DNA of 64,000 nucleotides from NCBI RefSeq assembly GCF_026967805.1, contig NZ_JAPVBG010000001.1, positions 1 to 64,000 of the forward strand. The letters are read 5' to 3'. The notes below the pieces were generated by a model that was given only the letters and a program-made list of their open reading frames with translations, was not told the DNA's origin and did no database searches. Made by a program: the position numbers and the translations under genes. The DNA is from Blastococcus sp. VKM Ac-2987 (GTDB taxonomy: Bacteria; Actinomycetota; Actinomycetes; Mycobacteriales; Geodermatophilaceae). Below, piece by piece: positions 1-64,000 of this stretch (position 1 is the stretch's first letter; each line of letters begins with the position of its first letter).

Positions 1-213
1 GTGCCCGAGCTGACCGCCGCGGACCTCGTCCCGGTCGCCGCGGGGATCCGGGCGCAGGCGCTGGAGGCCGACGGCAGCCTGGTCGACGACTTCCGCATCA
101 CCCAGAACGGCGCGGTGGTCGCCGTCCGCAACGCCCCCTCGCCGGCCGCCACCTCGTCGCTGGCGATCGCCGAGCACATCGTGGGCGCCCTCCTCGACCG
201 CCGGCCGGGGTGA
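1..213 (+). CDS. L-2-hydroxyglutarate oxidase-like protein, C-terminal fragment
   Basis: The reading frame is open from the first base, so this is the 3' end of a gene that begins outside the window; the GTG at base 1 is unlikely to be the true start. The 70 visible residues (ADLVPVAAGIRAQAL, DGSLVDDFRI, NAPSPAATSSLAIAEHI) resemble the C-terminus of LhgO-type FAD oxidases (DAO superfamily), which oxidise L-2-hydroxyglutarate to 2-oxoglutarate. The FAD-binding domain is not in view, so substrate is inferred from the tail alone. It points toward the catabolic genes that follow but is on the opposite strand, so it is probably not part of their operon. Confidence 0.6.
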   Translation: MPELTAADLVPVAAGIRAQALEADGSLVDDFRITQNGAVVAVRNAPSPAATSSLAIAEHIVGALLDRRPG

Positions 214-622
214 CGGAGCGGGCGACGCGGACCGCGCCGCCCGACGGCCTGATCGGCGGGTCCGGCCGGCTCTCAGGAAATCAGACCGTCCTGGGCCGGC
301 AGGCGCCGGTGGGCCTGCGGCCGCGGACCGGTTGTCGCGGATGACGGCGAAGTGGAACGGGGGGTGCCCGGGGTCAGGAGCGCGTAGCCGACCGCCCCCG
401 AGACCAGCAGGTCGGCGATGACGACGTAACGGCTGCGGGCGCAATGCCTGTCGGCGAGCCAGCCGGACCCCCCGAGGTCGGCGCGGACCGGGACCGCCAG
501 CGCACCCACGAGGAAGCGGGCAGGACACCGAGGCGGGCCGGGTGACGGCCCGGGCCGGGCCTCCGCCCACGCGGCGCAGGCGCCGGCGGCGGTGCGGGAG
601 CTCCGAGGGACCCGCCGGCCGC
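214..622. other. Gene-poor 409-bp stretch with a possible decayed MFS remnant
   Basis: No convincing intact gene. On the minus strand, bases 273-626 read open for 117 codons. A central segment (GALAVPVRADLGGSGWLADR, then a VVIADLL-type hydrophobic stretch) is reminiscent of the MFS motif between helices 2 and 3, but both ends are low-complexity and there is no full transporter. I read it as a decayed fragment or chance frame. No operator palindrome of the kind found elsewhere in the island is present. Confidence 0.3.
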
Positions 623-2245
623 TCATCGGCCGAGCAACGCGCCCAACCGGGAGTCAGCGGTGATGACATCAGGATCGGTGCGCACGTCGACCACGCACGG
701 ACGGTCACAGGCGAGCGCGAGGGCGAGGGTGGGCTCGAGGTCCTCCGGCCGGTCGACGGTCAGCCCTTCGGCACCTAGCCCACGCGCCCAGCCTGCCAGG
801 TCGAGCGGCCCGATGGTCACCCCGGCGAGCCGCCCGTGGACCTTGGCCTGGTGCATCGCGATCGTTCCGTACAGGCCGTTCTGGAAGACGACGACCACGA
901 TGCCGGCACCGTGCCGGACCGCGGTTTCCACCTCCTGGCCGGTCATCAGCACCCCGCCGTCCCCCACCGTGGCCACCACGGTGGTGTCCGGCGCGGCCAT
1001 CTTCGCCGCCACGGCGGCGGGCACGGCGTACCCCATCGCCCCGTTGGCCGGGGCCAACTGGGTGTCCGGGTCGGTGAAACGCCAGTAGCGGTGCACGAAG
1101 CCGGCGAAGTTGCCCGCGTCGTTGGTCACCACCGTGCCGGCGGGTACCAGCCGCCGCAGCGTCGTGACAACGTCGGTGGGGTGCACCCGGTCGGAGGCCG
1201 GCCGGTCGCCCGGCGTGGTGAACCGGTCGACCGCGGCTCGCGCGTGCGACCAGTCCCGTGAGGCGGGCGCCGCGAGACCGGACAGGTGCTGCAGCAGCGA
1301 ACGGACGCCGACGTCGAAGGCCTGCGTCGGGCCGTCGCGGTCGGGGGCCCGCACACCGCTGCCCGCCATGATCAGCCGCTGCCCCGGCAGCGGGAAGCGG
1401 TAGCTCTGCGAGGTGGTCTCGTCGAGCCGGGTGCCCAGGACCAGCACCAGATCGGCCTGCTCCAGCGCGCTGAGGACCTCCGCGGTCAGGCCCATCCCGA
1501 GGTGGCCGGCGTACTGCGGATGGTCCTCCGGGAACGCGTCCTGCCGACGGAACGCCGTGTACACGGCCAGGCCCAGCCGCTCGGCGGTCGCCACGAGCTC
1601 GGCGCGCGCCGGTCGGGCGCCGTGGCCGGCGATGACGACCGGCGCGGCGGCGGTGTCCAGCGCGTCGGCGATCGCACGTGCGACGGCTGCCGCGTCGTCC
1701 TGTCCGGGAGGCGTACTGGCCGGCGGAAGCTCGTTGTCGTAGGGCTGCGCCCAGAAGTCGCCCGGCACGGACAGCACGGCCGGGCCGCGCCGGCCCGTCG
1801 TCGCCACCCCCAGCGCCTCGGCGACCAGTGCGGGGACCTCGGCGGCCGTGGCTGCCTCCCGCGACCACTTCGCCAGCGGTGCGAAGAAGGCGGCCAGATC
1901 GACCTCCTGGAAGCTCTCCCGCCCCAGGTCGCCCGACTCGACCTGACCGAGCAGGACCAGCATCGGGGTCTCGTCCTGGAAGGCCGTGTGCACGCCGATG
2001 GACAGGTTCGCCGCGCCGGGGCCGCGGCTGCCGAGCACCACGGCGGGAACGCCGCAGAACTTGCCGTCGGCCTCGGCCATGAAGGACGCGCCGCCCTCGT
2101 GCCGGGTGGAGACGAGGGTGGTGGACGGCTCGGCCTCCAGTGCGTCGAGCAGGCCCAGGAACGACTCCCCCGGGACGGTGTACGCGCGTCGGACCTGGCT
2201 GCGGACCAGGAGTCGCACGACGGCTTGGGCGACGGTGGTGCCCAT
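623..2245 (-). CDS. Thiamine diphosphate-dependent enzyme, acetolactate synthase/carboligase-like
   Basis: 540 residues, usual for the ThDP enzyme family of acetolactate synthase, glyoxylate carboligase and benzoylformate decarboxylase. The N-terminal pyrimidine-binding domain has the catalytic Glu at residue 50 (TRHEGG). The ThDP/Mg site starts GDGG at 428 and ends QNGLYG near 455. The ATG is preceded by GAGAGG. It is the last gene of the leftward operon after the UxaA-type dehydratase. Neighbouring hydroxypyruvate isomerase, tartronate semialdehyde reductase and glycerate kinase recall the E. coli gcl-hyi-glxR-glxK pathway, so condensation of two glyoxylates to tartronate semialdehyde is attractive. 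However, authentic Gcl has Val in place of the catalytic Glu, so this is not a canonical Gcl. A 2-keto acid decarboxylase is equally possible. Confidence 0.8.
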   Translation of the reverse strand: MGTTVAQAVVRLLVRSQVRRAYTVPGESFLGLLDALEAEPSTTLVSTRHEGGASFMAEADGKFCGVPAVVLGSRGPGAANLSIGVHTAFQDETPMLVLLGQVESGDLGRESFQEVDLAAFFAPLAKWSREAATAAEVPALVAEALGVATTGRRGPAVLSVPGDFWAQPYDNELPPASTPPGQDDAAAVARAIADALDTAAAPVVIAGHGARPARAELVATAERLGLAVYTAFRRQDAFPEDHPQYAGHLGMGLTAEVLSALEQADLVLVLGTRLDETTSQSYRFPLPGQRLIMAGSGVRAPDRDGPTQAFDVGVRSLLQHLSGLAAPASRDWSHARAAVDRFTTPGDRPASDRVHPTDVVTTLRRLVPAGTVVTNDAGNFAGFVHRYWRFTDPDTQLAPANGAMGYAVPAAVAAKMAAPDTTVVATVGDGGVLMTGQEVETAVRHGAGIVVVVFQNGLYGTIAMHQAKVHGRLAGVTIGPLDLAGWARGLGAEGLTVDRPEDLEPTLALALACDRPCVVDVRTDPDVITADSRLGALLGR

Positions 2246-2329
2246 GGACGTTCCTCTCTCGTGGGGTGGGGGGGCCGGCCGTCTCGACCGACGGGCGACC
2301 GCCGGCTCCGGGGTGGTCGCCCGGTGGAC

Positions 2330-3868
2330 TCAGATGACCGCGCCGACCCGCCAGGGCACGAACTCCTCGTCGCCGTAGCCGAGGTCCTCGCTCTTGGTGG
2401 CCCTGCCGGACGCCGTCTCCAGCACCAGGTCGAAGATTTCCTGCCCCACCTCGTCGAGGGAGCGGTCGCCGTCGACGATGGCGCCGGCGTTGACGTCCAT
2501 GTCGTCGGTCATGCGCCGGTACAGCTCGCTGTTGGTGGCGACCTTGATGCTGGGCACCGGCTTGCAGCCGAAGGCCGAGCCGCGACCGGTCGTGAAGACC
2601 ATGACCTGGGCACCACCGGCGACGATGCCGGTGACGGAGACGGGGTCGTAGCCGGGGGTGTCCATGAACACGAAGCCCTTGCTGGTGACCTGCTCGGCGT
2701 AGTCGACGACGTCGGCCAGCGGCGTGGTCCCGCCCTTGGAGATGGTGCCGAGCGACTTCTCGAGGATCGTCGTCAGCCCGCCGGCCTTGTTGCCCGGGGT
2801 CGGGTTGTTGTCCAGCGTGCCCCCGGACTTCGCGAGGTACTCCTCCCACCAGCCGATGCGCGCGAGGAGCTTCTCGGCGACGGCCGGGGCCACCGCCCGG
2901 CGGGTGAGCAGGTGCTCGGCGCCGTAGACCTCCGGCGTCTCGGCGACGACGCCCGTCCCACCGTTGCGGACCAGCCGGTCGACAGCGGACCCGACGGCCG
3001 GGTTGGCCGTGATCCCGGAGTAGGCGTCCGAGCCACCGCAGTTGGTGCCGAGGACGAGCTCGCTGGCGGGCACCGTGGAACGGCGGGCCTTGTCCACCTC
3101 GGGGAGCATGCTTGTCAGCGTGGCCACGCCCGCTTCCACGGTCCGCCTGGTGCCGCCGAGTTCCTGGATCGTCGTCGCGACGATCGGCAGGTCGGGGCGC
3201 ACGGGGACGTTCCTCGTCAGCTCCGCGATCTGGTTGTGCTCGCAGCCGAGGCCCAGCACGAGGAAGCCGCCGAAGTTCGGGTGCATCAGGTAGCCGGCCA
3301 TGGTGCGGCGGAGCACGGCGAGTGTCTCGGGGTCGCCGATCCCGCATCCGGTCCCGTGCGCGAGCGGGACGACGCCGTCGATGTTCGGGAATTGCTCGAG
3401 GAGCCCCGAGTACCGGAAGCGCTCGGCGATCTGCCGCGCCGCGGTGGCCGAGCAGTTCACCGACGTGAGGATCCCCAGGTAGTTGCGGGTCCCGACCCGA
3501 CCGTCGGAACGCACGTACCCCTCGAAGGTCGCCTGCTGCGCCACGGGCAGGACGTCCGCCGCCACGAGCCCCTCGTCGACGCCGCCCTCCCGGGAGAAGT
3601 GGCCGAAGCGCAGGTTGTGCGAGTGGACGTGGTCACCCGGCGCGATGTCGATGGAGGCGAACCCGATGACCTGCCCGTACTTGAGGACCGGTTCACCGGA
3701 CCGCACGGCGCGGGTCGCCACCTTGTGTCCACGGGGAACCGGGCCGGTCGGCGAGTCGACGTCGCCGATCGCCACCCCGACGTTGTCCGCCGGGCTGAGG
3801 ATCAGGAGACCCGGGTGCAACCGGTCGGAGGCAGCGCCCGAGGGGGTGTGCGCGTTCGTCGTCGTCAC
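2330..3868 (-). CDS. UxaA family dehydratase (altronate/galactarate dehydratase type)
   Basis: 512 residues joining an N-terminal SAF domain (about 15-100) to the C-terminal D-galactarate/altronate hydrolase domain. Visible signatures are GTRNYLGI followed by NCSAT near residue 145, an HGTGCG segment, and CGGSD followed by SGITANPA. These are the family's conserved Cys/His iron-binding regions. The family dehydrates altronate or galactarate to a 2-keto-3-deoxy sugar acid. The start is GTG, preceded by GGAGAAGAG at a good distance. It lies between the Ldh-type reductase and the ThDP enzyme on the same strand with short gaps, so one operon is likely. A second, unrelated dehydratase of the enolase superfamily is encoded in the same island (19,728-20,918). 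Confidence 0.85.
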   Translation of the reverse strand: MTTTNAHTPSGAASDRLHPGLLILSPADNVGVAIGDVDSPTGPVPRGHKVATRAVRSGEPVLKYGQVIGFASIDIAPGDHVHSHNLRFGHFSREGGVDEGLVAADVLPVAQQATFEGYVRSDGRVGTRNYLGILTSVNCSATAARQIAERFRYSGLLEQFPNIDGVVPLAHGTGCGIGDPETLAVLRRTMAGYLMHPNFGGFLVLGLGCEHNQIAELTRNVPVRPDLPIVATTIQELGGTRRTVEAGVATLTSMLPEVDKARRSTVPASELVLGTNCGGSDAYSGITANPAVGSAVDRLVRNGGTGVVAETPEVYGAEHLLTRRAVAPAVAEKLLARIGWWEEYLAKSGGTLDNNPTPGNKAGGLTTILEKSLGTISKGGTTPLADVVDYAEQVTSKGFVFMDTPGYDPVSVTGIVAGGAQVMVFTTGRGSAFGCKPVPSIKVATNSELYRRMTDDMDVNAGAIVDGDRSLDEVGQEIFDLVLETASGRATKSEDLGYGDEEFVPWRVGAVI

Positions 3869-3930
3869 AGCAATCTCTTCTCCGTGTGGTGCCGGTCGCC
3901 CCGCCGGTCGACGGGCTGACGTCCGCCGTC

Positions 3931-5007
3931 TCAGCTGAGCAGGTACTCGGCGCCCGCACGCTCGCAGACGGCGCGGATCTTGTGCTTCAGCGTCTGCGGC
4001 ACCGGGATGCCGTCGCGTGAGCGCTGCTCCCGTGACGCCGCCTCGGGGTCGCCCGGCACGAGCACGGGCAGCGCCGGGTCCACCGGCGGCGTCGCGTGCA
4101 GGACGTCGATGGCGGCATCGAGGTCCGCCTCGAACTCGCCGGGCGGACGGAACGCCTTCGGATCGATCGCCAGGAAGAAGTGGCCGATGTTGTCGGGATC
4201 GCCCGGCCGCTCCTCCCGGATGGGCGCGAAGGCGCCGCCGGACAGGGTGGCCGAGAGGATCTGGACCATGACGCTCAGGCCGTAACCCTTGTGGCTGGAC
4301 ATCTCCGGGGTGCCGCCCAGAGCGGTCAGCCCCCCGTCCGGACGGTCGAAGATGTGCTGCATGGCCACCGCGGCGTCCCGGACCGGCGTGCCCTTCTCGT
4401 CCAGCACCCAGCCTTCCGGCAACGGCTTGCCGTGGAAGTCGTAGACCTTCACCTTGTTGGCGGCGACCGTGCTGGTCGACATGTCCAGCACGAACGGACG
4501 GTTGCGGCCGGCCGGCGCCGCGAACGCGATCGGGTTGGTGGACAGCCTGGGTACCGCGCCACGGGTGGGCAGCACCGCCACCGTCCTGCCGGAGGTGGTC
4601 ACCAGGCCGATCAGCCCGCGCCCAGCGGCCACGGAGGCGTAGTACCCGGTGGCTCCGAAGTGGTGGGAGTTGAACACCGTCACCACACCGACGCCGGAAG
4701 CGGCAGCCTTGTCCGCCGCCAGCTCCATGCCCATGACACCGGCGGGATGCCCGAGGCCCCCGCGCGCGTCGATGAGAGCCGTCGCCCCGTGCTCCCGGAC
4801 CACGACCGGACGGACGTCGAGCCTGAGCTCGCCCCTGTCCCGGATGCCTTCGTAGTACATCAGCATGGACAGCCCGTGCGAGTCGATACCCGCCAGGTCG
4901 GTGTCCACCATGACGTCAGCGGTCGTACGGGCGAGCTCGGGGTCCATCCCCCACGCGTCGAGCACGCCGAGGATCTGCTTCCGGACCTGCTCGGCCGGCA
5001 CGTTCAT
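3931..5007 (-). CDS. Ldh/malate dehydrogenase family NAD(P)-dependent 2-keto acid reductase
   Basis: 358 residues. This is the type II malate/L-lactate dehydrogenase fold (YlbC, DlgD, ComC relatives), which reduces 2-keto acids such as 2,3-diketogulonate, oxamate or sulfopyruvate and is unrelated to ordinary Rossmann lactate dehydrogenases. The catalytic His is at residue 44 in IDSHG, followed by a conserved YYEGIRDRG segment. The ATG at 5,007 is preceded by AGGAGA; a longer open frame upstream has unnatural composition and overlaps rraA. It is the second gene of the operon. Likely role is reversible oxidation of the imported hydroxy acid or reduction of a keto intermediate; substrate cannot be read from sequence. 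Confidence 0.85.
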   Translation of the reverse strand: MNVPAEQVRKQILGVLDAWGMDPELARTTADVMVDTDLAGIDSHGLSMLMYYEGIRDRGELRLDVRPVVVREHGATALIDARGGLGHPAGVMGMELAADKAAASGVGVVTVFNSHHFGATGYYASVAAGRGLIGLVTTSGRTVAVLPTRGAVPRLSTNPIAFAAPAGRNRPFVLDMSTSTVAANKVKVYDFHGKPLPEGWVLDEKGTPVRDAAVAMQHIFDRPDGGLTALGGTPEMSSHKGYGLSVMVQILSATLSGGAFAPIREERPGDPDNIGHFFLAIDPKAFRPPGEFEADLDAAIDVLHATPPVDPALPVLVPGDPEAASREQRSRDGIPVPQTLKHKIRAVCERAGAEYLLS

Positions 5008-5104
5008 GGAGGTCTCCTGTCCTGGTCCGGTTCGGCAGCGAGCGTGAACGCCCTGCCGCGCTGCGCCTGTCACCGGGCGGGCGGTCGGCCCACCCAGCCG
5101 GCGG

Positions 5105-5878
5105 TCAACGACCTGCGCCGGTCCTCGCCGGGCCCGATCGGCCGGCCACCCACCGCTGGTAGTCCGCCCGTGTGCTCTCGTCCGGTGGGTAGGTGCCCCG
5201 CAGGGGCGCGCCCCCGTCGACCCGGGACAGGACGAACTCCTCCAGGCGTTCCTGCTCGGCCGCGGCCTCGGCCACCTCGGCGGCGAGGGAACGCGGCAGG
5301 CACACCACGCCGTCGTCGTCACCCACCATGATGTCGCCCGGATAGACGGCGACCTCGCCGCAGCCGATGGGAACCTGCAGGTCGACGGCATGGTGCTGGA
5401 CCAGGTTCGTCGTCGGGGAGGCACCGGCGGCGAAGGTCGGCATGTCGACGGCGGCGATGCCCGCCGCATCCCGCACCGACCCGTCCGTCACGACCCCCGC
5501 GACTCCGCGACGGAAGAGGCGGGTGGCCAGGATCTCCCCCAGCGAGGCGGCGCGCGTCTGCCCGCGTGAGTCGATCACCAGGACGGCGCCGCGCGGAACG
5601 GACTCCACGGCCAGGCGCTGCGGGTGGTCGTAGTCCTGGAAGACCGCCAGCACGTCGATGTCCTCGCGTGCCGGGATGTACCTGAGGGTGAACGCCGGGC
5701 CCACCATCCGGGGCCCGCCCGGCCGGAGCGGCCGCGGTCCGCCCAGGAACGTGTTCCGCAGGCCACGGGCCATCAACTGGGTGGTCAGCGTCGCTGTGCT
5801 GACCTCCCGGAGGACGTCGAGGACGGCGTCGGGGACCTGCTCCGACTGCTCGGGAACAGGAGCCGGTGAGAGGGCCAT
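5105..5878 (-). CDS. RraA-like/HMG aldolase family protein
   Basis: 257 residues. The core has the RraA-like signature GEILA at 114-118 and TDGSVRD ending in Arg136-Asp137, the residues that bind Mg and substrate in 4-hydroxy-4-methyl-2-oxoglutarate/4-carboxy-4-hydroxy-2-oxoadipate aldolases. Those enzymes also decarboxylate oxaloacetate. In a catabolic operon an aldolase or decarboxylase role is more likely than RNase E inhibition, since actinobacteria carry such genes mainly in degradation clusters. The ATG at 5,878 follows GGAGG by 8 nt. It is the first gene of the leftward operon, and a perfect 12-bp palindrome lies 30 bp upstream. Confidence 0.82.
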   Translation of the reverse strand: MALSPAPVPEQSEQVPDAVLDVLREVSTATLTTQLMARGLRNTFLGGPRPLRPGGPRMVGPAFTLRYIPAREDIDVLAVFQDYDHPQRLAVESVPRGAVLVIDSRGQTRAASLGEILATRLFRRGVAGVVTDGSVRDAAGIAAVDMPTFAAGASPTTNLVQHHAVDLQVPIGCGEVAVYPGDIMVGDDDGVVCLPRSLAAEVAEAAAEQERLEEFVLSRVDGGAPLRGTYPPDESTRADYQRWVAGRSGPARTGAGR

Positions 5879-5908
5879 GCGGATCGCCTCCGGAAGGGCT
5901 CGGCGTGC

Positions 5909-5920
5909 TTGGTATACCAA
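5909..5920. promoter_or_regulatory. Probable GntR operator TTGGTATACCAA (site 1)
   Basis: A perfect 12-bp palindrome 30 bp upstream of the RraA-family start, followed at once by a further half-site-like TATACCAG (to 5,928). The core GGTATACC recurs at 6,809, 8,833 and 16,060, always beside genes of this island and in no unrelated promoter I examined. Symmetric sites of this length suit FCD-type GntR dimers, and such a regulator is encoded 170 bp away. Binding is inferred. Confidence 0.75.
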
Positions 5921-6088
5921 TATACCAGCGCAGTGCCGAACCGAGAAGAGCCCGCAGGCCTCCGTTCCGTTCCACCGCCCCGGTGGCATCCGGCGGCCGG
6001 CCACCGTCCAGCACGACCGACCGCTCGGCCGGCACGCCGCACGGCCTGCACCAGCCGCTTCGCCGGGGCGCCCACCCGTGGCGGGGGT

Positions 6089-6805
6089 CTAGCCGTGGAT
6101 GGCGCAGGCCCTCCCGTCGCCGCCCGTCTCGGGCGTCGCCGCCTGGGTGATGTGCCGGAGCATCAGCTCCCGCGCCTCCTCGGCGCGCCCGGCTTCCACG
6201 GCTTCGAGGATCTGCTGGTGCTGGGTGTACTCGTCGGCCCAACTGGGGGTCGCGGCCCAGAGGAGGCTGACGGCTCCGAGGGCGGTCAGGTCCTGGAGCC
6301 CGTCGAGGGCCGCGATGATCAACTCGTTCCCGCACTCGCGGTAGAGGCTGCGGTGGAACCGGCGGTTGGCCAGGCTCAGCCCGACGTGGTCGCCGTCGGT
6401 GAGCCGCTCGCGCGCCTCGTCCAGCGCCAGGCGCGCCTGCGGGACGTACTCACCGGACCGCTCGGCGGCACAGGCGGTGGTCCACGGCTCCAGGAGGAGC
6501 CTCATCTGCCGGACGCGTTCGAGATCCTCCTTCTCGAGGCGCCGCACCGTGACCCCGCGGTTGCGCGCGATCGTCACCAACCCGGACGAGGTCAGCGCGA
6601 TCAGCGCTTCGCGCACCGGGGTCTTGGAGACGCCGAGCGCCTCCGCGAGCCGGCGTTCGACGAGCACCTCGCCCGGCCGCAGGCGGCCGGAGAGGATGGC
6701 GCGTCGGATGGAGTCGGCCACCGTGTCGGATCGGGTCGTCGCTGCCGGCAGCGGGCTCAGCGAACCGTCGACCACCGAGCCGACCGGCTCTGTCTGCGTC
6801 ACCAT
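6089..6805 (-). CDS. GntR family transcriptional regulator, FCD (FadR) subfamily
   Basis: 238 residues. A winged helix-turn-helix occupies about 25-95 (VADSIRRAILSG, LAEALGVSKTPVREAL, GLVTIARNRG). A helical FCD ligand domain follows, with the expected metal-binding His residues in FHRSLY, EYTQHQQI and MLRHITQ. The start is the ATG at 6,805 encoding MVTQTEP; GGAGG lies about 17 nt upstream, and the palindrome TGGTATACCA sits between it and the ATG. Self-repression is therefore very likely. FCD regulators usually respond to carboxylic acid intermediates, which suits the surrounding hydroxy-acid catabolic genes. It is probably the master repressor of all units marked by GGTATACC. Confidence 0.9.
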   Translation of the reverse strand: MVTQTEPVGSVVDGSLSPLPAATTRSDTVADSIRRAILSGRLRPGEVLVERRLAEALGVSKTPVREALIALTSSGLVTIARNRGVTVRRLEKEDLERVRQMRLLLEPWTTACAAERSGEYVPQARLALDEARERLTDGDHVGLSLANRRFHRSLYRECGNELIIAALDGLQDLTALGAVSLLWAATPSWADEYTQHQQILEAVEAGRAEEARELMLRHITQAATPETGGDGRACAIHG

Positions 6806-6807
6806 CC

Positions 6808-6817
6808 TGGTATACCA
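6808..6817. promoter_or_regulatory. Probable autoregulatory operator TGGTATACCA (site 2)
   Basis: A perfect 10-bp palindrome ending 2 bp before the GntR ATG, with the longer flank CTGGTATACCACCAG. Occupancy would block transcription initiation or early elongation of the regulator gene. A second symmetric element, CCCGT-T-ACGGG, lies just upstream at 6,825-6,835. Confidence 0.72.
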
Positions 6818-6961
6818 CCAGCCTCCCGTTACGGGAACGTTACGTCCCTGCGGGCCCACCCCAAGGAAGGGTGCGGCGCGGGCGGTCACCCACGTGCGAG
6901 CAGTCGGCGCCGCGCCCGCCGCGGGCGACCCTGGCAGGACCGACCACGGCGGGCACGGGGG

Positions 6962-7846
6962 TCAGCTCCGGGCCCGGCCGGACAGCTGCTCGACCAGCAG
7001 CAGCAGGGCGGAGTGGTCGAGCCCGCCGCGCCCCTGGGCGCGCAGCGCTCCCATCAGCTGGGCCGCGAGCGCACCGAGCGGGATGGCGACGCCGACCTCC
7101 CGGGCCGCCGACGTGACGATGCCCAGGTCCTTGTGGTGCAGATCCACGCGGAACCCCGGGGTGAACTCACGCCCGAGCATGCCGGCGCTCTTCCGGTCGA
7201 GGATGCGGTTGCCGGCCAACCCCCCGGCCAGCACCTTCACCGCCTGCTCGGCGTCCACGCCGTGGGCCTCGAGGAAGACGATCGCCTCTGCCACGAGCTG
7301 GATCGTGCCGGCGACGATGAGCTGGTTGGCGGCCTTCACGATCTGGCCGGATCCGGCGGGACCCACGTGGACGACGGTGGAGCCGACGGCCTCCAGAACG
7401 GGTCTGGCCGTCTCCACGTCGGCGCTCTCGCCACCGACCATGATCGACAGGGCGCCCTCGATCGCGGCGGGCTCGCCACCGGAGACGGGCGCGTCCAGGG
7501 CGCCGACGTCCTTGGCGCGGGCCGCCTCGGCGATGCGCACCGAGACATCAGGACGGATGGTGCTCGCGTCGACGACGAGGGTTCCGGGACGCGCGGCCGC
7601 CAGGACGCCGTCCTCCCCCAGCACGACCCTCTCCACGTCCGGCGAGTCGGGGAGCATGGTGATCACCACGTCTGCCTCCCGCACGGCCTCCTGGACACTG
7701 GCGGCGGCACGCCCACCCCGGTCCACCAGGGCATCGACCTTCGCGCGGCTGCGGTTGAAGCCGATGACGTCGTGCCCGGCCTCGACGAGATTGGCGGCCA
7801 TCGGGCCGCCCATGATGCCGAGCCCGATGAATGCGATCCTGGTCAC
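6962..7846 (-). CDS. garR: 2-hydroxy-3-oxopropionate (tartronate semialdehyde) reductase
   Basis: 294 residues, the standard length for beta-hydroxyacid dehydrogenases. The N-terminal Rossmann signature is GLGIMGGPMA at 8-17, the substrate-binding DAPVSGGE at 118-125 and the catalytic Lys at 171 in KAANQL. This pattern matches GarR/GlxR, which reduce tartronate semialdehyde to D-glycerate with NAD(P)H. The GTG start follows AGAGGAAG. It is 28 bp downstream of hydroxypyruvate isomerase on the same strand, and a glycerate kinase able to consume the product lies in the same island. Related 3-hydroxyisobutyrate dehydrogenase activity cannot be ruled out, since methylmalonate-semialdehyde dehydrogenase is also nearby. 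Confidence 0.85.
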   Translation of the reverse strand: MTRIAFIGLGIMGGPMAANLVEAGHDVIGFNRSRAKVDALVDRGGRAAASVQEAVREADVVITMLPDSPDVERVVLGEDGVLAAARPGTLVVDASTIRPDVSVRIAEAARAKDVGALDAPVSGGEPAAIEGALSIMVGGESADVETARPVLEAVGSTVVHVGPAGSGQIVKAANQLIVAGTIQLVAEAIVFLEAHGVDAEQAVKVLAGGLAGNRILDRKSAGMLGREFTPGFRVDLHHKDLGIVTSAAREVGVAIPLGALAAQLMGALRAQGRGGLDHSALLLLVEQLSGRARS

Positions 7847-7874
7847 GATCTTCCTCTCGTGGAGCGGTCGGGGG

Positions 7875-8699
7875 TCAGGCGCCGGCGCGTCGGTCGCGGG
7901 GCAGCCAGCCGAGGCTCTCCGCGGTGGTCGTGCTCGGCTTGTACTCCAGCGCCACCCAGCCCGAGTAGCCGGCCGAGGCGAGCTGCTCGAGGTGCCCGTC
8001 CAGGTCGATCGCCCCGGTCCCCGGCTCGTGCCGGCCCGGCGCGTCGGCGATCTGGACGTGCGCGATGCGGTCGGCGCAGCTGCTTATCACCTGGGCGACG
8101 TCGTCGCCGTTGACCGTGAGGTGGTACAGGTCGCAGAGCAGGCCGAGGTTCGTGACGCCGGTGCCGGCCGCCACCCGGTCCATCACTGCGACCGCGTCAG
8201 CAGCGGTGAGCAGCGGGTAGTCCGGTGCCCCGCTCACCGGTTCGACCAGGACGGTGCCGCCCAGAGCGCCTGCGGCGCGACCGGCGATGGCCAGGTTCTC
8301 CAGAGCCACCTCGTCCTGGGCCGACGGGTCCGCATCGTGGTTGCGGTTGCCGTACAGCGCGTTGAAGGCGCGGCAGCCCAGCCGGTCACCGATCCCGACC
8401 ACCACGTCGACGTTGTCCCGGAACTCCGACCGGCGGTTCGGGACGGACACCAGCCCGCGGTCCCCGGCAGCCATGTCCCCGGCGAAGAAGTTGAGGCCGA
8501 TCAGCTGCACCCCGGCATCCCGGAGGGCACCGACGAACGCGTCGACCGCGTCGTCCGACGGCACCGCCTCGGCGAAGGGCCACCAGAACTCCGCAGCCGT
8601 GAAGCCGGCTTCGCGGGCAGCGGCGGGCCGTTCCAGGAGCGGGAGCTCCGTAAAGAGCAACGAGAGGTTGACGGCGTACGGAAGGCGGCCACCGGCCAC
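7875..8699 (-). CDS. hyi: Hydroxypyruvate isomerase-like TIM-barrel protein
   Basis: 274 residues. This is a xylose isomerase-like TIM barrel of the Hyi family, which interconverts hydroxypyruvate and tartronate semialdehyde. Typical segments are NLSLLFTE at the N-terminus, FWWPF, LIGLNFFAGDMAAGDRGL, the metal-ligand VEPVSG, the CDLYH strand, HVQIAD and the final ALEYKP. The start is GTG at 8,699, with AAGGAGA 6 nt upstream; ATG options further upstream run across the operator region. It is first in a two-gene unit with garR. The divergent promoter region upstream carries operator site 3. Confidence 0.85.
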   Translation of the reverse strand: MAGGRLPYAVNLSLLFTELPLLERPAAAREAGFTAAEFWWPFAEAVPSDDAVDAFVGALRDAGVQLIGLNFFAGDMAAGDRGLVSVPNRRSEFRDNVDVVVGIGDRLGCRAFNALYGNRNHDADPSAQDEVALENLAIAGRAAGALGGTVLVEPVSGAPDYPLLTAADAVAVMDRVAAGTGVTNLGLLCDLYHLTVNGDDVAQVISSCADRIAHVQIADAPGRHEPGTGAIDLDGHLEQLASAGYSGWVALEYKPSTTTAESLGWLPRDRRAGA

Positions 8700-9068
8700 A
8701 GATCTCTCCTTCGTCCGGTCGCGGCGGTCCCGCCGCGGTGAGAACTGCATGGAGCGCCCGGACCGGTGCCCCGTGGGCACGCCGGCGTGCCCCCGGGGCA
8801 CCACACGGATCGCTTGTCCGGCACTGGCGCTTGGTATACCGTACGGCATGCAAGCCCGGAAAGGCAGGGGTGACGGGGGCCGCCCGCGGAGGGATCGAGC
8901 CCACATGACTCCGCCGTCCCCGGAACGCCGGCCCCCGGTACACCAGGGCCGCGGCGACGTCCGCGGCAGCGGGGCTCCGAGGCCCGGTGCACCACTCACG
9001 TTCGATTCACCGAACGCCGGACCCTGCGCACGTCTGACGCTGGGGCGCCGACGTCGACAGGAGGATTC
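8700..9068. promoter_or_regulatory. Divergent promoter region with operator TTGGTATACCGT (site 3)
   Basis: A 369-bp gap between two divergent catabolic units. At 8,831-8,846 it holds TTGGTATACCGTACGG. Its left half matches site 1 (TTGG) and its right half matches site 4 (CCGT), joined on the common GGTATACC core at 8,833-8,840. It is about 130 bp upstream of the isomerase and about 230 bp upstream of the aldolase, so it could serve either or both. The rest of the gap holds no gene I can support. Confidence 0.68.
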
Positions 9069-9827
9069 GTGTCCATGAAACAGCTGTTCGAGAACGACGG
9101 CGTGGCCCTCGGGATGATGCTGTCCGGGGTGAGCAATCCCGCTGCGGCCACCATGCTGTCCTCCGCCGGGATGGACTACCTCATCCTGGACATGGAGCAC
9201 GGCCCCTTCGACTGGTCCGACATGGCAGCCATGATCGGGACCGCCCGCGGCGCCGGCATCCAGCCGGTCGTGCGCATCCCCGAGATCCGCCGGGAGACGG
9301 TGCTCAAGCCCCTGGACGCCGGCGCGGCCGGCCTGCTGGTCCCCATGGTGGACACGGTGGAGCAGGCAGAGGAGATCGTCCGGCACGCCAAGTACGCCCC
9401 CCAGGGGCAGCGGGGCACGGCCCTCCGCCGCGGGCACAGCGACTACCGGAAGAACCCGCCGGTCGAGTACATGGCGCGGGCGAACGACGAGACGACCATC
9501 GCCATCCAGATCGAGAGTCGGGAAGCGCTCAAGAACGCCGAGGCGCTTGCCGCCGTCGACGGTGTCGACGCCCTCTTCGTCGGCCCTTTCGACCTCTCGG
9601 TCGACATGGGCCTGACCGGCCAGGCCACGCATCCGCAGATGCGTGAGGCCTACCAGGCCGTGCTGGCCGCCGCGAAGGCCTCGGGCAAGGTCGCCGGCAT
9701 CCACCTCTTCGACCTCGACCTGGCGAAGTCGCTGATCGCCGAGGGCTACCAGATGGTGTCGGTCAGCAGCGACATCGACATCATCGTGGACCAGTCAGCC
9801 GCGAACGTCTCCGCACTCCGCGGCTGA
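9069..9827 (+). CDS. HpcH/HpaI family class II aldolase (2-keto-3-deoxyhexarate aldolase type)
   Basis: 252 residues, the normal size for GarL/HpaI/RhmA enzymes. Recognisable parts are the DMEHGPFDW metal/substrate loop near residue 40, GAAGLLVPMV with the following Glu-rich helix, the QIESREAL metal-binding Glu segment and FVGPFDLS. The family splits 2-keto-3-deoxy-glucarate and related acids into pyruvate plus an aldehyde such as tartronate semialdehyde, matching the GarR homologue next door. AGGAGG at 9,059-9,064 is 4 nt from the GTG at 9,069 and 10 nt from the ATG at 9,075, so either start is possible. It is transcribed alone, away from hyi. Confidence 0.85.
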   Translation: MSMKQLFENDGVALGMMLSGVSNPAAATMLSSAGMDYLILDMEHGPFDWSDMAAMIGTARGAGIQPVVRIPEIRRETVLKPLDAGAAGLLVPMVDTVEQAEEIVRHAKYAPQGQRGTALRRGHSDYRKNPPVEYMARANDETTIAIQIESREALKNAEALAAVDGVDALFVGPFDLSVDMGLTGQATHPQMREAYQAVLAAAKASGKVAGIHLFDLDLAKSLIAEGYQMVSVSSDIDIIVDQSAANVSALRG

Positions 9828-9852
9828 CCCCTGCCACACCCCGCCATCTCCT

Positions 9853-9906
9853 CCGTGCCCTGTCCGACTCCGCGTCCCCCGATGGGGCGAGCCGGGCAGG
9901 GCACGG
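9853..9906. terminator. Bidirectional terminator-like hairpin between convergent genes
   Basis: Perfect 10-bp arms CCGTGCCCTG (9,853-9,862) and CAGGGCACGG (9,897-9,906), with an inner CCCC-cgat-GGGG stem in the loop. It sits between the stop of the rightward aldolase and the stop of leftward mmsA. There is no T-run, which is common for high-GC actinobacterial terminators. Confidence 0.55.
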
Positions 9907-9995
9907 GCGCCTGCACGATCCGGGCGGCCCGTCACGTGCAGCGTCCCGGCCGCGGACGGGGGCGGCCGGAACGCCGGGCGAGCTGGTCGATACGC

Positions 9996-11492
<1,497 letters not shown>

Positions 11493-11499
11493 GTGCTGA

Positions 11500-11531
11500 T
11501 CCTTCCTGATGGGTGTCCTTCCTGATGGGTG
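11500..11531. repeat. 16-bp tandem duplication carrying the mmsA ribosome-binding site
   Basis: Two exact copies of tccttcctgatgggtg lie end to end just upstream of the mmsA ATG. On the coding strand each reads CACCCATCAGGAAGGA, so two identical Shine-Dalgarno sequences stand 16 nt apart; only the proximal one is correctly spaced. Confidence 0.85.
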
Positions 11532-11633
11532 CCGGGCGTCCGGCCGCGCCTGCCATGGGACCTCGGCCGCCCTGGCGGTGCCGTGCCGACCGGTGCCTGT
11601 CGCACGAGCCGGTCGATCGAGCGGCGCCGCCGC

Positions 11634-13169
11634 TCAGGCCCCTACGTCGGCCTTCGACTCGTCCTCGGCCCGGGCCTTCCTGGCGCTCCGGCCCTTCCGG
11701 AGGTAGCGGATCAGCGGCAGCACGACGGCGAAGAGGACGACGGCACCGAACAGCGTCCCGGAAATCGGCCGCTCGACGAAGCCGAGCAGGTCCCCGTTGA
11801 AGATCCGCAGGGACTGGCGGAACGCCGTCTCCAGCAGTCCGCCCAGGACGAAAGCGAGGACGAGCGGTCCGGGCTCGAAGCCGTACTTCTTCATGAGGTA
11901 CCCGAGGATGCCGAACCCGATCACGACGAGCATGTCGTAGAAGCTCGTGTTGACCGTGTAGACGCCCAGCATGATCACGACGACCGTGATGGGCGAGAGG
12001 ATCGAGGCCCGGACCCGGACGATGCGGATGAAGAGGCCCACCATCGGCACGCTCAGGATGAGCAGGAACAGGTTGCCGATGTACATCGAGTCGATGACAC
12101 CCCAGAAGACCTCGGGGTTGTTGGTGATCAGCAGGGGTCCCGGCGAGATGCCCTGCAACAACAGGGCACCGAAGATGATCGCCATGGTGGAGTTCGCCGG
12201 GATGCCGAGCGTCAGCAGTGGGATGAACGACGACGTCGCCGCCGCGTTGTTCGCCGACTCCGGCCCCGCGACGCCCTCGATCGCCCCCTTGCCGAACCGT
12301 TCCGGCGTCTTGGACCGCCGCTTCTCCGTCCCGTACGCGACCAGGGAGGCGAGGGTCGCTCCCCCGCCGGGCAGGATGCCCAGGAAGAAGCCGATGACAC
12401 TGCCGCGGGCGATCGCGCCGCGGGACTGCCGGAAGTCCTGCTTGCTGATCCAGGCCCGGCCCACCTCGGAGGTGGCGACGGCAGCCTCGGCGCGGGCACC
12501 GAGCTGGTACAGGATCTCGCCCAGGCCGAACAGGCCCATGACGATGGGGACGAAGTCGAAGCCGTCGGTGAGGTAGAGGACGTCGAAGGTGAACCGCTGC
12601 GCGCCCACGATCGGGTCCCGCCCGACCGTGGCCAGCAGGAGCCCCAGCAGGGCCGCGATGGCGCACTTGAGCGGCGCTCCCGTACCGAGCGTGGAGACGA
12701 GCAGGATGCCGAGGACAGCGAGCGCCGTGTACTCCGGCGGGCCGAAGTCGAGGGCGAACCCGGCCACCACCGGCGCCACGAACGTCATCGCGACGATGGA
12801 GATCGTGGCACCGATGAAGGAGCCGACCGCCGCGATGCCCAGCGCGTTCCCCGCGCGGCCGGTTCGCGCCATCTGGTAGCCGTCGAAGGTCGTGACCACG
12901 GTCGAGGCTTCTCCCGGCAAGGACAGGAGCACCGACGTGATCGTGCCGCCGTACTGGGCGCCGTAGTAGATGCCGGCGAGCATGATGATCGCCGTCTCGG
13001 AGGGGATCGCGTACGTGACGGGCAGCAGGATCGCGATAGTCGCCGTCGGGCCCAGCCCCGGCAGCACCCCGATGACCATGCCGAGAGTGACGCCGAGAAG
13101 GCAGAAGACGAGGTTGGTCGGGGTGAGGACGACGCCGAATCCGAAGAGGATCGGGTCCAGGAAATCCAC
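11634..13169 (-). CDS. tctA: Tripartite tricarboxylate transporter large permease TctA
   Basis: 511 residues, the family's normal length, hydrophobic throughout. It carries the conserved GVLPGLGPTATIAILLP loop near residue 38, a second GILPGGGATLASL glycine-rich loop and AGPESANNAAA before SFIPLLTLGIPANSTMA. TctA forms the 12-helix channel subunit that takes up carboxylates using ion gradients, with TctB and the binding protein TctC. The start is GTG with GAGGGAA about 11 nt upstream. The short charged C-terminal tail is unremarkable. It sits immediately downstream of tctB. Confidence 0.95.
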   Translation of the reverse strand: MDFLDPILFGFGVVLTPTNLVFCLLGVTLGMVIGVLPGLGPTATIAILLPVTYAIPSETAIIMLAGIYYGAQYGGTITSVLLSLPGEASTVVTTFDGYQMARTGRAGNALGIAAVGSFIGATISIVAMTFVAPVVAGFALDFGPPEYTALAVLGILLVSTLGTGAPLKCAIAALLGLLLATVGRDPIVGAQRFTFDVLYLTDGFDFVPIVMGLFGLGEILYQLGARAEAAVATSEVGRAWISKQDFRQSRGAIARGSVIGFFLGILPGGGATLASLVAYGTEKRRSKTPERFGKGAIEGVAGPESANNAAATSSFIPLLTLGIPANSTMAIIFGALLLQGISPGPLLITNNPEVFWGVIDSMYIGNLFLLILSVPMVGLFIRIVRVRASILSPITVVVIMLGVYTVNTSFYDMLVVIGFGILGYLMKKYGFEPGPLVLAFVLGGLLETAFRQSLRIFNGDLLGFVERPISGTLFGAVVLFAVVLPLIRYLRKGRSARKARAEDESKADVGA

Positions 13170-13185
13170 CGTAGCTACCGTTCCC

Positions 13186-13773
13186 TCAGAAGAAGAGCAG
13201 GCGTGGGAGGTTGACGCTCAGGCCCATGATGAAGACGAGATAGACGACGACGGTGGTGCCGACCGCGATCGTCAGCGTCATCCGCCACGTCTCCTTCCCG
13301 ATGATCTTCAGCCAGAAGGCCATCAGGAGGAGGGTCGTGATCTCGAACCCGAGCGGCTCGAAGAGGTACGTGAACACGATGAGGCTCAGGGTGGCCACGG
13401 CCGTGATCCGCCAGCCCCGGCCGAAGCGCTCGGCGCCGTGCAGTCCGTGCCCGAGAGCCAGCAGGGCCACCGAGGCGACGACCATGGCGGCGCTGAGCAC
13501 GAGCGGCCACAGCCCGGGCCCCGGGTTGCTGATCGAGCCGACGCCGAGGTCGACCGCGCCGAAGGCGCCCGCGATCCCGAGGGCCAGGGGAACCGCGGCG
13601 GTCACGATCCCGACCCAGCGCGGGAGGGCCGGCTCCTCGTCGGGCAGCGGGGACAGCGGCCCGCCGAGGTCCTCGTCCTCGTACTCCGAAGCGGTGTGCT
13701 CGGCGCCCTGGCGCGGGGCGGGGGCCGGCGAGGCCCCGCCCCGCGCCGCGGCGGACTCAGGTACCGAACTCAA
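13186..13773 (-). CDS. tctB: Tripartite tricarboxylate transporter small permease TctB
   Basis: 195 residues. After a hydrophilic N-terminus there are about four hydrophobic segments (VGIVTAAVPLALGIAG, LWPLVLSAAMVVASVALL, ITAVATLSLIVFTYLFEPLG, TIAVGTTVVVYLVFIMGL), as in TctB. The best start is the TTG at 13,773, which overlaps the TGA of tctC as cTTGAg and gives translational coupling; an open frame continues upstream but lies inside tctC. The family is poorly conserved, so the call relies partly on its position between tctC and tctA. Confidence 0.85.
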   Translation of the reverse strand: MSSVPESAAARGGASPAPAPRQGAEHTASEYEDEDLGGPLSPLPDEEPALPRWVGIVTAAVPLALGIAGAFGAVDLGVGSISNPGPGLWPLVLSAAMVVASVALLALGHGLHGAERFGRGWRITAVATLSLIVFTYLFEPLGFEITTLLLMAFWLKIIGKETWRMTLTIAVGTTVVVYLVFIMGLSVNLPRLLFF

Positions 13774-14831
13774 GCCCCGCCGCCCACGTCGATCCCGAGC
13801 TCCTCGATCTGCTGCTCGAACCGAGCGCGGTCGGACTCGACCTCCTCCTTGACCTCGTCGCCGCCCACGACGTAGGGCTCCATGAGGTTGTCCTCCATGA
13901 ACGACGAGCACTCTTCGCTCTCGATGGCGTCACCGAGCAGCTGCTGGAGCCGCGCCGTCGTCTCCTCCGGGATCCCGGGCGGGCCCACGTAGAAGGCGGT
14001 GCGGTCGATCACGACGTCGACCCCTACTTCCTTCGCGGTCGGCACCTCGGGCAGCAGCGGGCTGCGCTCCTCGGCGAAGATCGCCAGCGGGGTGAGCGCG
14101 CCGGCCTCGATCTGCTCGGCCACCTCAGACGGGTGCGCGCCCGAGAAGTCGACCTGCTGACCCAGCAGGGCCGTCCGTGCGGGCCCACCGCCCTCGAACG
14201 GCACCTCCGTCGCAGGGATGCCCGCCTCCTCGAAGAACAGCGTCAGCGCGAACGACGTCGTGCTGCCGAGCCCGGAGGTGCCGAAGGTGACCGGCTGACC
14301 GCTAGCCGTGGCCGCCATGAGGTCCTCCACCGTCTGGTACGGGCCGTCGGCGTTGGCCACGAGCACAGCCGGCTCCCGGACGGCGCCGGTCACCACCGTC
14401 ATGTCGTCGAGGGTCAGCGGGCTCTCCTCCGGGAAGAAGATCGGAGTGACCGCGAACATCGACTTGGCCGCCAGCGCCAGACGGTGCCCGTCCGGCTCCC
14501 CGTTGACCACGTACTGCGTGCCGACGACCCCGTTCGCCCCCGGCCGGTTCTCGACGAGGACCTCTTCGTCGACCTGCTCCGAGAGGCACTGTGCCACCGC
14601 GCGGGTCAGGAGGTCGCTGCTCCCCCCGGCCGCGTAGGGGACGACCAGCTCGATCGGCTTGGTGGGGAACTCCTCGGCAGCAGCGGCGGCGGCGTCACCA
14701 CCCGCCTCCGGGTCGGCGTTCCCGCCCTGCGCGCAGGCGGCGAGCGTCAGGCTCGCCGTCGCTGCGATCACCAAAGACCTGCGCCGGTGCGTGCTCGGGC
14801 TCGTTACGCGCCCATGTCCGTACGTGTTCAT
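13770..14831 (-). CDS. tctC: Tripartite tricarboxylate transporter solute-binding lipoprotein TctC
   Basis: 353 residues. The signal peptide has an Arg-rich start (THRRRSL), a short hydrophobic core and a lipobox LTLAAC with Cys33 as lipidation site, followed by an Ala/Gly-rich linker. The mature part shows the TTT/Bug family features FPTKPIELVVPYAAGGSSDLL, VENRPGANG and GTSGLGSTT. It binds a carboxylate substrate at the cell surface and delivers it to TctAB. GGAGGAAAC directly precedes the ATG. It lies 105 bp downstream of the D-2-hydroxyacid dehydrogenase; that gap contains no GGTATACC, so co-transcription with it is likely. Confidence 0.95.
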   Translation of the reverse strand: MNTYGHGRVTSPSTHRRRSLVIAATASLTLAACAQGGNADPEAGGDAAAAAAEEFPTKPIELVVPYAAGGSSDLLTRAVAQCLSEQVDEEVLVENRPGANGVVGTQYVVNGEPDGHRLALAAKSMFAVTPIFFPEESPLTLDDMTVVTGAVREPAVLVANADGPYQTVEDLMAATASGQPVTFGTSGLGSTTSFALTLFFEEAGIPATEVPFEGGGPARTALLGQQVDFSGAHPSEVAEQIEAGALTPLAIFAEERSPLLPEVPTAKEVGVDVVIDRTAFYVGPPGIPEETTARLQQLLGDAIESEECSSFMEDNLMEPYVVGGDEVKEEVESDRARFEQQIEELGIDVGGGA

Positions 14832-14936
14832 GTTTCCTCCGTCGAGCGATGCGGGCAGGGCCTTCTCAACTGCGTCTTCCTCACGTCCCCCTCCAGGACT
14901 GCCGGGGGTCTGCGGGCCGGGATGCGCCGGGCGCCG

Positions 14937-15956
14937 TCACCGGCTCAGCCCGCCGGACGGGCTGGCGACGACCCGTTGCCGTGCCGACTCGAGCACTGCC
15001 GGGTTCACCACCGCGGCCGGGCGACCACCGCTGAGGACCGCGACGACGGCCTCGGCGGCACCGACGGACATCCGCTCCAGGGCACCGCCGGTGTGCGCGG
15101 CGGTGTGCGGGGTCATGACGACGTTCGGCAGGTCGAAGAAGCCGCAGTCCGGAGCGGGCGGCTCGCTCTCGAACACGTCCACCCCCGCGCCGGCGATGCT
15201 GTTCCGCCGGAGGCAGTCGATGAGCGCCTCCTCGTCGACCACACCGCCCCGGGCTGTGTGGACGAGAACCGCGTGCGGGCCCAGCTGTGCCAGCTCCGCC
15301 GCTCCGATGAAGCCCCGGGTCTCGGCGGTCAGGGGCACGTGGACGGTGACGGCATCGGACGTGCGGAGGAGGTCGCCGAGCCGGGCCACCGGCTCGGCCC
15401 CGCGTTCCCGGATCTCCGCCGCGCTGAGCTGCGGGTCGAAGCCGAGCACGTCCATGCCGAACCCCTGGCCGGCGATGCGTGTCACGTGCGTGCCGATGCG
15501 CCCCATGCCGATCACTCCGAGCCGATGGCCGCCGAGCTCGCTCCCGACCAGGCTGTCGCGGATCTCGAACCGGCCGCCTCGGACGACGGCGTCGGCAGCG
15601 ACCACCTTGCGCTTCACCGCGAGCAGCAGGGCGAAGACGTGCTCGGCGACCGACTGCATGTTGGCATCGGGGGTGTTGGCGACCAGGATGCCCAGGGCCG
15701 TCGCGTCGGCGACGGCGATGTTGTCCACGCCCACCCCGTGGCGCGCCACCACGCGCAACCGGGGAGCACGCCGCAGTTCCTCACCGCTCAGGACCCGGGT
15801 CCGCACCAGGATTCCTTCGACGACCGGCAGGACGTCATCGAGTGGTGTCGGGTCGTCGCCGTAGCCGAGAACCACGTCGGCACTGCCTTCGAGCAGACGG
15901 AGCGCCTTCGGGTGCACGGGCTGGGTCACGTAGACCACGGGCCGCGGAGCCGACAT
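14937..15956 (-). CDS. D-isomer-specific 2-hydroxyacid dehydrogenase
   Basis: 339 residues. SerA/glyoxylate reductase superfamily. Visible parts are ARHGVGVDNIAV, the NAD-binding GVIGMGRIGTHVTR, VTVHVPLTAET, the VHTARGGVVDEEAL catalytic Arg region, GAGVDVFESEPP and the catalytic His in MTPHTAAHT. The start chosen is ATG at 15,956 (MSAPRPVVYVTQ), as upstream codons encode low-complexity residues. Likely substrate is hydroxypyruvate, glyoxylate or the transported D-hydroxy acid itself. It heads the leftward unit containing tctCBA and mmsA, about 100 bp from operator site 4. Confidence 0.85.
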   Translation of the reverse strand: MSAPRPVVYVTQPVHPKALRLLEGSADVVLGYGDDPTPLDDVLPVVEGILVRTRVLSGEELRRAPRLRVVARHGVGVDNIAVADATALGILVANTPDANMQSVAEHVFALLLAVKRKVVAADAVVRGGRFEIRDSLVGSELGGHRLGVIGMGRIGTHVTRIAGQGFGMDVLGFDPQLSAAEIRERGAEPVARLGDLLRTSDAVTVHVPLTAETRGFIGAAELAQLGPHAVLVHTARGGVVDEEALIDCLRRNSIAGAGVDVFESEPPAPDCGFFDLPNVVMTPHTAAHTGGALERMSVGAAEAVVAVLSGGRPAAVVNPAVLESARQRVVASPSGGLSR

Positions 15957-16057
15957 GCTACGGCCGTCCGGGCCGACGCGCCCGCGGACGGGCGGGGGCC
16001 GTCGGCGACGACCGGAAGGCGGTCGGCTGCGCACTGCTGACCTGAGGCATGTGGTGC

Positions 16058-16069
16058 ACGGTATACCGT
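16058..16069. promoter_or_regulatory. Probable GntR operator ACGGTATACCGT (site 4)
   Basis: A perfect 12-bp palindrome in the divergent region between the D-2-hydroxyacid dehydrogenase/transporter unit and the glycerate kinase. It shares GGTATACC with sites 1-3. It stands 102 bp from the leftward start and 121 bp from the rightward start, so one site may control both. Confidence 0.72.
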
Positions 16070-16189
16070 AGGGCGAAGTGGGACAAGGGTCACATGTGGC
16101 CTGGCTCTCAGCGGTCCCACAGGGGTGGCGCCACGTCGCCGCGAGGATGCCCCCCTCCGCACCGTGGACGAGAGGTAAGGGAGCGACTG

Positions 16190-17287
16190 ATGAAGGTCCT
16201 CATCGCGCCGGACTCCTTCAAGGGGACGCTCCCCGCGACCGAGGCAGCAGCGTGCATCGCCGCCGGCTGGCGGAGCGCCCGCCCGGAGGACTCGATCACG
16301 CTGCTGCCCCTGGCCGACGGCGGAGAGGGCACCCTCGAGGCGATAGCCGCCGCCGACCGCCGTTCCGAGTGGATCGACGTGCCGGCGGTCACGGGGCCGT
16401 GCGGAGCGGCGGTCACCGCCCAGTACCTCATGACAGGCGACGGGACAGCTGTGATCGAGCTGGCCCGGAGTAGCGGCCTGCCGCTGGCATCACGGCTGGA
16501 TCCCCTCGGTGCCACGACCAGGGGCGTGGGCGAGGTCGTGCTGGCAGCGCTCCGCCGCGGTGCGACGGAGATCGTCGTGGCCGTGGGCGGTTCGGCATCG
16601 ACCGACGGCGGCGCAGGCCTGCTGGCAGCCCTCGGCCTGCGGCTGCTCGGCGCACGGGGGGACGAGCTGCCGGACGGCGGAGCAGCCCTCGCCCGGGTCG
16701 CCGGCCTCGACCGGTCGCAGCTGGTGGCCCCGCCGCCCGGCGGCGTCACGGTCCTGACCGACGTGCGCAACCCGCTGCTCGGTCCGGCCGGAGCGGCGGC
16801 GGTGTTCGGCCCGCAGAAGGGGGCGACGCCCGAGCAGATCCGCCTGCTCGACGAGGCCCTCACCCGGTGGGCGGCCATCTGCGGCGGCGATCCGGAGCAA
16901 CCGGGCGCCGGCGCCGCAGGGGGGACGGCCTTCGGCCTTCAGGCGTTGTGGGGCGCGTCACTCAGCTCAGGCGCCGTTCACGTCGCACGCCTGGCCGGAC
17001 TGCACGCCGCCCTGGACTCCTCGGCCGACCTGGTGCTGACCGGCGAGGGCCGTTTCGACGGTACGAGCCTCGGCGGCAAGGTCTGCGGCCACGTCATCGA
17101 GCAGGCCCGCTCGCGCCGGCTGCCGGTCGGCGTGGTCTGCGGGCAGCAGGACGCCTCCCTGGAGGTCCCGGGGGTCCGGGCCGTGTCCCTGAGCGAGCTG
17201 GCCGGCTCGGCGCGAGAGGCCATGGCCGATCCGAGCCGGTGGGCCGAGGAGGCGGGAGCACATGCAGCCCGCACCTGGGCTCGGTGA
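16190..17287 (+). CDS. Glycerate kinase (GarK/GlxK family)
   Basis: 365 residues, the usual size for class I glycerate 2-kinases. It begins MKVLIAPDSFKGTL, the family's most conserved segment, and has LADGGEGT near residue 45, the glycine-rich VAVGGSASTDGGAG near 130 and DLVLTGEGRFDGTSLGGKV near 285. It phosphorylates D-glycerate to 2-phosphoglycerate, the last step of the tartronate semialdehyde branch. The ATG at 16,190 is preceded by AAGGGA at 7 nt. It is divergent from the transporter unit, with operator site 4 between them. Confidence 0.92.
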   Translation: MKVLIAPDSFKGTLPATEAAACIAAGWRSARPEDSITLLPLADGGEGTLEAIAAADRRSEWIDVPAVTGPCGAAVTAQYLMTGDGTAVIELARSSGLPLASRLDPLGATTRGVGEVVLAALRRGATEIVVAVGGSASTDGGAGLLAALGLRLLGARGDELPDGGAALARVAGLDRSQLVAPPPGGVTVLTDVRNPLLGPAGAAAVFGPQKGATPEQIRLLDEALTRWAAICGGDPEQPGAGAAGGTAFGLQALWGASLSSGAVHVARLAGLHAALDSSADLVLTGEGRFDGTSLGGKVCGHVIEQARSRRLPVGVVCGQQDASLEVPGVRAVSLSELAGSAREAMADPSRWAEEAGAHAARTWAR

Positions 17288-17297
17288 GACGGCGGGC

Positions 17298-18173
17298 TCA
17301 CCCCACGAGGTCGGCCACGGCGGCAGCCAGACCGGCCGCAGCGTGCGGCGCCTGCGGGAGGAAGAAGCTCGGTTCGGTGAGCTCGACCTCCAGGACCGTC
17401 GGTCTGCCCGTCGGGTCCTCCACCAGGTCGATGCGCGCGTACAGGAGCGGCGCCACGGCGGGCAGCAGCGCCGCGACGGCGTCCAGCACCGATTCGGCGG
17501 CGTCGCGCTGAGCGGCGCTCGCCCGGACGGGGGCCAGATCACCCCGGCTGTCCCTGTCCTGGCGCACGCCCTCACCCCGGCGCAGCAACGGCCCCTTCCG
17601 CACGGCGTGGGAGAACCGGCCCCCGAGGAACAGCATCGCCGTCTCCCCCGCCCGGTCGACGCTGGCCTGGTACGGCTGCACCATGGCGACCCGGCCGGCG
17701 GCGGCGAGGTCCGCGGCGTGCGCCAGCGCCGCGTGCGGGTCGGTCCACCGGGCGGTGTCCCGTGAGCCGGCGGACACGGACGGCTTGACCACCCATTCCG
17801 CCCCCTCGGGCAGCTCGTCGACGGCGCCGGGGGCCCAGACGGTCGGTACCACGGCGACACCCGCCCGCTCGAGGTCCCTCAGGTAGGACTTGTCCGCGTT
17901 CCAGCGCATGACCTCCACCGGGTTGCGGAGCCGGGGCACCTGCGCCGCCCAGCCGAGGAACTCGGGGAGGCGCCACGTGTAGTCCCAGCAGGACCGCACC
18001 ACGGTCAGCGCGAAGGCGTTCCAGTCGACGCCGGGGTCGTCCCAGCGGACGACGAGCGGCTCGAGACCAGCCGCCACGAGGGCCGGGACGGCCAACGGGA
18101 GGTCGGGGTCCAGCGGCAGTCCTCGCTCCGACGTGACCAGGGCGACCCGGGCCCCCGCCGGCACCTCAGGCAC
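17298..18173 (-). CDS. RimK/DcsG-like ATP-grasp ligase
   Basis: 291 residues. The pre-ATP-grasp part has VRSCWDYTWR and RNPVEVMRWNADKSYL. The ATP-grasp part has VVKPSVSAGSRDTARW and the metal-binding EVELTEP with FFLPQ near the end. This arrangement is seen in small ATP-grasp ligases related to O-ureido-D-serine cyclo-ligase (DcsG) and RimK, which activate a carboxylate as acyl phosphate and join it to an amine. The GTG start overlaps the stop of the semialdehyde dehydrogenase by 8 nt (GTGCCTGA), so the two are translationally coupled. No partner enzyme for a known antibiotic pathway is nearby, and the substrate is unknown. Confidence 0.75.
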   Translation of the reverse strand: MPEVPAGARVALVTSERGLPLDPDLPLAVPALVAAGLEPLVVRWDDPGVDWNAFALTVVRSCWDYTWRLPEFLGWAAQVPRLRNPVEVMRWNADKSYLRDLERAGVAVVPTVWAPGAVDELPEGAEWVVKPSVSAGSRDTARWTDPHAALAHAADLAAAGRVAMVQPYQASVDRAGETAMLFLGGRFSHAVRKGPLLRRGEGVRQDRDSRGDLAPVRASAAQRDAAESVLDAVAALLPAVAPLLYARIDLVEDPTGRPTVLEVELTEPSFFLPQAPHAAAGLAAAVADLVG

Positions 18174-19683
18174 CGGCTGCTCTCAGCACGCCGTCGACCC
18201 GCCGCGGGATGCCGCGGTAGTCGTCCGCCAGCTCCTCGGGCAGGACAGCTTCCGGTGCCCCCTGCCAGGTGACCGGGCGCAGGAAGCGGCGGACGGCCGT
18301 TGCACCCACCGAGGTGTGCTGGCTGTTGGTCGAGGGCCAGGGGCCACCGTGGTGCTGGGCCCAGGAAACCGCCACACCCGTCGGGTAGGAGTCGTAGACC
18401 AGCCGTCCGGCACGGCCGCGCAGGCGCCGGGACACCTCGAGAGGCAACGCGTCCTCCCCCTCGCCGCGCAGCACGGTCGCGGTCAGCGACGACGGCATGA
18501 GCGCCAGTGCCCGGAACAGGTCGGCCTCGCCGTCGTAGCGCACCACGACGGACACCGGCCCGAAGCACTCCTCCGTCAGACCGGAGGTCAGGTCGGCGGC
18601 CGAGGTGGCCAGGAGCGTGGGCACCGCCTCGAACCCGGTGCCGGTGGGCTCGCCACCGTGCGCGACCACGTCCACGTCGGCACGGCCGATCAGTTCACGG
18701 GTGATCCGCCCGTAGGAGGCGGCGATGCCCTCGTTGAGCAGGACCTGGACGGGGGTGTCCCGCACCGTCTCGGCCATCCGCCGGACGACGGCGTCCCCGT
18801 CCGCACCCGCCGGGACGAACACGAGTCCGGGCTTCGTGCAGAACTGGCCCGCCCCGAGGGTGAAGGACCCGACCAGGCCGCTGCCGATCTCCTCCGCACG
18901 CTCGCGGGCTGCCAGCGGCGTGACCACGACGGGGTTCAGGCTGCTCAGCTCGCCGAAGAACGGGATCGGGTCGGCCCGGTCCTCGATGATGTCCAGCAGC
19001 GCGCGAGCGCCGTTGACCGAGCCGGTGAACCCGACGGCGCGCACCGCGGGATGGGCGACCAGATCGGCCCCGGCCTGCAGACCGTGCACGATCGCCAGGG
19101 AGGAGTCCGGCGCACCCGCCGCGCGGACGGCTTCGGACAGCACGTCGAAGCACAGCTGCGAGGTCGCGGGGTGGGAGCCGTGCGCCTTGACGACGACCGG
19201 GCATCCGGCCGCCAGGGCGGAGGCGGTGTCACCGCCCGGGACGGAGAAGGCCAGGGGGAAGTTGCTGGCGCCGAAGACGGCGACGGGGCCGATCGGCAGC
19301 AGCATGCGGCGGAGGTCTGGGCGCGGCCCCATCGGGGTGTCCACGGCGTGGTCGATCGCCGCCTCGAGGTAGCTCCCCTCGTCGAGCACGTCGGCGAACA
19401 GGCGGAGCTGGAAGCAGGTCCGGGTGAGTTCCCCGTCCAGCCGGGGGGCACCGAGAGCGGTCTCCCGGTCGGCGACCGCGACGACGTCGGCGCGCTCGTC
19501 GTCCAGTGCGTCGGCCAGCGACCGCAGGAGCGCCGCTCGGCCGACGCGACCCAGCGCCTCCAGGTCCGGTGCGGCCGCCAGGGCTGCCCCGCACAACCGA
19601 TCGACCTCGGCAGCAGCTGTCTCCGGGACGCCGATCGCCAGCCCCTGGCCGGAGCGGGGATCGGTGCTGATGACGTCGGGCAT
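18166..19683 (-). CDS. Alpha-ketoglutaric semialdehyde (2,5-dioxovalerate) dehydrogenase
   Basis: 505 residues. ALDH family with VFGASNFPLAFSVPGGDTAS near 136-155, VVKAHGSHP, catalytic Glu245 in FFGELSS and nucleophile Cys282 in GAGQFCTKPG. The FSVPGGDTASA and HPAT patterns are typical of KGSA dehydrogenases in sugar acid degradation. The enzyme oxidises 2-oxoglutarate semialdehyde to 2-oxoglutarate with NAD(P)+. The ATG at 19,683 follows CTGGAGGA. It is 44 bp downstream of the enolase-superfamily dehydratase. The 2-keto-3-deoxyhexarate dehydratase that would link the two is not in the window. Confidence 0.88.
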   Translation of the reverse strand: MPDVISTDPRSGQGLAIGVPETAAAEVDRLCGAALAAAPDLEALGRVGRAALLRSLADALDDERADVVAVADRETALGAPRLDGELTRTCFQLRLFADVLDEGSYLEAAIDHAVDTPMGPRPDLRRMLLPIGPVAVFGASNFPLAFSVPGGDTASALAAGCPVVVKAHGSHPATSQLCFDVLSEAVRAAGAPDSSLAIVHGLQAGADLVAHPAVRAVGFTGSVNGARALLDIIEDRADPIPFFGELSSLNPVVVTPLAARERAEEIGSGLVGSFTLGAGQFCTKPGLVFVPAGADGDAVVRRMAETVRDTPVQVLLNEGIAASYGRITRELIGRADVDVVAHGGEPTGTGFEAVPTLLATSAADLTSGLTEECFGPVSVVVRYDGEADLFRALALMPSSLTATVLRGEGEDALPLEVSRRLRGRAGRLVYDSYPTGVAVSWAQHHGGPWPSTNSQHTSVGATAVRRFLRPVTWQGAPEAVLPEELADDYRGIPRRVDGVLRAAGA

Positions 19684-19727
19684 GGGCGGTCGTCCTCCAG
19701 GGATGCGGTCGTCGCCGTGGCCGGTGG

Positions 19728-20918
19728 TCACCACGGCGCGTCGATGTGGGACCGGTCCACGGTCCAGGCCCGGGCCTGGTCGCTCAACGTGATACCGAGG
19801 CCCGGACGGCCGGAGAGGTGCATCCGCCCGCCGCTTATTCCGAGGCGCTCGTCGAACAACGGGTGGAGCCAGTCGAAGTGCTCCACCCAGGACTCGTGGG
19901 GGTAGGCCGCCGCCAGGTGCAGGTGGATCTCCATGGCGAAGTGCGGGGCAAGCAGCACGTTCCGGTGCTCGGCGAGAGTTGCCAGGCGGAGGAACTGGGT
20001 GATGCCGCCGATGCGCGGGGCGTCGGGCTGGAGGATGTCCACGGCGCCCAGGCGGAGCAGTTCGTGGTGGTCGGCGACGCTGGTCAGCATCTCGCCCGTG
20101 GCGATCGCCGTGTCCAGGGAGCGGGTGAGCTGGGCGTGCCCCTCGGCGTCGTAGGCGTCGAGCGGCTCCTCGATCCAGGTCAGGCCGAACTCCTCGAGCG
20201 CCCGGCCGACCCGTCGTGCGGTGGGCCGGTCCCACTGCTGGTTGGCGTCCACCATCAACGGGAAGTCGTCACCGATGTGCTCGCGCACCGCGCGCACGCG
20301 GCGCAGGTCCTGCGCCGAATCGGGCTGACCGACCTTGATCTTGATGCCGCCGATGCCGGCGTCCATCGAGGCGCTGGCGTTGTCCATGACCTGCTCGATC
20401 GATTCGTGCAGGAACCCGCCGGAGGTGTCGTAGCAGCGGACCGAGTCCCGGTGTGCCCCCAGGAGCTTGGCCAGCGGCAAGCCGGCCCGTTTGGCCTTGA
20501 GGTCCCACAGGGCGATGTCGACAGCGGCGATCGCCTGCGTCGACGCCCCGCTGCGACCGACCGACGCCCCGGCCCAGACCAGCTTCGTCCACAGCCGTCC
20601 GATGTCGTTCGGGTCCTCGCCGATCAGGCCGGGGGCGATCTCCCGGGCATGGGCGAACTGCGCCGGCCCACCGGCACGCTTCGAGTAGCTGAACCCCAGA
20701 CCCTCATGGCCACCCTCGGTACGGACCTCGGCGAAGAGGAACGCCACCTCGGTCATGGGCCGCTGCCGGCCCGTCAGCACCTTGGCGTCGCTGATCGCAG
20801 CCCCCAGTGGGAGGGTGATCGACGAGAGCGTCACGGACTCGATCCGGTCGAGGACCGCGGCGCCGAGGTCCGGACGTGGGGCATCGCCACTCACGGCGGC
20901 GGGCATGTCGGCGGCCAT
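19728..20918 (-). CDS. Enolase-superfamily L-talarate/galactarate dehydratase-like protein
   Basis: 396 residues. Mandelate racemase/muconate lactonizing subgroup. Catalytic features are all present: KxK at Lys193/Lys195 (GIKIKVG), metal ligands Asp224, Glu250 and Glu276, Asp299 and general base His326 in APHFAMEIHLHLAA. The APHFAMEIH and HFDWLHPLF segments resemble talarate/galactarate dehydratases, which form 5-keto-4-deoxyglucarate. The ATG at 20,918 follows AGAGGAG. It is first in a three-gene unit with the semialdehyde dehydrogenase and ATP-grasp ligase. A degenerate operator lies about 110 bp upstream. Confidence 0.85.
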   Translation of the reverse strand: MAADMPAAVSGDAPRPDLGAAVLDRIESVTLSSITLPLGAAISDAKVLTGRQRPMTEVAFLFAEVRTEGGHEGLGFSYSKRAGGPAQFAHAREIAPGLIGEDPNDIGRLWTKLVWAGASVGRSGASTQAIAAVDIALWDLKAKRAGLPLAKLLGAHRDSVRCYDTSGGFLHESIEQVMDNASASMDAGIGGIKIKVGQPDSAQDLRRVRAVREHIGDDFPLMVDANQQWDRPTARRVGRALEEFGLTWIEEPLDAYDAEGHAQLTRSLDTAIATGEMLTSVADHHELLRLGAVDILQPDAPRIGGITQFLRLATLAEHRNVLLAPHFAMEIHLHLAAAYPHESWVEHFDWLHPLFDERLGISGGRMHLSGRPGLGITLSDQARAWTVDRSHIDAPW

Positions 20919-21027
20919 GCGGCTCCTCTGCGGCTGGAGCTCCCCCGGGCGACCCGGCGCACGGGCACCGGCGTGCCGATCCCACCCGGCACGGGTGACC
21001 GCGGAGCTGTAGGTCCTACCGTACCCT

Positions 21028-21048
21028 CTTGGTATCTCGTATCCTAAG
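21028..21048. promoter_or_regulatory. Degenerate operator-like dyad (site 5, weak)
   Basis: Reads CTTGGTATCTCGTATCCTAAG. The left half TTGGTAT is identical to site 1; the right half GTATCC is only partly symmetric. It lies between the talarate dehydratase unit and the divergent universal stress gene. It is unusually AT-rich for this genome and may also include the promoter. Confidence 0.4.
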
Positions 21049-21123
21049 GGCGCCGGGGCTCCGCCGCGGCAGGCCGGCCGGCTCGCGGCCCGACGCCTCA
21101 CCCACCACACCCGAGGAATGCGC

Positions 21124-21513
21124 ATGCCTGTCCTGGTCGCCTACATCCCTACCGCGCAGGGCGAGGCGGCCTTCTCGGCAGCGCTCTCCGAGGCACAGCG
21201 CCGCGACGAGGACCTGGTGGTGCTCAACTCGCCGCGGGAGGGTGCACCGGTCAGCGCCGCGCTCGCCGGCGACACGGCGGTCGAGGAGCTGCTCGCCCGG
21301 GCCTCCCGATCGGGCGTCCGCGCCCACATCCGCCAGGAGCCCTACACCGGGGAACTGGCCGACCGCGTCGTGCGCGTCGCCCAGGAGACCGACGCATCGG
21401 TGATCGTCATCGGGCTCCGTCACCGGTCCCCGGTCGGCAAGCTCATCATGGGGAGCACTGCACAGCGGATCCTGCTGGAGGCCGACCGCCCCGTGCTGGC
21501 CGTCAAGGCCTGA
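21124..21513 (+). CDS. Universal stress protein (UspA family)
   Basis: 129 residues from the ATG at 21,124; the ATG at 21,118 is in frame but abuts GAGGA with no spacing. The C-terminal part has VIVIGLRHRSPVGKLIMGSTAQRI and ends RPVLAVKA, the G-x2-G-x9-GS ATP-binding pattern of UspA proteins. The N-terminal strand MPVLVAYIPT fits the fold. It is divergent from the sugar acid unit and may belong to it functionally, since the two share a promoter region; specific role unknown. Confidence 0.85.
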   Translation: MPVLVAYIPTAQGEAAFSAALSEAQRRDEDLVVLNSPREGAPVSAALAGDTAVEELLARASRSGVRAHIRQEPYTGELADRVVRVAQETDASVIVIGLRHRSPVGKLIMGSTAQRILLEADRPVLAVKA

Positions 21514-21549
21514 GTTAGGCCGACCCGGTCGGGACAAGGCCGACCGGCG

Positions 21550-22215
21550 TCACGGCAGGACCGCCCGGCCGGCCAGCGCGAGGGCCAGTGCAGCCCCCAC
21601 GAGCAGCGGCGGGCCGAACGGGACGGAGCTGCGCCAGCCCACCCGGCGGGTCACCACCAGGGCCACCGAGACCAGGGCCCCGGTAAGCAGGCCGAGGAAG
21701 ATCCCGGCGAGCAGGACCCCCCAGCCGAACCAGCCCAGCACCAGCCCGATCAGGCCCAGCAGCTTGACGTCGCCGAACCCCAGGGCGGCCGGGGCCAGCA
21801 GCCGGGCCGCCGCCGGGACGGCGAACGCCGCGGCGCCCGCCGCGACGGCCCGCGCCAGCGCCGGCCAGGTGCCGAGCACGGCGGCGTCGGCGAGCAGGGC
21901 CGCCCCGCAGACGACCAGCGCCGGCCGCAGCACCCGGTCGGGCAGCCGGTGGACGGCGAGGTCGACCGCGGCCAGGACCACCGCGGCGCCCGCCGCCCAG
22001 GCGAGCGCGACCGTCGCCGGCCGGACCCCGCAGAGCAGGACCGCGCCGGCGAGCCCGGCGGCGAGCAGGCCGGTCGCCAGCGCGGTGGGACCGGGCGCGG
22101 CGCGGGCCCGGCCGTCGCGGGCGGCGAGCCGGGCGGCGGTGCGGGCCAGCCAGGGGCCGACGGCCAGCGCCACGACCAGAGCCGCGCCGACCAGGAGCGG
22201 GCGGGAGAGCTCCAC
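21550..22215 (-). CDS. Prepilin peptidase-like A24 protease without methyltransferase domain
   Basis: 221 residues, almost entirely hydrophobic. The aspartyl protease pair is visible as Asp in LAAVDLAVHRLPDRVL and the GxGD motif in GFGDVKLLGLIG. The N-terminal Cys-rich N-methyltransferase domain of PilD is absent, as in short actinobacterial and archaeal-type prepilin peptidases. The GTG start at 22,215 is 8 bp past the aroE stop, so it appears to be the last gene of the aroE operon. No pilin or secretion ATPase is encoded in this window. Confidence 0.8.
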   Translation of the reverse strand: MELSRPLLVGAALVVALAVGPWLARTAARLAARDGRARAAPGPTALATGLLAAGLAGAVLLCGVRPATVALAWAAGAAVVLAAVDLAVHRLPDRVLRPALVVCGAALLADAAVLGTWPALARAVAAGAAAFAVPAAARLLAPAALGFGDVKLLGLIGLVLGWFGWGVLLAGIFLGLLTGALVSVALVVTRRVGWRSSVPFGPPLLVGAALALALAGRAVLP

Positions 22216-22223
22216 GCCGGCGG

Positions 22224-23030
22224 TCAGCGGGCGTCGAGCGCGGCCCGCATGGCCCCGATGGGCGCCGGCTGCCCGGTCATCAGCTCCACCTGCTCGGTGG
22301 CCTGCCAGAACAGCACCTCGAGGCCGCTGACGACCGTGCCGCCGGCCGCGGTCACCCGCTCGGCCAGCGGCGTGGGCCACGGGGAGTACAGGACGTCGAG
22401 CACCGTCTGACCGGATCCCCAGTCCAGCGCCGCCACGGCCGGCTGGCCGTCGACGGGCACGGTGCTGACGACGACCGGGGCCACGACCCGCGCGCCGGCC
22501 AGCGGGAGGACGCGGCTGTCCACGCCGAGGGTGTCCAGCACCCGCACCAGCTCACCGGCCCGGGACGGCTCCCGGACGACGACGTCCACCCGGCGGGCGC
22601 CCAGCGACGAGAGCGCGACGGCGGCGGCCGCCGCCGTCCCCCCGGCGCCCAGGACCGCGGCCTCCTCCACCTGCTCGACCCCGGCCAGCTGCAACGCCAT
22701 GCCGATGCCGGTGACGTCGGTGTTCTCCGCGCGCCACCCGGCCTCGGTGCGGACCAGCGTGTTGGCCGCCCGCAGCAGCCGCGGCAGCGGCTCTACCACG
22801 TCGGCGGCCTCGACCGCGGCCTGCTTGCAGGGCATGGTGACCGAGAAGCCGCGCCACTCCTCACCCAGCCCCGCCAGCAGCACCGGGACGTCCGCCGACC
22901 CCACGTCGAGGGCGTCGTAGGTCCAGTCGTCGAGGCCCAGCGCCGCGTAGGCGGCCCGGTGCAGCAGCGGGGAGAGCGAGTGCGTCACCGGCCGCCCGAG
23001 GACCGCCGCCCGCTGGTGCCGCTCAGCCAC
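22224..23030 (-). CDS. aroE: Shikimate dehydrogenase
   Basis: 268 residues. The shikimate site has SLSP at the N-terminus, the SVTMPCK lysine motif and ENTDVTG with the catalytic Asp. The NADP domain has VLGAGGTAAAA. It reduces 3-dehydroshikimate to shikimate in aromatic amino acid synthesis. The GTG start overlaps the mltG stop by 8 nt (GTGGCTGA), so translation is coupled. The mltG-aroE neighbourhood is conserved in many actinobacteria. Confidence 0.92.
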   Translation of the reverse strand: MAERHQRAAVLGRPVTHSLSPLLHRAAYAALGLDDWTYDALDVGSADVPVLLAGLGEEWRGFSVTMPCKQAAVEAADVVEPLPRLLRAANTLVRTEAGWRAENTDVTGIGMALQLAGVEQVEEAAVLGAGGTAAAAAVALSSLGARRVDVVVREPSRAGELVRVLDTLGVDSRVLPLAGARVVAPVVVSTVPVDGQPAVAALDWGSGQTVLDVLYSPWPTPLAERVTAAGGTVVSGLEVLFWQATEQVELMTGQPAPIGAMRAALDAR

Positions 23031-24819
23031 CGCAGCCGAGACCGGCCGCGGCGCACCGCTGCCGGGCGGCCTGGAACTCGCCGTAGTCGCTGGTGAAGAA
23101 GTGCGCGCCCTCCTGGGACTCCAGCACGTAGTACAGGAGTTCCCCGCTGCTCGGTGCCAGGGCCGCCTCGAGGCTGGCCTCGCCGGGGACGCTGATCGGC
23201 GTCGGCGGCAGGCCCTGGCGGTTCCGGGTGTTGTACGGGTTGTCCGACGCCAGATCGGTGACGGTCAGCTCGTTGCCGCTCTTGTCCAGCCCGTAGGCCA
23301 GCGTGGCGTCGATGCCGAGGGCGATCCCCTGCTCCAGCCGGTTGTAGATCACCTGGGCCACGTCGGGACGCTCCTCGTCCAGCCGCGTCTCCGACTGGAT
23401 CATGGACGCCACCGTGACGACCTCGAACGGGGTGAGCCCCAGCGCAGCGGCGCGCTCGGTCAGCTGCAGCCGGTCGGCCGTGGCGGTGAACGTGTCGACC
23501 ATCTGCTGCAGCATCTGCTGCGGCGTGGTGTCGGGCTCGAAGTCGTAGGTCGCCGGGAACAGGAAGCCCTCCAGCTGCCCGTTGGCGTACTCGGGCAGGC
23601 TGAGGACGTTCGGGTCGGCCGCCGCCCGCAGCTCCTCGATCGGCGTGCCGGTCTCCTCGGCCAGCCGGGCGAGGACCTGCTCCACGGTGAAGCCCTCGGG
23701 AACGGTCACCCGGGACACCTGGCGGGACGCCGGGTCGAGCAGGAGCTCCAGCGCCGCCTCGCCGCTCATCTGCTGCCGCACGGTGTAGACACCGGGCTGG
23801 ATGCTGGTCGCGTCGGGGTTGGCCGCCGCCGCGTCGACGAACGGGCCGGTGGAGGCGATGACGTCGGCCTCCTGCAGCGTGCGGGCGATGTCGCTGAGCG
23901 TGTCCCCCTCCTGCACGCGCACGTCGACGCTGCCGGTGCCCGCACCGGTGTAGTCCTGCGCGGCGGGGTTGAACAGGGACAGCAGCTGCTGGCCGCCGAG
24001 CACGATGCCCGCCACGAGGCCGCCCAGCACCAGCAGGGCCGCGGCGACGGCGAAGGGGCGACGTCGCCGGCGGCGCCGGTCGCCGCGCGCGTCGTAGGGC
24101 GCGACCGGGATGTCGTCGTCGGTCAGCGAGCCGTCGGCGACCGGGTCGTCGGAGACCCCCAGCAATTCGTGGCCGTCGTCGAGGACGTCGTCGTGCGGCG
24201 CGTGGCCGGACTCGTCGGCGGGCACGGGCGCGGCGGCGCCGCGGCGGCGGAGCAGACCGCGGCGCCGTGGGCGGTCGTCGTCCACGTTCGCACCGATGAC
24301 GTCCAGCCCACCGGTCTCCTCCCAGGCGGACGAGCCGCCCGGGGTGCGGGTGTCGTCGGGGAGGTCGTCGTCGGGGAGGTCGTCGCCGGGACGGCTGCTC
24401 AGCCGGGGCGCCGCGACGGTGGCGTCGTCGTCCCCGTCCTCCTGGCGCGGGTGCAACCGGCCCCAGGTCCCGGTGGGCAGCGGCGGGAGCGGCGCCGAGG
24501 GGTGCTGGCGGCCGCCGCCGTGCTCGTCGCCGCCGTGCCGGGACCTGAGCGGGTGGGAGGGGTGGTCACCGGAGCCGGCCGACCACCGGTCCGGCCCGAC
24601 GAGCGGACCGGTCGCGTCCACGCCGTGATCGGTCGGCCGGGACCCGGGGCGGGGACCGCCCGGGCCGCGGTCGGACCGGTGCTGGGAGGGGTACGCGGAG
24701 GGGCCCGGCGGGAAGCCGTCGGCTGCTGGGGCGCCGGGGCCCGTCCGGAACGGCGACGCACCGGCGCCGCCGTCGGAGGAGTGCCGGCCCCGCCGCGGCG
24801 GCCCGCCGGGCGCGGTCAC
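23023..24819 (-). CDS. mltG: Endolytic murein transglycosylase MltG (YceG-like)
   Basis: 598 residues. An unusually long hydrophilic N-terminus of about 250 residues, rich in Pro, Gly, Asp and Arg, precedes one transmembrane segment ([21 protein letters not shown]). Outside lie a LysM-like part ([20 protein letters not shown]) and the catalytic domain with [19 protein letters not shown] (Glu in QSE) and [14 protein letters not shown]. It cleaves nascent peptidoglycan and limits strand length. The ATG overlaps the ruvX stop as ATGA. The N-terminal part contains a short tandem repeat (DDLPD twice). Confidence 0.92.
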
Positions 24820-25490
24820 GAGGGCGCCCGCCGGCTGTCGAGATACTGCTGGAGGATCACCACGGCAGCCGCCTGGTCGATCACTGCGCGCTGGCGGCGG
24901 CTGTCGATGCCGCCCTCACGGAGGTGGCTGGCTGCGGTCACGGTGGAAAGCCTCTCGTCGATCAGGTTCACCGGCACATCCGGAATGCGGTCGGCCAGTT
25001 CCTGAGCGTAATCGGCGGCGTCCTGGGCGGAGCTGCCCGACGCACCCGACAGGTGCACCGGCTCCCCCACGACCACCTCCGTCACCTCGTGTTCCACCAC
25101 GAGGGCGGCGAGCTGGTCCAGGTCGGCCTTGTCCTTGGCCCGCCGGAGGGTCTCCAGCGGGCTGGCGAGCACCCCGGTCGGGTCGGACAGGGCCACGCCC
25201 ACCCGGACGGTCCCGACGTCGACACCCAGCACCCGGCCGCGCACGGCCGGGGCGTCCGCTCGGCGCGGGGGCACCTTCAGGTGCTGGGGCCAGCCGCCGG
25301 ACAGGTCGATCTCGGTGGTCTCGTGCTTGACCGGAGGGAACCCCTGGCTGAGGTCGATCTCGGTCGTCGGGTGGTAGGTCGGCTGCTCCCCCGTGGACGG
25401 CCGGGGCCGCGCCGGCGGCACGGCCGGCAGCTCGCGCCGCCGCCCACCGACCGGGCCGGTGTCCTCGGGGCTGTGCTCGGATCCGGACAC
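24816..25490 (-). CDS. ruvX: RuvX/YqgF family pre-16S rRNA nuclease (putative Holliday junction resolvase)
   Basis: 224 residues, about 80 longer than the usual 140. The RNase H-like core starts [16 protein letters not shown] near residue 84 and includes [23 protein letters not shown] and [13 protein letters not shown]. YqgF trims the 5' end of 16S rRNA and was originally assigned to junction resolution. The first ~80 residues are Pro-rich and hold two near-identical TTEIDLS copies 16 residues apart, not part of the known domain. It lies 6 bp past the alaS stop and overlaps mltG by 4 nt. Confidence 0.9.
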
Positions 25491-25496
25491 GTTGGT

Positions 25497-28181
25497 CTAC
25501 CTCCCACTGGCGGCCGCGACCGCCTGCTCGCCGGCCTGCAACGCCGCGGGGATACCCGCAGCATCGGTTCCGCCCCCCTGGGCGACGTCGGACTTCCCGC
25601 CACCGCGACCGCCGACGGGGGCCGAGGCCGCCTTCAGGACGTCGTTGGCCGACAGCCCCTGCGCGACCGCGGTCGCGTTCAGCGCGGCCACCAGTGCCAC
25701 CTTGCCACCAGTCTCCGAGGCCAGCAGCACGACCACCGGCCGGTCGGCCCCCAGCCGCCCCCGGACGTCGAGGGCAAGAGTGCGCAGGTCGCCGCCGCCC
25801 AGACCCGCCGGCGAGCCGGTGACGACGGCGACCCCGCCGACGTCCCGGGCCCCGGCGGCCAGGTCACCGGCCGCGGCGACGCTCTGCTGGGCGCGCAGGT
25901 CGGCCAGCTCCCGGTCCAGGTCGCGCAGGCGGGCGACCATGCCGCTCACCCGGTCGACCAGCCCGTCCTGCGGCGACTTGAGGAGATCGGCGAGCTGGCG
26001 CACCAGGTCCCGCTCGCGGGCGAGGTACCGGAACCCCTCCAGCCCGACGACCGCCTCGACGCGGCGGGAACCCGAGCCGACCGAGGACTCCCCGGTGAGC
26101 GCCAGGGTGCCGATCTGGGCGCTGCCCCGCACGTGGGTGCCACCGCAGAGCTCGCGCGACCACGGGCCACCGATCTCCACGACCCGGACCTGCTCCCCGT
26201 AGGTCTCGCCGAACAGCGCCAGGGCGCCGAACGCCTGCGCCTCGGGCAGCGTCATCCAGGACGCCGACACCGCGTGGTCGGCGCGCACGGCGGCGTTGGC
26301 GACGTCCTCGATGTCGGTGCGCTGCTGCGCGGTGAGCGCGCCCTGCCAGGCGAAGTCCAGCCGCAGGTAGCCGGGCCGGTTGTAGGAACCCGACTGCAGG
26401 GCCTGCGGTCCGAGCACCTGGCGCAGCGCGGCGTGCACCACGTGGGTGCCCGAGTGCGCCTGGCAGGCCGACAGCCGCCACTCGCGGTCGACCTCGGCGG
26501 TCAGCTCGGCGCCGTCGCGCAGCTCGCCCTCCAGCACCCGCACCTGGTGGGCGACGAGGCCCTTGACCGGCCGCTGCACGTCGATGACCTCGGCGCGCCC
26601 GCCGTCCCAGGTGAGGATGCCGGCGTCGGCGACCTGCCCGCCGGACTCGGCGTAGAACGGCGTCCGGTCCAGGACCACGCGGGTGATCTCCCCGGGGCCG
26701 GCCGGGCGCTCGCCCTGGTCGTCGCCCTCGCGCACGATGCCGAGGACGCGGGAGTCGGTGCGCAGCGTCTCGTAGGCCTGCCAGTCGGTGGGCCCGTGAT
26801 CTGCCAGCAGCCGGCGGTAGGCCAGGACGTCGACCGAGCCGGTGCGCTTGGCGCGCGCGTCGGCGCGGGCCCGGTCCCGCTGCTCCGTCATGAGGGCCCG
26901 GAAGCCCGCCTCGTCGACGGTGACGCCCTGCTCGGCGGCCATCTCGAGGGTGACGTCGATCGGGAAGCCGTAGGTGTCGTGCAGGCTGAAGGCCTGGTCG
27001 CCCGAGAGCTTGGGGGTGCCGGCCTGCTTGGCCTGCCGCACGGCCGTGTCGAACAGCGCCGTGCCGGAGGTGAGGGTGCGGCGGAACGCCTCCTCCTCGG
27101 CGTAGGCGACGCCGGAGATCCGGGCGAAGTCGGTGCCCAGCTCGGGGTAGCTGGCGCTCATCGCGTCCCGGGAGACCGGCAGCAGCTCGGGGAGGGTTGC
27201 GTCGTCGACGCCCAGCAGCTTCATCGACCGGACGGCGCGGCGCAGCAGCCGGCGGAGGATGTAGCCGCGGCCCTCGTTGCCCGGGGTGACGCCGTCGCCG
27301 ATGAGCATCAACCCGCTGCGCACGTGGTCGGCGACCACGCGCAGGCGGACGTCGGCCTCGTGGTCCTTGCCGTAGGTCACGCCGGCGATCTCGGCCGCGC
27401 GCCGCAGCACCGGGGCGACCTCGTCGATCTCGTACATGTTGTCGACGCCCTGCAGCAGGTACGCGACCCGCTCCAGGCCCATGCCGGTGTCGATGTTCTT
27501 CTTCGGCAGCTCGCCGACGACCGTGAACTCCTCCTTGCTCCGGACGTCGGTCAGCTCGTACTGCATGAAGACGAGGTTCCAGATCTCCAGGAACCGGTCG
27601 CCGGCGGTGTCCACCAGGGGCCCGCCGTCGGGGCCGAACTGCGGACCGCGGTCGAAGTAGATCTCCGAGCACGGGCCGCCGGGGCCCGCGGCCCCGGTGT
27701 GCCAGTAGTTGTCCTTCTTGCCCAGCCGCTGGATCCGCTCGGCCGGCAGTCCCGCGATGCGGTGCCACGCCTCGGCGGCCTCGTCGTCGTCCAGGTAGAC
27801 CGTCACCCAGAGCCGGTCGGGGTCGAAGCCCAGGCCGCCGTCCGCCACCGGCCCGGTGAGCAGGTCCCAGGCGTGCTGGATCGCACCGTCCTTGAAGTAG
27901 TCGCCGAAGGAGAAGTTGCCGTTCATCTGGAAGAACGTGCCGTGGCGGGTGGTCTTGCCCACCTCCTCGATGTCGAGGGTGCGCACGCACTTCTGCACGC
28001 TGGTGGCCCGCGGGAACGGCGCCGGCTCCCGGCCGGTCAGGTACGGGATGAACGGCACCATGCCGGCCACGGTGAACAGCAGCGACGGGTCCGGGGAGAC
28101 CAGCGAGGCGCTGGGGACGACGGTGTGGCCGCGCTGGGCGAAGTGCTCCAGGAAGCGGCGGCGGATCTCGGCGGTCTGCAT
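25497..28181 (-). CDS. alaS: Alanyl-tRNA synthetase
   Basis: 894 residues, full length. It starts MQTAEIRRRFLEHFAQRGH, has the class II aminoacylation core, the editing-domain zinc ligands in HSGTHVVH (HxxxH) and CGGTH (CxxxH), and a C-terminal DHHA1 domain with a Gly-rich segment GGRGGGKSDVAQGGG. It charges tRNA-Ala and hydrolyses mischarged Ser/Gly. It leads the leftward alaS-ruvX-mltG-aroE run. Confidence 0.98.
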   Translation of the reverse strand: MQTAEIRRRFLEHFAQRGHTVVPSASLVSPDPSLLFTVAGMVPFIPYLTGREPAPFPRATSVQKCVRTLDIEEVGKTTRHGTFFQMNGNFSFGDYFKDGAIQHAWDLLTGPVADGGLGFDPDRLWVTVYLDDDEAAEAWHRIAGLPAERIQRLGKKDNYWHTGAAGPGGPCSEIYFDRGPQFGPDGGPLVDTAGDRFLEIWNLVFMQYELTDVRSKEEFTVVGELPKKNIDTGMGLERVAYLLQGVDNMYEIDEVAPVLRRAAEIAGVTYGKDHEADVRLRVVADHVRSGLMLIGDGVTPGNEGRGYILRRLLRRAVRSMKLLGVDDATLPELLPVSRDAMSASYPELGTDFARISGVAYAEEEAFRRTLTSGTALFDTAVRQAKQAGTPKLSGDQAFSLHDTYGFPIDVTLEMAAEQGVTVDEAGFRALMTEQRDRARADARAKRTGSVDVLAYRRLLADHGPTDWQAYETLRTDSRVLGIVREGDDQGERPAGPGEITRVVLDRTPFYAESGGQVADAGILTWDGGRAEVIDVQRPVKGLVAHQVRVLEGELRDGAELTAEVDREWRLSACQAHSGTHVVHAALRQVLGPQALQSGSYNRPGYLRLDFAWQGALTAQQRTDIEDVANAAVRADHAVSASWMTLPEAQAFGALALFGETYGEQVRVVEIGGPWSRELCGGTHVRGSAQIGTLALTGESSVGSGSRRVEAVVGLEGFRYLARERDLVRQLADLLKSPQDGLVDRVSGMVARLRDLDRELADLRAQQSVAAAGDLAAGARDVGGVAVVTGSPAGLGGGDLRTLALDVRGRLGADRPVVVLLASETGGKVALVAALNATAVAQGLSANDVLKAASAPVGGRGGGKSDVAQGGGTDAAGIPAALQAGEQAVAAASGR

Positions 28182-28233
28182 CAGGTCTTCTCGGTGTCGG
28201 GGGCCGGTGCGGTGCTCGGGCCGGCCCCGGGGA

Positions 28234-28518
28234 TCAGAGGTCGGCGGCGTGCGATCCGCGGCGCAGGGCCGCGGCGTCAGCGGCGTCGGGCAGCGGCGCG
28301 TCCAGGCCGGTGCCGGCGCGCAGCTCCAGCTCCCGCTCGCTCATCGCCTCGCGGATGTCGGCGCCGAAGTCGCCGATCGCGTCGGCCAGGTCGCGCAGGC
28401 CCTCGGCGATCGAGGCGCCGATGCCGGCCGGCGTCATCTTCTCGGCGGCGGCGGAGAGCTTGCGGACGACGAGCGCACCGATCGTGATCCCCATCGCGAG
28501 CCAGAACAGCCGGCGCAT
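28234..28518 (-). CDS. Small membrane-anchored protein (actinobacterial, unknown function)
   Basis: 94 residues. A single N-terminal hydrophobic segment (LFWLAMGITIGALVVRKL) is followed by an amphipathic helical region (AEGLRDLADAIGDFGADIREAMSEREL) and an Ala-rich tail. The start codon overlaps the stop of the upstream DUF948 gene at 28,518. Paired genes of this kind commonly sit between rarA and alaS in actinobacteria. I do not recognise a function. Confidence 0.75.
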   Translation of the reverse strand: MRRLFWLAMGITIGALVVRKLSAAAEKMTPAGIGASIAEGLRDLADAIGDFGADIREAMSERELELRAGTGLDAPLPDAADAAALRRGSHAADL

Positions 28519-28943
28519 CAGGCGGCCCGCCGGGCGGCGCGGCGGCTGCGGCGCTCGGCCTTGTCGCGCGCGGCGGCGTCGGCCAGGGCCTGGCCCTCGC
28601 GCTTCTTCCTGGTCGCGCTGCGGACGCCGTAGCTGAACGCAGCCACCTTGATCAGCGGGCTGCCCAGCGTGGCGGCGACGACGCTGGTGAGCGCGGCGAC
28701 GTTGCTGGACACGTTGGCGGCGTTGCCGGTGATGTCGTCGACCCGCTCCAGGTTGCTGTTCACGTGCGCCACCGTGGTGCTCGCCTGGCCGAGGATCGGA
28801 GCGCTCTGCTCACGGACCTGGCGGATGGTCAGGGTGGTCTCGTCCAGCGTCCGGCCCAGCTTGAGCAGCGGCACGGCGACGAGCACCACCAGCAGCACCA
28901 GGGCGCCGGCTGCGATCAGCCCGGCGATCTCTCCTACGGACAC
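28518..28943 (-). CDS. DUF948 domain-containing protein
   Basis: 141 residues. One N-terminal membrane helix (GLIAAGALVLLVVLVAVPLLKLG) precedes a long helical region with heptad character (TLDETTLTIRQVREQSAPIL, VNSNLERVDDITGNAANVSSNVAAL), as in DUF948 proteins, and a basic C-terminal tail. GTG start with AGGAG 5 nt upstream. Likely a membrane-bound coiled-coil protein at the cell envelope; function unknown. Translationally linked to the next small gene. Confidence 0.85.
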   Translation of the reverse strand: MSVGEIAGLIAAGALVLLVVLVAVPLLKLGRTLDETTLTIRQVREQSAPILGQASTTVAHVNSNLERVDDITGNAANVSSNVAALTSVVAATLGSPLIKVAAFSYGVRSATRKKREGQALADAAARDKAERRSRRAARRAA

Positions 28944-29041
28944 GCGTGCTCCTGTTCTCGGGGGTCTCGGCGCCGGGAGCGGACTCCGGCCTCGTCACAG
29001 TAGTCGTGGGCCCCCGCCGCCGTCCGTGCCCCGCCGGGCGG

Positions 29042-30379
29042 TCACCGCTGCCGCCGGATGATCGCCCGCAGCTTGGCCAGCCGTTCGCCGAGCCGCGCCT
29101 CGGCGCCGCGCCCGGTCGGCCGGTAGTAGTCCTTCCCGACCAGCGCGTCCGGCGGGTACTGCTGCGGGACGACGCCGTCGGGGTGGGCGTGCGGGTAGAC
29201 GTAGGTGGTGCCGTGGCCGAGCTTCTTCGCGCCGCCGTAGTGGGCGTCCCGCAGCCCGGCCGGCACCGGACCGCCCAGCCCGGCCCGCACGTCGGACATC
29301 GACTCGCCGATGGCCGCGGTGACGGCGTTCGACTTCGGCGCCGTGGCCAGGTGGACCACCGCCTGGGCCAGCGCGAAGTGCCCCTCGGGCATGCCGATGA
29401 AGGCGACCGCGTCCGCGGCGGCCACCGCGGTGAGCAGAGCCGTCGGGTCGGCCATGCCGATGTCCTCGCTGGCGCTGATGACCAGCCGCCGGGCGATGAA
29501 GCGCGGGTCCTCCCCCGCGGTGACCATGCGCGCCAGGTAGTGCAGCGCGGCGTCGACGTCGCTGCCGCGGATGCTCTTGATCAGCGCGCTGGCGACGTCG
29601 TAGTGCATGTCGCCCTGCCGGTCGTAGCGCACGGCCGCCTGCGCGACCGCCGTCTCCAGCGTGGCGAGGTCGATCTCGCCCGAGCCGACCGCCCGGGCCG
29701 CACCGGCGCCCGACTCCAGCGCGGTGAGCGCCTTGCGGGCGTCGCCGCCGGCCACCCGCACCAGGTGGTCCTCGGCCTCGGCGCTGAGCGTCAGCGCCCC
29801 CGCCAGGCCGCGCTCGCTGGTGAGCGCCCGGTGCAGCACCGCGCGGACGTCGTCGTCGGTGAGCGGCTGCAGCGCCAGGACGAGGCTCCGGGACAGCAGC
29901 GGGCTGACGACGGAGAAGAACGGGTTCTCGGTGGTGGCGGCGATCAGGCTGACGATCCGGTCCTCCACCGCCGACAGCAGGCTGTCCTGCTGGGTCTTGG
30001 AGAACCGGTGCACCTCGTCGATGAAGAGCACGGTGCGGCGGCCGGCGTAGGTGAGCTCGCGCCGGGCGCTCTGGATGACCGCGCGCACCTCCTTCACCCC
30101 GGCGTCCAGGGCGGAGAGCTGCACGAACTGCCGCTTGGTGGCCAGCGAGATGACGTGCGCCAGCGTGGTCTTGCCGGTGCCGGGCGGGCCGTAGAGCACG
30201 AGGGACATCGGCTCGTCGGACTCGACCAGCCGGCGCAGCGGGGCGCGGTCGCCGAGCAGGTGCTGCTGGCCGACGACCTCCTCCAGCGCGCGCGGCCGCA
30301 TCCGCACCGCCAGCGGCGCTCCCGGGTCGACGACGGGACCGTCCTGCCCCTCGTCGGCCGGCTGGTCGAACAAACTCAC
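29042..30379 (-). CDS. rarA: Replication-associated recombination protein A (RarA/MgsA AAA+ ATPase)
   Basis: 445 residues. Clamp-loader-like AAA+ ATPase with Walker [12 protein letters not shown] near residue 63, Walker [11 protein letters not shown] near 118, sensor 1 ATTENP near 145 and the C-terminal tetramerisation domain containing [17 protein letters not shown] and [10 protein letters not shown]. It acts at stalled replication forks with SSB and RecA. Alone in orientation, with a 98-bp gap to the DUF948 gene and a 115-bp gap to the divergent reductase. Confidence 0.93.
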
Positions 30380-30494
30380 GACACCACCGGTTCGCTGCCG
30401 CGGTGCGCTCCGCTCCTCGCTCGTTCCTCGCTGCGATGCTCACGCACCTGTCCGCTCACGGTTGCGACGCTACCCGCGGGGCACGACGGTCCCC

Positions 30495-31355
30495 ATGCAG
30501 CAGCGACGCATCGGGAACCTGACCGTGGGCGCCATCGGCCTCGGCGCCATGCCCCTGTCCACGAAGGCCGACCGGCCCTCGCACGACGACGGCGTCGCGG
30601 TCGTCCACGCGGCCCTGGACGCGGGCGTGACGCTGGTCGACACCGCCGACGCGTACTCCCGCGACGAGGCGGAGTTCGGGCACAACGAGTCGCTGGTGGC
30701 CGACGCCCTGCGGTCCTACGGCCCGGGTGCCGCCGACGTGCTGGTGGCGACCAAGGGCGGGCACACCCGGCATGGCACCGACTGGGAGCTCGACGGGTCG
30801 CCGGCCTACCTGCGGCGGGCCTGCGAGGCGTCGCTGCGCCGGCTCGGGGTGGACGCCATCGGCCTGTACCAGTTCCACCGGCCCGACCCGGCCACGCCGT
30901 GGGAGGACTCGATGGGGGCGCTGCGCGCGCTGGCCGACGACGGCCTGGTGCGGGCGGTCGGCATCTCCAACGCCGACATCGCGCAGATCGACGTCGCCCG
31001 GTCGATCCTCGGCGAGGCGCTGGTGAGCGTGCAGAACCAGTTCTCGCCCGGCTGGCGGGGCTCCGCCGACGAGCTCGCCCACTGCGCGCAGCACGGGCTG
31101 GCCTTCCTCCCGTGGAGCCCGTTCGGCGGGGTGGGCGCCGCCGGGTCGCTGGGGTCGAGCTCCCCCGCGTTCGCCGAGCTGGCCGACGAGCTGGGCGTGT
31201 CGGTGTACCGCGTGACGCTCGCCTGGCACCTGGCGCAGAGCGACGTCGTCGTCCCGATCCCCGGCGCGTCGAGGGTGCAGTCCGTCGTCGACTCGGCGGC
31301 CGCGGCCGACGTGGTGCTGACCCCCGACCAGCTGGCCCGCCTCGACGCCGCCTGA
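30495..31355 (+). CDS. Aldo/keto reductase
   Basis: 286 residues. AKR TIM barrel: catalytic Asp and Tyr in VDTADAYSRDEAEFG, Lys in LVATKGGHT, QFHRPD, VGISN, NQFSP and C-terminal NADPH-binding PIPGASRVQSV. The ATG at 30,495 (MQQRRIGNLTVG) is the family-typical start. It reduces aldehydes or ketones; substrate unknown. Transcribed opposite to rarA and followed by a strong inverted repeat. Confidence 0.88.
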   Translation: MQQRRIGNLTVGAIGLGAMPLSTKADRPSHDDGVAVVHAALDAGVTLVDTADAYSRDEAEFGHNESLVADALRSYGPGAADVLVATKGGHTRHGTDWELDGSPAYLRRACEASLRRLGVDAIGLYQFHRPDPATPWEDSMGALRALADDGLVRAVGISNADIAQIDVARSILGEALVSVQNQFSPGWRGSADELAHCAQHGLAFLPWSPFGGVGAAGSLGSSSPAFAELADELGVSVYRVTLAWHLAQSDVVVPIPGASRVQSVVDSAAAADVVLTPDQLARLDAA

Positions 31356-31360
31356 TCCTC

Positions 31361-31429
31361 CGCGTTGATCATCGTCATCCGGCTGGCCCGATCGGCGTGT
31401 CTACCAGCCACGTGACGATGATCAACGCG
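31361..31429. repeat. Perfect 17-bp inverted repeat, REP-like or terminator hairpin (copy A)
   Basis: Arms CGCGTTGATCATCGTCA (31,361-31,377) and TGACGATGATCAACGCG (31,413-31,429) are exact complements; an inner GGCTGG/CCAGCC pair continues the stem. It begins 5 bp after the reductase stop, so it can act as terminator. A related hairpin with TTGATCATCG lies at 32,384, on the other side of the next gene. Confidence 0.8.
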
Positions 31430-31516
31430 AGGTGACCGCATCCACAGCACCCGCAGGAATCCACAGATCTCGCCGCCGGCTCGGCCGGTGGGACCCGCGC
31501 GACCAGCGTCGGCGGC

Positions 31517-32389
31517 ATGTCCCTCCCTCCGACCTGGACGACGAACGAGGCGCGGGCGGCCGGCCTCACCCGTGCTCGCCTGCGCGGCGCCTCCTTCGTA
31601 CGACTCGCACACGGGTTCACGGCCCGGCTGGACGACGCCGTCGACGAGGCGGAGCGGCTCCGGCTGCTCGCCCGCGTGCTCCCGGCGGACGCGGCGTACA
31701 GCCACGGGACCGCCGCCGCCCTCCTGGGCGCGCCCGTCGACACAGCACGCCGGGCGCACATCGTCCTGACCCCGCGACGGGTACTCCCGCAGCGAGCGGA
31801 GTTCGTGACGCACGCACGCCGACTGCTGCCGGAGGACGTCGTCCAGCACCTGGGTCTCCGGGTCACGTCCGGTGCGCAGACCTTCCTCGACCTGGCAGCG
31901 ACGATGCCGCCGGCGGACCTGGTGGCGGTCGGCGACGCCCTCATGCGAGCCGGCCACCTCGACCCGGTCGCCGTGGCGCGACGTCTGGAGCGGGCGGCGC
32001 GGGTGCGCGGCGTCGTCCGCGCGCGGGAGTGCGCGCCACTGCTGTCGCCGCTGGCCATGTCGCGCCCGGAGAGCGTGATCCGGTACTGGCTGGCGGTGAG
32101 CCACCTCCCGACACCGACACCACAGGCGCCGGTGCACGACCGGTGGGGCCGCGCCGTGACGCACGCCGACCTCGGCTACGAGGAATGGAAGGTCGCGCTG
32201 GAGTACGAGGGCAGGCAGCACGCCGACCCCGACCAGTTCGACCGGGACGTCGACCGCTACTCGCTCATGGCGGCCGACGGCTGGCTCGTCCTGAGATTCG
32301 CCCGGCGGCACCTGAGGTCCCGCTCCATGGTGCTCGACCGCACCCGCCGGGCGTTGCTCAGTCGCGGCTGGCGCGATCCTCGCGGTTGA
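31517..32389 (+). CDS. AbiEi-type antitoxin/DUF559 endonuclease-fold protein
   Basis: 290 residues. The N-terminal half resembles the winged-helix region of type IV AbiEi antitoxins (TTNEARAAGLTRARLRGASFVRLAHG). The C-terminal half resembles the DUF559/Vsr PD-(D/E)xK fold: Glu in SRPESVIRYWL, Asp in HADLGYEEW, ALEYEGRQHAD and DVDRYSLMAADGW. Such fusions are frequent solitary genes in actinobacteria; no AbiEii toxin partner is adjacent. No Shine-Dalgarno sequence precedes the ATG. It sits alone between two related hairpin repeats. Nuclease activity and toxin-antitoxin role are both unproven. Confidence 0.7.
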   Translation: MSLPPTWTTNEARAAGLTRARLRGASFVRLAHGFTARLDDAVDEAERLRLLARVLPADAAYSHGTAAALLGAPVDTARRAHIVLTPRRVLPQRAEFVTHARRLLPEDVVQHLGLRVTSGAQTFLDLAATMPPADLVAVGDALMRAGHLDPVAVARRLERAARVRGVVRARECAPLLSPLAMSRPESVIRYWLAVSHLPTPTPQAPVHDRWGRAVTHADLGYEEWKVALEYEGRQHADPDQFDRDVDRYSLMAADGWLVLRFARRHLRSRSMVLDRTRRALLSRGWRDPRG

Positions 32390-32448
32390 TCATCGGCGGG
32401 TGGCGGGCCGACGCGCCGACGGGGCCAGCCATACGCCGATGATCAACC
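32384..32448. repeat. Perfect 15-bp inverted repeat (copy B), related to the one at 31,361
   Basis: Arms GGTTGATCATCGGCG (32,384-32,398) and CGCCGATGATCAACC (32,434-32,448). The core TTGATCATCG is shared with copy A, and both loops contain CCAGCC(A). The left arm covers the stop codon of the AbiEi/DUF559 gene. It lies between convergent genes and could terminate both. Confidence 0.8.
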
Positions 32449-32466
32449 GGGAGCGGGGGCGCGACA

Positions 32467-33558
32467 TCAGCGTCCGAGGACCTCGCCCAGCGCCGCCAGG
32501 ACGAGCGCCACCCTGGCCGGCGAGGCGTTCGGGCCCATCAGGCCGATCCGCCAGACGGTCGTGGCGTAGGCGCCCACTCCACCGCCGATCTCCAGGTCGA
32601 ACCGCTCGAGCAGCTCCGCGCGCACCGCGCCCGCGTCGACGCCGTCCGGCACCTTCACCGTGGTGAGCTCGGGCAGCCGGTGGCCCTCGGCGGCGAAGAG
32701 CTCCAGCCCCAGCGCGGCCAGACCCTCGTGCAGCTGCCGGCCGGCCGCGGCGTGCCGGGCGTGCACGGCGTCCAGGCCCTCGTCGAGGATCCGGCCCAGG
32801 CCGGCGTGCAGCGACACGACCATCCCGGTGGGGGCGGTGTGGTGGTAGGTCCGCCCGCCGGTGCCGGCCGCCTCGCCGGCGTACCCGCCGAGCATGCCGA
32901 GGTCGAGGTACCAGCTCTGCGGCTTCTCGATCCGGCGGTCCCACGCGCGGTCGTTGATGGTGAAGGGTGCGAGCCCCGGGGCGACGCCCAGGCACTTCTG
33001 CGACCCGGAGTAGGCGAGGTCCACGCCCCAGTCGTCGAGCTGCACCGGGATGCCGCCGAGCGAGGTCACGCAGTCGGCGAGCAGCAGCGCGTCGCCCTTC
33101 CCGGCCGCCAGCGGCGCCAGGTCCGACAGCACACCTGTGGAGGTCTCGGCGTGCACGGCGGCGATCAGCTTCGGCGACGGGTGCGCGGCCAGCACGCGCT
33201 CGGCGTCCACCGGCTGCCCCCACTCGTGGTCCACGGCCACCACCTCGGCCCCGCACCGCGAGGCGACGTCGACCATCCGCTGCCCGAACAGGCCGTTCAC
33301 CGCGACGACGACGACGTCCCCGGGGCCCACGGTGTTGACGAACGCCGCCTCCATGCCCGCCGAGCCGGTCGCCGACAGCGGCAGGGTGCGGCGGTTCGCC
33401 GTCCCGAACACCTGCCGGAGCCGCTCGGAGGTCTCGTCCAGGATGCCGAGGAACACCGGGTCGAGGTGCCCCAGCAGCGGCTGGGCGAGGGCGACCTGCG
33501 CCTCCGGGTACGGGTTGGACGGGCCGGGACCGAGCAGGGTGCGGGCGCGCAGCGACAT
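32467..33558 (-). CDS. PLP-dependent class V aminotransferase (serine/alanine-glyoxylate type)
   Basis: 363 residues. Starts LRARTLLGPGPSNPYP and has the SATGSAGMEAAF phosphate-binding segment, HAETSTGV, LLADCVTSLGG with the PLP-binding Asp, and the Schiff-base lysine in SGSQKCLG. C-terminal GGGVGAYATTVWRIGLMG carries the substrate Arg. The class includes serine-glyoxylate, alanine-glyoxylate and phosphonate aminotransferases. ATG at 33,558. It may connect glyoxylate or hydroxypyruvate to amino acids, but it is far from the sugar acid island. Confidence 0.88.
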   Translation of the reverse strand: MSLRARTLLGPGPSNPYPEAQVALAQPLLGHLDPVFLGILDETSERLRQVFGTANRRTLPLSATGSAGMEAAFVNTVGPGDVVVVAVNGLFGQRMVDVASRCGAEVVAVDHEWGQPVDAERVLAAHPSPKLIAAVHAETSTGVLSDLAPLAAGKGDALLLADCVTSLGGIPVQLDDWGVDLAYSGSQKCLGVAPGLAPFTINDRAWDRRIEKPQSWYLDLGMLGGYAGEAAGTGGRTYHHTAPTGMVVSLHAGLGRILDEGLDAVHARHAAAGRQLHEGLAALGLELFAAEGHRLPELTTVKVPDGVDAGAVRAELLERFDLEIGGGVGAYATTVWRIGLMGPNASPARVALVLAALGEVLGR

Positions 33559-33624
33559 GCCTGGGACGCTACCGGCGAGCAGGCGTGCCGCGCCCCCGGT
33601 GCGGCCGACCCCGGGAGGACACAC

Positions 33625-34125
33625 GTGACCGACGAGCCCGGCGAGCTGCGCCGCGACGACGCCGCGGTGATGTGGCGGACCTACGCCGCGGCGCACCCGG
33701 ACGCGGTCGGCCCCGGAGAGAAGCCGGCCGTCGAGCGGTTCGGGGACACCGCCGCGCTCGCCGACGAGCTGCTCGGCCTCGTCCTGCACGGCCCCAAGCG
33801 CGCGACCGCCGGTCTGGTACTGGACTTCCGCGACGCGGCCGAGCCGCTCCCGGCGATCGGCGGGCACTGGGTGGCCTGCGACGGTGCCGGCCGGCCCCGC
33901 TGCGTGCTGCGCAGCGTGGAGCTCCGGATCGGCCCGCTGGCCAGCGTGGACGACGCCTTCGCCTGGGACGAGGGCGAGGGCGACCGCACCCGCGCCTCCT
34001 GGCTCGAGGCGCACGAGCGCTACTTCCGCCGGACGCTCACGGCCCGCGGCCGGACCTGGTCCGACGACCTCGAGGTGGTCTTCGAGCGCTTCCGCGTCGT
34101 GTGGCCCCCCGAGGTCGCCGGCTGA
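33625..34125 (+). CDS. ASCH domain-containing protein
   Basis: 166 residues with a GTG start after GGGAGGAC. Features are GEKPAVERFGD, the KRATAGL segment that marks ASCH (PUA-like) domains, ACDGAGRPRCVLRSVELR, FAWDEGEGDRT and a C-terminal RTWSDDLEVVFERFRVV. ASCH proteins bind RNA or act as small nucleoside hydrolases (YqfB-like amidohydrolase); the role here is not known. It stands alone, convergent with aspS. Confidence 0.85.
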   Translation: MTDEPGELRRDDAAVMWRTYAAAHPDAVGPGEKPAVERFGDTAALADELLGLVLHGPKRATAGLVLDFRDAAEPLPAIGGHWVACDGAGRPRCVLRSVELRIGPLASVDDAFAWDEGEGDRTRASWLEAHERYFRRTLTARGRTWSDDLEVVFERFRVVWPPEVAG

Positions 34126-34132
34126 GGCGGTC

Positions 34133-35908
34133 TTACTTCGTCGGGTCGGAGGGACCGGGGGCGCCGGGCTGGCCGGGCGCCGCGGGCTCCTCCGGCTCCG
34201 CGTCGATCCCGGCCTCCTTGCGCTGCGCGTCGGTGATCGGCGTCGGCGCACCGGTCAGCGGGTCGAACCCGGCGCCGGTCTTCGGGAAGGCGATGACCTC
34301 GCGGATCGACTCCACGCCCGACAGCAGCGCGGTCAGCCGGTCCCAGCCCAGGGCCGCGCCGGCGTGCGGCGGGGGCCCGTAGGCGAATGCCTCCAGGAAC
34401 CAGCCGAACTGGGCGCGGGCCTCCTCCTGCGTCATGCCGAGGGTCTGGAACACCCGCTCCTGCAGCTCGGCGTCGGCGATGCGGACGGAGCCGCTCATCA
34501 CCTCGTTGCCGTTGATCACCATGTCGTAGGCGTCGGACAGCGCCGCGCCCTTGTCCTCGGCGAACCGGTCCCGCCACTCGGGGGTGGGCGAGGTGAAGGG
34601 GTGGTGCATGAACGTCCAGTCGCCGTCCTCGGTCTCCTCGAACATCGGGAAGTCGACGACGAACAGGAACGACCAGGAACCCGGCTCGACGAGCTCGAGC
34701 CGCTTGGCGATCTCGTTGCGCGCGGCGCCCAGCAGCTCCTGCGCCGAGCGCCGCGCGCCGGCGGCGAAGAAGACGCAGTCACCGGGCTGCGCCCCGACCG
34801 CCTCGACCAGGCCCTCGCGCTCTGCCTCGGAGATGTTCTTGGCGACCGGACCCCCGAGGGTGCCGTCCTCGGCGATCGTCACGTAGGCCAGCCCGCGATA
34901 GCCCCGCGACTTGGCCCAGTCCTGCCACGCGTCGAACGCCCGGCGCGGCTGCGACCCGCCGCCGGGCATGACGACGGCGCCCACGTACGGGGCCTGGAAG
35001 ACCCGGAACGGGGTGTCGGCGAAGTAGGACGTCAGCTCGGTGAGCTCGACGCCGAAGCGCAGGTCGGGCTTGTCGGAGCCGAACCGGTCCATCGCCTCGC
35101 GGTAGGTCATCCGCGGGATCTCCGGCACCTCGTACGAGGCGAGCTCCCGCCACAGCGAGCGGACGACGTCCTCGGCGACGGCGAGCACGTCGTCGCGCTC
35201 GACGAAGCTCATCTCGAAGTCCAGCTGGGTGAACTCCGGCTGCCGGTCGGCGCGGAAGTCCTCGTCCCGGAAGCAGCGGGCGATCTGGTAGTACCGCTCC
35301 AGCCCACCGATCATCAGCAGCTGCTTGAACAGCTGCGGCGACTGCGGCAGCGCGTACCACTTGCCCTGCTGCAGCCGGACCGGCACGAGGAAGTCGCGGG
35401 CGCCCTCGGGGGTGGAGCGGGTCAGGTTCGGCGTCTCCACCTCGGCGAACCCGTGGCGGTGCATCACCTCGCGCGCGACCCGGCTGACCTCCGACCGCAG
35501 CCGGATCGCCTTCGCCGGGCCCTGCCGGCGCAGGTCCAGGTAGCGGTACCGGTAGCGGACGTCGTCGGAGGCCGCCTGGTCGGACTCGACCGGGAACGGC
35601 AGCGGCGCAGCGGCCGACAGCACCCGCAGCTCGCTCGTCGCGACCTCGATCCCCCCGGTCGGCAGCTCCGGGTTCTCGTTGCCCTCCGGACGGCGGCGCA
35701 CCTCCCCGGTCACGAGCACGCAGTACTCGTTGCGCAGGTGGTGGGCCTCCTCCTCCCGGACGACGACCTGGACGTAGCCCGAGGCGTCGCGCAGGTCGAG
35801 GAAGACCACCCCGCCGTGGTCGCGACGGCGGGCGACCCAGCCGGCGAGGGTGACGGTGGTACCGGCGTCGGACGCGCGGAGCGCGCCGGCGTCGTGGGTG
35901 CGAAGCAA
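34133..35908 (-). CDS. aspS: Aspartyl-tRNA synthetase
   Basis: 591 residues from a TTG codon at 35,908 ([19 protein letters not shown]), the conserved start of this family; GAGAGG precedes it and no closer ATG or GTG exists. OB-fold anticodon domain ([19 protein letters not shown]), class II motif 2 [18 protein letters not shown], bacterial GAD insertion, and motif 3 GWDRL. The C-terminus has a Pro/Ala/Gly-rich tail beyond the usual end. Charges tRNA-Asp; may be the non-discriminating type if GatCAB is present. Confidence 0.96.
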
Positions 35909-35936
35909 GGTCGGGCCTCTCAGGACGGAAGGTGGG

Positions 35937-36920
35937 TTACCAGCGGTCGTGCACGTGGGCGCGGATGCGCTCGTCGTACAGCCGCTCGAGGTCGGCGAGC
36001 TGGGCGTCCGACAGCGGCGCCATCGTGGCCGCCGCGACGTTGCCCCGCACCTGGGTGACGTTGCGCGCCCCCGGGATGACGGTGGTGACGCCGGGCTGGT
36101 CGATGATCCAGCGCAGCGCGAAGGCCGCCGTGGGCACGGCGTCACCGGCGATGGCGGCCACCTCCCGGGCGGCGTCGACACCGACGTCGAAGGGCACGCC
36201 GGCGAACGTCTCGCCGACGTCGAAGGCCTCGCCGTTGCGGTTGAAGTTCCGGTGGTCGTCGGCCGCGAACGTCGTCGTCTCGTCGTACTTGCCGGTCAGC
36301 AACCCGCTGGCCAGCGGCACGCGCGCCAGGATCCCGACGCCGGCCTCCCGCGCGGCGGGCAGCAGCTCCTCCAGCGGCTTGCGCCGGAAGATGTTGAGGA
36401 TGACCTGGATCGTCTGGACGCCCTCGTGCTGCAGGGCCGTCAGGCCCTCCGCCACGGTCTCCACCGACACCCCGTAGGCGGCGATAGAGCCGTCGGCCAC
36501 GAACCCGTCGAGGGTGTCGTACACCCGCTCGTCGGAGTAGACCGCGGTCGGCGGGCAGTGCAGCTGCACCAGGTCCAGGGTGTCGACGCCGAGGTTGCGG
36601 CGGGACCGGTCGACCCAGGCCCGCAGGTTCTCGGGCGTGTACTGCGCGGCCTCGAACGGGTCGGCGCGCCGGCCGGCCTTGGTCGCCACGAACGGCCGGT
36701 CGACCCGGGGCGCCAGCGCCTTGCGGATGCGCTCCTCCGAGCGGCCGTCGCCGTAGACGTCCGCGGTGTCCAGCAGGGTCACGCCCGCGTCGAGCGCGGC
36801 GTCGAGGACGTCGCCCGCGGTGTCCTCGTCGACGTCGCCCCAGTCCCCGCCGAGCTGCCAGGTGCCCAGGCCGATCACGCCGACGTCTGCTCCGGTCCGC
36901 CCGAGCGGGCGCTGCTCCAT
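35937..36920 (-). CDS. Aldo/keto reductase
   Basis: 327 residues from ATG 36,920 ([14 protein letters not shown]); GGGGGAG is 8 nt upstream, overlapping the end of hisS. A GTG 9 nt earlier overlaps the hisS stop but has no room for a ribosome site. AKR motifs: [38 protein letters not shown], and PGARNVTQV. Similar to the YajO/AKR11-12 type general reductases. Sits between hisS and aspS on the same strand; substrate unknown. Confidence 0.88.
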
Positions 36921-36925
36921 GGAAG

Positions 36926-38194
36926 TCACTCCCCCACCGTCGCACGTCGCAGTGCATCGAACAGCTCGGCCACCGGCACCGCCCGCTGCTCACCGGTGCG
37001 CATGTCCTTCAGCTGACCCACGCCCTCGGCGAGGTCGCGCTCGCCGACGACGACGACGTGCGAGGCGCCGGACCGGTCGGCCGCCTTCATCGCGCCCTTG
37101 AGCCCGCGGTCGCCGTAGACGGTGTCGGCCGCGACGCCGGCCTGGCGCAGCTGCCCGACCAGCCGGACCGCCAGCCGCTTGGCCTCGGACCCGAGCGGGA
37201 CGACGAACGCCTGCACGCCGGCCACCGCGCCGATGTCGAGACCCTCGGCCTGGACGGCGAGCAGCGTGCGGTCGACGCCGACGGCGTAGCCGATCCCGGA
37301 GACGTCCGGACCGCCCAGGGCCGCCGACAGCCCGTCGTAGCGCCCGCCGCCGCCGATGGCCGACTGCGCGCCGAGCCCGGAGTGCACGAACTCGAACGTG
37401 GTCTTCGTGTAGTAGTCCAGGCCGCGCACGAGCCGGGGGGCCTCGGTCCAGGTGACCCCGAGGTCGGTGAGGTGCTGCCGGACGGCGTCGTAGTGCGCCC
37501 GGGTGGAGTCCGAGAGGTGGTCGACCATCAGCGGGGCGTCGCCGAGCTGGGCCTGCACCTCGGGCCGCTTGTCGTCGAGCACCCGCAGCGGGTTGATCGC
37601 CGCGCGCCGCCGGGTCTCCTCGTCGAGATCGAGCTTCGCGAGGTAGGCGACGAGCAGCTCGCGGTACTGCGGGCGGCACGTCGCGTCACCCAGCGAGGTG
37701 AGCAGCAGCTCGAAGTCGGTGAGCCCGAGGTCGCGGAACCCCTGCACCCCGAGCGCCACCACCTCGGCGTCCAACGCCGGGTCGTCGGTGCCGAGGGCCT
37801 CCATGTCCACCTGGGTGAAGTGCCGGTAGCGCCCGGCCTGCGGGCGCTCGTACCGGAACGCCGAGCCGACGGTCCAGAGCTTCACCGGGAGGGCGCCGTC
37901 GTGCAGCCGGTGCTCGATGAAGGCGCGCATCAGGCCGGCGGTCAGCTCCGGGCGCAGGGTCAGCGAGCGGCCGCCGCGGTCGTCGAAGGTGTACATCTCC
38001 TTGGTGACGACGTCGGTGGACTCCCCCACCCCGCGGGAGAAGACGGCGGTCTCCTCGAACACCGGCGTCTCGACGTAGCCGTACCCGGCCCGGCGCAGCG
38101 GCGCCGTGAGCGTGTCCCGGACGGCGAGGAAGCGCGCCGAGTCGGGCGGCAGCGTGTCGAAGGTCCCCTTCGGTGCGGTGAGACCGGCGCTCAC
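36926..38194 (-). CDS. hisS: Histidyl-tRNA synthetase
   Basis: 422 residues. Starts [16 protein letters not shown], motif 2 [18 protein letters not shown], the histidine-binding [14 protein letters not shown] and GGGGRYDGL, motif 3 [10 protein letters not shown], and a C-terminal anticodon domain. The GTG start at 38,194 overlaps the upstream hydrolase stop as GTGA. Charges tRNA-His. Confidence 0.97.
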
Positions 38195-38877
38195 AGCCCG
38201 CGCCCCTTGGCGGGGGCCTGGGCAGCCTCCGCGAGGTAGGGGTTGGTGGCCCGCTCGCGGCCGATCGTCGTCGCCGGGCCGTGGCCGGGCAGCACCACCG
38301 TCTCGTCGTCCAGCGGGAGGACGACGTCGCGCAGCGACGCGAGCATCGCGTCCCACGACCCGCCGGGCAGGTCGACGCGGCCCACCGATCCGGCGAAGAG
38401 CACGTCCCCGGCCAGCAGCCCGGGCGCCTCGCCGAGGTCGACGGAGAACATCACCGAGCCCTGGGTGTGCCCGGGCGCGTGCCGCACCGTCAGGTCCACC
38501 CCCGCCAGCGACAGCACCGCACCGTCGTCCAGCGTGCGGACGTCGGAGGGGTCCGGCAGCCGCACGCCGGTGATCAGCGGGGCCAGCGCCGGTCCGTGCC
38601 AGCGGGCAGGGTCCGACAGCATGCCGAGGTCGTCGGGGTGCAGGTAGGCGGGGATGTCGTAGCCGTCGCACACCGGCAGCACCGAGAAGGTGTGGTCCAG
38701 GTGCCCGTGCGTCAGCACGACCGCGACCGGCTTCAGGCCGTCCTCGGCGAGCATGCGGGCCAGGGGCTCGACGGCGTCCATGCCGGGGTCGACGACGACG
38801 CACTCCTGCCCCGGGCCGGGAGCGACGGCGTAGCAGTTGGTGCCGAACGCGCCGGCGGGGAAGGAGCGGATGAGCAC
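38191..38877 (-). CDS. MBL-fold hydrolase (glyoxalase II-like)
   Basis: 228 residues with GTG start. Zinc motif THGHLDH near residue 56, then [22 protein letters not shown] and [14 protein letters not shown], giving the full metal-ligand set. N-terminal [22 protein letters not shown] is the glyoxalase II/YcbL style. Likely a thioesterase acting on a glutathione-, mycothiol- or other thiol-linked ester. Translationally coupled to hisS, an arrangement widely conserved in actinobacteria. Confidence 0.9.
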
Positions 38878-39036
38878 CCGTGCAGGTTACGCGGGGGCGC
38901 ACGGGGGTTCCGGCGCTGCCAGGGAACACCCAGCCCGGCCACCTAGACTCGCACCCCGACCAGCGCGCCGGCCGCCCGTCCGCACCGCCGTCGAGGCCGC
39001 CCACCGCGCCCCCGTCCGCCCGAGGAGTCCGCACCC

Positions 39037-39888
39037 GTGCCCACGAACAAGCAGCGTCGCGAAGCCGCGCAGCGCCACCTGCAGCGTCAGCTGGAGCGCC
39101 GCGCCGAGCAGGGGAAGAAGCGCCGCCGCAACCTGGGCCTCCTCCTCGCCGCGCTCGCCGTCGTCGTCGTCGCGGGCGTGGCGCTGCTGGTCACCGGCGT
39201 GCTCGGCGGCGAGGACGGCACCGACGACCAGGCCGCCGGCACGACCACCCCGACGACCCCGTCGGCGACCAGCTCGGCGGCGGCGCGCACCACCAACGCC
39301 GACGGCACCGTCACCTGCGAGTACCTGCCCGACGAGTCGGGGAACACCAACCTCACCGACGTGGGCACCCCGCCGAACCCGGAGGCGACCCCCACCCAGG
39401 GCACCGCGAGCGTCCTGATGAGCACCAGCCAGGGCGACCTCACCCTCACCCTGGACCGCGCGCAGGCCCCCTGCGCGGCGGCCAGCTTCGTCTACCTCAC
39501 CGAGCAGGGTTTCTACGACGGCACCCCCTGCCACCGGCTGGTCAACGCGGAGACCTTCGGCGTGCTGCAGTGCGGCGACCCGACCGGCACCGGCTCCGGC
39601 GGCCCCAGCTACAAGTACGCCGAGGAGGTCACCCCGGAGACCACCTATCCCCGCGGGACGGTCGCCATGGCCAAGACCGCGGCGCCCGACAGCACCGGCG
39701 GCCAGTTCTTCCTCACCTTCGTCGACACCGAGCTGCCGCCGGAGTACACCGTCGTCGGCTCGATCGACGAGGCCGGGCTGGCGGTCCTCGACGAGGTCGC
39801 GGCCGGTGGCGTCGAGGGCGCCGAGGGCCCCGGTGACGGCGCGCCGGTCATCCCGGTGACCATCGAGGACATGGCCGTCGTCAGCTAG
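39037..39888 (+). CDS. Membrane-anchored cyclophilin-type peptidylprolyl isomerase
   Basis: 283 residues. A basic N-terminus ([20 protein letters not shown]) is followed by one transmembrane helix ([20 protein letters not shown]), a Thr/Ala linker and the cyclophilin domain with [33 protein letters not shown] and [13 protein letters not shown] start. Probably an extracytoplasmic foldase. Transcribed opposite to the hydrolase and convergent with relA. Confidence 0.92.
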
Positions 39889-39910
39889 CGGCCGCCTGCC
39901 ACTCCCCAGG

Positions 39911-39966
39911 CATAGGAGGCTTTGCCTACGGTTTCCGACCCGGAACCGTAGGCAAAGCTTCCTATG
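39911..39966. terminator. Long near-perfect hairpin between convergent cyclophilin and relA genes
   Basis: Arms of 25 bp (39,911-39,935 and 39,942-39,966) with two mismatches. The left starts CATAGGAGGCTTTGCC; the right ends GGCAAAGCTTCCTATG. The loop is only about 6 nt. Its base composition is more AT-rich than its surroundings. Position suits a two-way terminator, but the arm length is more like a dispersed palindromic element. Confidence 0.75.
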
Positions 39967-40016
39967 CCTACTGCGGACGAGGCGTCGGGCTGCCCGCTCG
40001 ACGTGCTCGGAGGCCC

Positions 40017-42470
<2,454 letters not shown>

Positions 42471-42562
42471 GGCGACTCCTGCGGCTGGCGGAGGGGGGAC
42501 CCCGTCCATGCTAGCGGGACCACGCGCCCCGGCGCCGCGCCCACAGGGACCTTCTCCCCCGC

Positions 42563-43150
42563 TCAGGTGGTCCAGAGGGCCTGCACGGCGTGCGGGGCCA
42601 GCACCTGCCGCCCGCCGAGCGTCGCGAGCTCCACGACGACCGAGACGGCGGCGACCACTCCCCCCAGCTGCTCGACGAGGCCGACCGCGGCCGCCAGCGT
42701 GCCGCCGGTGGCCAGCACGTCGTCCACGACCAGCACCCGCTGACCGGGCCGGATGGAGTCGGAGTGCAGCTCCAGCGTCGCGGTGCCGTACTCCAGCGCG
42801 TACTCGGCGGCGATCCGCTCGCGCGGCAGCTTCCCGGCCTTGCGCACCGGGACGACGCCCACGCCGGCGTCCAGCGCCACGGCCGCGGCGAGCAGGAAGC
42901 CGCGCGCCTCGACCCCGACGACGACGTCGAAGTCCCGCGGCCCCGACCGGCTGTCGGCGAGCGCGGCCGCCCGGGGGTCGGACACCGCCGGCGCCGCCAG
43001 CCCCTCGACCATGCGCCGGAACGCGGTCCCGTCGGCGAAGGCCGGGGTGAGGTCCCGGAACACGACGCCGGGCTCCGGGTGGTCCGGGACGTCGACGGTG
43101 AGGGAGGCGATGAGCTCGTCGAGCGGTTGCCCGGCCGAGGTGCCGCTCAC
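42563..43150 (-). CDS. apt: Adenine phosphoribosyltransferase
   Basis: 195 residues. Short type I PRTase with [44 protein letters not shown] and the PRPP loop [13 protein letters not shown]. Salvages adenine to AMP. The GTG start overlaps the secF stop as GTGA. The secDF-apt-relA order is common in actinobacteria. Confidence 0.95.
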
Positions 43151-44493
43151 CGGCGGCGCTTGCCGGCCGGCCGGGTGCGCCCGTCGGGACGCTGCGGGCG
43201 GGCACCGGGCCGCGGGGCCGCGGTGGACCCCCGGGACGGCTCCGGGCGCACCGACGACGGCGACTCGACGACGACGTCGGCGGGCACCGCGCCCGGCAGG
43301 TCCGCCGCCACCACGGACGCGGCGGTCGCGCCGCCGGAGCGCCGCCGGCGGGCGCTGGCGACCGGCCCGACCGGGGCGCCGCCGGCGCGGGCCGCCGAGG
43401 AGCGCCGGGCCAGGACCCGGCGGCGCAGGGCCTCCTGGGCGGGCTCGCGCTCCTTGAGGTCGGCCACGATCGGCGTCGCCAGGAAGATCGACGAGTAGGT
43501 CCCGGCGGCCAGGCCCACGAAGAGCACGAGCGCCAGGTCCTTGAGGGTGCCGACGCCGAGCAGCCCGGCCCCGACGAAGAGCAGGCCGGCGACCGGCAGC
43601 AGGGCGATCACCGAGGTGTTGATCGACCGCATCAGCGTCTGGTTGACCGCGAGGTTCGCCGCCTCGCCCCAGGTCATGCGGGCGCTGCGCTCCAGGTCCC
43701 GGGTGTTCTCGTCGACCTTGTCGAACACCACGACGGTGTCGTACAGGGAGAACCCGAGGATGGTGAGGAAGCCGATCACGGTCGAGGGGGTCACCTCGAA
43801 GCCGACCAGCGAGTAGACGCCGGCGGTGACGATGATGTCGTGCGCCAGGGCGCCCATCGCGCCGACGGCCATCTTGGGCTGGAAGCGCACGGCCAGGAAC
43901 AGCACGACGGCGACGAGGAAGACCACCAGCGCCACCAGCGCCTGGTTGGTGATGTCCTGACCCCAGTCGGCGCTCACCGACTCGGGGCTGACCTGGTCGG
44001 GCTCGATGCCGGTCGCGTCGGCCAGCGCGCCGACGACGGCGCGCTCGGTGTCGTTGTCCAGCTGCGCGGTGCGGATGAGCAGGCTGTTGCCGCCGACGAC
44101 CTGGGCGGTGGACACCTCCGCCCCGGCGTCCTCGGCGGCGGCCCGGGCGTCCTGCAGCTGCTGCTCGGTGCCGGGCAGCCGGAAGCTGTTGCCGCCGGCG
44201 AAGTCGATGCCGAAGTTGAACCCCCGGAAGACCATCGAGGCGAGGCAGAGCAGCACGACCACCGCGGTGATCTTGTAGATCAGCCGGCTGCGGCCGACGA
44301 CGTCCAGCCCGACCTCGCCGTTGTACAGCCGCGAGGTGAGGCCGGCGCGCCGGCCCGCTCCGGGGGCGGCGGGCGCGGCGGTCTCGTCGCCGCCGGGGTC
44401 CTGCGGCAGCCCGGCGTCGGCGAGCGCGTCCTCACCTGAGCCCACCGGTGCCTCCTCCGGCGGCTGCTCCGCCGGGTCGGTGGGACGGGTCAT
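43147..44493 (-). CDS. secF: Protein translocase subunit SecF
   Basis: 448 residues. N-terminal first helix, [15 protein letters not shown], large periplasmic loop, then five helices with the conserved [17 protein letters not shown] and [11 protein letters not shown] segments. The N- and C-terminal cytosolic tails are longer than in E. coli and rich in Pro, Ala and Arg. Works with SecD to pull exported proteins using the proton gradient. Start overlaps secD stop as ATGA. Confidence 0.96.
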
Positions 44494-46136
44494 GAGGTGC
44501 TCCTGTCCTGGTGGCCCGCCCCGGAGGCGGCGCCGACGAGCTCGCGGCCGCGGGCCGGCGTGCCGGCGTCCGGGCGGCGGGTGTGCTGGACCTGGCCGAG
44601 GCCGGAGAACCGGTTCTTCCCGAAGCCCTTGAGCCGGGACAGCACCGCCATGAGCGGGTGGGTGAAGAGGAAGACGACGACGAGGTCGAGGACCGTCGAC
44701 ATGCCGAGCGTGAACGCGAAGCCCTTCACGTCGCCGATCGCCAGCACGTAGAGGATCGCGGCCGCGAGGAAGCTGACCGCGTCGGCGGAGAGGATGGTGC
44801 GGCGCGCGCGGACCCAGGCCCGGGGCACCGCCGAGCGCAGCGAGCGGCCCTCGCGGATCTCGTCCTTGAGGCGCTCGAAGTAGACGACGAACGAGTCGGC
44901 GGTGATGCCGATGGACACGATGAACCCGGCGATGCCGGCGAGGCTCAGCGTGAAGCCGATCTCGCGGCCCAGCAGGATCAGGAAGGCGTAGACGACCACT
45001 GCCGAGAGAGCGAGGCTGGCGATCATGACCAGGCCGAGCAGCCGGTAGTAGAGCAGCGCGTAGACGAACACCAGCGCGATGCCGATGCCACCGGCGATCA
45101 GGCCCGCCTCCAGCTGCTCCTCGCCGAGCTCGGTTGAGATCGACTGCGCGGTCGCCTGGGTGAAGGTCAGCGGCAGGGCGCCGTAGCGGAGCTGGTTGGC
45201 GAGCTCCGTGGCCGACTCCTGGTCGAAGTCACCGGTGATGGTGGTCTGGCCGTTGATCGCGCCCTGGATGGTGGGCGCGGAGACGACCCGGCCGTCCAGG
45301 GTGAAGGCGACGTTGGCCCCCACGTTGGCAGCGGTGTAAGCCGCCCAGGTCGCGCGGCCGCCGGACTGGAAGTCCAGCAGGACGATCCAGCTGCCGTCCG
45401 TCGGGTCGGTCGCGGCGCTGGCGTCGTCGATCTCGGTGCCCTCGATGATCGTGGGGCCGAGCAGGTACTTCGCGGCGCCGTCCTCGCTGCAGGCGGCCAC
45501 GTAGGACTCCGGCCGGTCGACGTCGCCGGTCACGTTCTCCGCCTCGCAGGTCAGCGTGGCGAACTCCGCTGCGGCCTCCTCCTGCGTCACGGCCGGGGCG
45601 TCCGGGTCGGGGAGCGCCGGGTCCTCGACGGCGTCGTCGGCCCCCTCGTCCCCGGTCGCCGTGTCCCCGGTCGCGGTGTCGTCGGTCGCCGTGTCGTCGG
45701 TCGCCTCGGCGCCGTCGGCGGTCTCGGCGCCCTCCTCGGTCGTCGCGTCCTCCGCGGGGGTGGCCGCGGCGACCTCGATGACCGGGCGGAAGCGCAGCTG
45801 CGCCGTGGCGCCGAGTTCGCGCGCCTGCTCGCCGTCCTCCCCGGGGACGGAGATGACGATGTTGGAGTCGCCCTCGGTGACCACCTCGGCCTCGGCGACG
45901 CCGAGGCCGTTCACCCGCTGCTCGATGATCCGGCGGGCCAGCTCCAGATCCTCCTGGGCCGGCGCCTGGCCGTCGGGGGTGCGGGCGGTCAGGGTGACGG
46001 TCGTGCCGCCGCGCAGGTCGAGCCCGAGCTGCGGTGTCCGGGTGTCTCCGGTGAAGAAGACCAGCCCGTAGAGGAGGGCGACGATCAGCGCGAACGCGCC
46101 GAAGTAGCGCCCCGCGGGGAGGGAGCGGTTGGCCAC
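44490..46136 (-). CDS. secD: Protein translocase subunit SecD
   Basis: 548 residues. First helix, LGLDLRGGTTVTL, a periplasmic domain and six helices with SIGITADSFVVYFERLKDEIREGRS. Between the two halves of the periplasmic domain there is an acidic Thr/Asp/Ala-rich insert with repeated DTAT units, from a repeated DNA tract near 45,630-45,770. Partner of SecF and YajC. The gene lies 14 bp after yajC. Confidence 0.96.
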   Translation of the reverse strand: MANRSLPAGRYFGAFALIVALLYGLVFFTGDTRTPQLGLDLRGGTTVTLTARTPDGQAPAQEDLELARRIIEQRVNGLGVAEAEVVTEGDSNIVISVPGEDGEQARELGATAQLRFRPVIEVAAATPAEDATTEEGAETADGAEATDDTATDDTATGDTATGDEGADDAVEDPALPDPDAPAVTQEEAAAEFATLTCEAENVTGDVDRPESYVAACSEDGAAKYLLGPTIIEGTEIDDASAATDPTDGSWIVLLDFQSGGRATWAAYTAANVGANVAFTLDGRVVSAPTIQGAINGQTTITGDFDQESATELANQLRYGALPLTFTQATAQSISTELGEEQLEAGLIAGGIGIALVFVYALLYYRLLGLVMIASLALSAVVVYAFLILLGREIGFTLSLAGIAGFIVSIGITADSFVVYFERLKDEIREGRSLRSAVPRAWVRARRTILSADAVSFLAAAILYVLAIGDVKGFAFTLGMSTVLDLVVVFLFTHPLMAVLSRLKGFGKNRFSGLGQVQHTRRPDAGTPARGRELVGAASGAGHQDRSTS

Positions 46137-46150
46137 GGAGGTCTACCGGG

Positions 46151-46462
46151 TCAGACGGTGCCGTCGGCCGGGCGGGACGGGTCGTCCCCGACCGCGTCCA
46201 CGCCGGCCGGGCGCCGCACCTCGAGGACCGCCTGGCGGGCGAAGGTGACGACGACGCCCGGCGCGATCTCAAGGTCGAGCGTGGTGTCACCGAGCGCGGC
46301 GACGGTGCCGTGCAGCCCGCTGGTGGTCATGATCGGGGTGCCGATCGTGAGCGACGCCTGCATCGCCGCGCTCTGCTCCTGCATCTTCTTGCGCTGCCGC
46401 GCGGGCAGCACGAACAGCACGACGGCCAGCAGGGCCAGCATGATCAGCGGGAAGTACTCCAC
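46151..46462 (-). CDS. yajC: Preprotein translocase subunit YajC
   Basis: 103 residues from GTG at 46,462 (MEYFPLIMLALLAVVLFVLPARQRKKMQEQ), one membrane helix followed by the conserved IMTTSGLHGTVAAL and VVVTFARQAVLEV segments. A longer upstream frame has no membrane-protein character. First gene of the yajC-secD-secF run. Confidence 0.93.
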   Translation of the reverse strand: MEYFPLIMLALLAVVLFVLPARQRKKMQEQSAAMQASLTIGTPIMTTSGLHGTVAALGDTTLDLEIAPGVVVTFARQAVLEVRRPAGVDAVGDDPSRPADGTV

Positions 46463-46611
46463 GACAGGTGTGCCTCTCTTCCGCGACTGGTGCTCCGCGG
46501 TGGGTGCGGTCCGGGACGGGACCGCGTCGGGTACGTCGGCACCGGCACGCGCGGCGACCAGACGGGACGCGCACGTTCCGGCCTGCGAGTTGCGCGCCAG
46601 CGTCCGGGAGT

Positions 46612-47736
46612 CTAGGCGTCGAACAGAGCTTCTGACGACGACCCCGGTGCCTGTGGGTCTGCTGTGACCCGCCCGAGGGGGACGCCGCCCCGCGGCAGCG
46701 GCTGCCCGAGGTGCTGCCAGGCCGCCTCGGTGGCAACCCGCCCGCGCGAGGTGCGGGCCAGCAGCCCCGCGCGCACCAGGAAGGGCTCGCACACCTCCTC
46801 GACGGTGTGCGGCTCCTCCCCCACCGCCACGGCGAGGGTGGCGACGCCGACCGGCCCGCCGCCGAACTTGACGACCAGCGCCTCCAGGACGGCGCGGTCG
46901 AGGCGGTCCAGGCCGAGGTGGTCGACGTCGTAGAGCGCCAGCGCCGCCTCGGCGACGGCGCGGGTGACCCGGCCGTCGCCCTCGACCTCGGCGTAGTCGC
47001 GCACCCGGCGCAGCAGCCGGTTGGCGATCCGCGGGGTGCCCCGCGAGCGGCCGGCGATCTCCGCCGACCCCTCGTCGGTCAGCTCCACGCCGAGCAGGTC
47101 GGCGCTGCGGGCGAGCACCCGCTGCAGGTCCTCGGGCTCGTAGAACTCCATCTGGCCGACGAACCCGAAGCGGTCGCGCAGCGGGCCGGTCAGCAGCCCG
47201 GCGCGGGTGGTGGCGCCGACGAGCGTGAACGGGTTGATCTCCAGCGGGATCGCCGTGGCGCCGGGCCCCTTGCCGACGACGACGTCGACCCGGAAGTCCT
47301 CCATCGCCATGTAGAGGAGCTCCTCGGCGGGGCGGGCGATGCGGTGGATCTCGTCGATGAAGAGCACGTCGCCGGCCGCCAGGTTGGAGAGCATGGCGGC
47401 GAGGTCGCCGGAGCGCTCGATCGCGGGGCCGCTGGTGATCTTCACCGACGTGCCGAGCTCGGAGCCGATGATCAGCGCCAGGCTGGTCTTCCCCAGGCCG
47501 GGCGGACCGGAGAGCAGCACGTGGTCGGGGGTGCGACCACGCCGCTTGGCCCCCTCCAGCACCAGGGCGAGCTGCCGGGCGACCTTGGGCTGGCCGATGA
47601 AGTCCTGCAGCGAGTGCGGGCGCAGCGCCGATTCGACGACCCGCTCCTCGTCACCCGCCTGCGGCGAGACCGTCCACTCCGGCGCCGCCTCGCCGGCCAG
47701 CTCCCCGGTCAGCGAGCGGTCGAACGGCGCGCTCAT
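46612..47736 (-). CDS. ruvB: Holliday junction branch migration ATPase RuvB
   Basis: 374 residues, with a slightly long C-terminus. Walker [13 protein letters not shown], Walker [10 protein letters not shown], sensor 1 [10 protein letters not shown], arginine finger region [15 protein letters not shown] and the C-terminal winged helix. The ATG overlaps the ruvA stop as ATGA. Drives branch migration together with RuvA. Confidence 0.97.
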
Positions 47737-48368
47737 GACCTGCCCAGCAGCTGGAGGGCCTGGCGGAGCAGGACGGCGACCTCGACGCTGCCGGTGGCGA
47801 CGACCTGCTCGTCGGCCACCGGGGCGAGCTGGGTGACCGCGCCCTCGGCCTCCTTGGCGCTCCAGCCCAGCCCGACCAGGGCCGAGGTGAGCTGGTCGCG
47901 CCACGGGGCCACCGGCGTGACCGGCAGGCCGGCGGGCGCCGGTGCGTCGAGGGAGGTGTCGGTGCTGGTCGAGCCGAGGCGATCGCGCAGCTCGAGGATC
48001 AGTCGCTCGGCACCCTTCTTGCCGATGCCCGGCACCTGCATGAGTGCCTTGACGTCGGCCGTCGACACCGCCCGCCGGACCTCCCGCGGCGGGTGGATGG
48101 CCAGCACCGCCTGGGCCAGCCGCGGGCCGACGCCGTTCGCGGTCTGCAGCAGCTCGAACAGCTGGCGCTCGTCGTCGTCGGCGAAGCCGTAGAGGGTGAG
48201 CGAGTCCTCGCGCACCACGAGGCTGGTGGCCAGCCGGGCCGCCTCGCCCACCTGCAGCCGGGCGATCGTGCCGGGCGTGCACTGCACCGACAGACCGATC
48301 CCGCCCACCTCGACGACGGCGCCGTCGGGACCCACCGCGGCCACCCGGCCGTGCAGGCTGGCGATCAT
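47733..48368 (-). CDS. ruvA: Holliday junction DNA-binding subunit RuvA
   Basis: 211 residues. OB fold [23 protein letters not shown], HhH motifs [14 protein letters not shown] and [16 protein letters not shown], flexible linker and C-terminal RuvB-binding domain [16 protein letters not shown]. Start overlaps the ruvC stop as ATGA. Confidence 0.96.
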
Positions 48369-48934
48369 CGGGCCGCCACCCCCGTCCAGCGCGGCAGGGT
48401 CGTCGCGCGCACCGGCGCGCCGATGCCGCTCGCGATCGCCGCGCTGCGCAGCCGCTGCTGCGCCGGGCCGCGCCAGGCGTGGCAGACGGCGAGGGCCAGC
48501 GCGTCGGCGGCGTCGGCCGGCTTGGGTGCGGCGGCGAGCCCGAGGACCCGGGTGACCATGAGGGTGACCTGCTCCTTGTCCGCGCGGCCGTTGCCGGAGA
48601 TGGCCGCCTTGACCTCGCTGGGCGTGTGCCAGGCGACCGGCCGGTCCGCCTGCGCCGCGGCCAGCGCGGCGACACCGGCCGCCTGCGCCGTCCCCGTGGC
48701 GGTGCCCTTGTTGTTCTGGGTGAAGACCCGCTCGATCGCCACGACGTCGGGCCGGTGCTCCCGCAGCAGCGCCGTGACGGCGGTGTGCAGCTCCAGCAGG
48801 CGCAGCTCCAGGTCCAGCTCCGGCATGGTGCGGACCACGCCGACGCCGATCGCCGCGGGGCGCGCGCCGGGGCGACCGTCGACCACACCCCACCCGCACC
48901 GGGTGAGGCCCGGGTCGATGCCGAGCACCCGCAT
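48365..48934 (-). CDS. ruvC: Crossover junction endodeoxyribonuclease RuvC
   Basis: 189 residues from ATG 48,934 with GGGAG 7 nt upstream; an earlier GTG is too close to the ribosome site. Catalytic Asp in [12 protein letters not shown], Glu in [15 protein letters not shown], and [12 protein letters not shown] near the C-terminus. Resolves Holliday junctions made by RuvAB. Confidence 0.96.
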
Positions 48935-49087
48935 GGTCACGCTCCCGTCAGCCGAACTGGTGTTCGACCCACGCTAACCGGCGACGGGGACGACAGGCCC
49001 CCAACACGCCAGGCGACGTCCTGGAACGGCCCCGGCGCAGGGACCCGCCGCGAGCCTGCGAGCGGTGGGGGGCACCGGAATCCTTGC

Positions 49088-49849
49088 TCAGGCGTCGGCC
49101 GCGACCTGCTCCATGACCTCGTCGGACACGTCGTAGTTCGCGTACACGTTCTGCACGTCGTCGAGGTCCTCGAGGGCGTCGATGAGCCGGAACACCTTGC
49201 CCGCGCCGTCGACGTCCAGCTCCACCTGGACGCTCGGCTGGAAGCCGGCCTCGGCGGAGTCGTAGTCGATGCCGGCGTCCTGCAGGGCGGTGCGCACGGG
49301 GATCAGGTCGCCGGGCTCGCAGAGCACCTCCAGCGTGTCGCCGAGGTCCCGCACCTCCTCGGCGCCGGCGTCCAGGACGGCCATGAGCACGCTGTCCTCG
49401 TCCACGCCGTCGGCGGTGGGCACGACCACGACGCCCTTGCGGGAGAAGAGGTAGGAGACCGACCCCGGGTCCGCCATCGACCCGCCGTTGCGCGTCATGG
49501 CGGTGCGGACCTCCATGGCCGAGCGGTTCTTGTTGTCGGTCAGGCACTCGATGAGGACGGCGACGCCGCCGGCGGCGTAGCCCTCGTAGGTGATGCCCTG
49601 GTAGTCGACGCCACCGGCCTCGAGGCCCGCGCCGCGCTTGACGGCGCGGTCGATGTTGTCGTTCGGGACCGAGCTCTTCTTCGCCTTCTGGATGGCGTCG
49701 AACAGCGTCGGATTGCCCGCGGGGTCACCACCGCCGGTGCGGGCCGCGACCTCGATGTTCTTGATCAGCTTGGCGAAGAGCTTGCCGCGCTTGGCATCGA
49801 TGCCGGCCTTCTTGTGCTTGGTCGTCGCCCACTTGGAATGGCCGCTCAT
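49088..49849 (-). CDS. YebC/PmpR family DNA-binding regulator or translation factor
   Basis: 253 residues. Starts [25 protein letters not shown], with [23 protein letters not shown] and an acidic C-terminus. The family binds DNA as a regulator in some species, and YebC-type proteins relieve ribosome stalling at proline stretches in others. Its stop codon is 151 bp from ruvC; its start overlaps the pdxT stop as ATGA. Confidence 0.95.
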
Positions 49850-50514
49850 CTGTTCGGCAGTCCTCTCTCGTCCCCGGCGCCCGGGCCGGCCTTCTCGGCC
49901 AGGTGACGGCGCACGATGTCGACGAACAGCGCGTGCACCCGGCGGTCCCCGGTCAACTCCGGATGGAAGCTGGTGGCCACCACGTTCCCCTGGCGGACCG
50001 CGACGATCCTACCGTCGGCCGGACCACCGACGACCCGCCCGAGGACCTGCACCCCGGACCCGGCCTGCTCCACCCACGGTGCCCGGATGAAGACCGCGTG
50101 CAGGGGACCGCCGTCCAGACCGGCCAGGTCGACCCGCGTCTCGAAGGAGTCGACCTGCCGGCCGAAGGCGTTCCGCCGCACGGTGACGTCGAGCCCGCCG
50201 ATGGTCGGCTGGTCCGGCGGCGCGTCCAGCAGCCGGTCGGCGAGCAGGATCATGCCGGCGCACGTGCCGTAGGCGGGCAGCCCCGCGCGGACCGCCTCGC
50301 GGAGCGGTCCCAGCAGGCCGAACCGGCCGGCCAGCTTGGTCATCGTCGTCGACTCCCCGCCGGGGACGACGATGCCGGAGACGTCGGCGAGCTCCTCCGG
50401 GCGGCGCAGCGGCCGGGCCTCGGCGCCCTCGGCCCGCAGCGCGGCCACGTGCTCCCGGACGTCGCCCTGCAGCGCCAGGACCCCGATGACGGGACGTGCG
50501 GATCCGGTGGACAC
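49846..50514 (-). CDS. pdxT: Pyridoxal 5'-phosphate synthase glutaminase subunit PdxT
   Basis: 222 residues from GTG 50,514. Class I glutaminase: [20 protein letters not shown], catalytic Cys in [11 protein letters not shown], and His-Glu in SFHPELTGD. Supplies ammonia to PdxS for PLP synthesis. It is separated from pdxS by a membrane acyltransferase gene, whereas the two are often adjacent. Confidence 0.95.
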
Positions 50515-50537
50515 GACGGTCCACGCTACGGCGCCCC

Positions 50538-51635
50538 TCAGACGGCGGGTGACGACGGGGCGAGCCCGGCCACCCGGCTCGAGGTCCAGGTGAGCAGCCA
50601 CTCCAGCGGTCCGCGGCCCAGGATCCGCCGCCACAGCCACGCCCCGGCCAGCGCGGCGACGGCGAACCGCAGCCACAGGCCCGGCCCCTCCACCTGGCCG
50701 GGCACGACCTCCATGAGCACCCGGATCGCCAGGAGGTGCGCGGAGTACACGGTCAGCGCCAGCGCTCCCACCGCGGCCAGCGGCGAGACCGGCCGCGGCA
50801 GCCGCTCGGCCAGCAGCAGGCAGGTCACCACCACCAGGACGGCGAGGCCGGTGGAGCCGACCACCTCGAAGGTCGTCCCGCTGTGCGGTTCGGCGCCGGT
50901 CAGCCAGCGGACGTCGAAGGCCCCGGGGACCGTGAACCCGGTCTCCGGGCCGGCGGACGGCACGCCGTCGGCCAGCAGCCGGGTGCTCGCCCAGCCCCCG
51001 CCGTAGCCCACCACCACGGCCGCGCCGCCCGCCAGGGCCAGCCTGCGCCGGACCGCGCCGGAGGCCAGGTCCAGCCGGCCCACCGCCAGACCGACCAGGA
51101 CGAAGGAGATCCAGAGCAGCGCCGGGTAGTAGCCGGTGACCAGCAGCGAGGGGACGAGCCCGTCGGCGACGTCCGCCGCCACGAGCACCTGACCGGCGAC
51201 GACGAGCAGCGGCGGGACCCCGACGGCGACGAGGGCCGCAGCGAGGAGCAGCCGGCGCACCGGCCAGCGCAGGAACGGCAGCACCAGGACGAAGAGCACC
51301 CCGTACACGCCGAGGATGACCGCGACGAAGGTGTCCAGCTGCTCCAGCGCCCAGCCGATGGCGAACACCCACAGCGCACGGACGAGGATCCGCAGCCGCA
51401 CGCGGGACAGCTCCGCACCGGCGGGCGGCCGGGTGCGCCCGGAGAGGAGCGCGACCGAGATGCCGGCCAGGGTGGCGAAGAGGATCGACGAGCGGCCGTC
51501 GACCAGCGCGGACCAGGTCTGCGGATCGGGCCGCAGCTCGTCGCCGAGCCGCATGTGCGCGGCGAACATGCCGAGCACGGCGAGCCCGCGCGCGACGTCC
51601 AGCCCGGTGATCCGGCGCCGGCCCTCCTCGCTCAC
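50538..51635 (-). CDS. DUF1624/acyltransferase-3-like polytopic membrane protein
   Basis: 365 residues with many hydrophobic helices. The N-terminus [18 protein letters not shown] carries the Arg-Gly and His typical of the heparan-alpha-glucosaminide N-acetyltransferase/DUF1624-DUF418 group. The C-terminal part [14 protein letters not shown] ends with [12 protein letters not shown], a DUF418 hallmark. The GTG start overlaps the pdxS stop as GTGA. Possibly acetylates a cell envelope glycan; substrate unknown. Confidence 0.8.
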
Positions 51636-52558
51636 CAGCCGCGGGTGGCGTACCGCTCGCTCTCCGGGAGCGTCGCGACGTTGATGCCCACCATCGGCTC
51701 CCCCAGCCCGCGGGAGACCTTGGCGATGACGTCCGGGTCGTCGAAGAACGTCGTCGCCTGGACGATGGCCGCCGCCCGCTGGGCGGGGTCGCCGGACTTG
51801 AAGATCCCCGAGCCGACGAACACGCCCTCGGCGCCGAGCTGCATCATCATCGCCGCGTCGGCGGGGGTGGCGATGCCACCGGCGGTGAAGAGGACGACGG
51901 GCAGCTCGCCCAGCCGGGCCACCTCGGCCACCAGGTCGTACGGCGCGCGCAGCTCCTTGGCCGCGACGAACAGCTCGGTCTCGTCCAGCGTGGCCAGCCG
52001 CTTGATCCCGGCGCGGAGGGCGCGCATGTGCCGGGTGGCCTCGACGACGTTGCCGGTGCCGGCCTCGCCCTTGGAGCGGATCATCGCCGCGCCCTCGGAG
52101 ATGCGCCGCAGCGCCTCGCCGAGGTCGGTGGCGCCGCACACGAACGGCACGGTGAACGCGCTCTTGGCGATGTGGTGCGCCTCGTCGGCCGGGGTCAGCA
52201 CCTCGGACTCGTCGATGTAGTCGACCCCGAGGGCCTGCAGCACCTGCGCCTCGACGAAGTGCCCGATGCGGGCCTTGGCCATGACCGGGATCGAGACCGC
52301 CCCGATGATCCCCGCGATCATGTCGGGGTCGCTCATCCGCGCGATGCCGCCCTGGGCGCGGATGTCGGCCGGCACCCGCTCCAGCGCCATGACCGCGACC
52401 GCGCCGGCGTCCTCGGCGATCTTCGCCTGCTCCGGGGTGACGACGTCCATGATCACGCCGCCCTTGAGCTGCTCGGCCATCCCGCGCTTCACCCGGTCGG
52501 TGCCGGTCGTGGTGTCCGTCTGGTCGAGGTGCTCTGCCACTGGTGTCTGCCTTTGCAT
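51632..52558 (-). CDS. pdxS: Pyridoxal 5'-phosphate synthase lyase subunit PdxS
   Basis: 308 residues. [26 protein letters not shown], active-site lysine in [42 protein letters not shown] and [19 protein letters not shown] are all canonical. Makes PLP from ribose 5-phosphate, glyceraldehyde 3-phosphate and ammonia. Confidence 0.98.
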
Positions 52559-52591
52559 GGACGCGTCGAGTTGCGCCCGACCATACGGCCG

Positions 52592-53143
52592 TCAGCCGCC
52601 CCGGTGCCCCGCCGGGTCGGCGTCCCTGATCACCGCGCCCAGCCGGTCGTCGATGTCGAAGTACCGGGGCAGCCGATGGGTCCGGTGCAGCCCCGTCCAG
52701 CGGGGGAACCGGCGGCCGCGCAGCTCCCGGGTGTCGCGGACGGCGTCGTTGTAGAAGCGCCGGGCCAGCGCGACCCGGGTCTGGGTGCCCGCGAGGTCGG
52801 TGCGCAGCGCGGCGGGCACGCCCGGCAGGTCCGCGGGCAGCTGGTGCAGGTCGTGGCCGAGGGCGTTCTCGGCCAGTTCCCGGTCGCCGTCGGTCCGCGA
52901 GGCGCGCGCCTGCGCGGCGCCCACGGCCAGCCGGGCGGCCAGCTCCGGGCCCAGGGCCGCCGGGTGGTTGCGGGCCAGCTCCTCGGCCAGACCGGCCCGG
53001 CGCTGCAGCTGGGCGTCCAGCACCGCCCACGCCCGGTCCACCCGCGCGGCGAGCCGCCGCAGGCGGGTGAGGGTCCAGATGGCCCAGCCGAGCAGGACCA
53101 GGAGGACTCCGGTGGCGAGCAGCGACCAGGCCTCGGGCGTCAC
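52592..53143 (-). CDS. LemA family-like membrane-anchored protein
   Basis: 183 residues. One N-terminal helix (LLATGVLLVLLGWAIWTLTRL) then helical regions with RVDRAWAVLDAQLQRRAGLAEEL and VALARRFYNDAVRDTRELRGRRFP, which match the LemA pattern. GTG start 10 bp past the pimA stop. Function of LemA proteins is unclear. Confidence 0.78.
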   Translation of the reverse strand: MTPEAWSLLATGVLLVLLGWAIWTLTRLRRLAARVDRAWAVLDAQLQRRAGLAEELARNHPAALGPELAARLAVGAAQARASRTDGDRELAENALGHDLHQLPADLPGVPAALRTDLAGTQTRVALARRFYNDAVRDTRELRGRRFPRWTGLHRTHRLPRYFDIDDRLGAVIRDADPAGHRGG

Positions 53144-53153
53144 GGTGGCGAGG

Positions 53154-54368
53154 CTAGCGGCGCGGCCGCCTGATGTGGGGAGGTCGCGCCGCGGTGCCTG
53201 TCGGCGGAACCGCGGGGAAGTCGTCGTCGGTACCCGCCGTCACCACACCGCCACCCGCGGGCAGCACGGTCTCGTAGACGGCGAGGATCCGGCGGGCCAG
53301 CACCTGCCAGTCGTACTGCGCGGCCGCCGCCGAGCCCCGCGCCGCGAGCTCCGCCCGGCGCCCCGGGTCGGCGAGCAGCTCGTCCAGGGCCCGGCCCAGC
53401 GCCGCGGCGTCGTTGCGGCGCACCAGCACCCCCGCGTCGCCGCCGTCGAGCACGCGCGAGAACGCGTCGAGATCGCTGGCCACGATGGGTGCGCCGGCCG
53501 CCATCGCCTCGATGAGGATCACGCCGAAGGACTCGCCGAGGAGGTTGGGCGCGCAGTACACGTCCACGGAGCGGAGGAAGGCCGCCTTGTCCGCCTCGGA
53601 GACCTCGCCCAGGAGCGTGACGTGCGGGCGCAGCTCCTCCCCCACCAGCCGCCACAGCTCGTCGGCGTCCCCCCGCCCGGCGACCAGCAGCCGCACGCCG
53701 GGGTGCCGCCGGAGCACGCCGCGCATGGCCTGGAGCAGCACCGGCAGGCCCTTGCGGGGCTCGTCGTAGCGGCCGAGGAAGCCGATGGTCGGCGGCCCGC
53801 CGGTGCCCCGCCCGAACCCCGGCAGCCCGGGGCCCTCGGCGAAGAACGGCACGTGCACCCCGTTGGGCAGGATCACCGCGTCCCCGCCGAGGTGCTCGAC
53901 CTGCACCCGCCGCGCGAAGTCGGAGACGGCGATCCGGCCGCTGATCTTCTCCAGCCACGGCCGCGTCATGGGCCCGACGGCGGCCAGCCACTTGGACCGG
54001 GTGGTCGCGGCGTGGAACGTCGCCACGATGGGGCCGGTCGCGATCATGCAGACCAGCAGCGACACCGACGGCGTGGCCGGCTCGTGCACGTGGACGACGT
54101 CGAAGCGGCCCTCGCGCAGCCAGCGGCGCACCCGCGCGGCCGACACCGGCCCGAACTGCAGGCTCGCCATCGAGCCGTTGTAGGGCACCGGGACGGTCCG
54201 CCCGGCGAAGGTGAGGAACGGATCGCTGACCGACTCCTCCCGCTCGGCGGGCGTCAGCACCTCGACGTGGTGCCCCATGCCGCGCAGCGTCTCGGCCAGG
54301 TCGCGCACGTGGTACTGCACGCCCCCGGGGACGTCCCACCGGTACGGGCACACCAGGCCGATGCGCAT
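53154..54368 (-). CDS. pimA: Phosphatidylinositol alpha-mannosyltransferase PimA (GT4)
   Basis: 404 residues. GT-B glycosyltransferase: MRIGLVCPYRWDVPGGVQYHVRDL, YNGSMASLQFGPVSAARVRRWL, VHVHEPATPSVSLL, FLGRYDEPRKGLPVLLQAM and the ESFGVILIEAMAAG donor-binding segment. Transfers mannose from GDP-mannose to phosphatidylinositol, the first PIM step. Its ATG overlaps the stop of the acyltransferase as TGATG. Order pgsA-acyltransferase-pimA is the classical actinobacterial PIM operon. Confidence 0.93.
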   Translation of the reverse strand: MRIGLVCPYRWDVPGGVQYHVRDLAETLRGMGHHVEVLTPAEREESVSDPFLTFAGRTVPVPYNGSMASLQFGPVSAARVRRWLREGRFDVVHVHEPATPSVSLLVCMIATGPIVATFHAATTRSKWLAAVGPMTRPWLEKISGRIAVSDFARRVQVEHLGGDAVILPNGVHVPFFAEGPGLPGFGRGTGGPPTIGFLGRYDEPRKGLPVLLQAMRGVLRRHPGVRLLVAGRGDADELWRLVGEELRPHVTLLGEVSEADKAAFLRSVDVYCAPNLLGESFGVILIEAMAAGAPIVASDLDAFSRVLDGGDAGVLVRRNDAAALGRALDELLADPGRRAELAARGSAAAAQYDWQVLARRILAVYETVLPAGGGVVTAGTDDDFPAVPPTGTAARPPHIRRPRR

Positions 54369-55312
54369 CAGCGGATCCCCTCCCGGCCGTCCCGCGGCGG
54401 ATCCGGCGGCACGTCGGGCCAGATGCGACCGAGCATGTGCCAGTCCTCGGGCCGCTCGGCGATCCCCTCGGTGAACGCGTCGGCGACGCCCTGCATCGCA
54501 CCGGCCACCCGGTCCCGGAGCCGGCCGGGGCCCTGCACCGGTACCTCCGGGTAGACGTGCATCCGCCAGCCGTGCTCGCTGAACCGGCAGACGGCCGGGT
54601 GCAGCGCGGCGCCGGTCTGGTCGGCGAGGAGCGCCGGGCCGCCGGGCATCGTGGCCGGTCGCCCGAAGAAGCTGACCGGGACGCCGCCGGTGCCGAGGTT
54701 GCGGTCGACGAGCAGGCAGCTGGCCCCGCCGTCCTTCAGCCAGTCACGGAGCACCTCCGTGCTCGGCCGGGGCCCTCCGGTGAGCGGGACCACGCGCATG
54801 CCGAGGGTCTCCCGGTAGTCGAGGAACCGGCGGTAGAGCGACTCGGGCCGCAGCCGCTCGGCCACCGTCATGAACGGCCCACCCAGCCAGTCGACGAACC
54901 AGACCCCGGCGGCGTCCCAGTTCCCGCTGTGCGGCAGGGCGACCACCAGGCCGCGGCCCTGGTCGCGGGCGGCCGCCAGGTGCTCGGCGCCGACGATCAC
55001 GCTGCCGTCGAGGATCCGGTCGGTGCCGAGCGCGGGCAGCCGGAAGGCCTCCTGCCAGTAGCGCGCGTAGGAGCGCATCGCCCGGACGGTCAGGTCCTGG
55101 AGCTCCGCCTCGGGCAGCCGGCCCCCGGTGGCGACGCGCAGGTTCGCCCGGAGCTGCCGCACACCGCGCCCGTCCCGCTCCGCCGTCCAGCGGCCGGCGC
55201 GGTCGAACGCCCCCCGGGCGACCGGCTCGGGCAACATCCGCACCGCGCGCCAGCCGGCCGCGTAGCCGGTGTCGGTCAGCCGCTCCGCCAGCCGGGCGCG
55301 GGCGCCGCTCAC
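54368..55312 (-). CDS. Phosphatidylinositol mannoside acyltransferase (PatA-like, HtrB/LpxL family)
   Basis: 314 residues from GTG 55,312. HtrB/LpxL fold with the catalytic HX4D in ALPHSGNWDAAG, then GPFMTVAERLRPE, LLVDRNLGTGGVPVSFFGRPA and PGGPALLADQTGA. Acylates the 2-mannose of PIM at the inner leaflet. Start overlaps the pgsA stop as GTGA. Confidence 0.9.
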   Translation of the reverse strand: MSGARARLAERLTDTGYAAGWRAVRMLPEPVARGAFDRAGRWTAERDGRGVRQLRANLRVATGGRLPEAELQDLTVRAMRSYARYWQEAFRLPALGTDRILDGSVIVGAEHLAAARDQGRGLVVALPHSGNWDAAGVWFVDWLGGPFMTVAERLRPESLYRRFLDYRETLGMRVVPLTGGPRPSTEVLRDWLKDGGASCLLVDRNLGTGGVPVSFFGRPATMPGGPALLADQTGAALHPAVCRFSEHGWRMHVYPEVPVQGPGRLRDRVAGAMQGVADAFTEGIAERPEDWHMLGRIWPDVPPDPPRDGREGIR

Positions 55313-55926
55313 GGCGTGATCCGCCGTCCGCCGGCGGCTCGCTTCACGGCGAGCACGCGCTGACCCACCGTGATCGCGCTGCCGACCAGCAGCACCCAGA
55401 GCGCCACGTGCACGGCGTACGGGATGCCGAGGCCGGTGAAGCCGGTGCCGACCAGGACCAGGATGAGCCGCTCGGTGCGCTCGACGACCCCGACGTCGCA
55501 GGACAGGCCCACGCCCTCGGCGCGCGCCTTGATGTAGGAGGTGAGCACGCCGAGGACCAGGCAGAGCAGGGCGAGCAAGACCAGCAGCCGGTTGTCCCCG
55601 GCGCCCGCGAACCACCAGACCAGCGCGCCGAAGATGGCGGCGTCCGCGGCCCGGTCGCCCACGGAGTCCAGCACCGCGCCGAACACCGAGCCGCCGCCGC
55701 GCAGCCGGGCCAGGGCGCCGTCGAGCATGTCGAGCAGCACGAAGACCGTGACGGTGAAGGCGCCCCAGAGGAGGTGCCCGGTGGCGATCAGCCCCGCGGC
55801 CCCGGCGATCGCGCCGACGGTTCCGGTGATGGTCACCATGTCGGGGGTGACCCCCACCCGGGCCAGCCGGGTGACGATCGGGTTGACCACCTTGGCCACG
55901 ACGGGCCGGGCGTTGACGCCGAGCAC
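55309..55926 (-). CDS. pgsA: CDP-alcohol phosphatidyltransferase (phosphatidylinositol phosphate synthase)
   Basis: 205 residues with six hydrophobic segments. The CDP-OH-P signature D-G-x2-A-R-x8-G-x3-D-x3-D is complete in MLDGALARLRGGGSVFGAVL, followed by DSVGD. In this operon position it makes phosphatidylinositol phosphate from CDP-diacylglycerol. GTG start directly follows the stop of the HIT gene (TGAGTG). Confidence 0.93.
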   Translation of the reverse strand: MLGVNARPVVAKVVNPIVTRLARVGVTPDMVTITGTVGAIAGAAGLIATGHLLWGAFTVTVFVLLDMLDGALARLRGGGSVFGAVLDSVGDRAADAAIFGALVWWFAGAGDNRLLVLLALLCLVLGVLTSYIKARAEGVGLSCDVGVVERTERLILVLVGTGFTGLGIPYAVHVALWVLLVGSAITVGQRVLAVKRAAGGRRITP

Positions 55927-56559
55927 TCAGGCCTCCGCCGGGGTGGTGGGGTGGGCGGACGACACCGGGGTGGTGGGCTCGGGCGACGAGGGCTCGGTGG
56001 CCTGCTCGGCCCAGGCACCGGCCAGCAGTTCCCGGGTCTCCCGCAGCACCTGCGGCAGCACCCGGGTGAGGCCGATGACCGGCATGAAGTTGGTGTCGCC
56101 GCCCCAGCGCGGCACGGCGTGCTGGTGCAGGTGGTCGGCGATGCCGGCCCCGGCCACCGAGCCCTGGTTCATGCCGATGTTGAAGCCGTGCGCGCCGGTG
56201 ACCGCCCGCACCACCCGCATCGCCGTCTGGGTGAAGGCCCCCAGCTCGGCCACCTCGTCGGTGGTGAGGTCGGTGTAGTCGGGCACGTGCCGGTACGGGA
56301 CGACCATCAGGTGCCCGGCGTTGTACGGGTACAGGTTGAGGACGGCGAACACCGACGCGCCCCGGGCCACGATCAGCCCGTCCTCGTCGCCGAGGGTCGG
56401 GATGACGCAGAACGGGCAGTCGTGGGTGCCCGTGGGCTTGCCCTCGCCGCGGATGTAGGCCATCCGGTAGGGCGTCCACAGGTGCTCGAACACCGTCGCC
56501 GGGCCGCCGTCGTCGGAGGACACGGCGACCCGGTACGGCTCGTTCGGGCCGGTGGTCAT
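55927..56559 (-). CDS. HIT domain protein
   Basis: 210 residues. Zinc-type CPFCVIP near residue 48, [19 protein letters not shown], and the histidine triad in [12 protein letters not shown]. Related to diadenosine tetraphosphate phosphorylase/hydrolase proteins of actinobacteria. C-terminal 40 residues are a Pro/Ser/Thr tail. The ATG overlaps the thrS stop as ATGA. Confidence 0.92.
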
Positions 56560-58583
56560 CCGGGGACCGCCGTGTTCCCGGCCGTGGGGTCGGCGTTGCT
56601 CCGGGCGGCGACCCAGGCGGCGATCTCCCCGACGGCGTCGTCCACCGGGATGCCGTTGCGCTGGCTGCCGTCGCGGTACCGGAAGGAGACCGCGCCGGCC
56701 TCGGCGTCGGTCCCGCCCGCGATGAGCACGAACGGCACCTTCTGCTTGCTGGCGGTGCGGATCTTCTTCTGCATCCGGTCGTCGGAGTCGTCGATCTCCA
56801 CCCGGATGCCGCGGGCGCGCAGCTTCAGCGCCACGTCGGTCAGGTAGGGCACCTGCTCGTCGGTGACCGGGATGCCGACCACCTGCACCGGCGCCAGCCA
56901 GGCCGGGAAGGCGCCGGCGTAGTGCTCGGTGAGGACGCCGAAGAACCGCTCGATCGAGCCGAACTTCGCCGAGTGGATCATCACCGGCTGCTGCCGGCCG
57001 CCGTCGGCGGAGGTGTACTCGAGGCCGAACCGCGCGGGCTGGTTGAAGTCGTACTGGATCGTCGACATCTGCCAGGTGCGCCCGATCGCGTCCCGGGCCT
57101 GGACGGAGATCTTCGGCCCGTAGTAGGCCGCCCCGCCGGGATCCGGCACCAGTTCCAGGCCGGTCTCCTTCGCCGCCTCCTCGAGGACGGTCGTGGCGAC
57201 CGCCCACTCCGAGTCGGACCCGATGAACTTGTCGGAGTCGTCGCGCGTGGACAGCTCCAGGTAGTAGTCGTCGAGGCCGAAGTCGCGCAGCAGACCGAGC
57301 ACGAAGTGCAGCAGGTGCCGGATCTCCCCCGGGGCCTGCTCGGGGGTCACGTAGCTGTGCGAGTCGTCCTGGGCGAAGCCGCGCACCCGGGTCAGGCCGT
57401 GCACCACGCCGGACTGCTCGTACCGGTAGACCGACCCGAACTCGAACAGCCGCAGCGGCAGCTCGCGGTAGGACCGCCCGCGCGACCGGAAGATCAGGTT
57501 GTGCATCGGGCAGTTCATTGCCTTGAGGTAGTACTTCGCGTTGTCCAGGTCCATGCCCGGGAACATGGTCTCCTCGTAGTACGGGAGGTGACCGGAGGTC
57601 TCGAACAACCCGCTCTTGCTGATGTGCGGGGTCCCGACGTAGTCGAAGCCCTCCTCGAGGTGCCGGCGCCGGACGTAGTCCTCCATCTCCCGCTTGATCA
57701 CCCCGCCCTTGGGGTGGAAGACGGGGAGGCCGGAGCCGATCTCGTCGGGGAAGCTGAACAGGTCCAGCTCGACGCCCAGCCGGCGGTGGTCGCGGCGCTC
57801 GGCCTCGGCGAGGTGCTCCAGGTACGCCTTGTGCGCGTCCTTGCTCTCCCACGCGGTGCCGTACACCCGCTGGAGCTGCGGGTTCTTCTCGCTCCCGCGC
57901 CAGTAGGCGGCGGCGCTGCGGGTGAGGGAGAACGCCGGGATGTTCGAGGTGCGCGGCAGGTGCGGGCCGCGGCAGAGGTCGGTCCACACCCGGTCGCCGC
58001 TGCGCGCGTCGAGGTTGTCGTACATGGTCAGCTGGGCGCCGCCCACCTCGACGTCGGCTCCCTCGGCGGCCTCGCCGGCGCCGCCCTTGAGGCCGATCAG
58101 CTCGAGCTTGTACGGCTCGTGCGCGAGCTCGGCCTGCGCGTCGGCGTCACTGATCTCGCGCCGGGAGAAGTGCTGCCCCGCGCGGACGATCTCGGTCATC
58201 TTCTTCTCGAGGGCCTGCAGGTCCTCGGGGGTGAACGGCCGCTCGGGGTCGAAGTCGTAGTAGAAGCCGTTCTCGACCGGCGGGCCGATGCCCAGGCGGG
58301 TGCCCGGGAACAGGTCCTGCACCGCCTGCGCCAGCACGTGCGCGGCCGAGTGCCGGATGACCGCGCGGCCGTCCGCGCTGGCGGCCGGGACCGGGTCCAC
58401 CTCGGCGTCGGCGTCCGGGGTCCAGGCCAGGTCCCTGAGGTCGCCGGTGGCGAGGTCGCGCACGACGACGGCGCCGTCGGGGCCCTTGAGGGGGACGCCG
58501 GCGTCCTTCAGCGCCTGCTGCGCCGTCGTCCCGGCCGGCACCCGGATCGGTCCGACTGCGGTTGGCGAGGGCGGGGTCGGCAC
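56556..58583 (-). CDS. thrS: Threonyl-tRNA synthetase
   Basis: 675 residues. TGS domain ([18 protein letters not shown]), editing domain with [11 protein letters not shown], class II core with zinc Cys in [20 protein letters not shown], motif 2 [20 protein letters not shown], and anticodon domain with [15 protein letters not shown] start. Leads the thrS-HIT-pgsA-acyltransferase-pimA run. Confidence 0.97.
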
Positions 58584-58792
58584 AGGGGCTCCAGGGGGTC
58601 GGGTGCGGCGTCGGCGGCGGACCGGCCGGGCCGGTCACCGGCCCCGAGCCTAGTGCGCGGGCCCGGCCGGACCCGCAGCCCTTTCACCGCGGCGCGAGCG
58701 CCGGCCCGGCGGGGCGCACCGTCACCGCGTCCGCGCCCAGCTCGACGGTGAGCGGGCCGCCAGGGCGGTCCCGGCGGCGCTGCAGCGGTGCG

Positions 58793-59350
58793 TCACGGCC
58801 GCGGCTGGAGCAGCACGACGTCGCCGATGGCGATCTCGCCGGGCCGGCGCACCTCCGCGTAGACCCCCAGGCAGTGCTTCGGCGTCCGGGTGATCGCGAG
58901 CTCCGCCTCCCCGATGCGCACGGTGCGGCCGACCCAGCCGCGCTCGTCGTCGTCGGGCATGTCGAGCAGCACGTTGGCCCGCGGGTCGTCGGCCGAGCAG
59001 CCCTCGGGCACGTCGCCCCCGGCGGCCCGCTCGACGGCCTGGCGGGAGACCAGGTGCACGGCGGCGGCATCGGCACCGGACCCGCCGTCGACCGGCCGGA
59101 CGCGGACCTCCCGGCCGAGGGCCTGGGCGACCGCCCGCTCGTCGGCGGCCGGGTCCCCGGTGGGTGCGAGAGCCGCGAGCCCGGGTGCGTGCCGGCCGCG
59201 CAGCACCTCGCCCGTGGCCGCGTCGACGACGGCGGAGGTGCGGTCCCCCTCCGGGCCGGTGGGGGCCAGCCGCACCCGGTCGCGCGCGGTCCCGCCGAGG
59301 GACTTCACCGGGTATATCCAGATCTGCGCCACGCGCCCGGCCGTCGTCAC
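58793..59350 (-). CDS. MOSC domain-containing protein
   Basis: 185 residues from GTG 59,350. N-terminal beta-barrel IWIYPVKSLGGTARDRVRLAPTGPEGDR, then the MOSC region with DPRANVLLDM and the Cys in TPKHCLGVYAEV, ending IGDVVLLQPRP. MOSC proteins bind sulfur and relate to molybdenum cofactor sulfurases and mARC. The 209 bp between it and thrS contain only a short open tail in the same direction and no gene I can support. Confidence 0.85.
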   Translation of the reverse strand: MTTAGRVAQIWIYPVKSLGGTARDRVRLAPTGPEGDRTSAVVDAATGEVLRGRHAPGLAALAPTGDPAADERAVAQALGREVRVRPVDGGSGADAAAVHLVSRQAVERAAGGDVPEGCSADDPRANVLLDMPDDDERGWVGRTVRIGEAELAITRTPKHCLGVYAEVRRPGEIAIGDVVLLQPRP

Positions 59351-59360
59351 GCAACCGACC

Positions 59361-59753
59361 CTAGGCCGCGTCCCGGGCCCGCCGCAGGCGGCGGAGCTGG
59401 GCGTCGAGGTAGGGCCGCGCCCGCCGTTGGCCGCCGGTGCGGGCGATCGCCTGCACCAGCGCCTCCAGCGTCCGGGCCAGGCGGTCCTCGTCGGCCCGCC
59501 AGCCGCGGCGCCGGCACTCCTCCAGCCACTCCACCGGGGTGCGGTGCCCGCGGGCGCCGTTGCACCCACCGCAGGCGGCGACCTCGTTCTCCAGCCAGGA
59601 GGGCCCGCCCTTGACCCGGGGCACGACGTGCTCGGTGGTGGGGCGGACCTGGGCGGAGAACGCGCGCCCGCACCAGACGCAGGTGGCCCCGTCCCGGTCG
59701 AGGATCAGCTCCAGCCGGGCCGCTCGATCGGGCTGGGCGCTCACCCGTCCCAT
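59361..59753 (-). CDS. HNH endonuclease
   Basis: 130 residues. Zinc cysteines Cys25-x2-Cys28 and Cys61-x2-Cys64 bracket the HNH core: His42 in EHVVPRVKGG and Asn56 in WLENEV. The C-terminal helix is Arg-rich. Small HNH proteins of this sort are widespread in actinobacteria and may act in DNA repair or phage defence. Located between the MOSC gene and tRNA-Val. Confidence 0.88.
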   Translation of the reverse strand: MGRVSAQPDRAARLELILDRDGATCVWCGRAFSAQVRPTTEHVVPRVKGGPSWLENEVAACGGCNGARGHRTPVEWLEECRRRGWRADEDRLARTLEALVQAIARTGGQRRARPYLDAQLRRLRRARDAA

Positions 59754-59792
59754 GGTCCCGCGTCCGCGCGCATCGCGCCGTGGGACGACGAA

Positions 59793-59820
59793 GGCCCGGT
59801 CCGCTGCTGCGGACCGGGCC
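59793..59820 (-). terminator. tRNA-Val(CAC) terminator hairpin
   Basis: Perfect 12-bp arms GGCCCGGTCCGC and GCGGACCGGGCC with a 4-nt loop, followed on the minus strand by TTCGTCGT. It lies 11 bp from the 3' end of the tRNA. Confidence 0.8.
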
Positions 59821-59831
59821 TCTCGTACCGG

Positions 59832-59903
59832 TGGGCGATACTGGGTTCGAACCAGTGACCTCTTCGGTGTGAACGAAGCGCTCTACCACTGAGCCAATCG
59901 CCC
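59832..59903 (-). tRNA. tRNA-Val (anticodon CAC)
   Basis: 72 nt. Acceptor stem GGGCGAT/ATCGCCC, D loop GGCTCAGTGGTAGAGC, anticodon arm CTTCG-TTCACAC-CGAAG giving CAC for GTG codons, T arm CTGGTTCGAACCCAG, discriminator A. CCA is not encoded. Confidence 0.96.
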
Positions 59904-59929
59904 GGTACGCGTCCGATTGTGCCAGACGC

Positions 59930-60388
59930 TCATCGCCAGAGCGGCACCCACCCCGGCATCCAGTCGGGCACGCCCATGACGTACAGGCTGACCACCAGGA
60001 TGCCGTACACGAAGGCCGCGGTCGCCAGTCCGAGCACCAGCCGCACCCACACCGGCTTGGCGGTGACCCAGTCGGTCCAGCGCTTGACGTGACGCTTGGT
60101 GAACTCGAGCAGGCGCTCGGCCCAGGTGAACTCGGTGGCGAGGACGAAGAGGCCGGCGATGACGGTGAGCCACCCCGGGCCGGGCAGCGGGATGGTGAGC
60201 AGCCCGACGGCGACGACCAGCCCGCCGACGATCCCGACACCGACCCGGTAGCCGTGGTTGACGCTGCGGCGGACCGCCAGCCGCCGCCGCCAGCGCAGCA
60301 CGGCCACGCGCTCGCGCAGGCTGTACACCTCGTCGGTGTCGTACCGCTCGCGCCGCTCGTCGGCCGTCTCCGGCTGCGGGTGTCCCAT
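59930..60388 (-). CDS. PGPGW-motif (TIGR02611-like) small membrane protein
   Basis: 152 residues. A basic N-terminal region precedes two long hydrophobic stretches. The first contains LTIPLPGPGWLTVIAGL, the PGPGW signature; the second is VRLVLGLATAAFVYGILVVSLYVMGVP. Typical of a conserved actinobacterial transmembrane family of unknown function. ATG at 60,388. Confidence 0.88.
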   Translation of the reverse strand: MGHPQPETADERRERYDTDEVYSLRERVAVLRWRRRLAVRRSVNHGYRVGVGIVGGLVVAVGLLTIPLPGPGWLTVIAGLFVLATEFTWAERLLEFTKRHVKRWTDWVTAKPVWVRLVLGLATAAFVYGILVVSLYVMGVPDWMPGWVPLWR

Positions 60389-60411
60389 CGCTGCCGTCGT
60401 CCTCGTTCCGC

Positions 60412-61227
60412 TCAGCTGGTCACCTGCCCGGTCGCGACGACCTCCGTCGGGGCCGACGGAGCCTGGCGACCGGGCTCGATGCTGATGCCGTACTCGGGAA
60501 ACGCGTCGATCCCGGTCTCCCCGGAGCCTACGGAATGGATCTCGATCTGTGACCGTGCGACGTCGAACTCGCCGAGCGCCACGGGGTCGCCCTCGCCGAG
60601 TCCCCACACCACGTACGTCGTCGACGTCCGGTCGTTGGGTTCCAGCCCGTCGGTGATGACCTGCAGCGCGTCATCCCGGACCACAACGGTCGCCACCTGC
60701 TGCTCGTCGGCGGCGAGGGGTGCGATCGCGGCCCGGCCCGGTCGCAGGAGCTCGTCCACGACCCGCTCCTGGGCGGCCACGGTCGAGCGCAGGTCCTCCT
60801 GCGAGCGATCGAGGACGACGACCCCCAGGCCGAGGCCGACCACCGCGGCGACCCCGGCGGCGACCAGGGCGCGGGGCAGGAGGCTCCGCCTCCCCGGCTG
60901 CTCCTGACGGGGGACGGGCCGGGGGCCGGTGCGCTCGGCCGGGCTCACGGGAACGGCGGCCGACGAGCCCGCGGGCGGCGTGGCGGCCGGGGGCAGCTGC
61001 TCGGTCTCCTCCACGGCGGCGCGGAGCCGGGACCGCAGCTCCGGGGACGGCTCGGCCGCGGGCAGGTCGTGTGCCATGGCGGCCATGACCTCCGACGTCT
61101 CGGCGACCGTCCGGGCGCAGCGCTCGCAGGTGGCGAGGTGCCGGCCGAAGTCGGCCTCCTCCGCCGGCTCCAGCGAGTGCAGCGCCCAGCCCACCGCGAG
61201 CTCGTCGTACTCGTGCTCTCCGTTCAT
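60412..61227 (-). CDS. Anti-sigma factor, RskA-like
   Basis: 271 residues. The N-terminal zinc-binding anti-sigma domain has His30, Cys34 and Cys37 in FGRHLATCERCART. A linker, one transmembrane helix (ALVAAGVAAVVGLGLGVVVL) and a C-terminal extracytoplasmic RskA domain (TTYVVWGLGEGDPVALGEF, ISIEPG) follow. Its start overlaps the sigma factor stop as ATGA. It would hold the sigma factor at the membrane until proteolysis. Confidence 0.92.
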   Translation of the reverse strand: MNGEHEYDELAVGWALHSLEPAEEADFGRHLATCERCARTVAETSEVMAAMAHDLPAAEPSPELRSRLRAAVEETEQLPPAATPPAGSSAAVPVSPAERTGPRPVPRQEQPGRRSLLPRALVAAGVAAVVGLGLGVVVLDRSQEDLRSTVAAQERVVDELLRPGRAAIAPLAADEQQVATVVVRDDALQVITDGLEPNDRTSTTYVVWGLGEGDPVALGEFDVARSQIEIHSVGSGETGIDAFPEYGISIEPGRQAPSAPTEVVATGQVTS

Positions 61228-61907
61228 GTCGCCGTCCCGTCCATCGGCGTGCTCCCGCCCAGCGCTCCCCCGGCGCCCGGACCGGACACCCCGCCCAGCT
61301 CCGACCTGAGCCGCCGCATGCCGGCCAGCATCCGCGTCTTCACCGTGCCGAGCGGTGTCCCGGTCAGCGCGGCCACCTCCCGCTGGGTGTAGCCGCCGTA
61401 GTAGGCCAGCGTGAGGGCCTCCTTCTGCGGTCCCGGCAGCTCGCCCAGGGCCGAGCGGACCTGCTCGGCGACCACGCGGGACCACGCGTCGTCCTCGACG
61501 TCGCGGGCCGCTCCGGGGGCCTCGAGCACGGCCTCGTCCTCGGCCCGCGCCTGCCGGCGCCGCTGCGACTCCTCCCGGCGGACCGCGTCGACGGCCTTGT
61601 GGTGCACCACCGCGAGCAACCAGGACGCGAAACTCCCCCGCGCGCCGTCGTAGGCGCTCGGGTCCCGCCACACCATCAGGAACACGTCCTGGAGGACGTC
61701 CTCGGCCAGCCCGTCGTCGGCCACGATGCGGCGGGCCAGCGCGAACGCGGGGCGCCGGAAGCGGTCGTACAGATCGTCGACGGCACTGCGGTCACCAGCG
61801 CGGATGCGGCGGAGGATCTCGACGTCCCCGACGCCGTCCTCCGGCCGGAGGACCGGTCGGCTCACGGCTCCCATGCTCACACGGGGCTTTCGTTCCGACA
61901 CGCCCAT
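61224..61907 (-). CDS. ECF RNA polymerase sigma factor, SigK-like
   Basis: 227 residues from ATG 61,907; a second in-frame ATG at 61,874 is also possible. Sigma-70 region 2 (LYDRFRRPAFALARRIVADD, VLQDVFLMVW, GSFASWLLAVVHHKAVDAVR) and region 4 (LPGPQKEALTLAYYGGYTQR, then GTPLGTVKTRMLAGMRRL). Paired with a RskA-like anti-sigma factor, it matches the SigK/RskA redox- or envelope-stress type. Likely autoregulated, though I see no clear promoter. Divergent from the SsgA-like gene. Confidence 0.93.
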   Translation of the reverse strand: MGVSERKPRVSMGAVSRPVLRPEDGVGDVEILRRIRAGDRSAVDDLYDRFRRPAFALARRIVADDGLAEDVLQDVFLMVWRDPSAYDGARGSFASWLLAVVHHKAVDAVRREESQRRRQARAEDEAVLEAPGAARDVEDDAWSRVVAEQVRSALGELPGPQKEALTLAYYGGYTQREVAALTGTPLGTVKTRMLAGMRRLRSELGGVSGPGAGGALGGSTPMDGTAT

Positions 61908-62000
61908 CCGGTTTGACTCACCCGTCTGTGACGCATGATGCGGGTGTGATCCCACCCCCGGAAGCACGTCACCTCTCGTTCCCCCGGTCGTTGACCTGAC

Positions 62001-62465
62001 ATGACGAGCCGATGGATGCCCGGCCACATCTCCCCCATCACTCTTCAGCTGGTCGGCCCGCAGTCGTGGACCGAGGTCCCGGCGCTGCTCTGCTACGACC
62101 CCGCCGACCCGTTCGCGGTGCGCATCGCCTTCGGCGACGCCGGCGAGCCCGACGCGACGGCCGACGGCGACGACGGCATCTCGTGGCTGGTGAGCCGTGA
62201 ACTCCTCCAGGCCGGCCTGGAGCACCCGACCGGCGACGGCGACGTCCGCGTCTGGCCGGCCCATGCGACGGCCGACCTGCTCTTCCTGCACCTGCGGGCC
62301 CCGTCCGGCGAGGCGCTCTTCGAGCTCTCCCGCGGGACCGTCGCCGCCTTCCTCCGGCACACCGAGACCCTGGTGCCGTCGGGCTCGGAGAGCGGGCTGC
62401 TGCACCTGGACCAGGAGCTCGACGCCCTGCTGTCCAACGGCGGACCGGACTCACCGGGCCGCTGA
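62001..62465 (+). CDS. SsgA family sporulation/cell division regulator
   Basis: 154 residues. SsgA-like proteins (SALPs) are confined to morphologically complex actinobacteria and steer septum placement and peptidoglycan turnover. Matching segments are PALLCYDPADPFAVRIAF, WLVSRELLQAGLEHPTGDGD, VRVWPAH and LFELSRGTVAAFLRHTETLV. No ribosome site is visible before the ATG, so translation may be leaderless. Divergent from the ECF sigma factor with 93 bp between. Confidence 0.9.
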   Translation: MTSRWMPGHISPITLQLVGPQSWTEVPALLCYDPADPFAVRIAFGDAGEPDATADGDDGISWLVSRELLQAGLEHPTGDGDVRVWPAHATADLLFLHLRAPSGEALFELSRGTVAAFLRHTETLVPSGSESGLLHLDQELDALLSNGGPDSPGR

Positions 62466-62558
62466 CCTGGGAAGACGCCGATGCGGCGGCCCTGGGAGGG
62501 AGCGGGGGGACCCCCCCTTCAACCCCCCTCGGGACGTCCGCTAAAGTTCTTCTCGTAC

Positions 62559-62630
62559 GCGGATGTGGCTCAGTGGTAGAGCATCACCTTGCCAAGGTGA
62601 GGGTCGCGGGTTCGAATCCCGTCATCCGCT
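62559..62630 (+). tRNA. tRNA-Gly (anticodon GCC)
   Basis: 72 nt. Acceptor GCGGATG/CATCCGC, D arm GGCTCAGTGGTAGAGC, anticodon arm CACCT-TGCCA-AGGTG region giving GCC, T arm CGGGTTCGAATCCCG, discriminator T. First of the Gly-Cys-Val cluster. A TAAAGTT-like -10 lies about 15 bp upstream. Confidence 0.97.
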
Positions 62631-62671
62631 CGGAACCTCGGGCACCGGTCGAGAGACTGGTGCCCGCGTGC

Positions 62672-62742
62672 GGTGGAGTGGCCGAGAGGCGAGGCAACGG
62701 CCTGCAAAGCCGTCTACACGGGTTCAAATCCCGTCTCCACCT
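62672..62742 (+). tRNA. tRNA-Cys (anticodon GCA)
   Basis: 71 nt. Acceptor GGTGGAG/CTCCACC, anticodon arm CGGC-CTGCAAA-GCCG giving GCA, T arm CGGGTTCAAATCCCG, discriminator T as usual for Cys. CCA not encoded. The spacer before it has a small GGGCACC/GGTGCCC hairpin (62,640-62,665) that could be a processing or attenuation site. Confidence 0.97.
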
Positions 62743-62796
62743 CGTCTCCTCTGCGGAGCACGAGCGCGGAGGAGGGTCCGGTCGTGAGGCCGGGAC

Positions 62797-62871
62797 GGGC
62801 GATTGGCGCAGCGGTAGCGCGCTTCCCTGACACGGAAGAGGTCACTGGTTCGATCCCAGTATCGCCCACCA
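62797..62871 (+). tRNA. tRNA-Val (anticodon GAC)
   Basis: 72 nt plus encoded CCA at 62,869-62,871. Acceptor GGGCGAT/ATCGCCC, anticodon arm CTTCC-CTGACAC-GGAAG giving GAC for GTC codons, T arm CTGGTTCGATCCCAG, discriminator A. It shares its acceptor stem with tRNA-Val(CAC) at 59,832, but only this copy encodes CCA. Confidence 0.97.
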
Positions 62872-62875
62872 CGCG

Positions 62876-62909
62876 GAACCCCAGGACGCCGGACAGGCGC
62901 CTGGGGTTC
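62876..62909 (+). terminator. Terminator of the tRNA Gly-Cys-Val cluster
   Basis: Arms GAACCCCAGGACGCC (62,876-62,890) and GGCGCCTGGGGTTC (62,896-62,909) with one bulged A, followed by TCTCTCGTTC. It starts 4 bp after the encoded CCA. Confidence 0.85.
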
Positions 62910-62983
62910 TCTCGTTCCCGGGTCGGGCGACCCGGCTGCGACGACCGGGCTCCCGCCGGCGCCGTCGCACGAGGGGGACCGCG

Positions 62984-63580
62984 TCAGTCGCGAGCGGGCT
63001 CGACCCGTTCCGTCCAGAGGCGGTCGAGCTGCTCGGCCAGCTCTGCCTGCGTCCCGCTGTTGTCGAGGACGACGTCCGCGACCGCCCGTCGCTGCTCGTC
63101 GGTCGCCTGCGCCGCGATCCGGGCACGTGCGTCGGCCTCGGTGAGGCCGCGCTCGATCAGCCGCGCCACCCGGGTCTCCACATCGGTCTCCACCACCAGT
63201 ACCAAGTCGTAGGAGCCGGCCTGACCGGTCTCCACGAGCAGGGGCACGTCGTTGACGACGACGGCATCGGCCGGGGCTGCCGCGATCAGCTCGGCCGAGC
63301 GCTGCCGGACCAGCGGGTGCACCAGCGCGTCGAGCCGTCGCCGGGCGCCCGCATCGGCGAAGACCACCGCGGCCAGCGCCGCCCGGTCCAGCGAGCCGTC
63401 GGCGGCGAGCACGCCGTCGCCGAACTCGGCCGCGACCGCGGCGAGCCCCGGGGTGCCGGGTTCGAGCACCGCGCGCGCGATCCGGTCGGCGTCCACGACG
63501 AGGGCGCCCCGGTCAGCCAGCAGCCTGGACACCGTGCTCTTGCCCGAGCCGATCCCACCGGTCAGTCCGATCCTCAGCAT
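62984..63580 (-). CDS. coaE: Dephospho-CoA kinase
   Basis: 198 residues from ATG 63,580. P-loop [50 protein letters not shown] and [14 protein letters not shown]-like NMP kinase lid. Last step of CoA synthesis. Convergent with the tRNA cluster. Confidence 0.96.
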
Positions 63581-63726
63581 GCACGGACAGTAGCGACCAC
63601 TCGGCACGGACATCACGGAGAGGTAACACGGACCCATCCCGCCCGGCGCGTCGCAGGAGTCACACGCGCACCACGGCTAACGTCTGCCCCGGCGATCTTC
63701 CCCGCCCAGAGAGGCAGACCGAGAAC

Positions 63727-63987
63727 ATGACCCGTCACACGCCCGCCGCATCCCCGTCGTCCCGCGCCGCCGGCCGGCACCGGCTCGGCTCTGCCACGGG
63801 CGTGCGCTGCGCCGACATCCCCGCGGTCCGCGAGCGGATGCAGTTCCAGCGGCCCGCCGTCGCCCACCGCAGCTCGCTGCTGCGCTGGATGTTCCAGACG
63901 CCGACCACCGGTCGCCACACGTGGAGCTTCCTGGCCGGCTCGGGCGGCCGCCCCCGCACGGCGTTCGCCATCATCCTCAGCCTCTGA
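63727..63987 (+). CDS. Small hypothetical protein
   Basis: 86 residues, basic (many Arg and His), no signal peptide. Its ATG is preceded by GAGAGG at about 13 nt. The central part (RCADIPAVRERMQFQRPAVA, then LRWMFQTPTTGRHTWSFLAG) is not low-complexity and may be real, but I do not recognise a family. Close to the window end; divergent from coaE with a 146-bp gap. Confidence 0.5.
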   Translation: MTRHTPAASPSSRAAGRHRLGSATGVRCADIPAVRERMQFQRPAVAHRSSLLRWMFQTPTTGRHTWSFLAGSGGRPRTAFAIILSL

Positions 63988-64000
63988 GCCGAGCGCCCGT

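Follow-up and report, generated by a model that had tools for sequence, protein, structure and literature searches.

A DcsG-like ATP-grasp ligase gene associated with hexarate catabolic operons in Geodermatophilaceae

The window analyzed in this study, a 64,000-nucleotide stretch of Blastococcus sp. VKM Ac-2987, contains a gene encoding an uncharacterized DcsG-like member of the ATP-grasp family. The fold is ordinary; the setting is unusual and testable. Among its close orthologs in Geodermatophilaceae, 22 of 25, from different genera, stand beside the genes for the putative 2-oxoglutarate semialdehyde dehydrogenase (KGSADH) or the L-talarate/galactarate dehydratase (GalrD) of hexarate catabolism. 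This link is lineage-bound and loose. At slightly less than even confidence, we suggest that the ligase is an accessory carboxylate-activating enzyme recruited into hexarate catabolism, and not one of the core steps. The main features of the window are listed in Table 1.

Table 1. Features of the window discussed in the text
Feature	Coordinates	Strand	Remarks
DcsG-like ATP-grasp carboxylate ligase	17298..18173	-	GTG start, 291 aa
Subfamily loop motif GEGVRQDRDSRGDL, residues 200-213 of the ligase	17535..17576	-	Presumed active-site lid
8-nt stop-start overlap GTGCCTGA, aldehyde dehydrogenase/ligase	18166..18173	-	Presumed translational coupling
NADP-type aldehyde dehydrogenase, putative KGSADH	18166..19683	-	Upstream of ligase, same strand
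L-talarate/galactarate dehydratase (GalrD)	19728..20918	-	NF047820, 687 bits, cutoff 500
Glycerate kinase	16190..17287	+	Convergent to ligase; hexarate route via tartronate semialdehyde
D-2-hydroxyacid dehydrogenase	14937..15938	-	Next downstream of ligase on its strand
Tripartite tricarboxylate transporter	11634..14831	-	TctA 11634-13169, TctB-like 13186-13773, TctC 13770-14831
HpcH/HpaI aldolase, 2-dehydro-3-deoxyglucarate-aldolase-like	9075..9827	+	Below curated cutoffs
2-hydroxy-3-oxopropionate (tartronate semialdehyde) reductase	6962..7846	-	Above TIGR01505 cutoff
GarD-like galactarate/altronate dehydratase	2330..3868		391 bits, below the 731 cutoff

The ligase protein and its gene

The AlphaFold model of the window ligase (mean pLDDT 95.3) predicts a single-domain ATP-grasp protein, and ATP-grasp enzymes make up all of the 50 top PDB hits listed by Foldseek. 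DcsG (PDB 6jil) is the only strong solved relative by sequence (E 5e-42, or 1.7e-80 in a profile search) and ranks first in both Foldseek and VIA-align (TM 0.90; Z 37.6, rmsd 1.8 Å, 283 residues, 38% identity), followed by ArgX, RimK, glutathione synthetase, and Ddl at Z 20-23. Six residues, K130, E177, R247, D249, E262, and E264, are invariant in 59 diverse homologs; K130, R247, D249, E262, and E264 are also aligned in DcsG, and ATP- and Mg-binding roles may be assigned to these by analogy. No Pfam model matched the window ligase, and the Pfam glutathione synthetase ATP-grasp model is touched by 20 of the 59 homologs. The description in the original prediction, a DcsG/RimK-like ATP-grasp ligase, is thus right, with DcsG clearly the nearer of the two.

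Homology to DcsG extends over the whole length of the protein and includes the fold and the ATP-grasp core residues, and DcsG is the nearest characterized relative, which speaks for a D-cycloserine synthetase. However, the identity is 38%, the NCBIfam equivalog model of DcsG (NF058666) gives the window ligase 259.1 bits at a curated cutoff of 360, and the loop at residues 200-213 is different. Further, the gene is located in a hexarate catabolic operon: its neighbors are hexarate, transporter, and housekeeping genes, and no other cycloserine-type genes were recognized among them. The window ligase is therefore related to DcsG but probably is not DcsG itself, and we consider a D-cycloserine synthetase proper extremely improbable.

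A second alternative is a peptide- or protein-modifying ligase of the RimK/LysX type, adding amino acids to a protein or a carrier. RimK, ArgX, and LysX come next in structural similarity (Z about 22; 22-23 for the group including glutathione synthetase), and the arginine-rich part of the subfamily loop, RQDRxSRGD, would suit an acidic partner. The shared ATP-grasp fold is accompanied by an identity of just 14-19%, though, and DcsG, a small-molecule enzyme, is nearer by 15 Z units; in the neighborhoods analyzed, no gene for a LysW-type carrier protein was recognized next to the ligase. This alternative seems improbable to us.

The loop itself, GEGVRQDRxSRGDL, occurs with variation in most members of the clade that contains the Geodermatophilaceae ligases, and the model confidence falls to a pLDDT of 83 around residues 200-210. 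We found no sequence signature of sugar-acid-linked ligases. The same motif is carried by linked and unlinked ligases, including those of Aeromicrobium, so no sequence change marks the adoption of a new substrate.

The open reading frame and its 8-nt overlap with the stop of the aldehyde dehydrogenase gene at 18166 were confirmed. An alternative in-frame GTG at 18164, nine bases in, would instead leave a 1-nt gap to the dehydrogenase. The first GTG is favored because an overlap is seen in relatives too, of 8 nt in Blastococcus (GTGGCTGA) and of 4 nt in Modestobacter (GTGA), start sites in relatives being approximate in this context analysis, which was done with a home-made gene finder. The dN/dS ratio of the ligase is 0.20 in comparison with B. 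capsensis; for two other Blastococcus genomes compared with each other, it is 0.34. By this measure the gene is under purifying selection. Together with the confident structural model and the match to DcsG, these ratios identify a real, intact gene. That the ligase belongs to the same regulated unit as the dehydrogenase is plausible from the overlap; the scan for promoters and terminators, made with a consensus unsuited to high-GC actinobacteria, gave nothing useful on this point. The ligase may be co-translated and co-expressed with the last catabolic enzyme of the operon.

Hexarate loci with and without the ligase

The gene content of the window cluster reads as a pathway of hexarate breakdown to pyruvate and glycerate. 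In addition to the genes in Table 1, the cluster encodes a hydroxypyruvate isomerase-like protein and a GntR/FCD regulator. The GarD-like protein is a second dehydratase in the cluster, unrelated to the enolase-type galactarate dehydratase. The dehydrogenase upstream of the ligase, originally named KGSA dehydrogenase, is an NADP-type aldehyde dehydrogenase with 1eyy and 3v4c as its best solved relatives; it scores under every curated cutoff, and the specific name rests on the operon context in related genomes. Close homologs of KdgD (best match 35% identical) and of the glucarate dehydratase GudD were not found in the window genome; for GudD, the empty result is weak evidence. The D-2-hydroxyacid dehydrogenase gene adjoins the ligase in B. 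capsensis as well.

In the sample of 112 Geodermatophilaceae genomes, close orthologs of the ligase (66-88% identity, other matches being at about 50% or lower) were identified in 25; the genomes nearest to the window are those of Blastococcus, B. capsensis first. In 21 of these, belonging to Blastococcus, Modestobacter, and Geodermatophilus, the ligase is directly downstream of KGSADH, and the usual gene order is LysR>KdgD>GudD>GalrD>KGSADH>ligase>AEC carrier>malate:quinone oxidoreductase>FAD-linked oxidase. In B. capsensis (G004), it directly follows the galactarate dehydratase gene with no dehydrogenase between them, and a KGSADH-like paralog (51%) sits elsewhere (L175, 5722-7218). The remaining three orthologs are unlinked: two adjoin ApbE (G027 and G036), one adjoins a UspA-like gene (G028), and two of the genomes (G028 and G036) have no close hexarate genes. 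Thus the pairing is conserved within the family, and the suggestion of a chance passenger in a single genome can be dismissed. A contig labeled Bacillus sp. AZ43 (UNVERIFIED_ORG; L085) bears a Blastococcus-type hexarate operon, and this label looks wrong.

The ligase is retained in several rearranged loci. In the window and in B. capsensis, the LysR, KdgD, GudD, and AEC genes are missing and the ligase is kept; in two other genomes (G042 and G102), GudD and GalrD are missing and the order KdgD>KGSADH>ligase is kept. Conversely, the operons of G005, G063, and G027 have KGSADH followed by AEC and are intact except for the ligase, and in G061 and G111 no ligase follows KGSADH; the absences are clean at L128, L129, L140, L177, and L178. 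In G048 (L179:10023-10238), only the first residues of the ligase survive, joined in frame to the end of the FAD-linked oxidase; they are the relic of a deletion that removed the remainder of the ligase together with AEC and the malate:quinone oxidoreductase.

Counted over genomes, which ignores their kinship, close KGSADH is found in 22/25 genomes with the ligase versus 10/87 without it, and close GalrD in 21/25 versus 5/87. The ligase, in turn, does not always accompany the pathway: 5 of the 26 genomes with close GalrD and 10 of the 32 with close KGSADH have no close ligase. Since the genomes are related, the 22 linked cases represent far fewer independent events, and much the same pattern would result if the ligase had been inserted once and then inherited.

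To our knowledge, the bacterial hexarate (glucarate/galactarate) oxidative pathway as described (GudD/GalrD-KdgD-KGSADH) has no ligase step; in this it differs from the operons of most ligase-containing Geodermatophilaceae, which include the gene. We rejected the possibility that the ligase is a missing step of this pathway, since its distribution is lineage-bound and since operons that are otherwise intact lack it, which indicates that the pathway does not need the ligase.

Relatives outside the family

In a tree of 76 sequences, the Geodermatophilaceae ligases form one clade with those of G546, a Nocardioidaceae MAG, Aeromicrobium, and G325 (99% SH-aLRT). In G546, a genome from another family of the same order, the order of genes is 2-hydroxyacid dehydrogenase>ALDH>ligase>KGSADH-type ALDH (49%), and the locus adjoins an ABC transporter and an IclR-like regulator. 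By its gene order, this is a second and different KGSADH-type pairing, seen in one genome outside the family. By contrast, no sugar acid link was observed at the ligase loci of Aeromicrobium, Micromonospora-type, and other relatives. Their neighbors, some of which were named by eye from the sequence, include genes for an alpha/beta hydrolase, an MpaB-type oxygenase, a heme A synthase-like protein, a threonyl-type tRNA synthetase, and RimI/TsaD. The result anticipated for a chance association, a ligase occurring without sugar acid genes, was therefore obtained for these lineages and for the three unlinked orthologs within the family, but not for the majority of the close orthologs.

Several of these settings recur. 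Micromonospora-type genomes encode, upstream of the ligase, a conserved protein of ~110 aa (SFAAGHGGAKAVIEYVGKRGARIVLVGADG; loci L055, L069, L070, L074-L082, L111, and L112) that has no match in Pfam; the ligase in them is often near the heme A synthase-like gene. More distant DcsG-like ligases are encoded between a rimI-type acetyltransferase gene and tsaD, nearly overlapping both (L199 in G808 and L208 in G780), and, in the f105 genomes (L194-L206), just upstream of the threonyl-type tRNA synthetase gene. A hydroxy amino acid is a possible substrate for these distant branches, as the recurrent threonine/t6A neighborhood may suggest.

These observations bear on the possibility that the ligase is a general-purpose enzyme with a function unrelated to hexarates, the same as in Aeromicrobium, Micromonospora-type, and unlinked Geodermatophilaceae genomes, and that an accidental position at the operon's end, since inherited, has supplied it with a convenient promoter. 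The wider family is indeed common in Actinomycetes, in many unrelated contexts (209 of the 298 genomes of the order and 185 of the 395 of the class). Within Geodermatophilaceae, the three unlinked orthologs (of which two come from genomes lacking the pathway) and the clean absences from several operons are in line with this possibility, and so is the slightly faster evolution of the ligase compared with its operon partners (dN/dS 0.34 versus 0.22-0.23). On the other hand, the ligase has been kept through several versions of the operon, with a hexarate or KGSADH neighbor, the stop-start overlaps are conserved, and G546 has the second kind of KGSADH-type pairing. We regard a passenger role as only slightly less probable than the accessory one, at somewhat less than even chances.

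Possible role in hexarate catabolism

The proposal of an accessory, recruited ligase can be elaborated as follows. An old actinobacterial ligase lineage would have entered the hexarate operon in an ancestor of Geodermatophilaceae, to be translated there together with the last catabolic enzyme. The ligase may act on an acid present during hexarate degradation, perhaps at the level of 2-keto-3-deoxyhexarate. This level is proposed because it is the one intermediate common to the galactarate-only locus of B. capsensis and the KdgD-only loci of G042 and G102; from the absence of genes we infer that the rearranged loci have this compound, and not the semialdehyde, in common. By analogy with the family, the DcsG-fold enzyme would phosphorylate the carboxylate of its substrate with ATP, and an amine would then attack the acyl phosphate to give an amide, or the product would be cyclized as in DcsG. 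We think it unlikely, though worth considering, that a pathway acid, for instance one of the 2-keto-3-deoxyhexarate level, is coupled to an amine or cyclized solely during hexarate use, a conjugate not described before then serving as a sink, a signal, or a repair product.

The coupling of the ligase to the semialdehyde dehydrogenase, a central point of the original prediction, agrees with the conservation of the gene pair but has become doubtful as a functional link, because B. capsensis has GalrD and the ligase together and lacks the dehydrogenase at this locus. The outcome of the search for close KdgD and GudD in the window genome weakens this role as well. Similarly, a single metabolite common to all contexts of the ligase could not be proposed, as it fails for G546, G028, and G036.

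A literature search, with most subscription journals outside its reach, returned nothing relevant on DcsG, on ATP-grasp enzymes in connection with galactarate, or on Geodermatophilaceae and galactarate. The actinobacterial ligase family is large, is present in about two thirds of the sampled genomes of the order, and is uncharacterized apart from DcsG, the one member for which we found a solved structure. Through the Geodermatophilaceae operons, one branch of this family is connected with a small, well defined set of metabolites, so that its substrate can be tested for directly. Should a pathway acid prove to be the substrate, the textbook scheme of hexarate catabolism would gain a branch.
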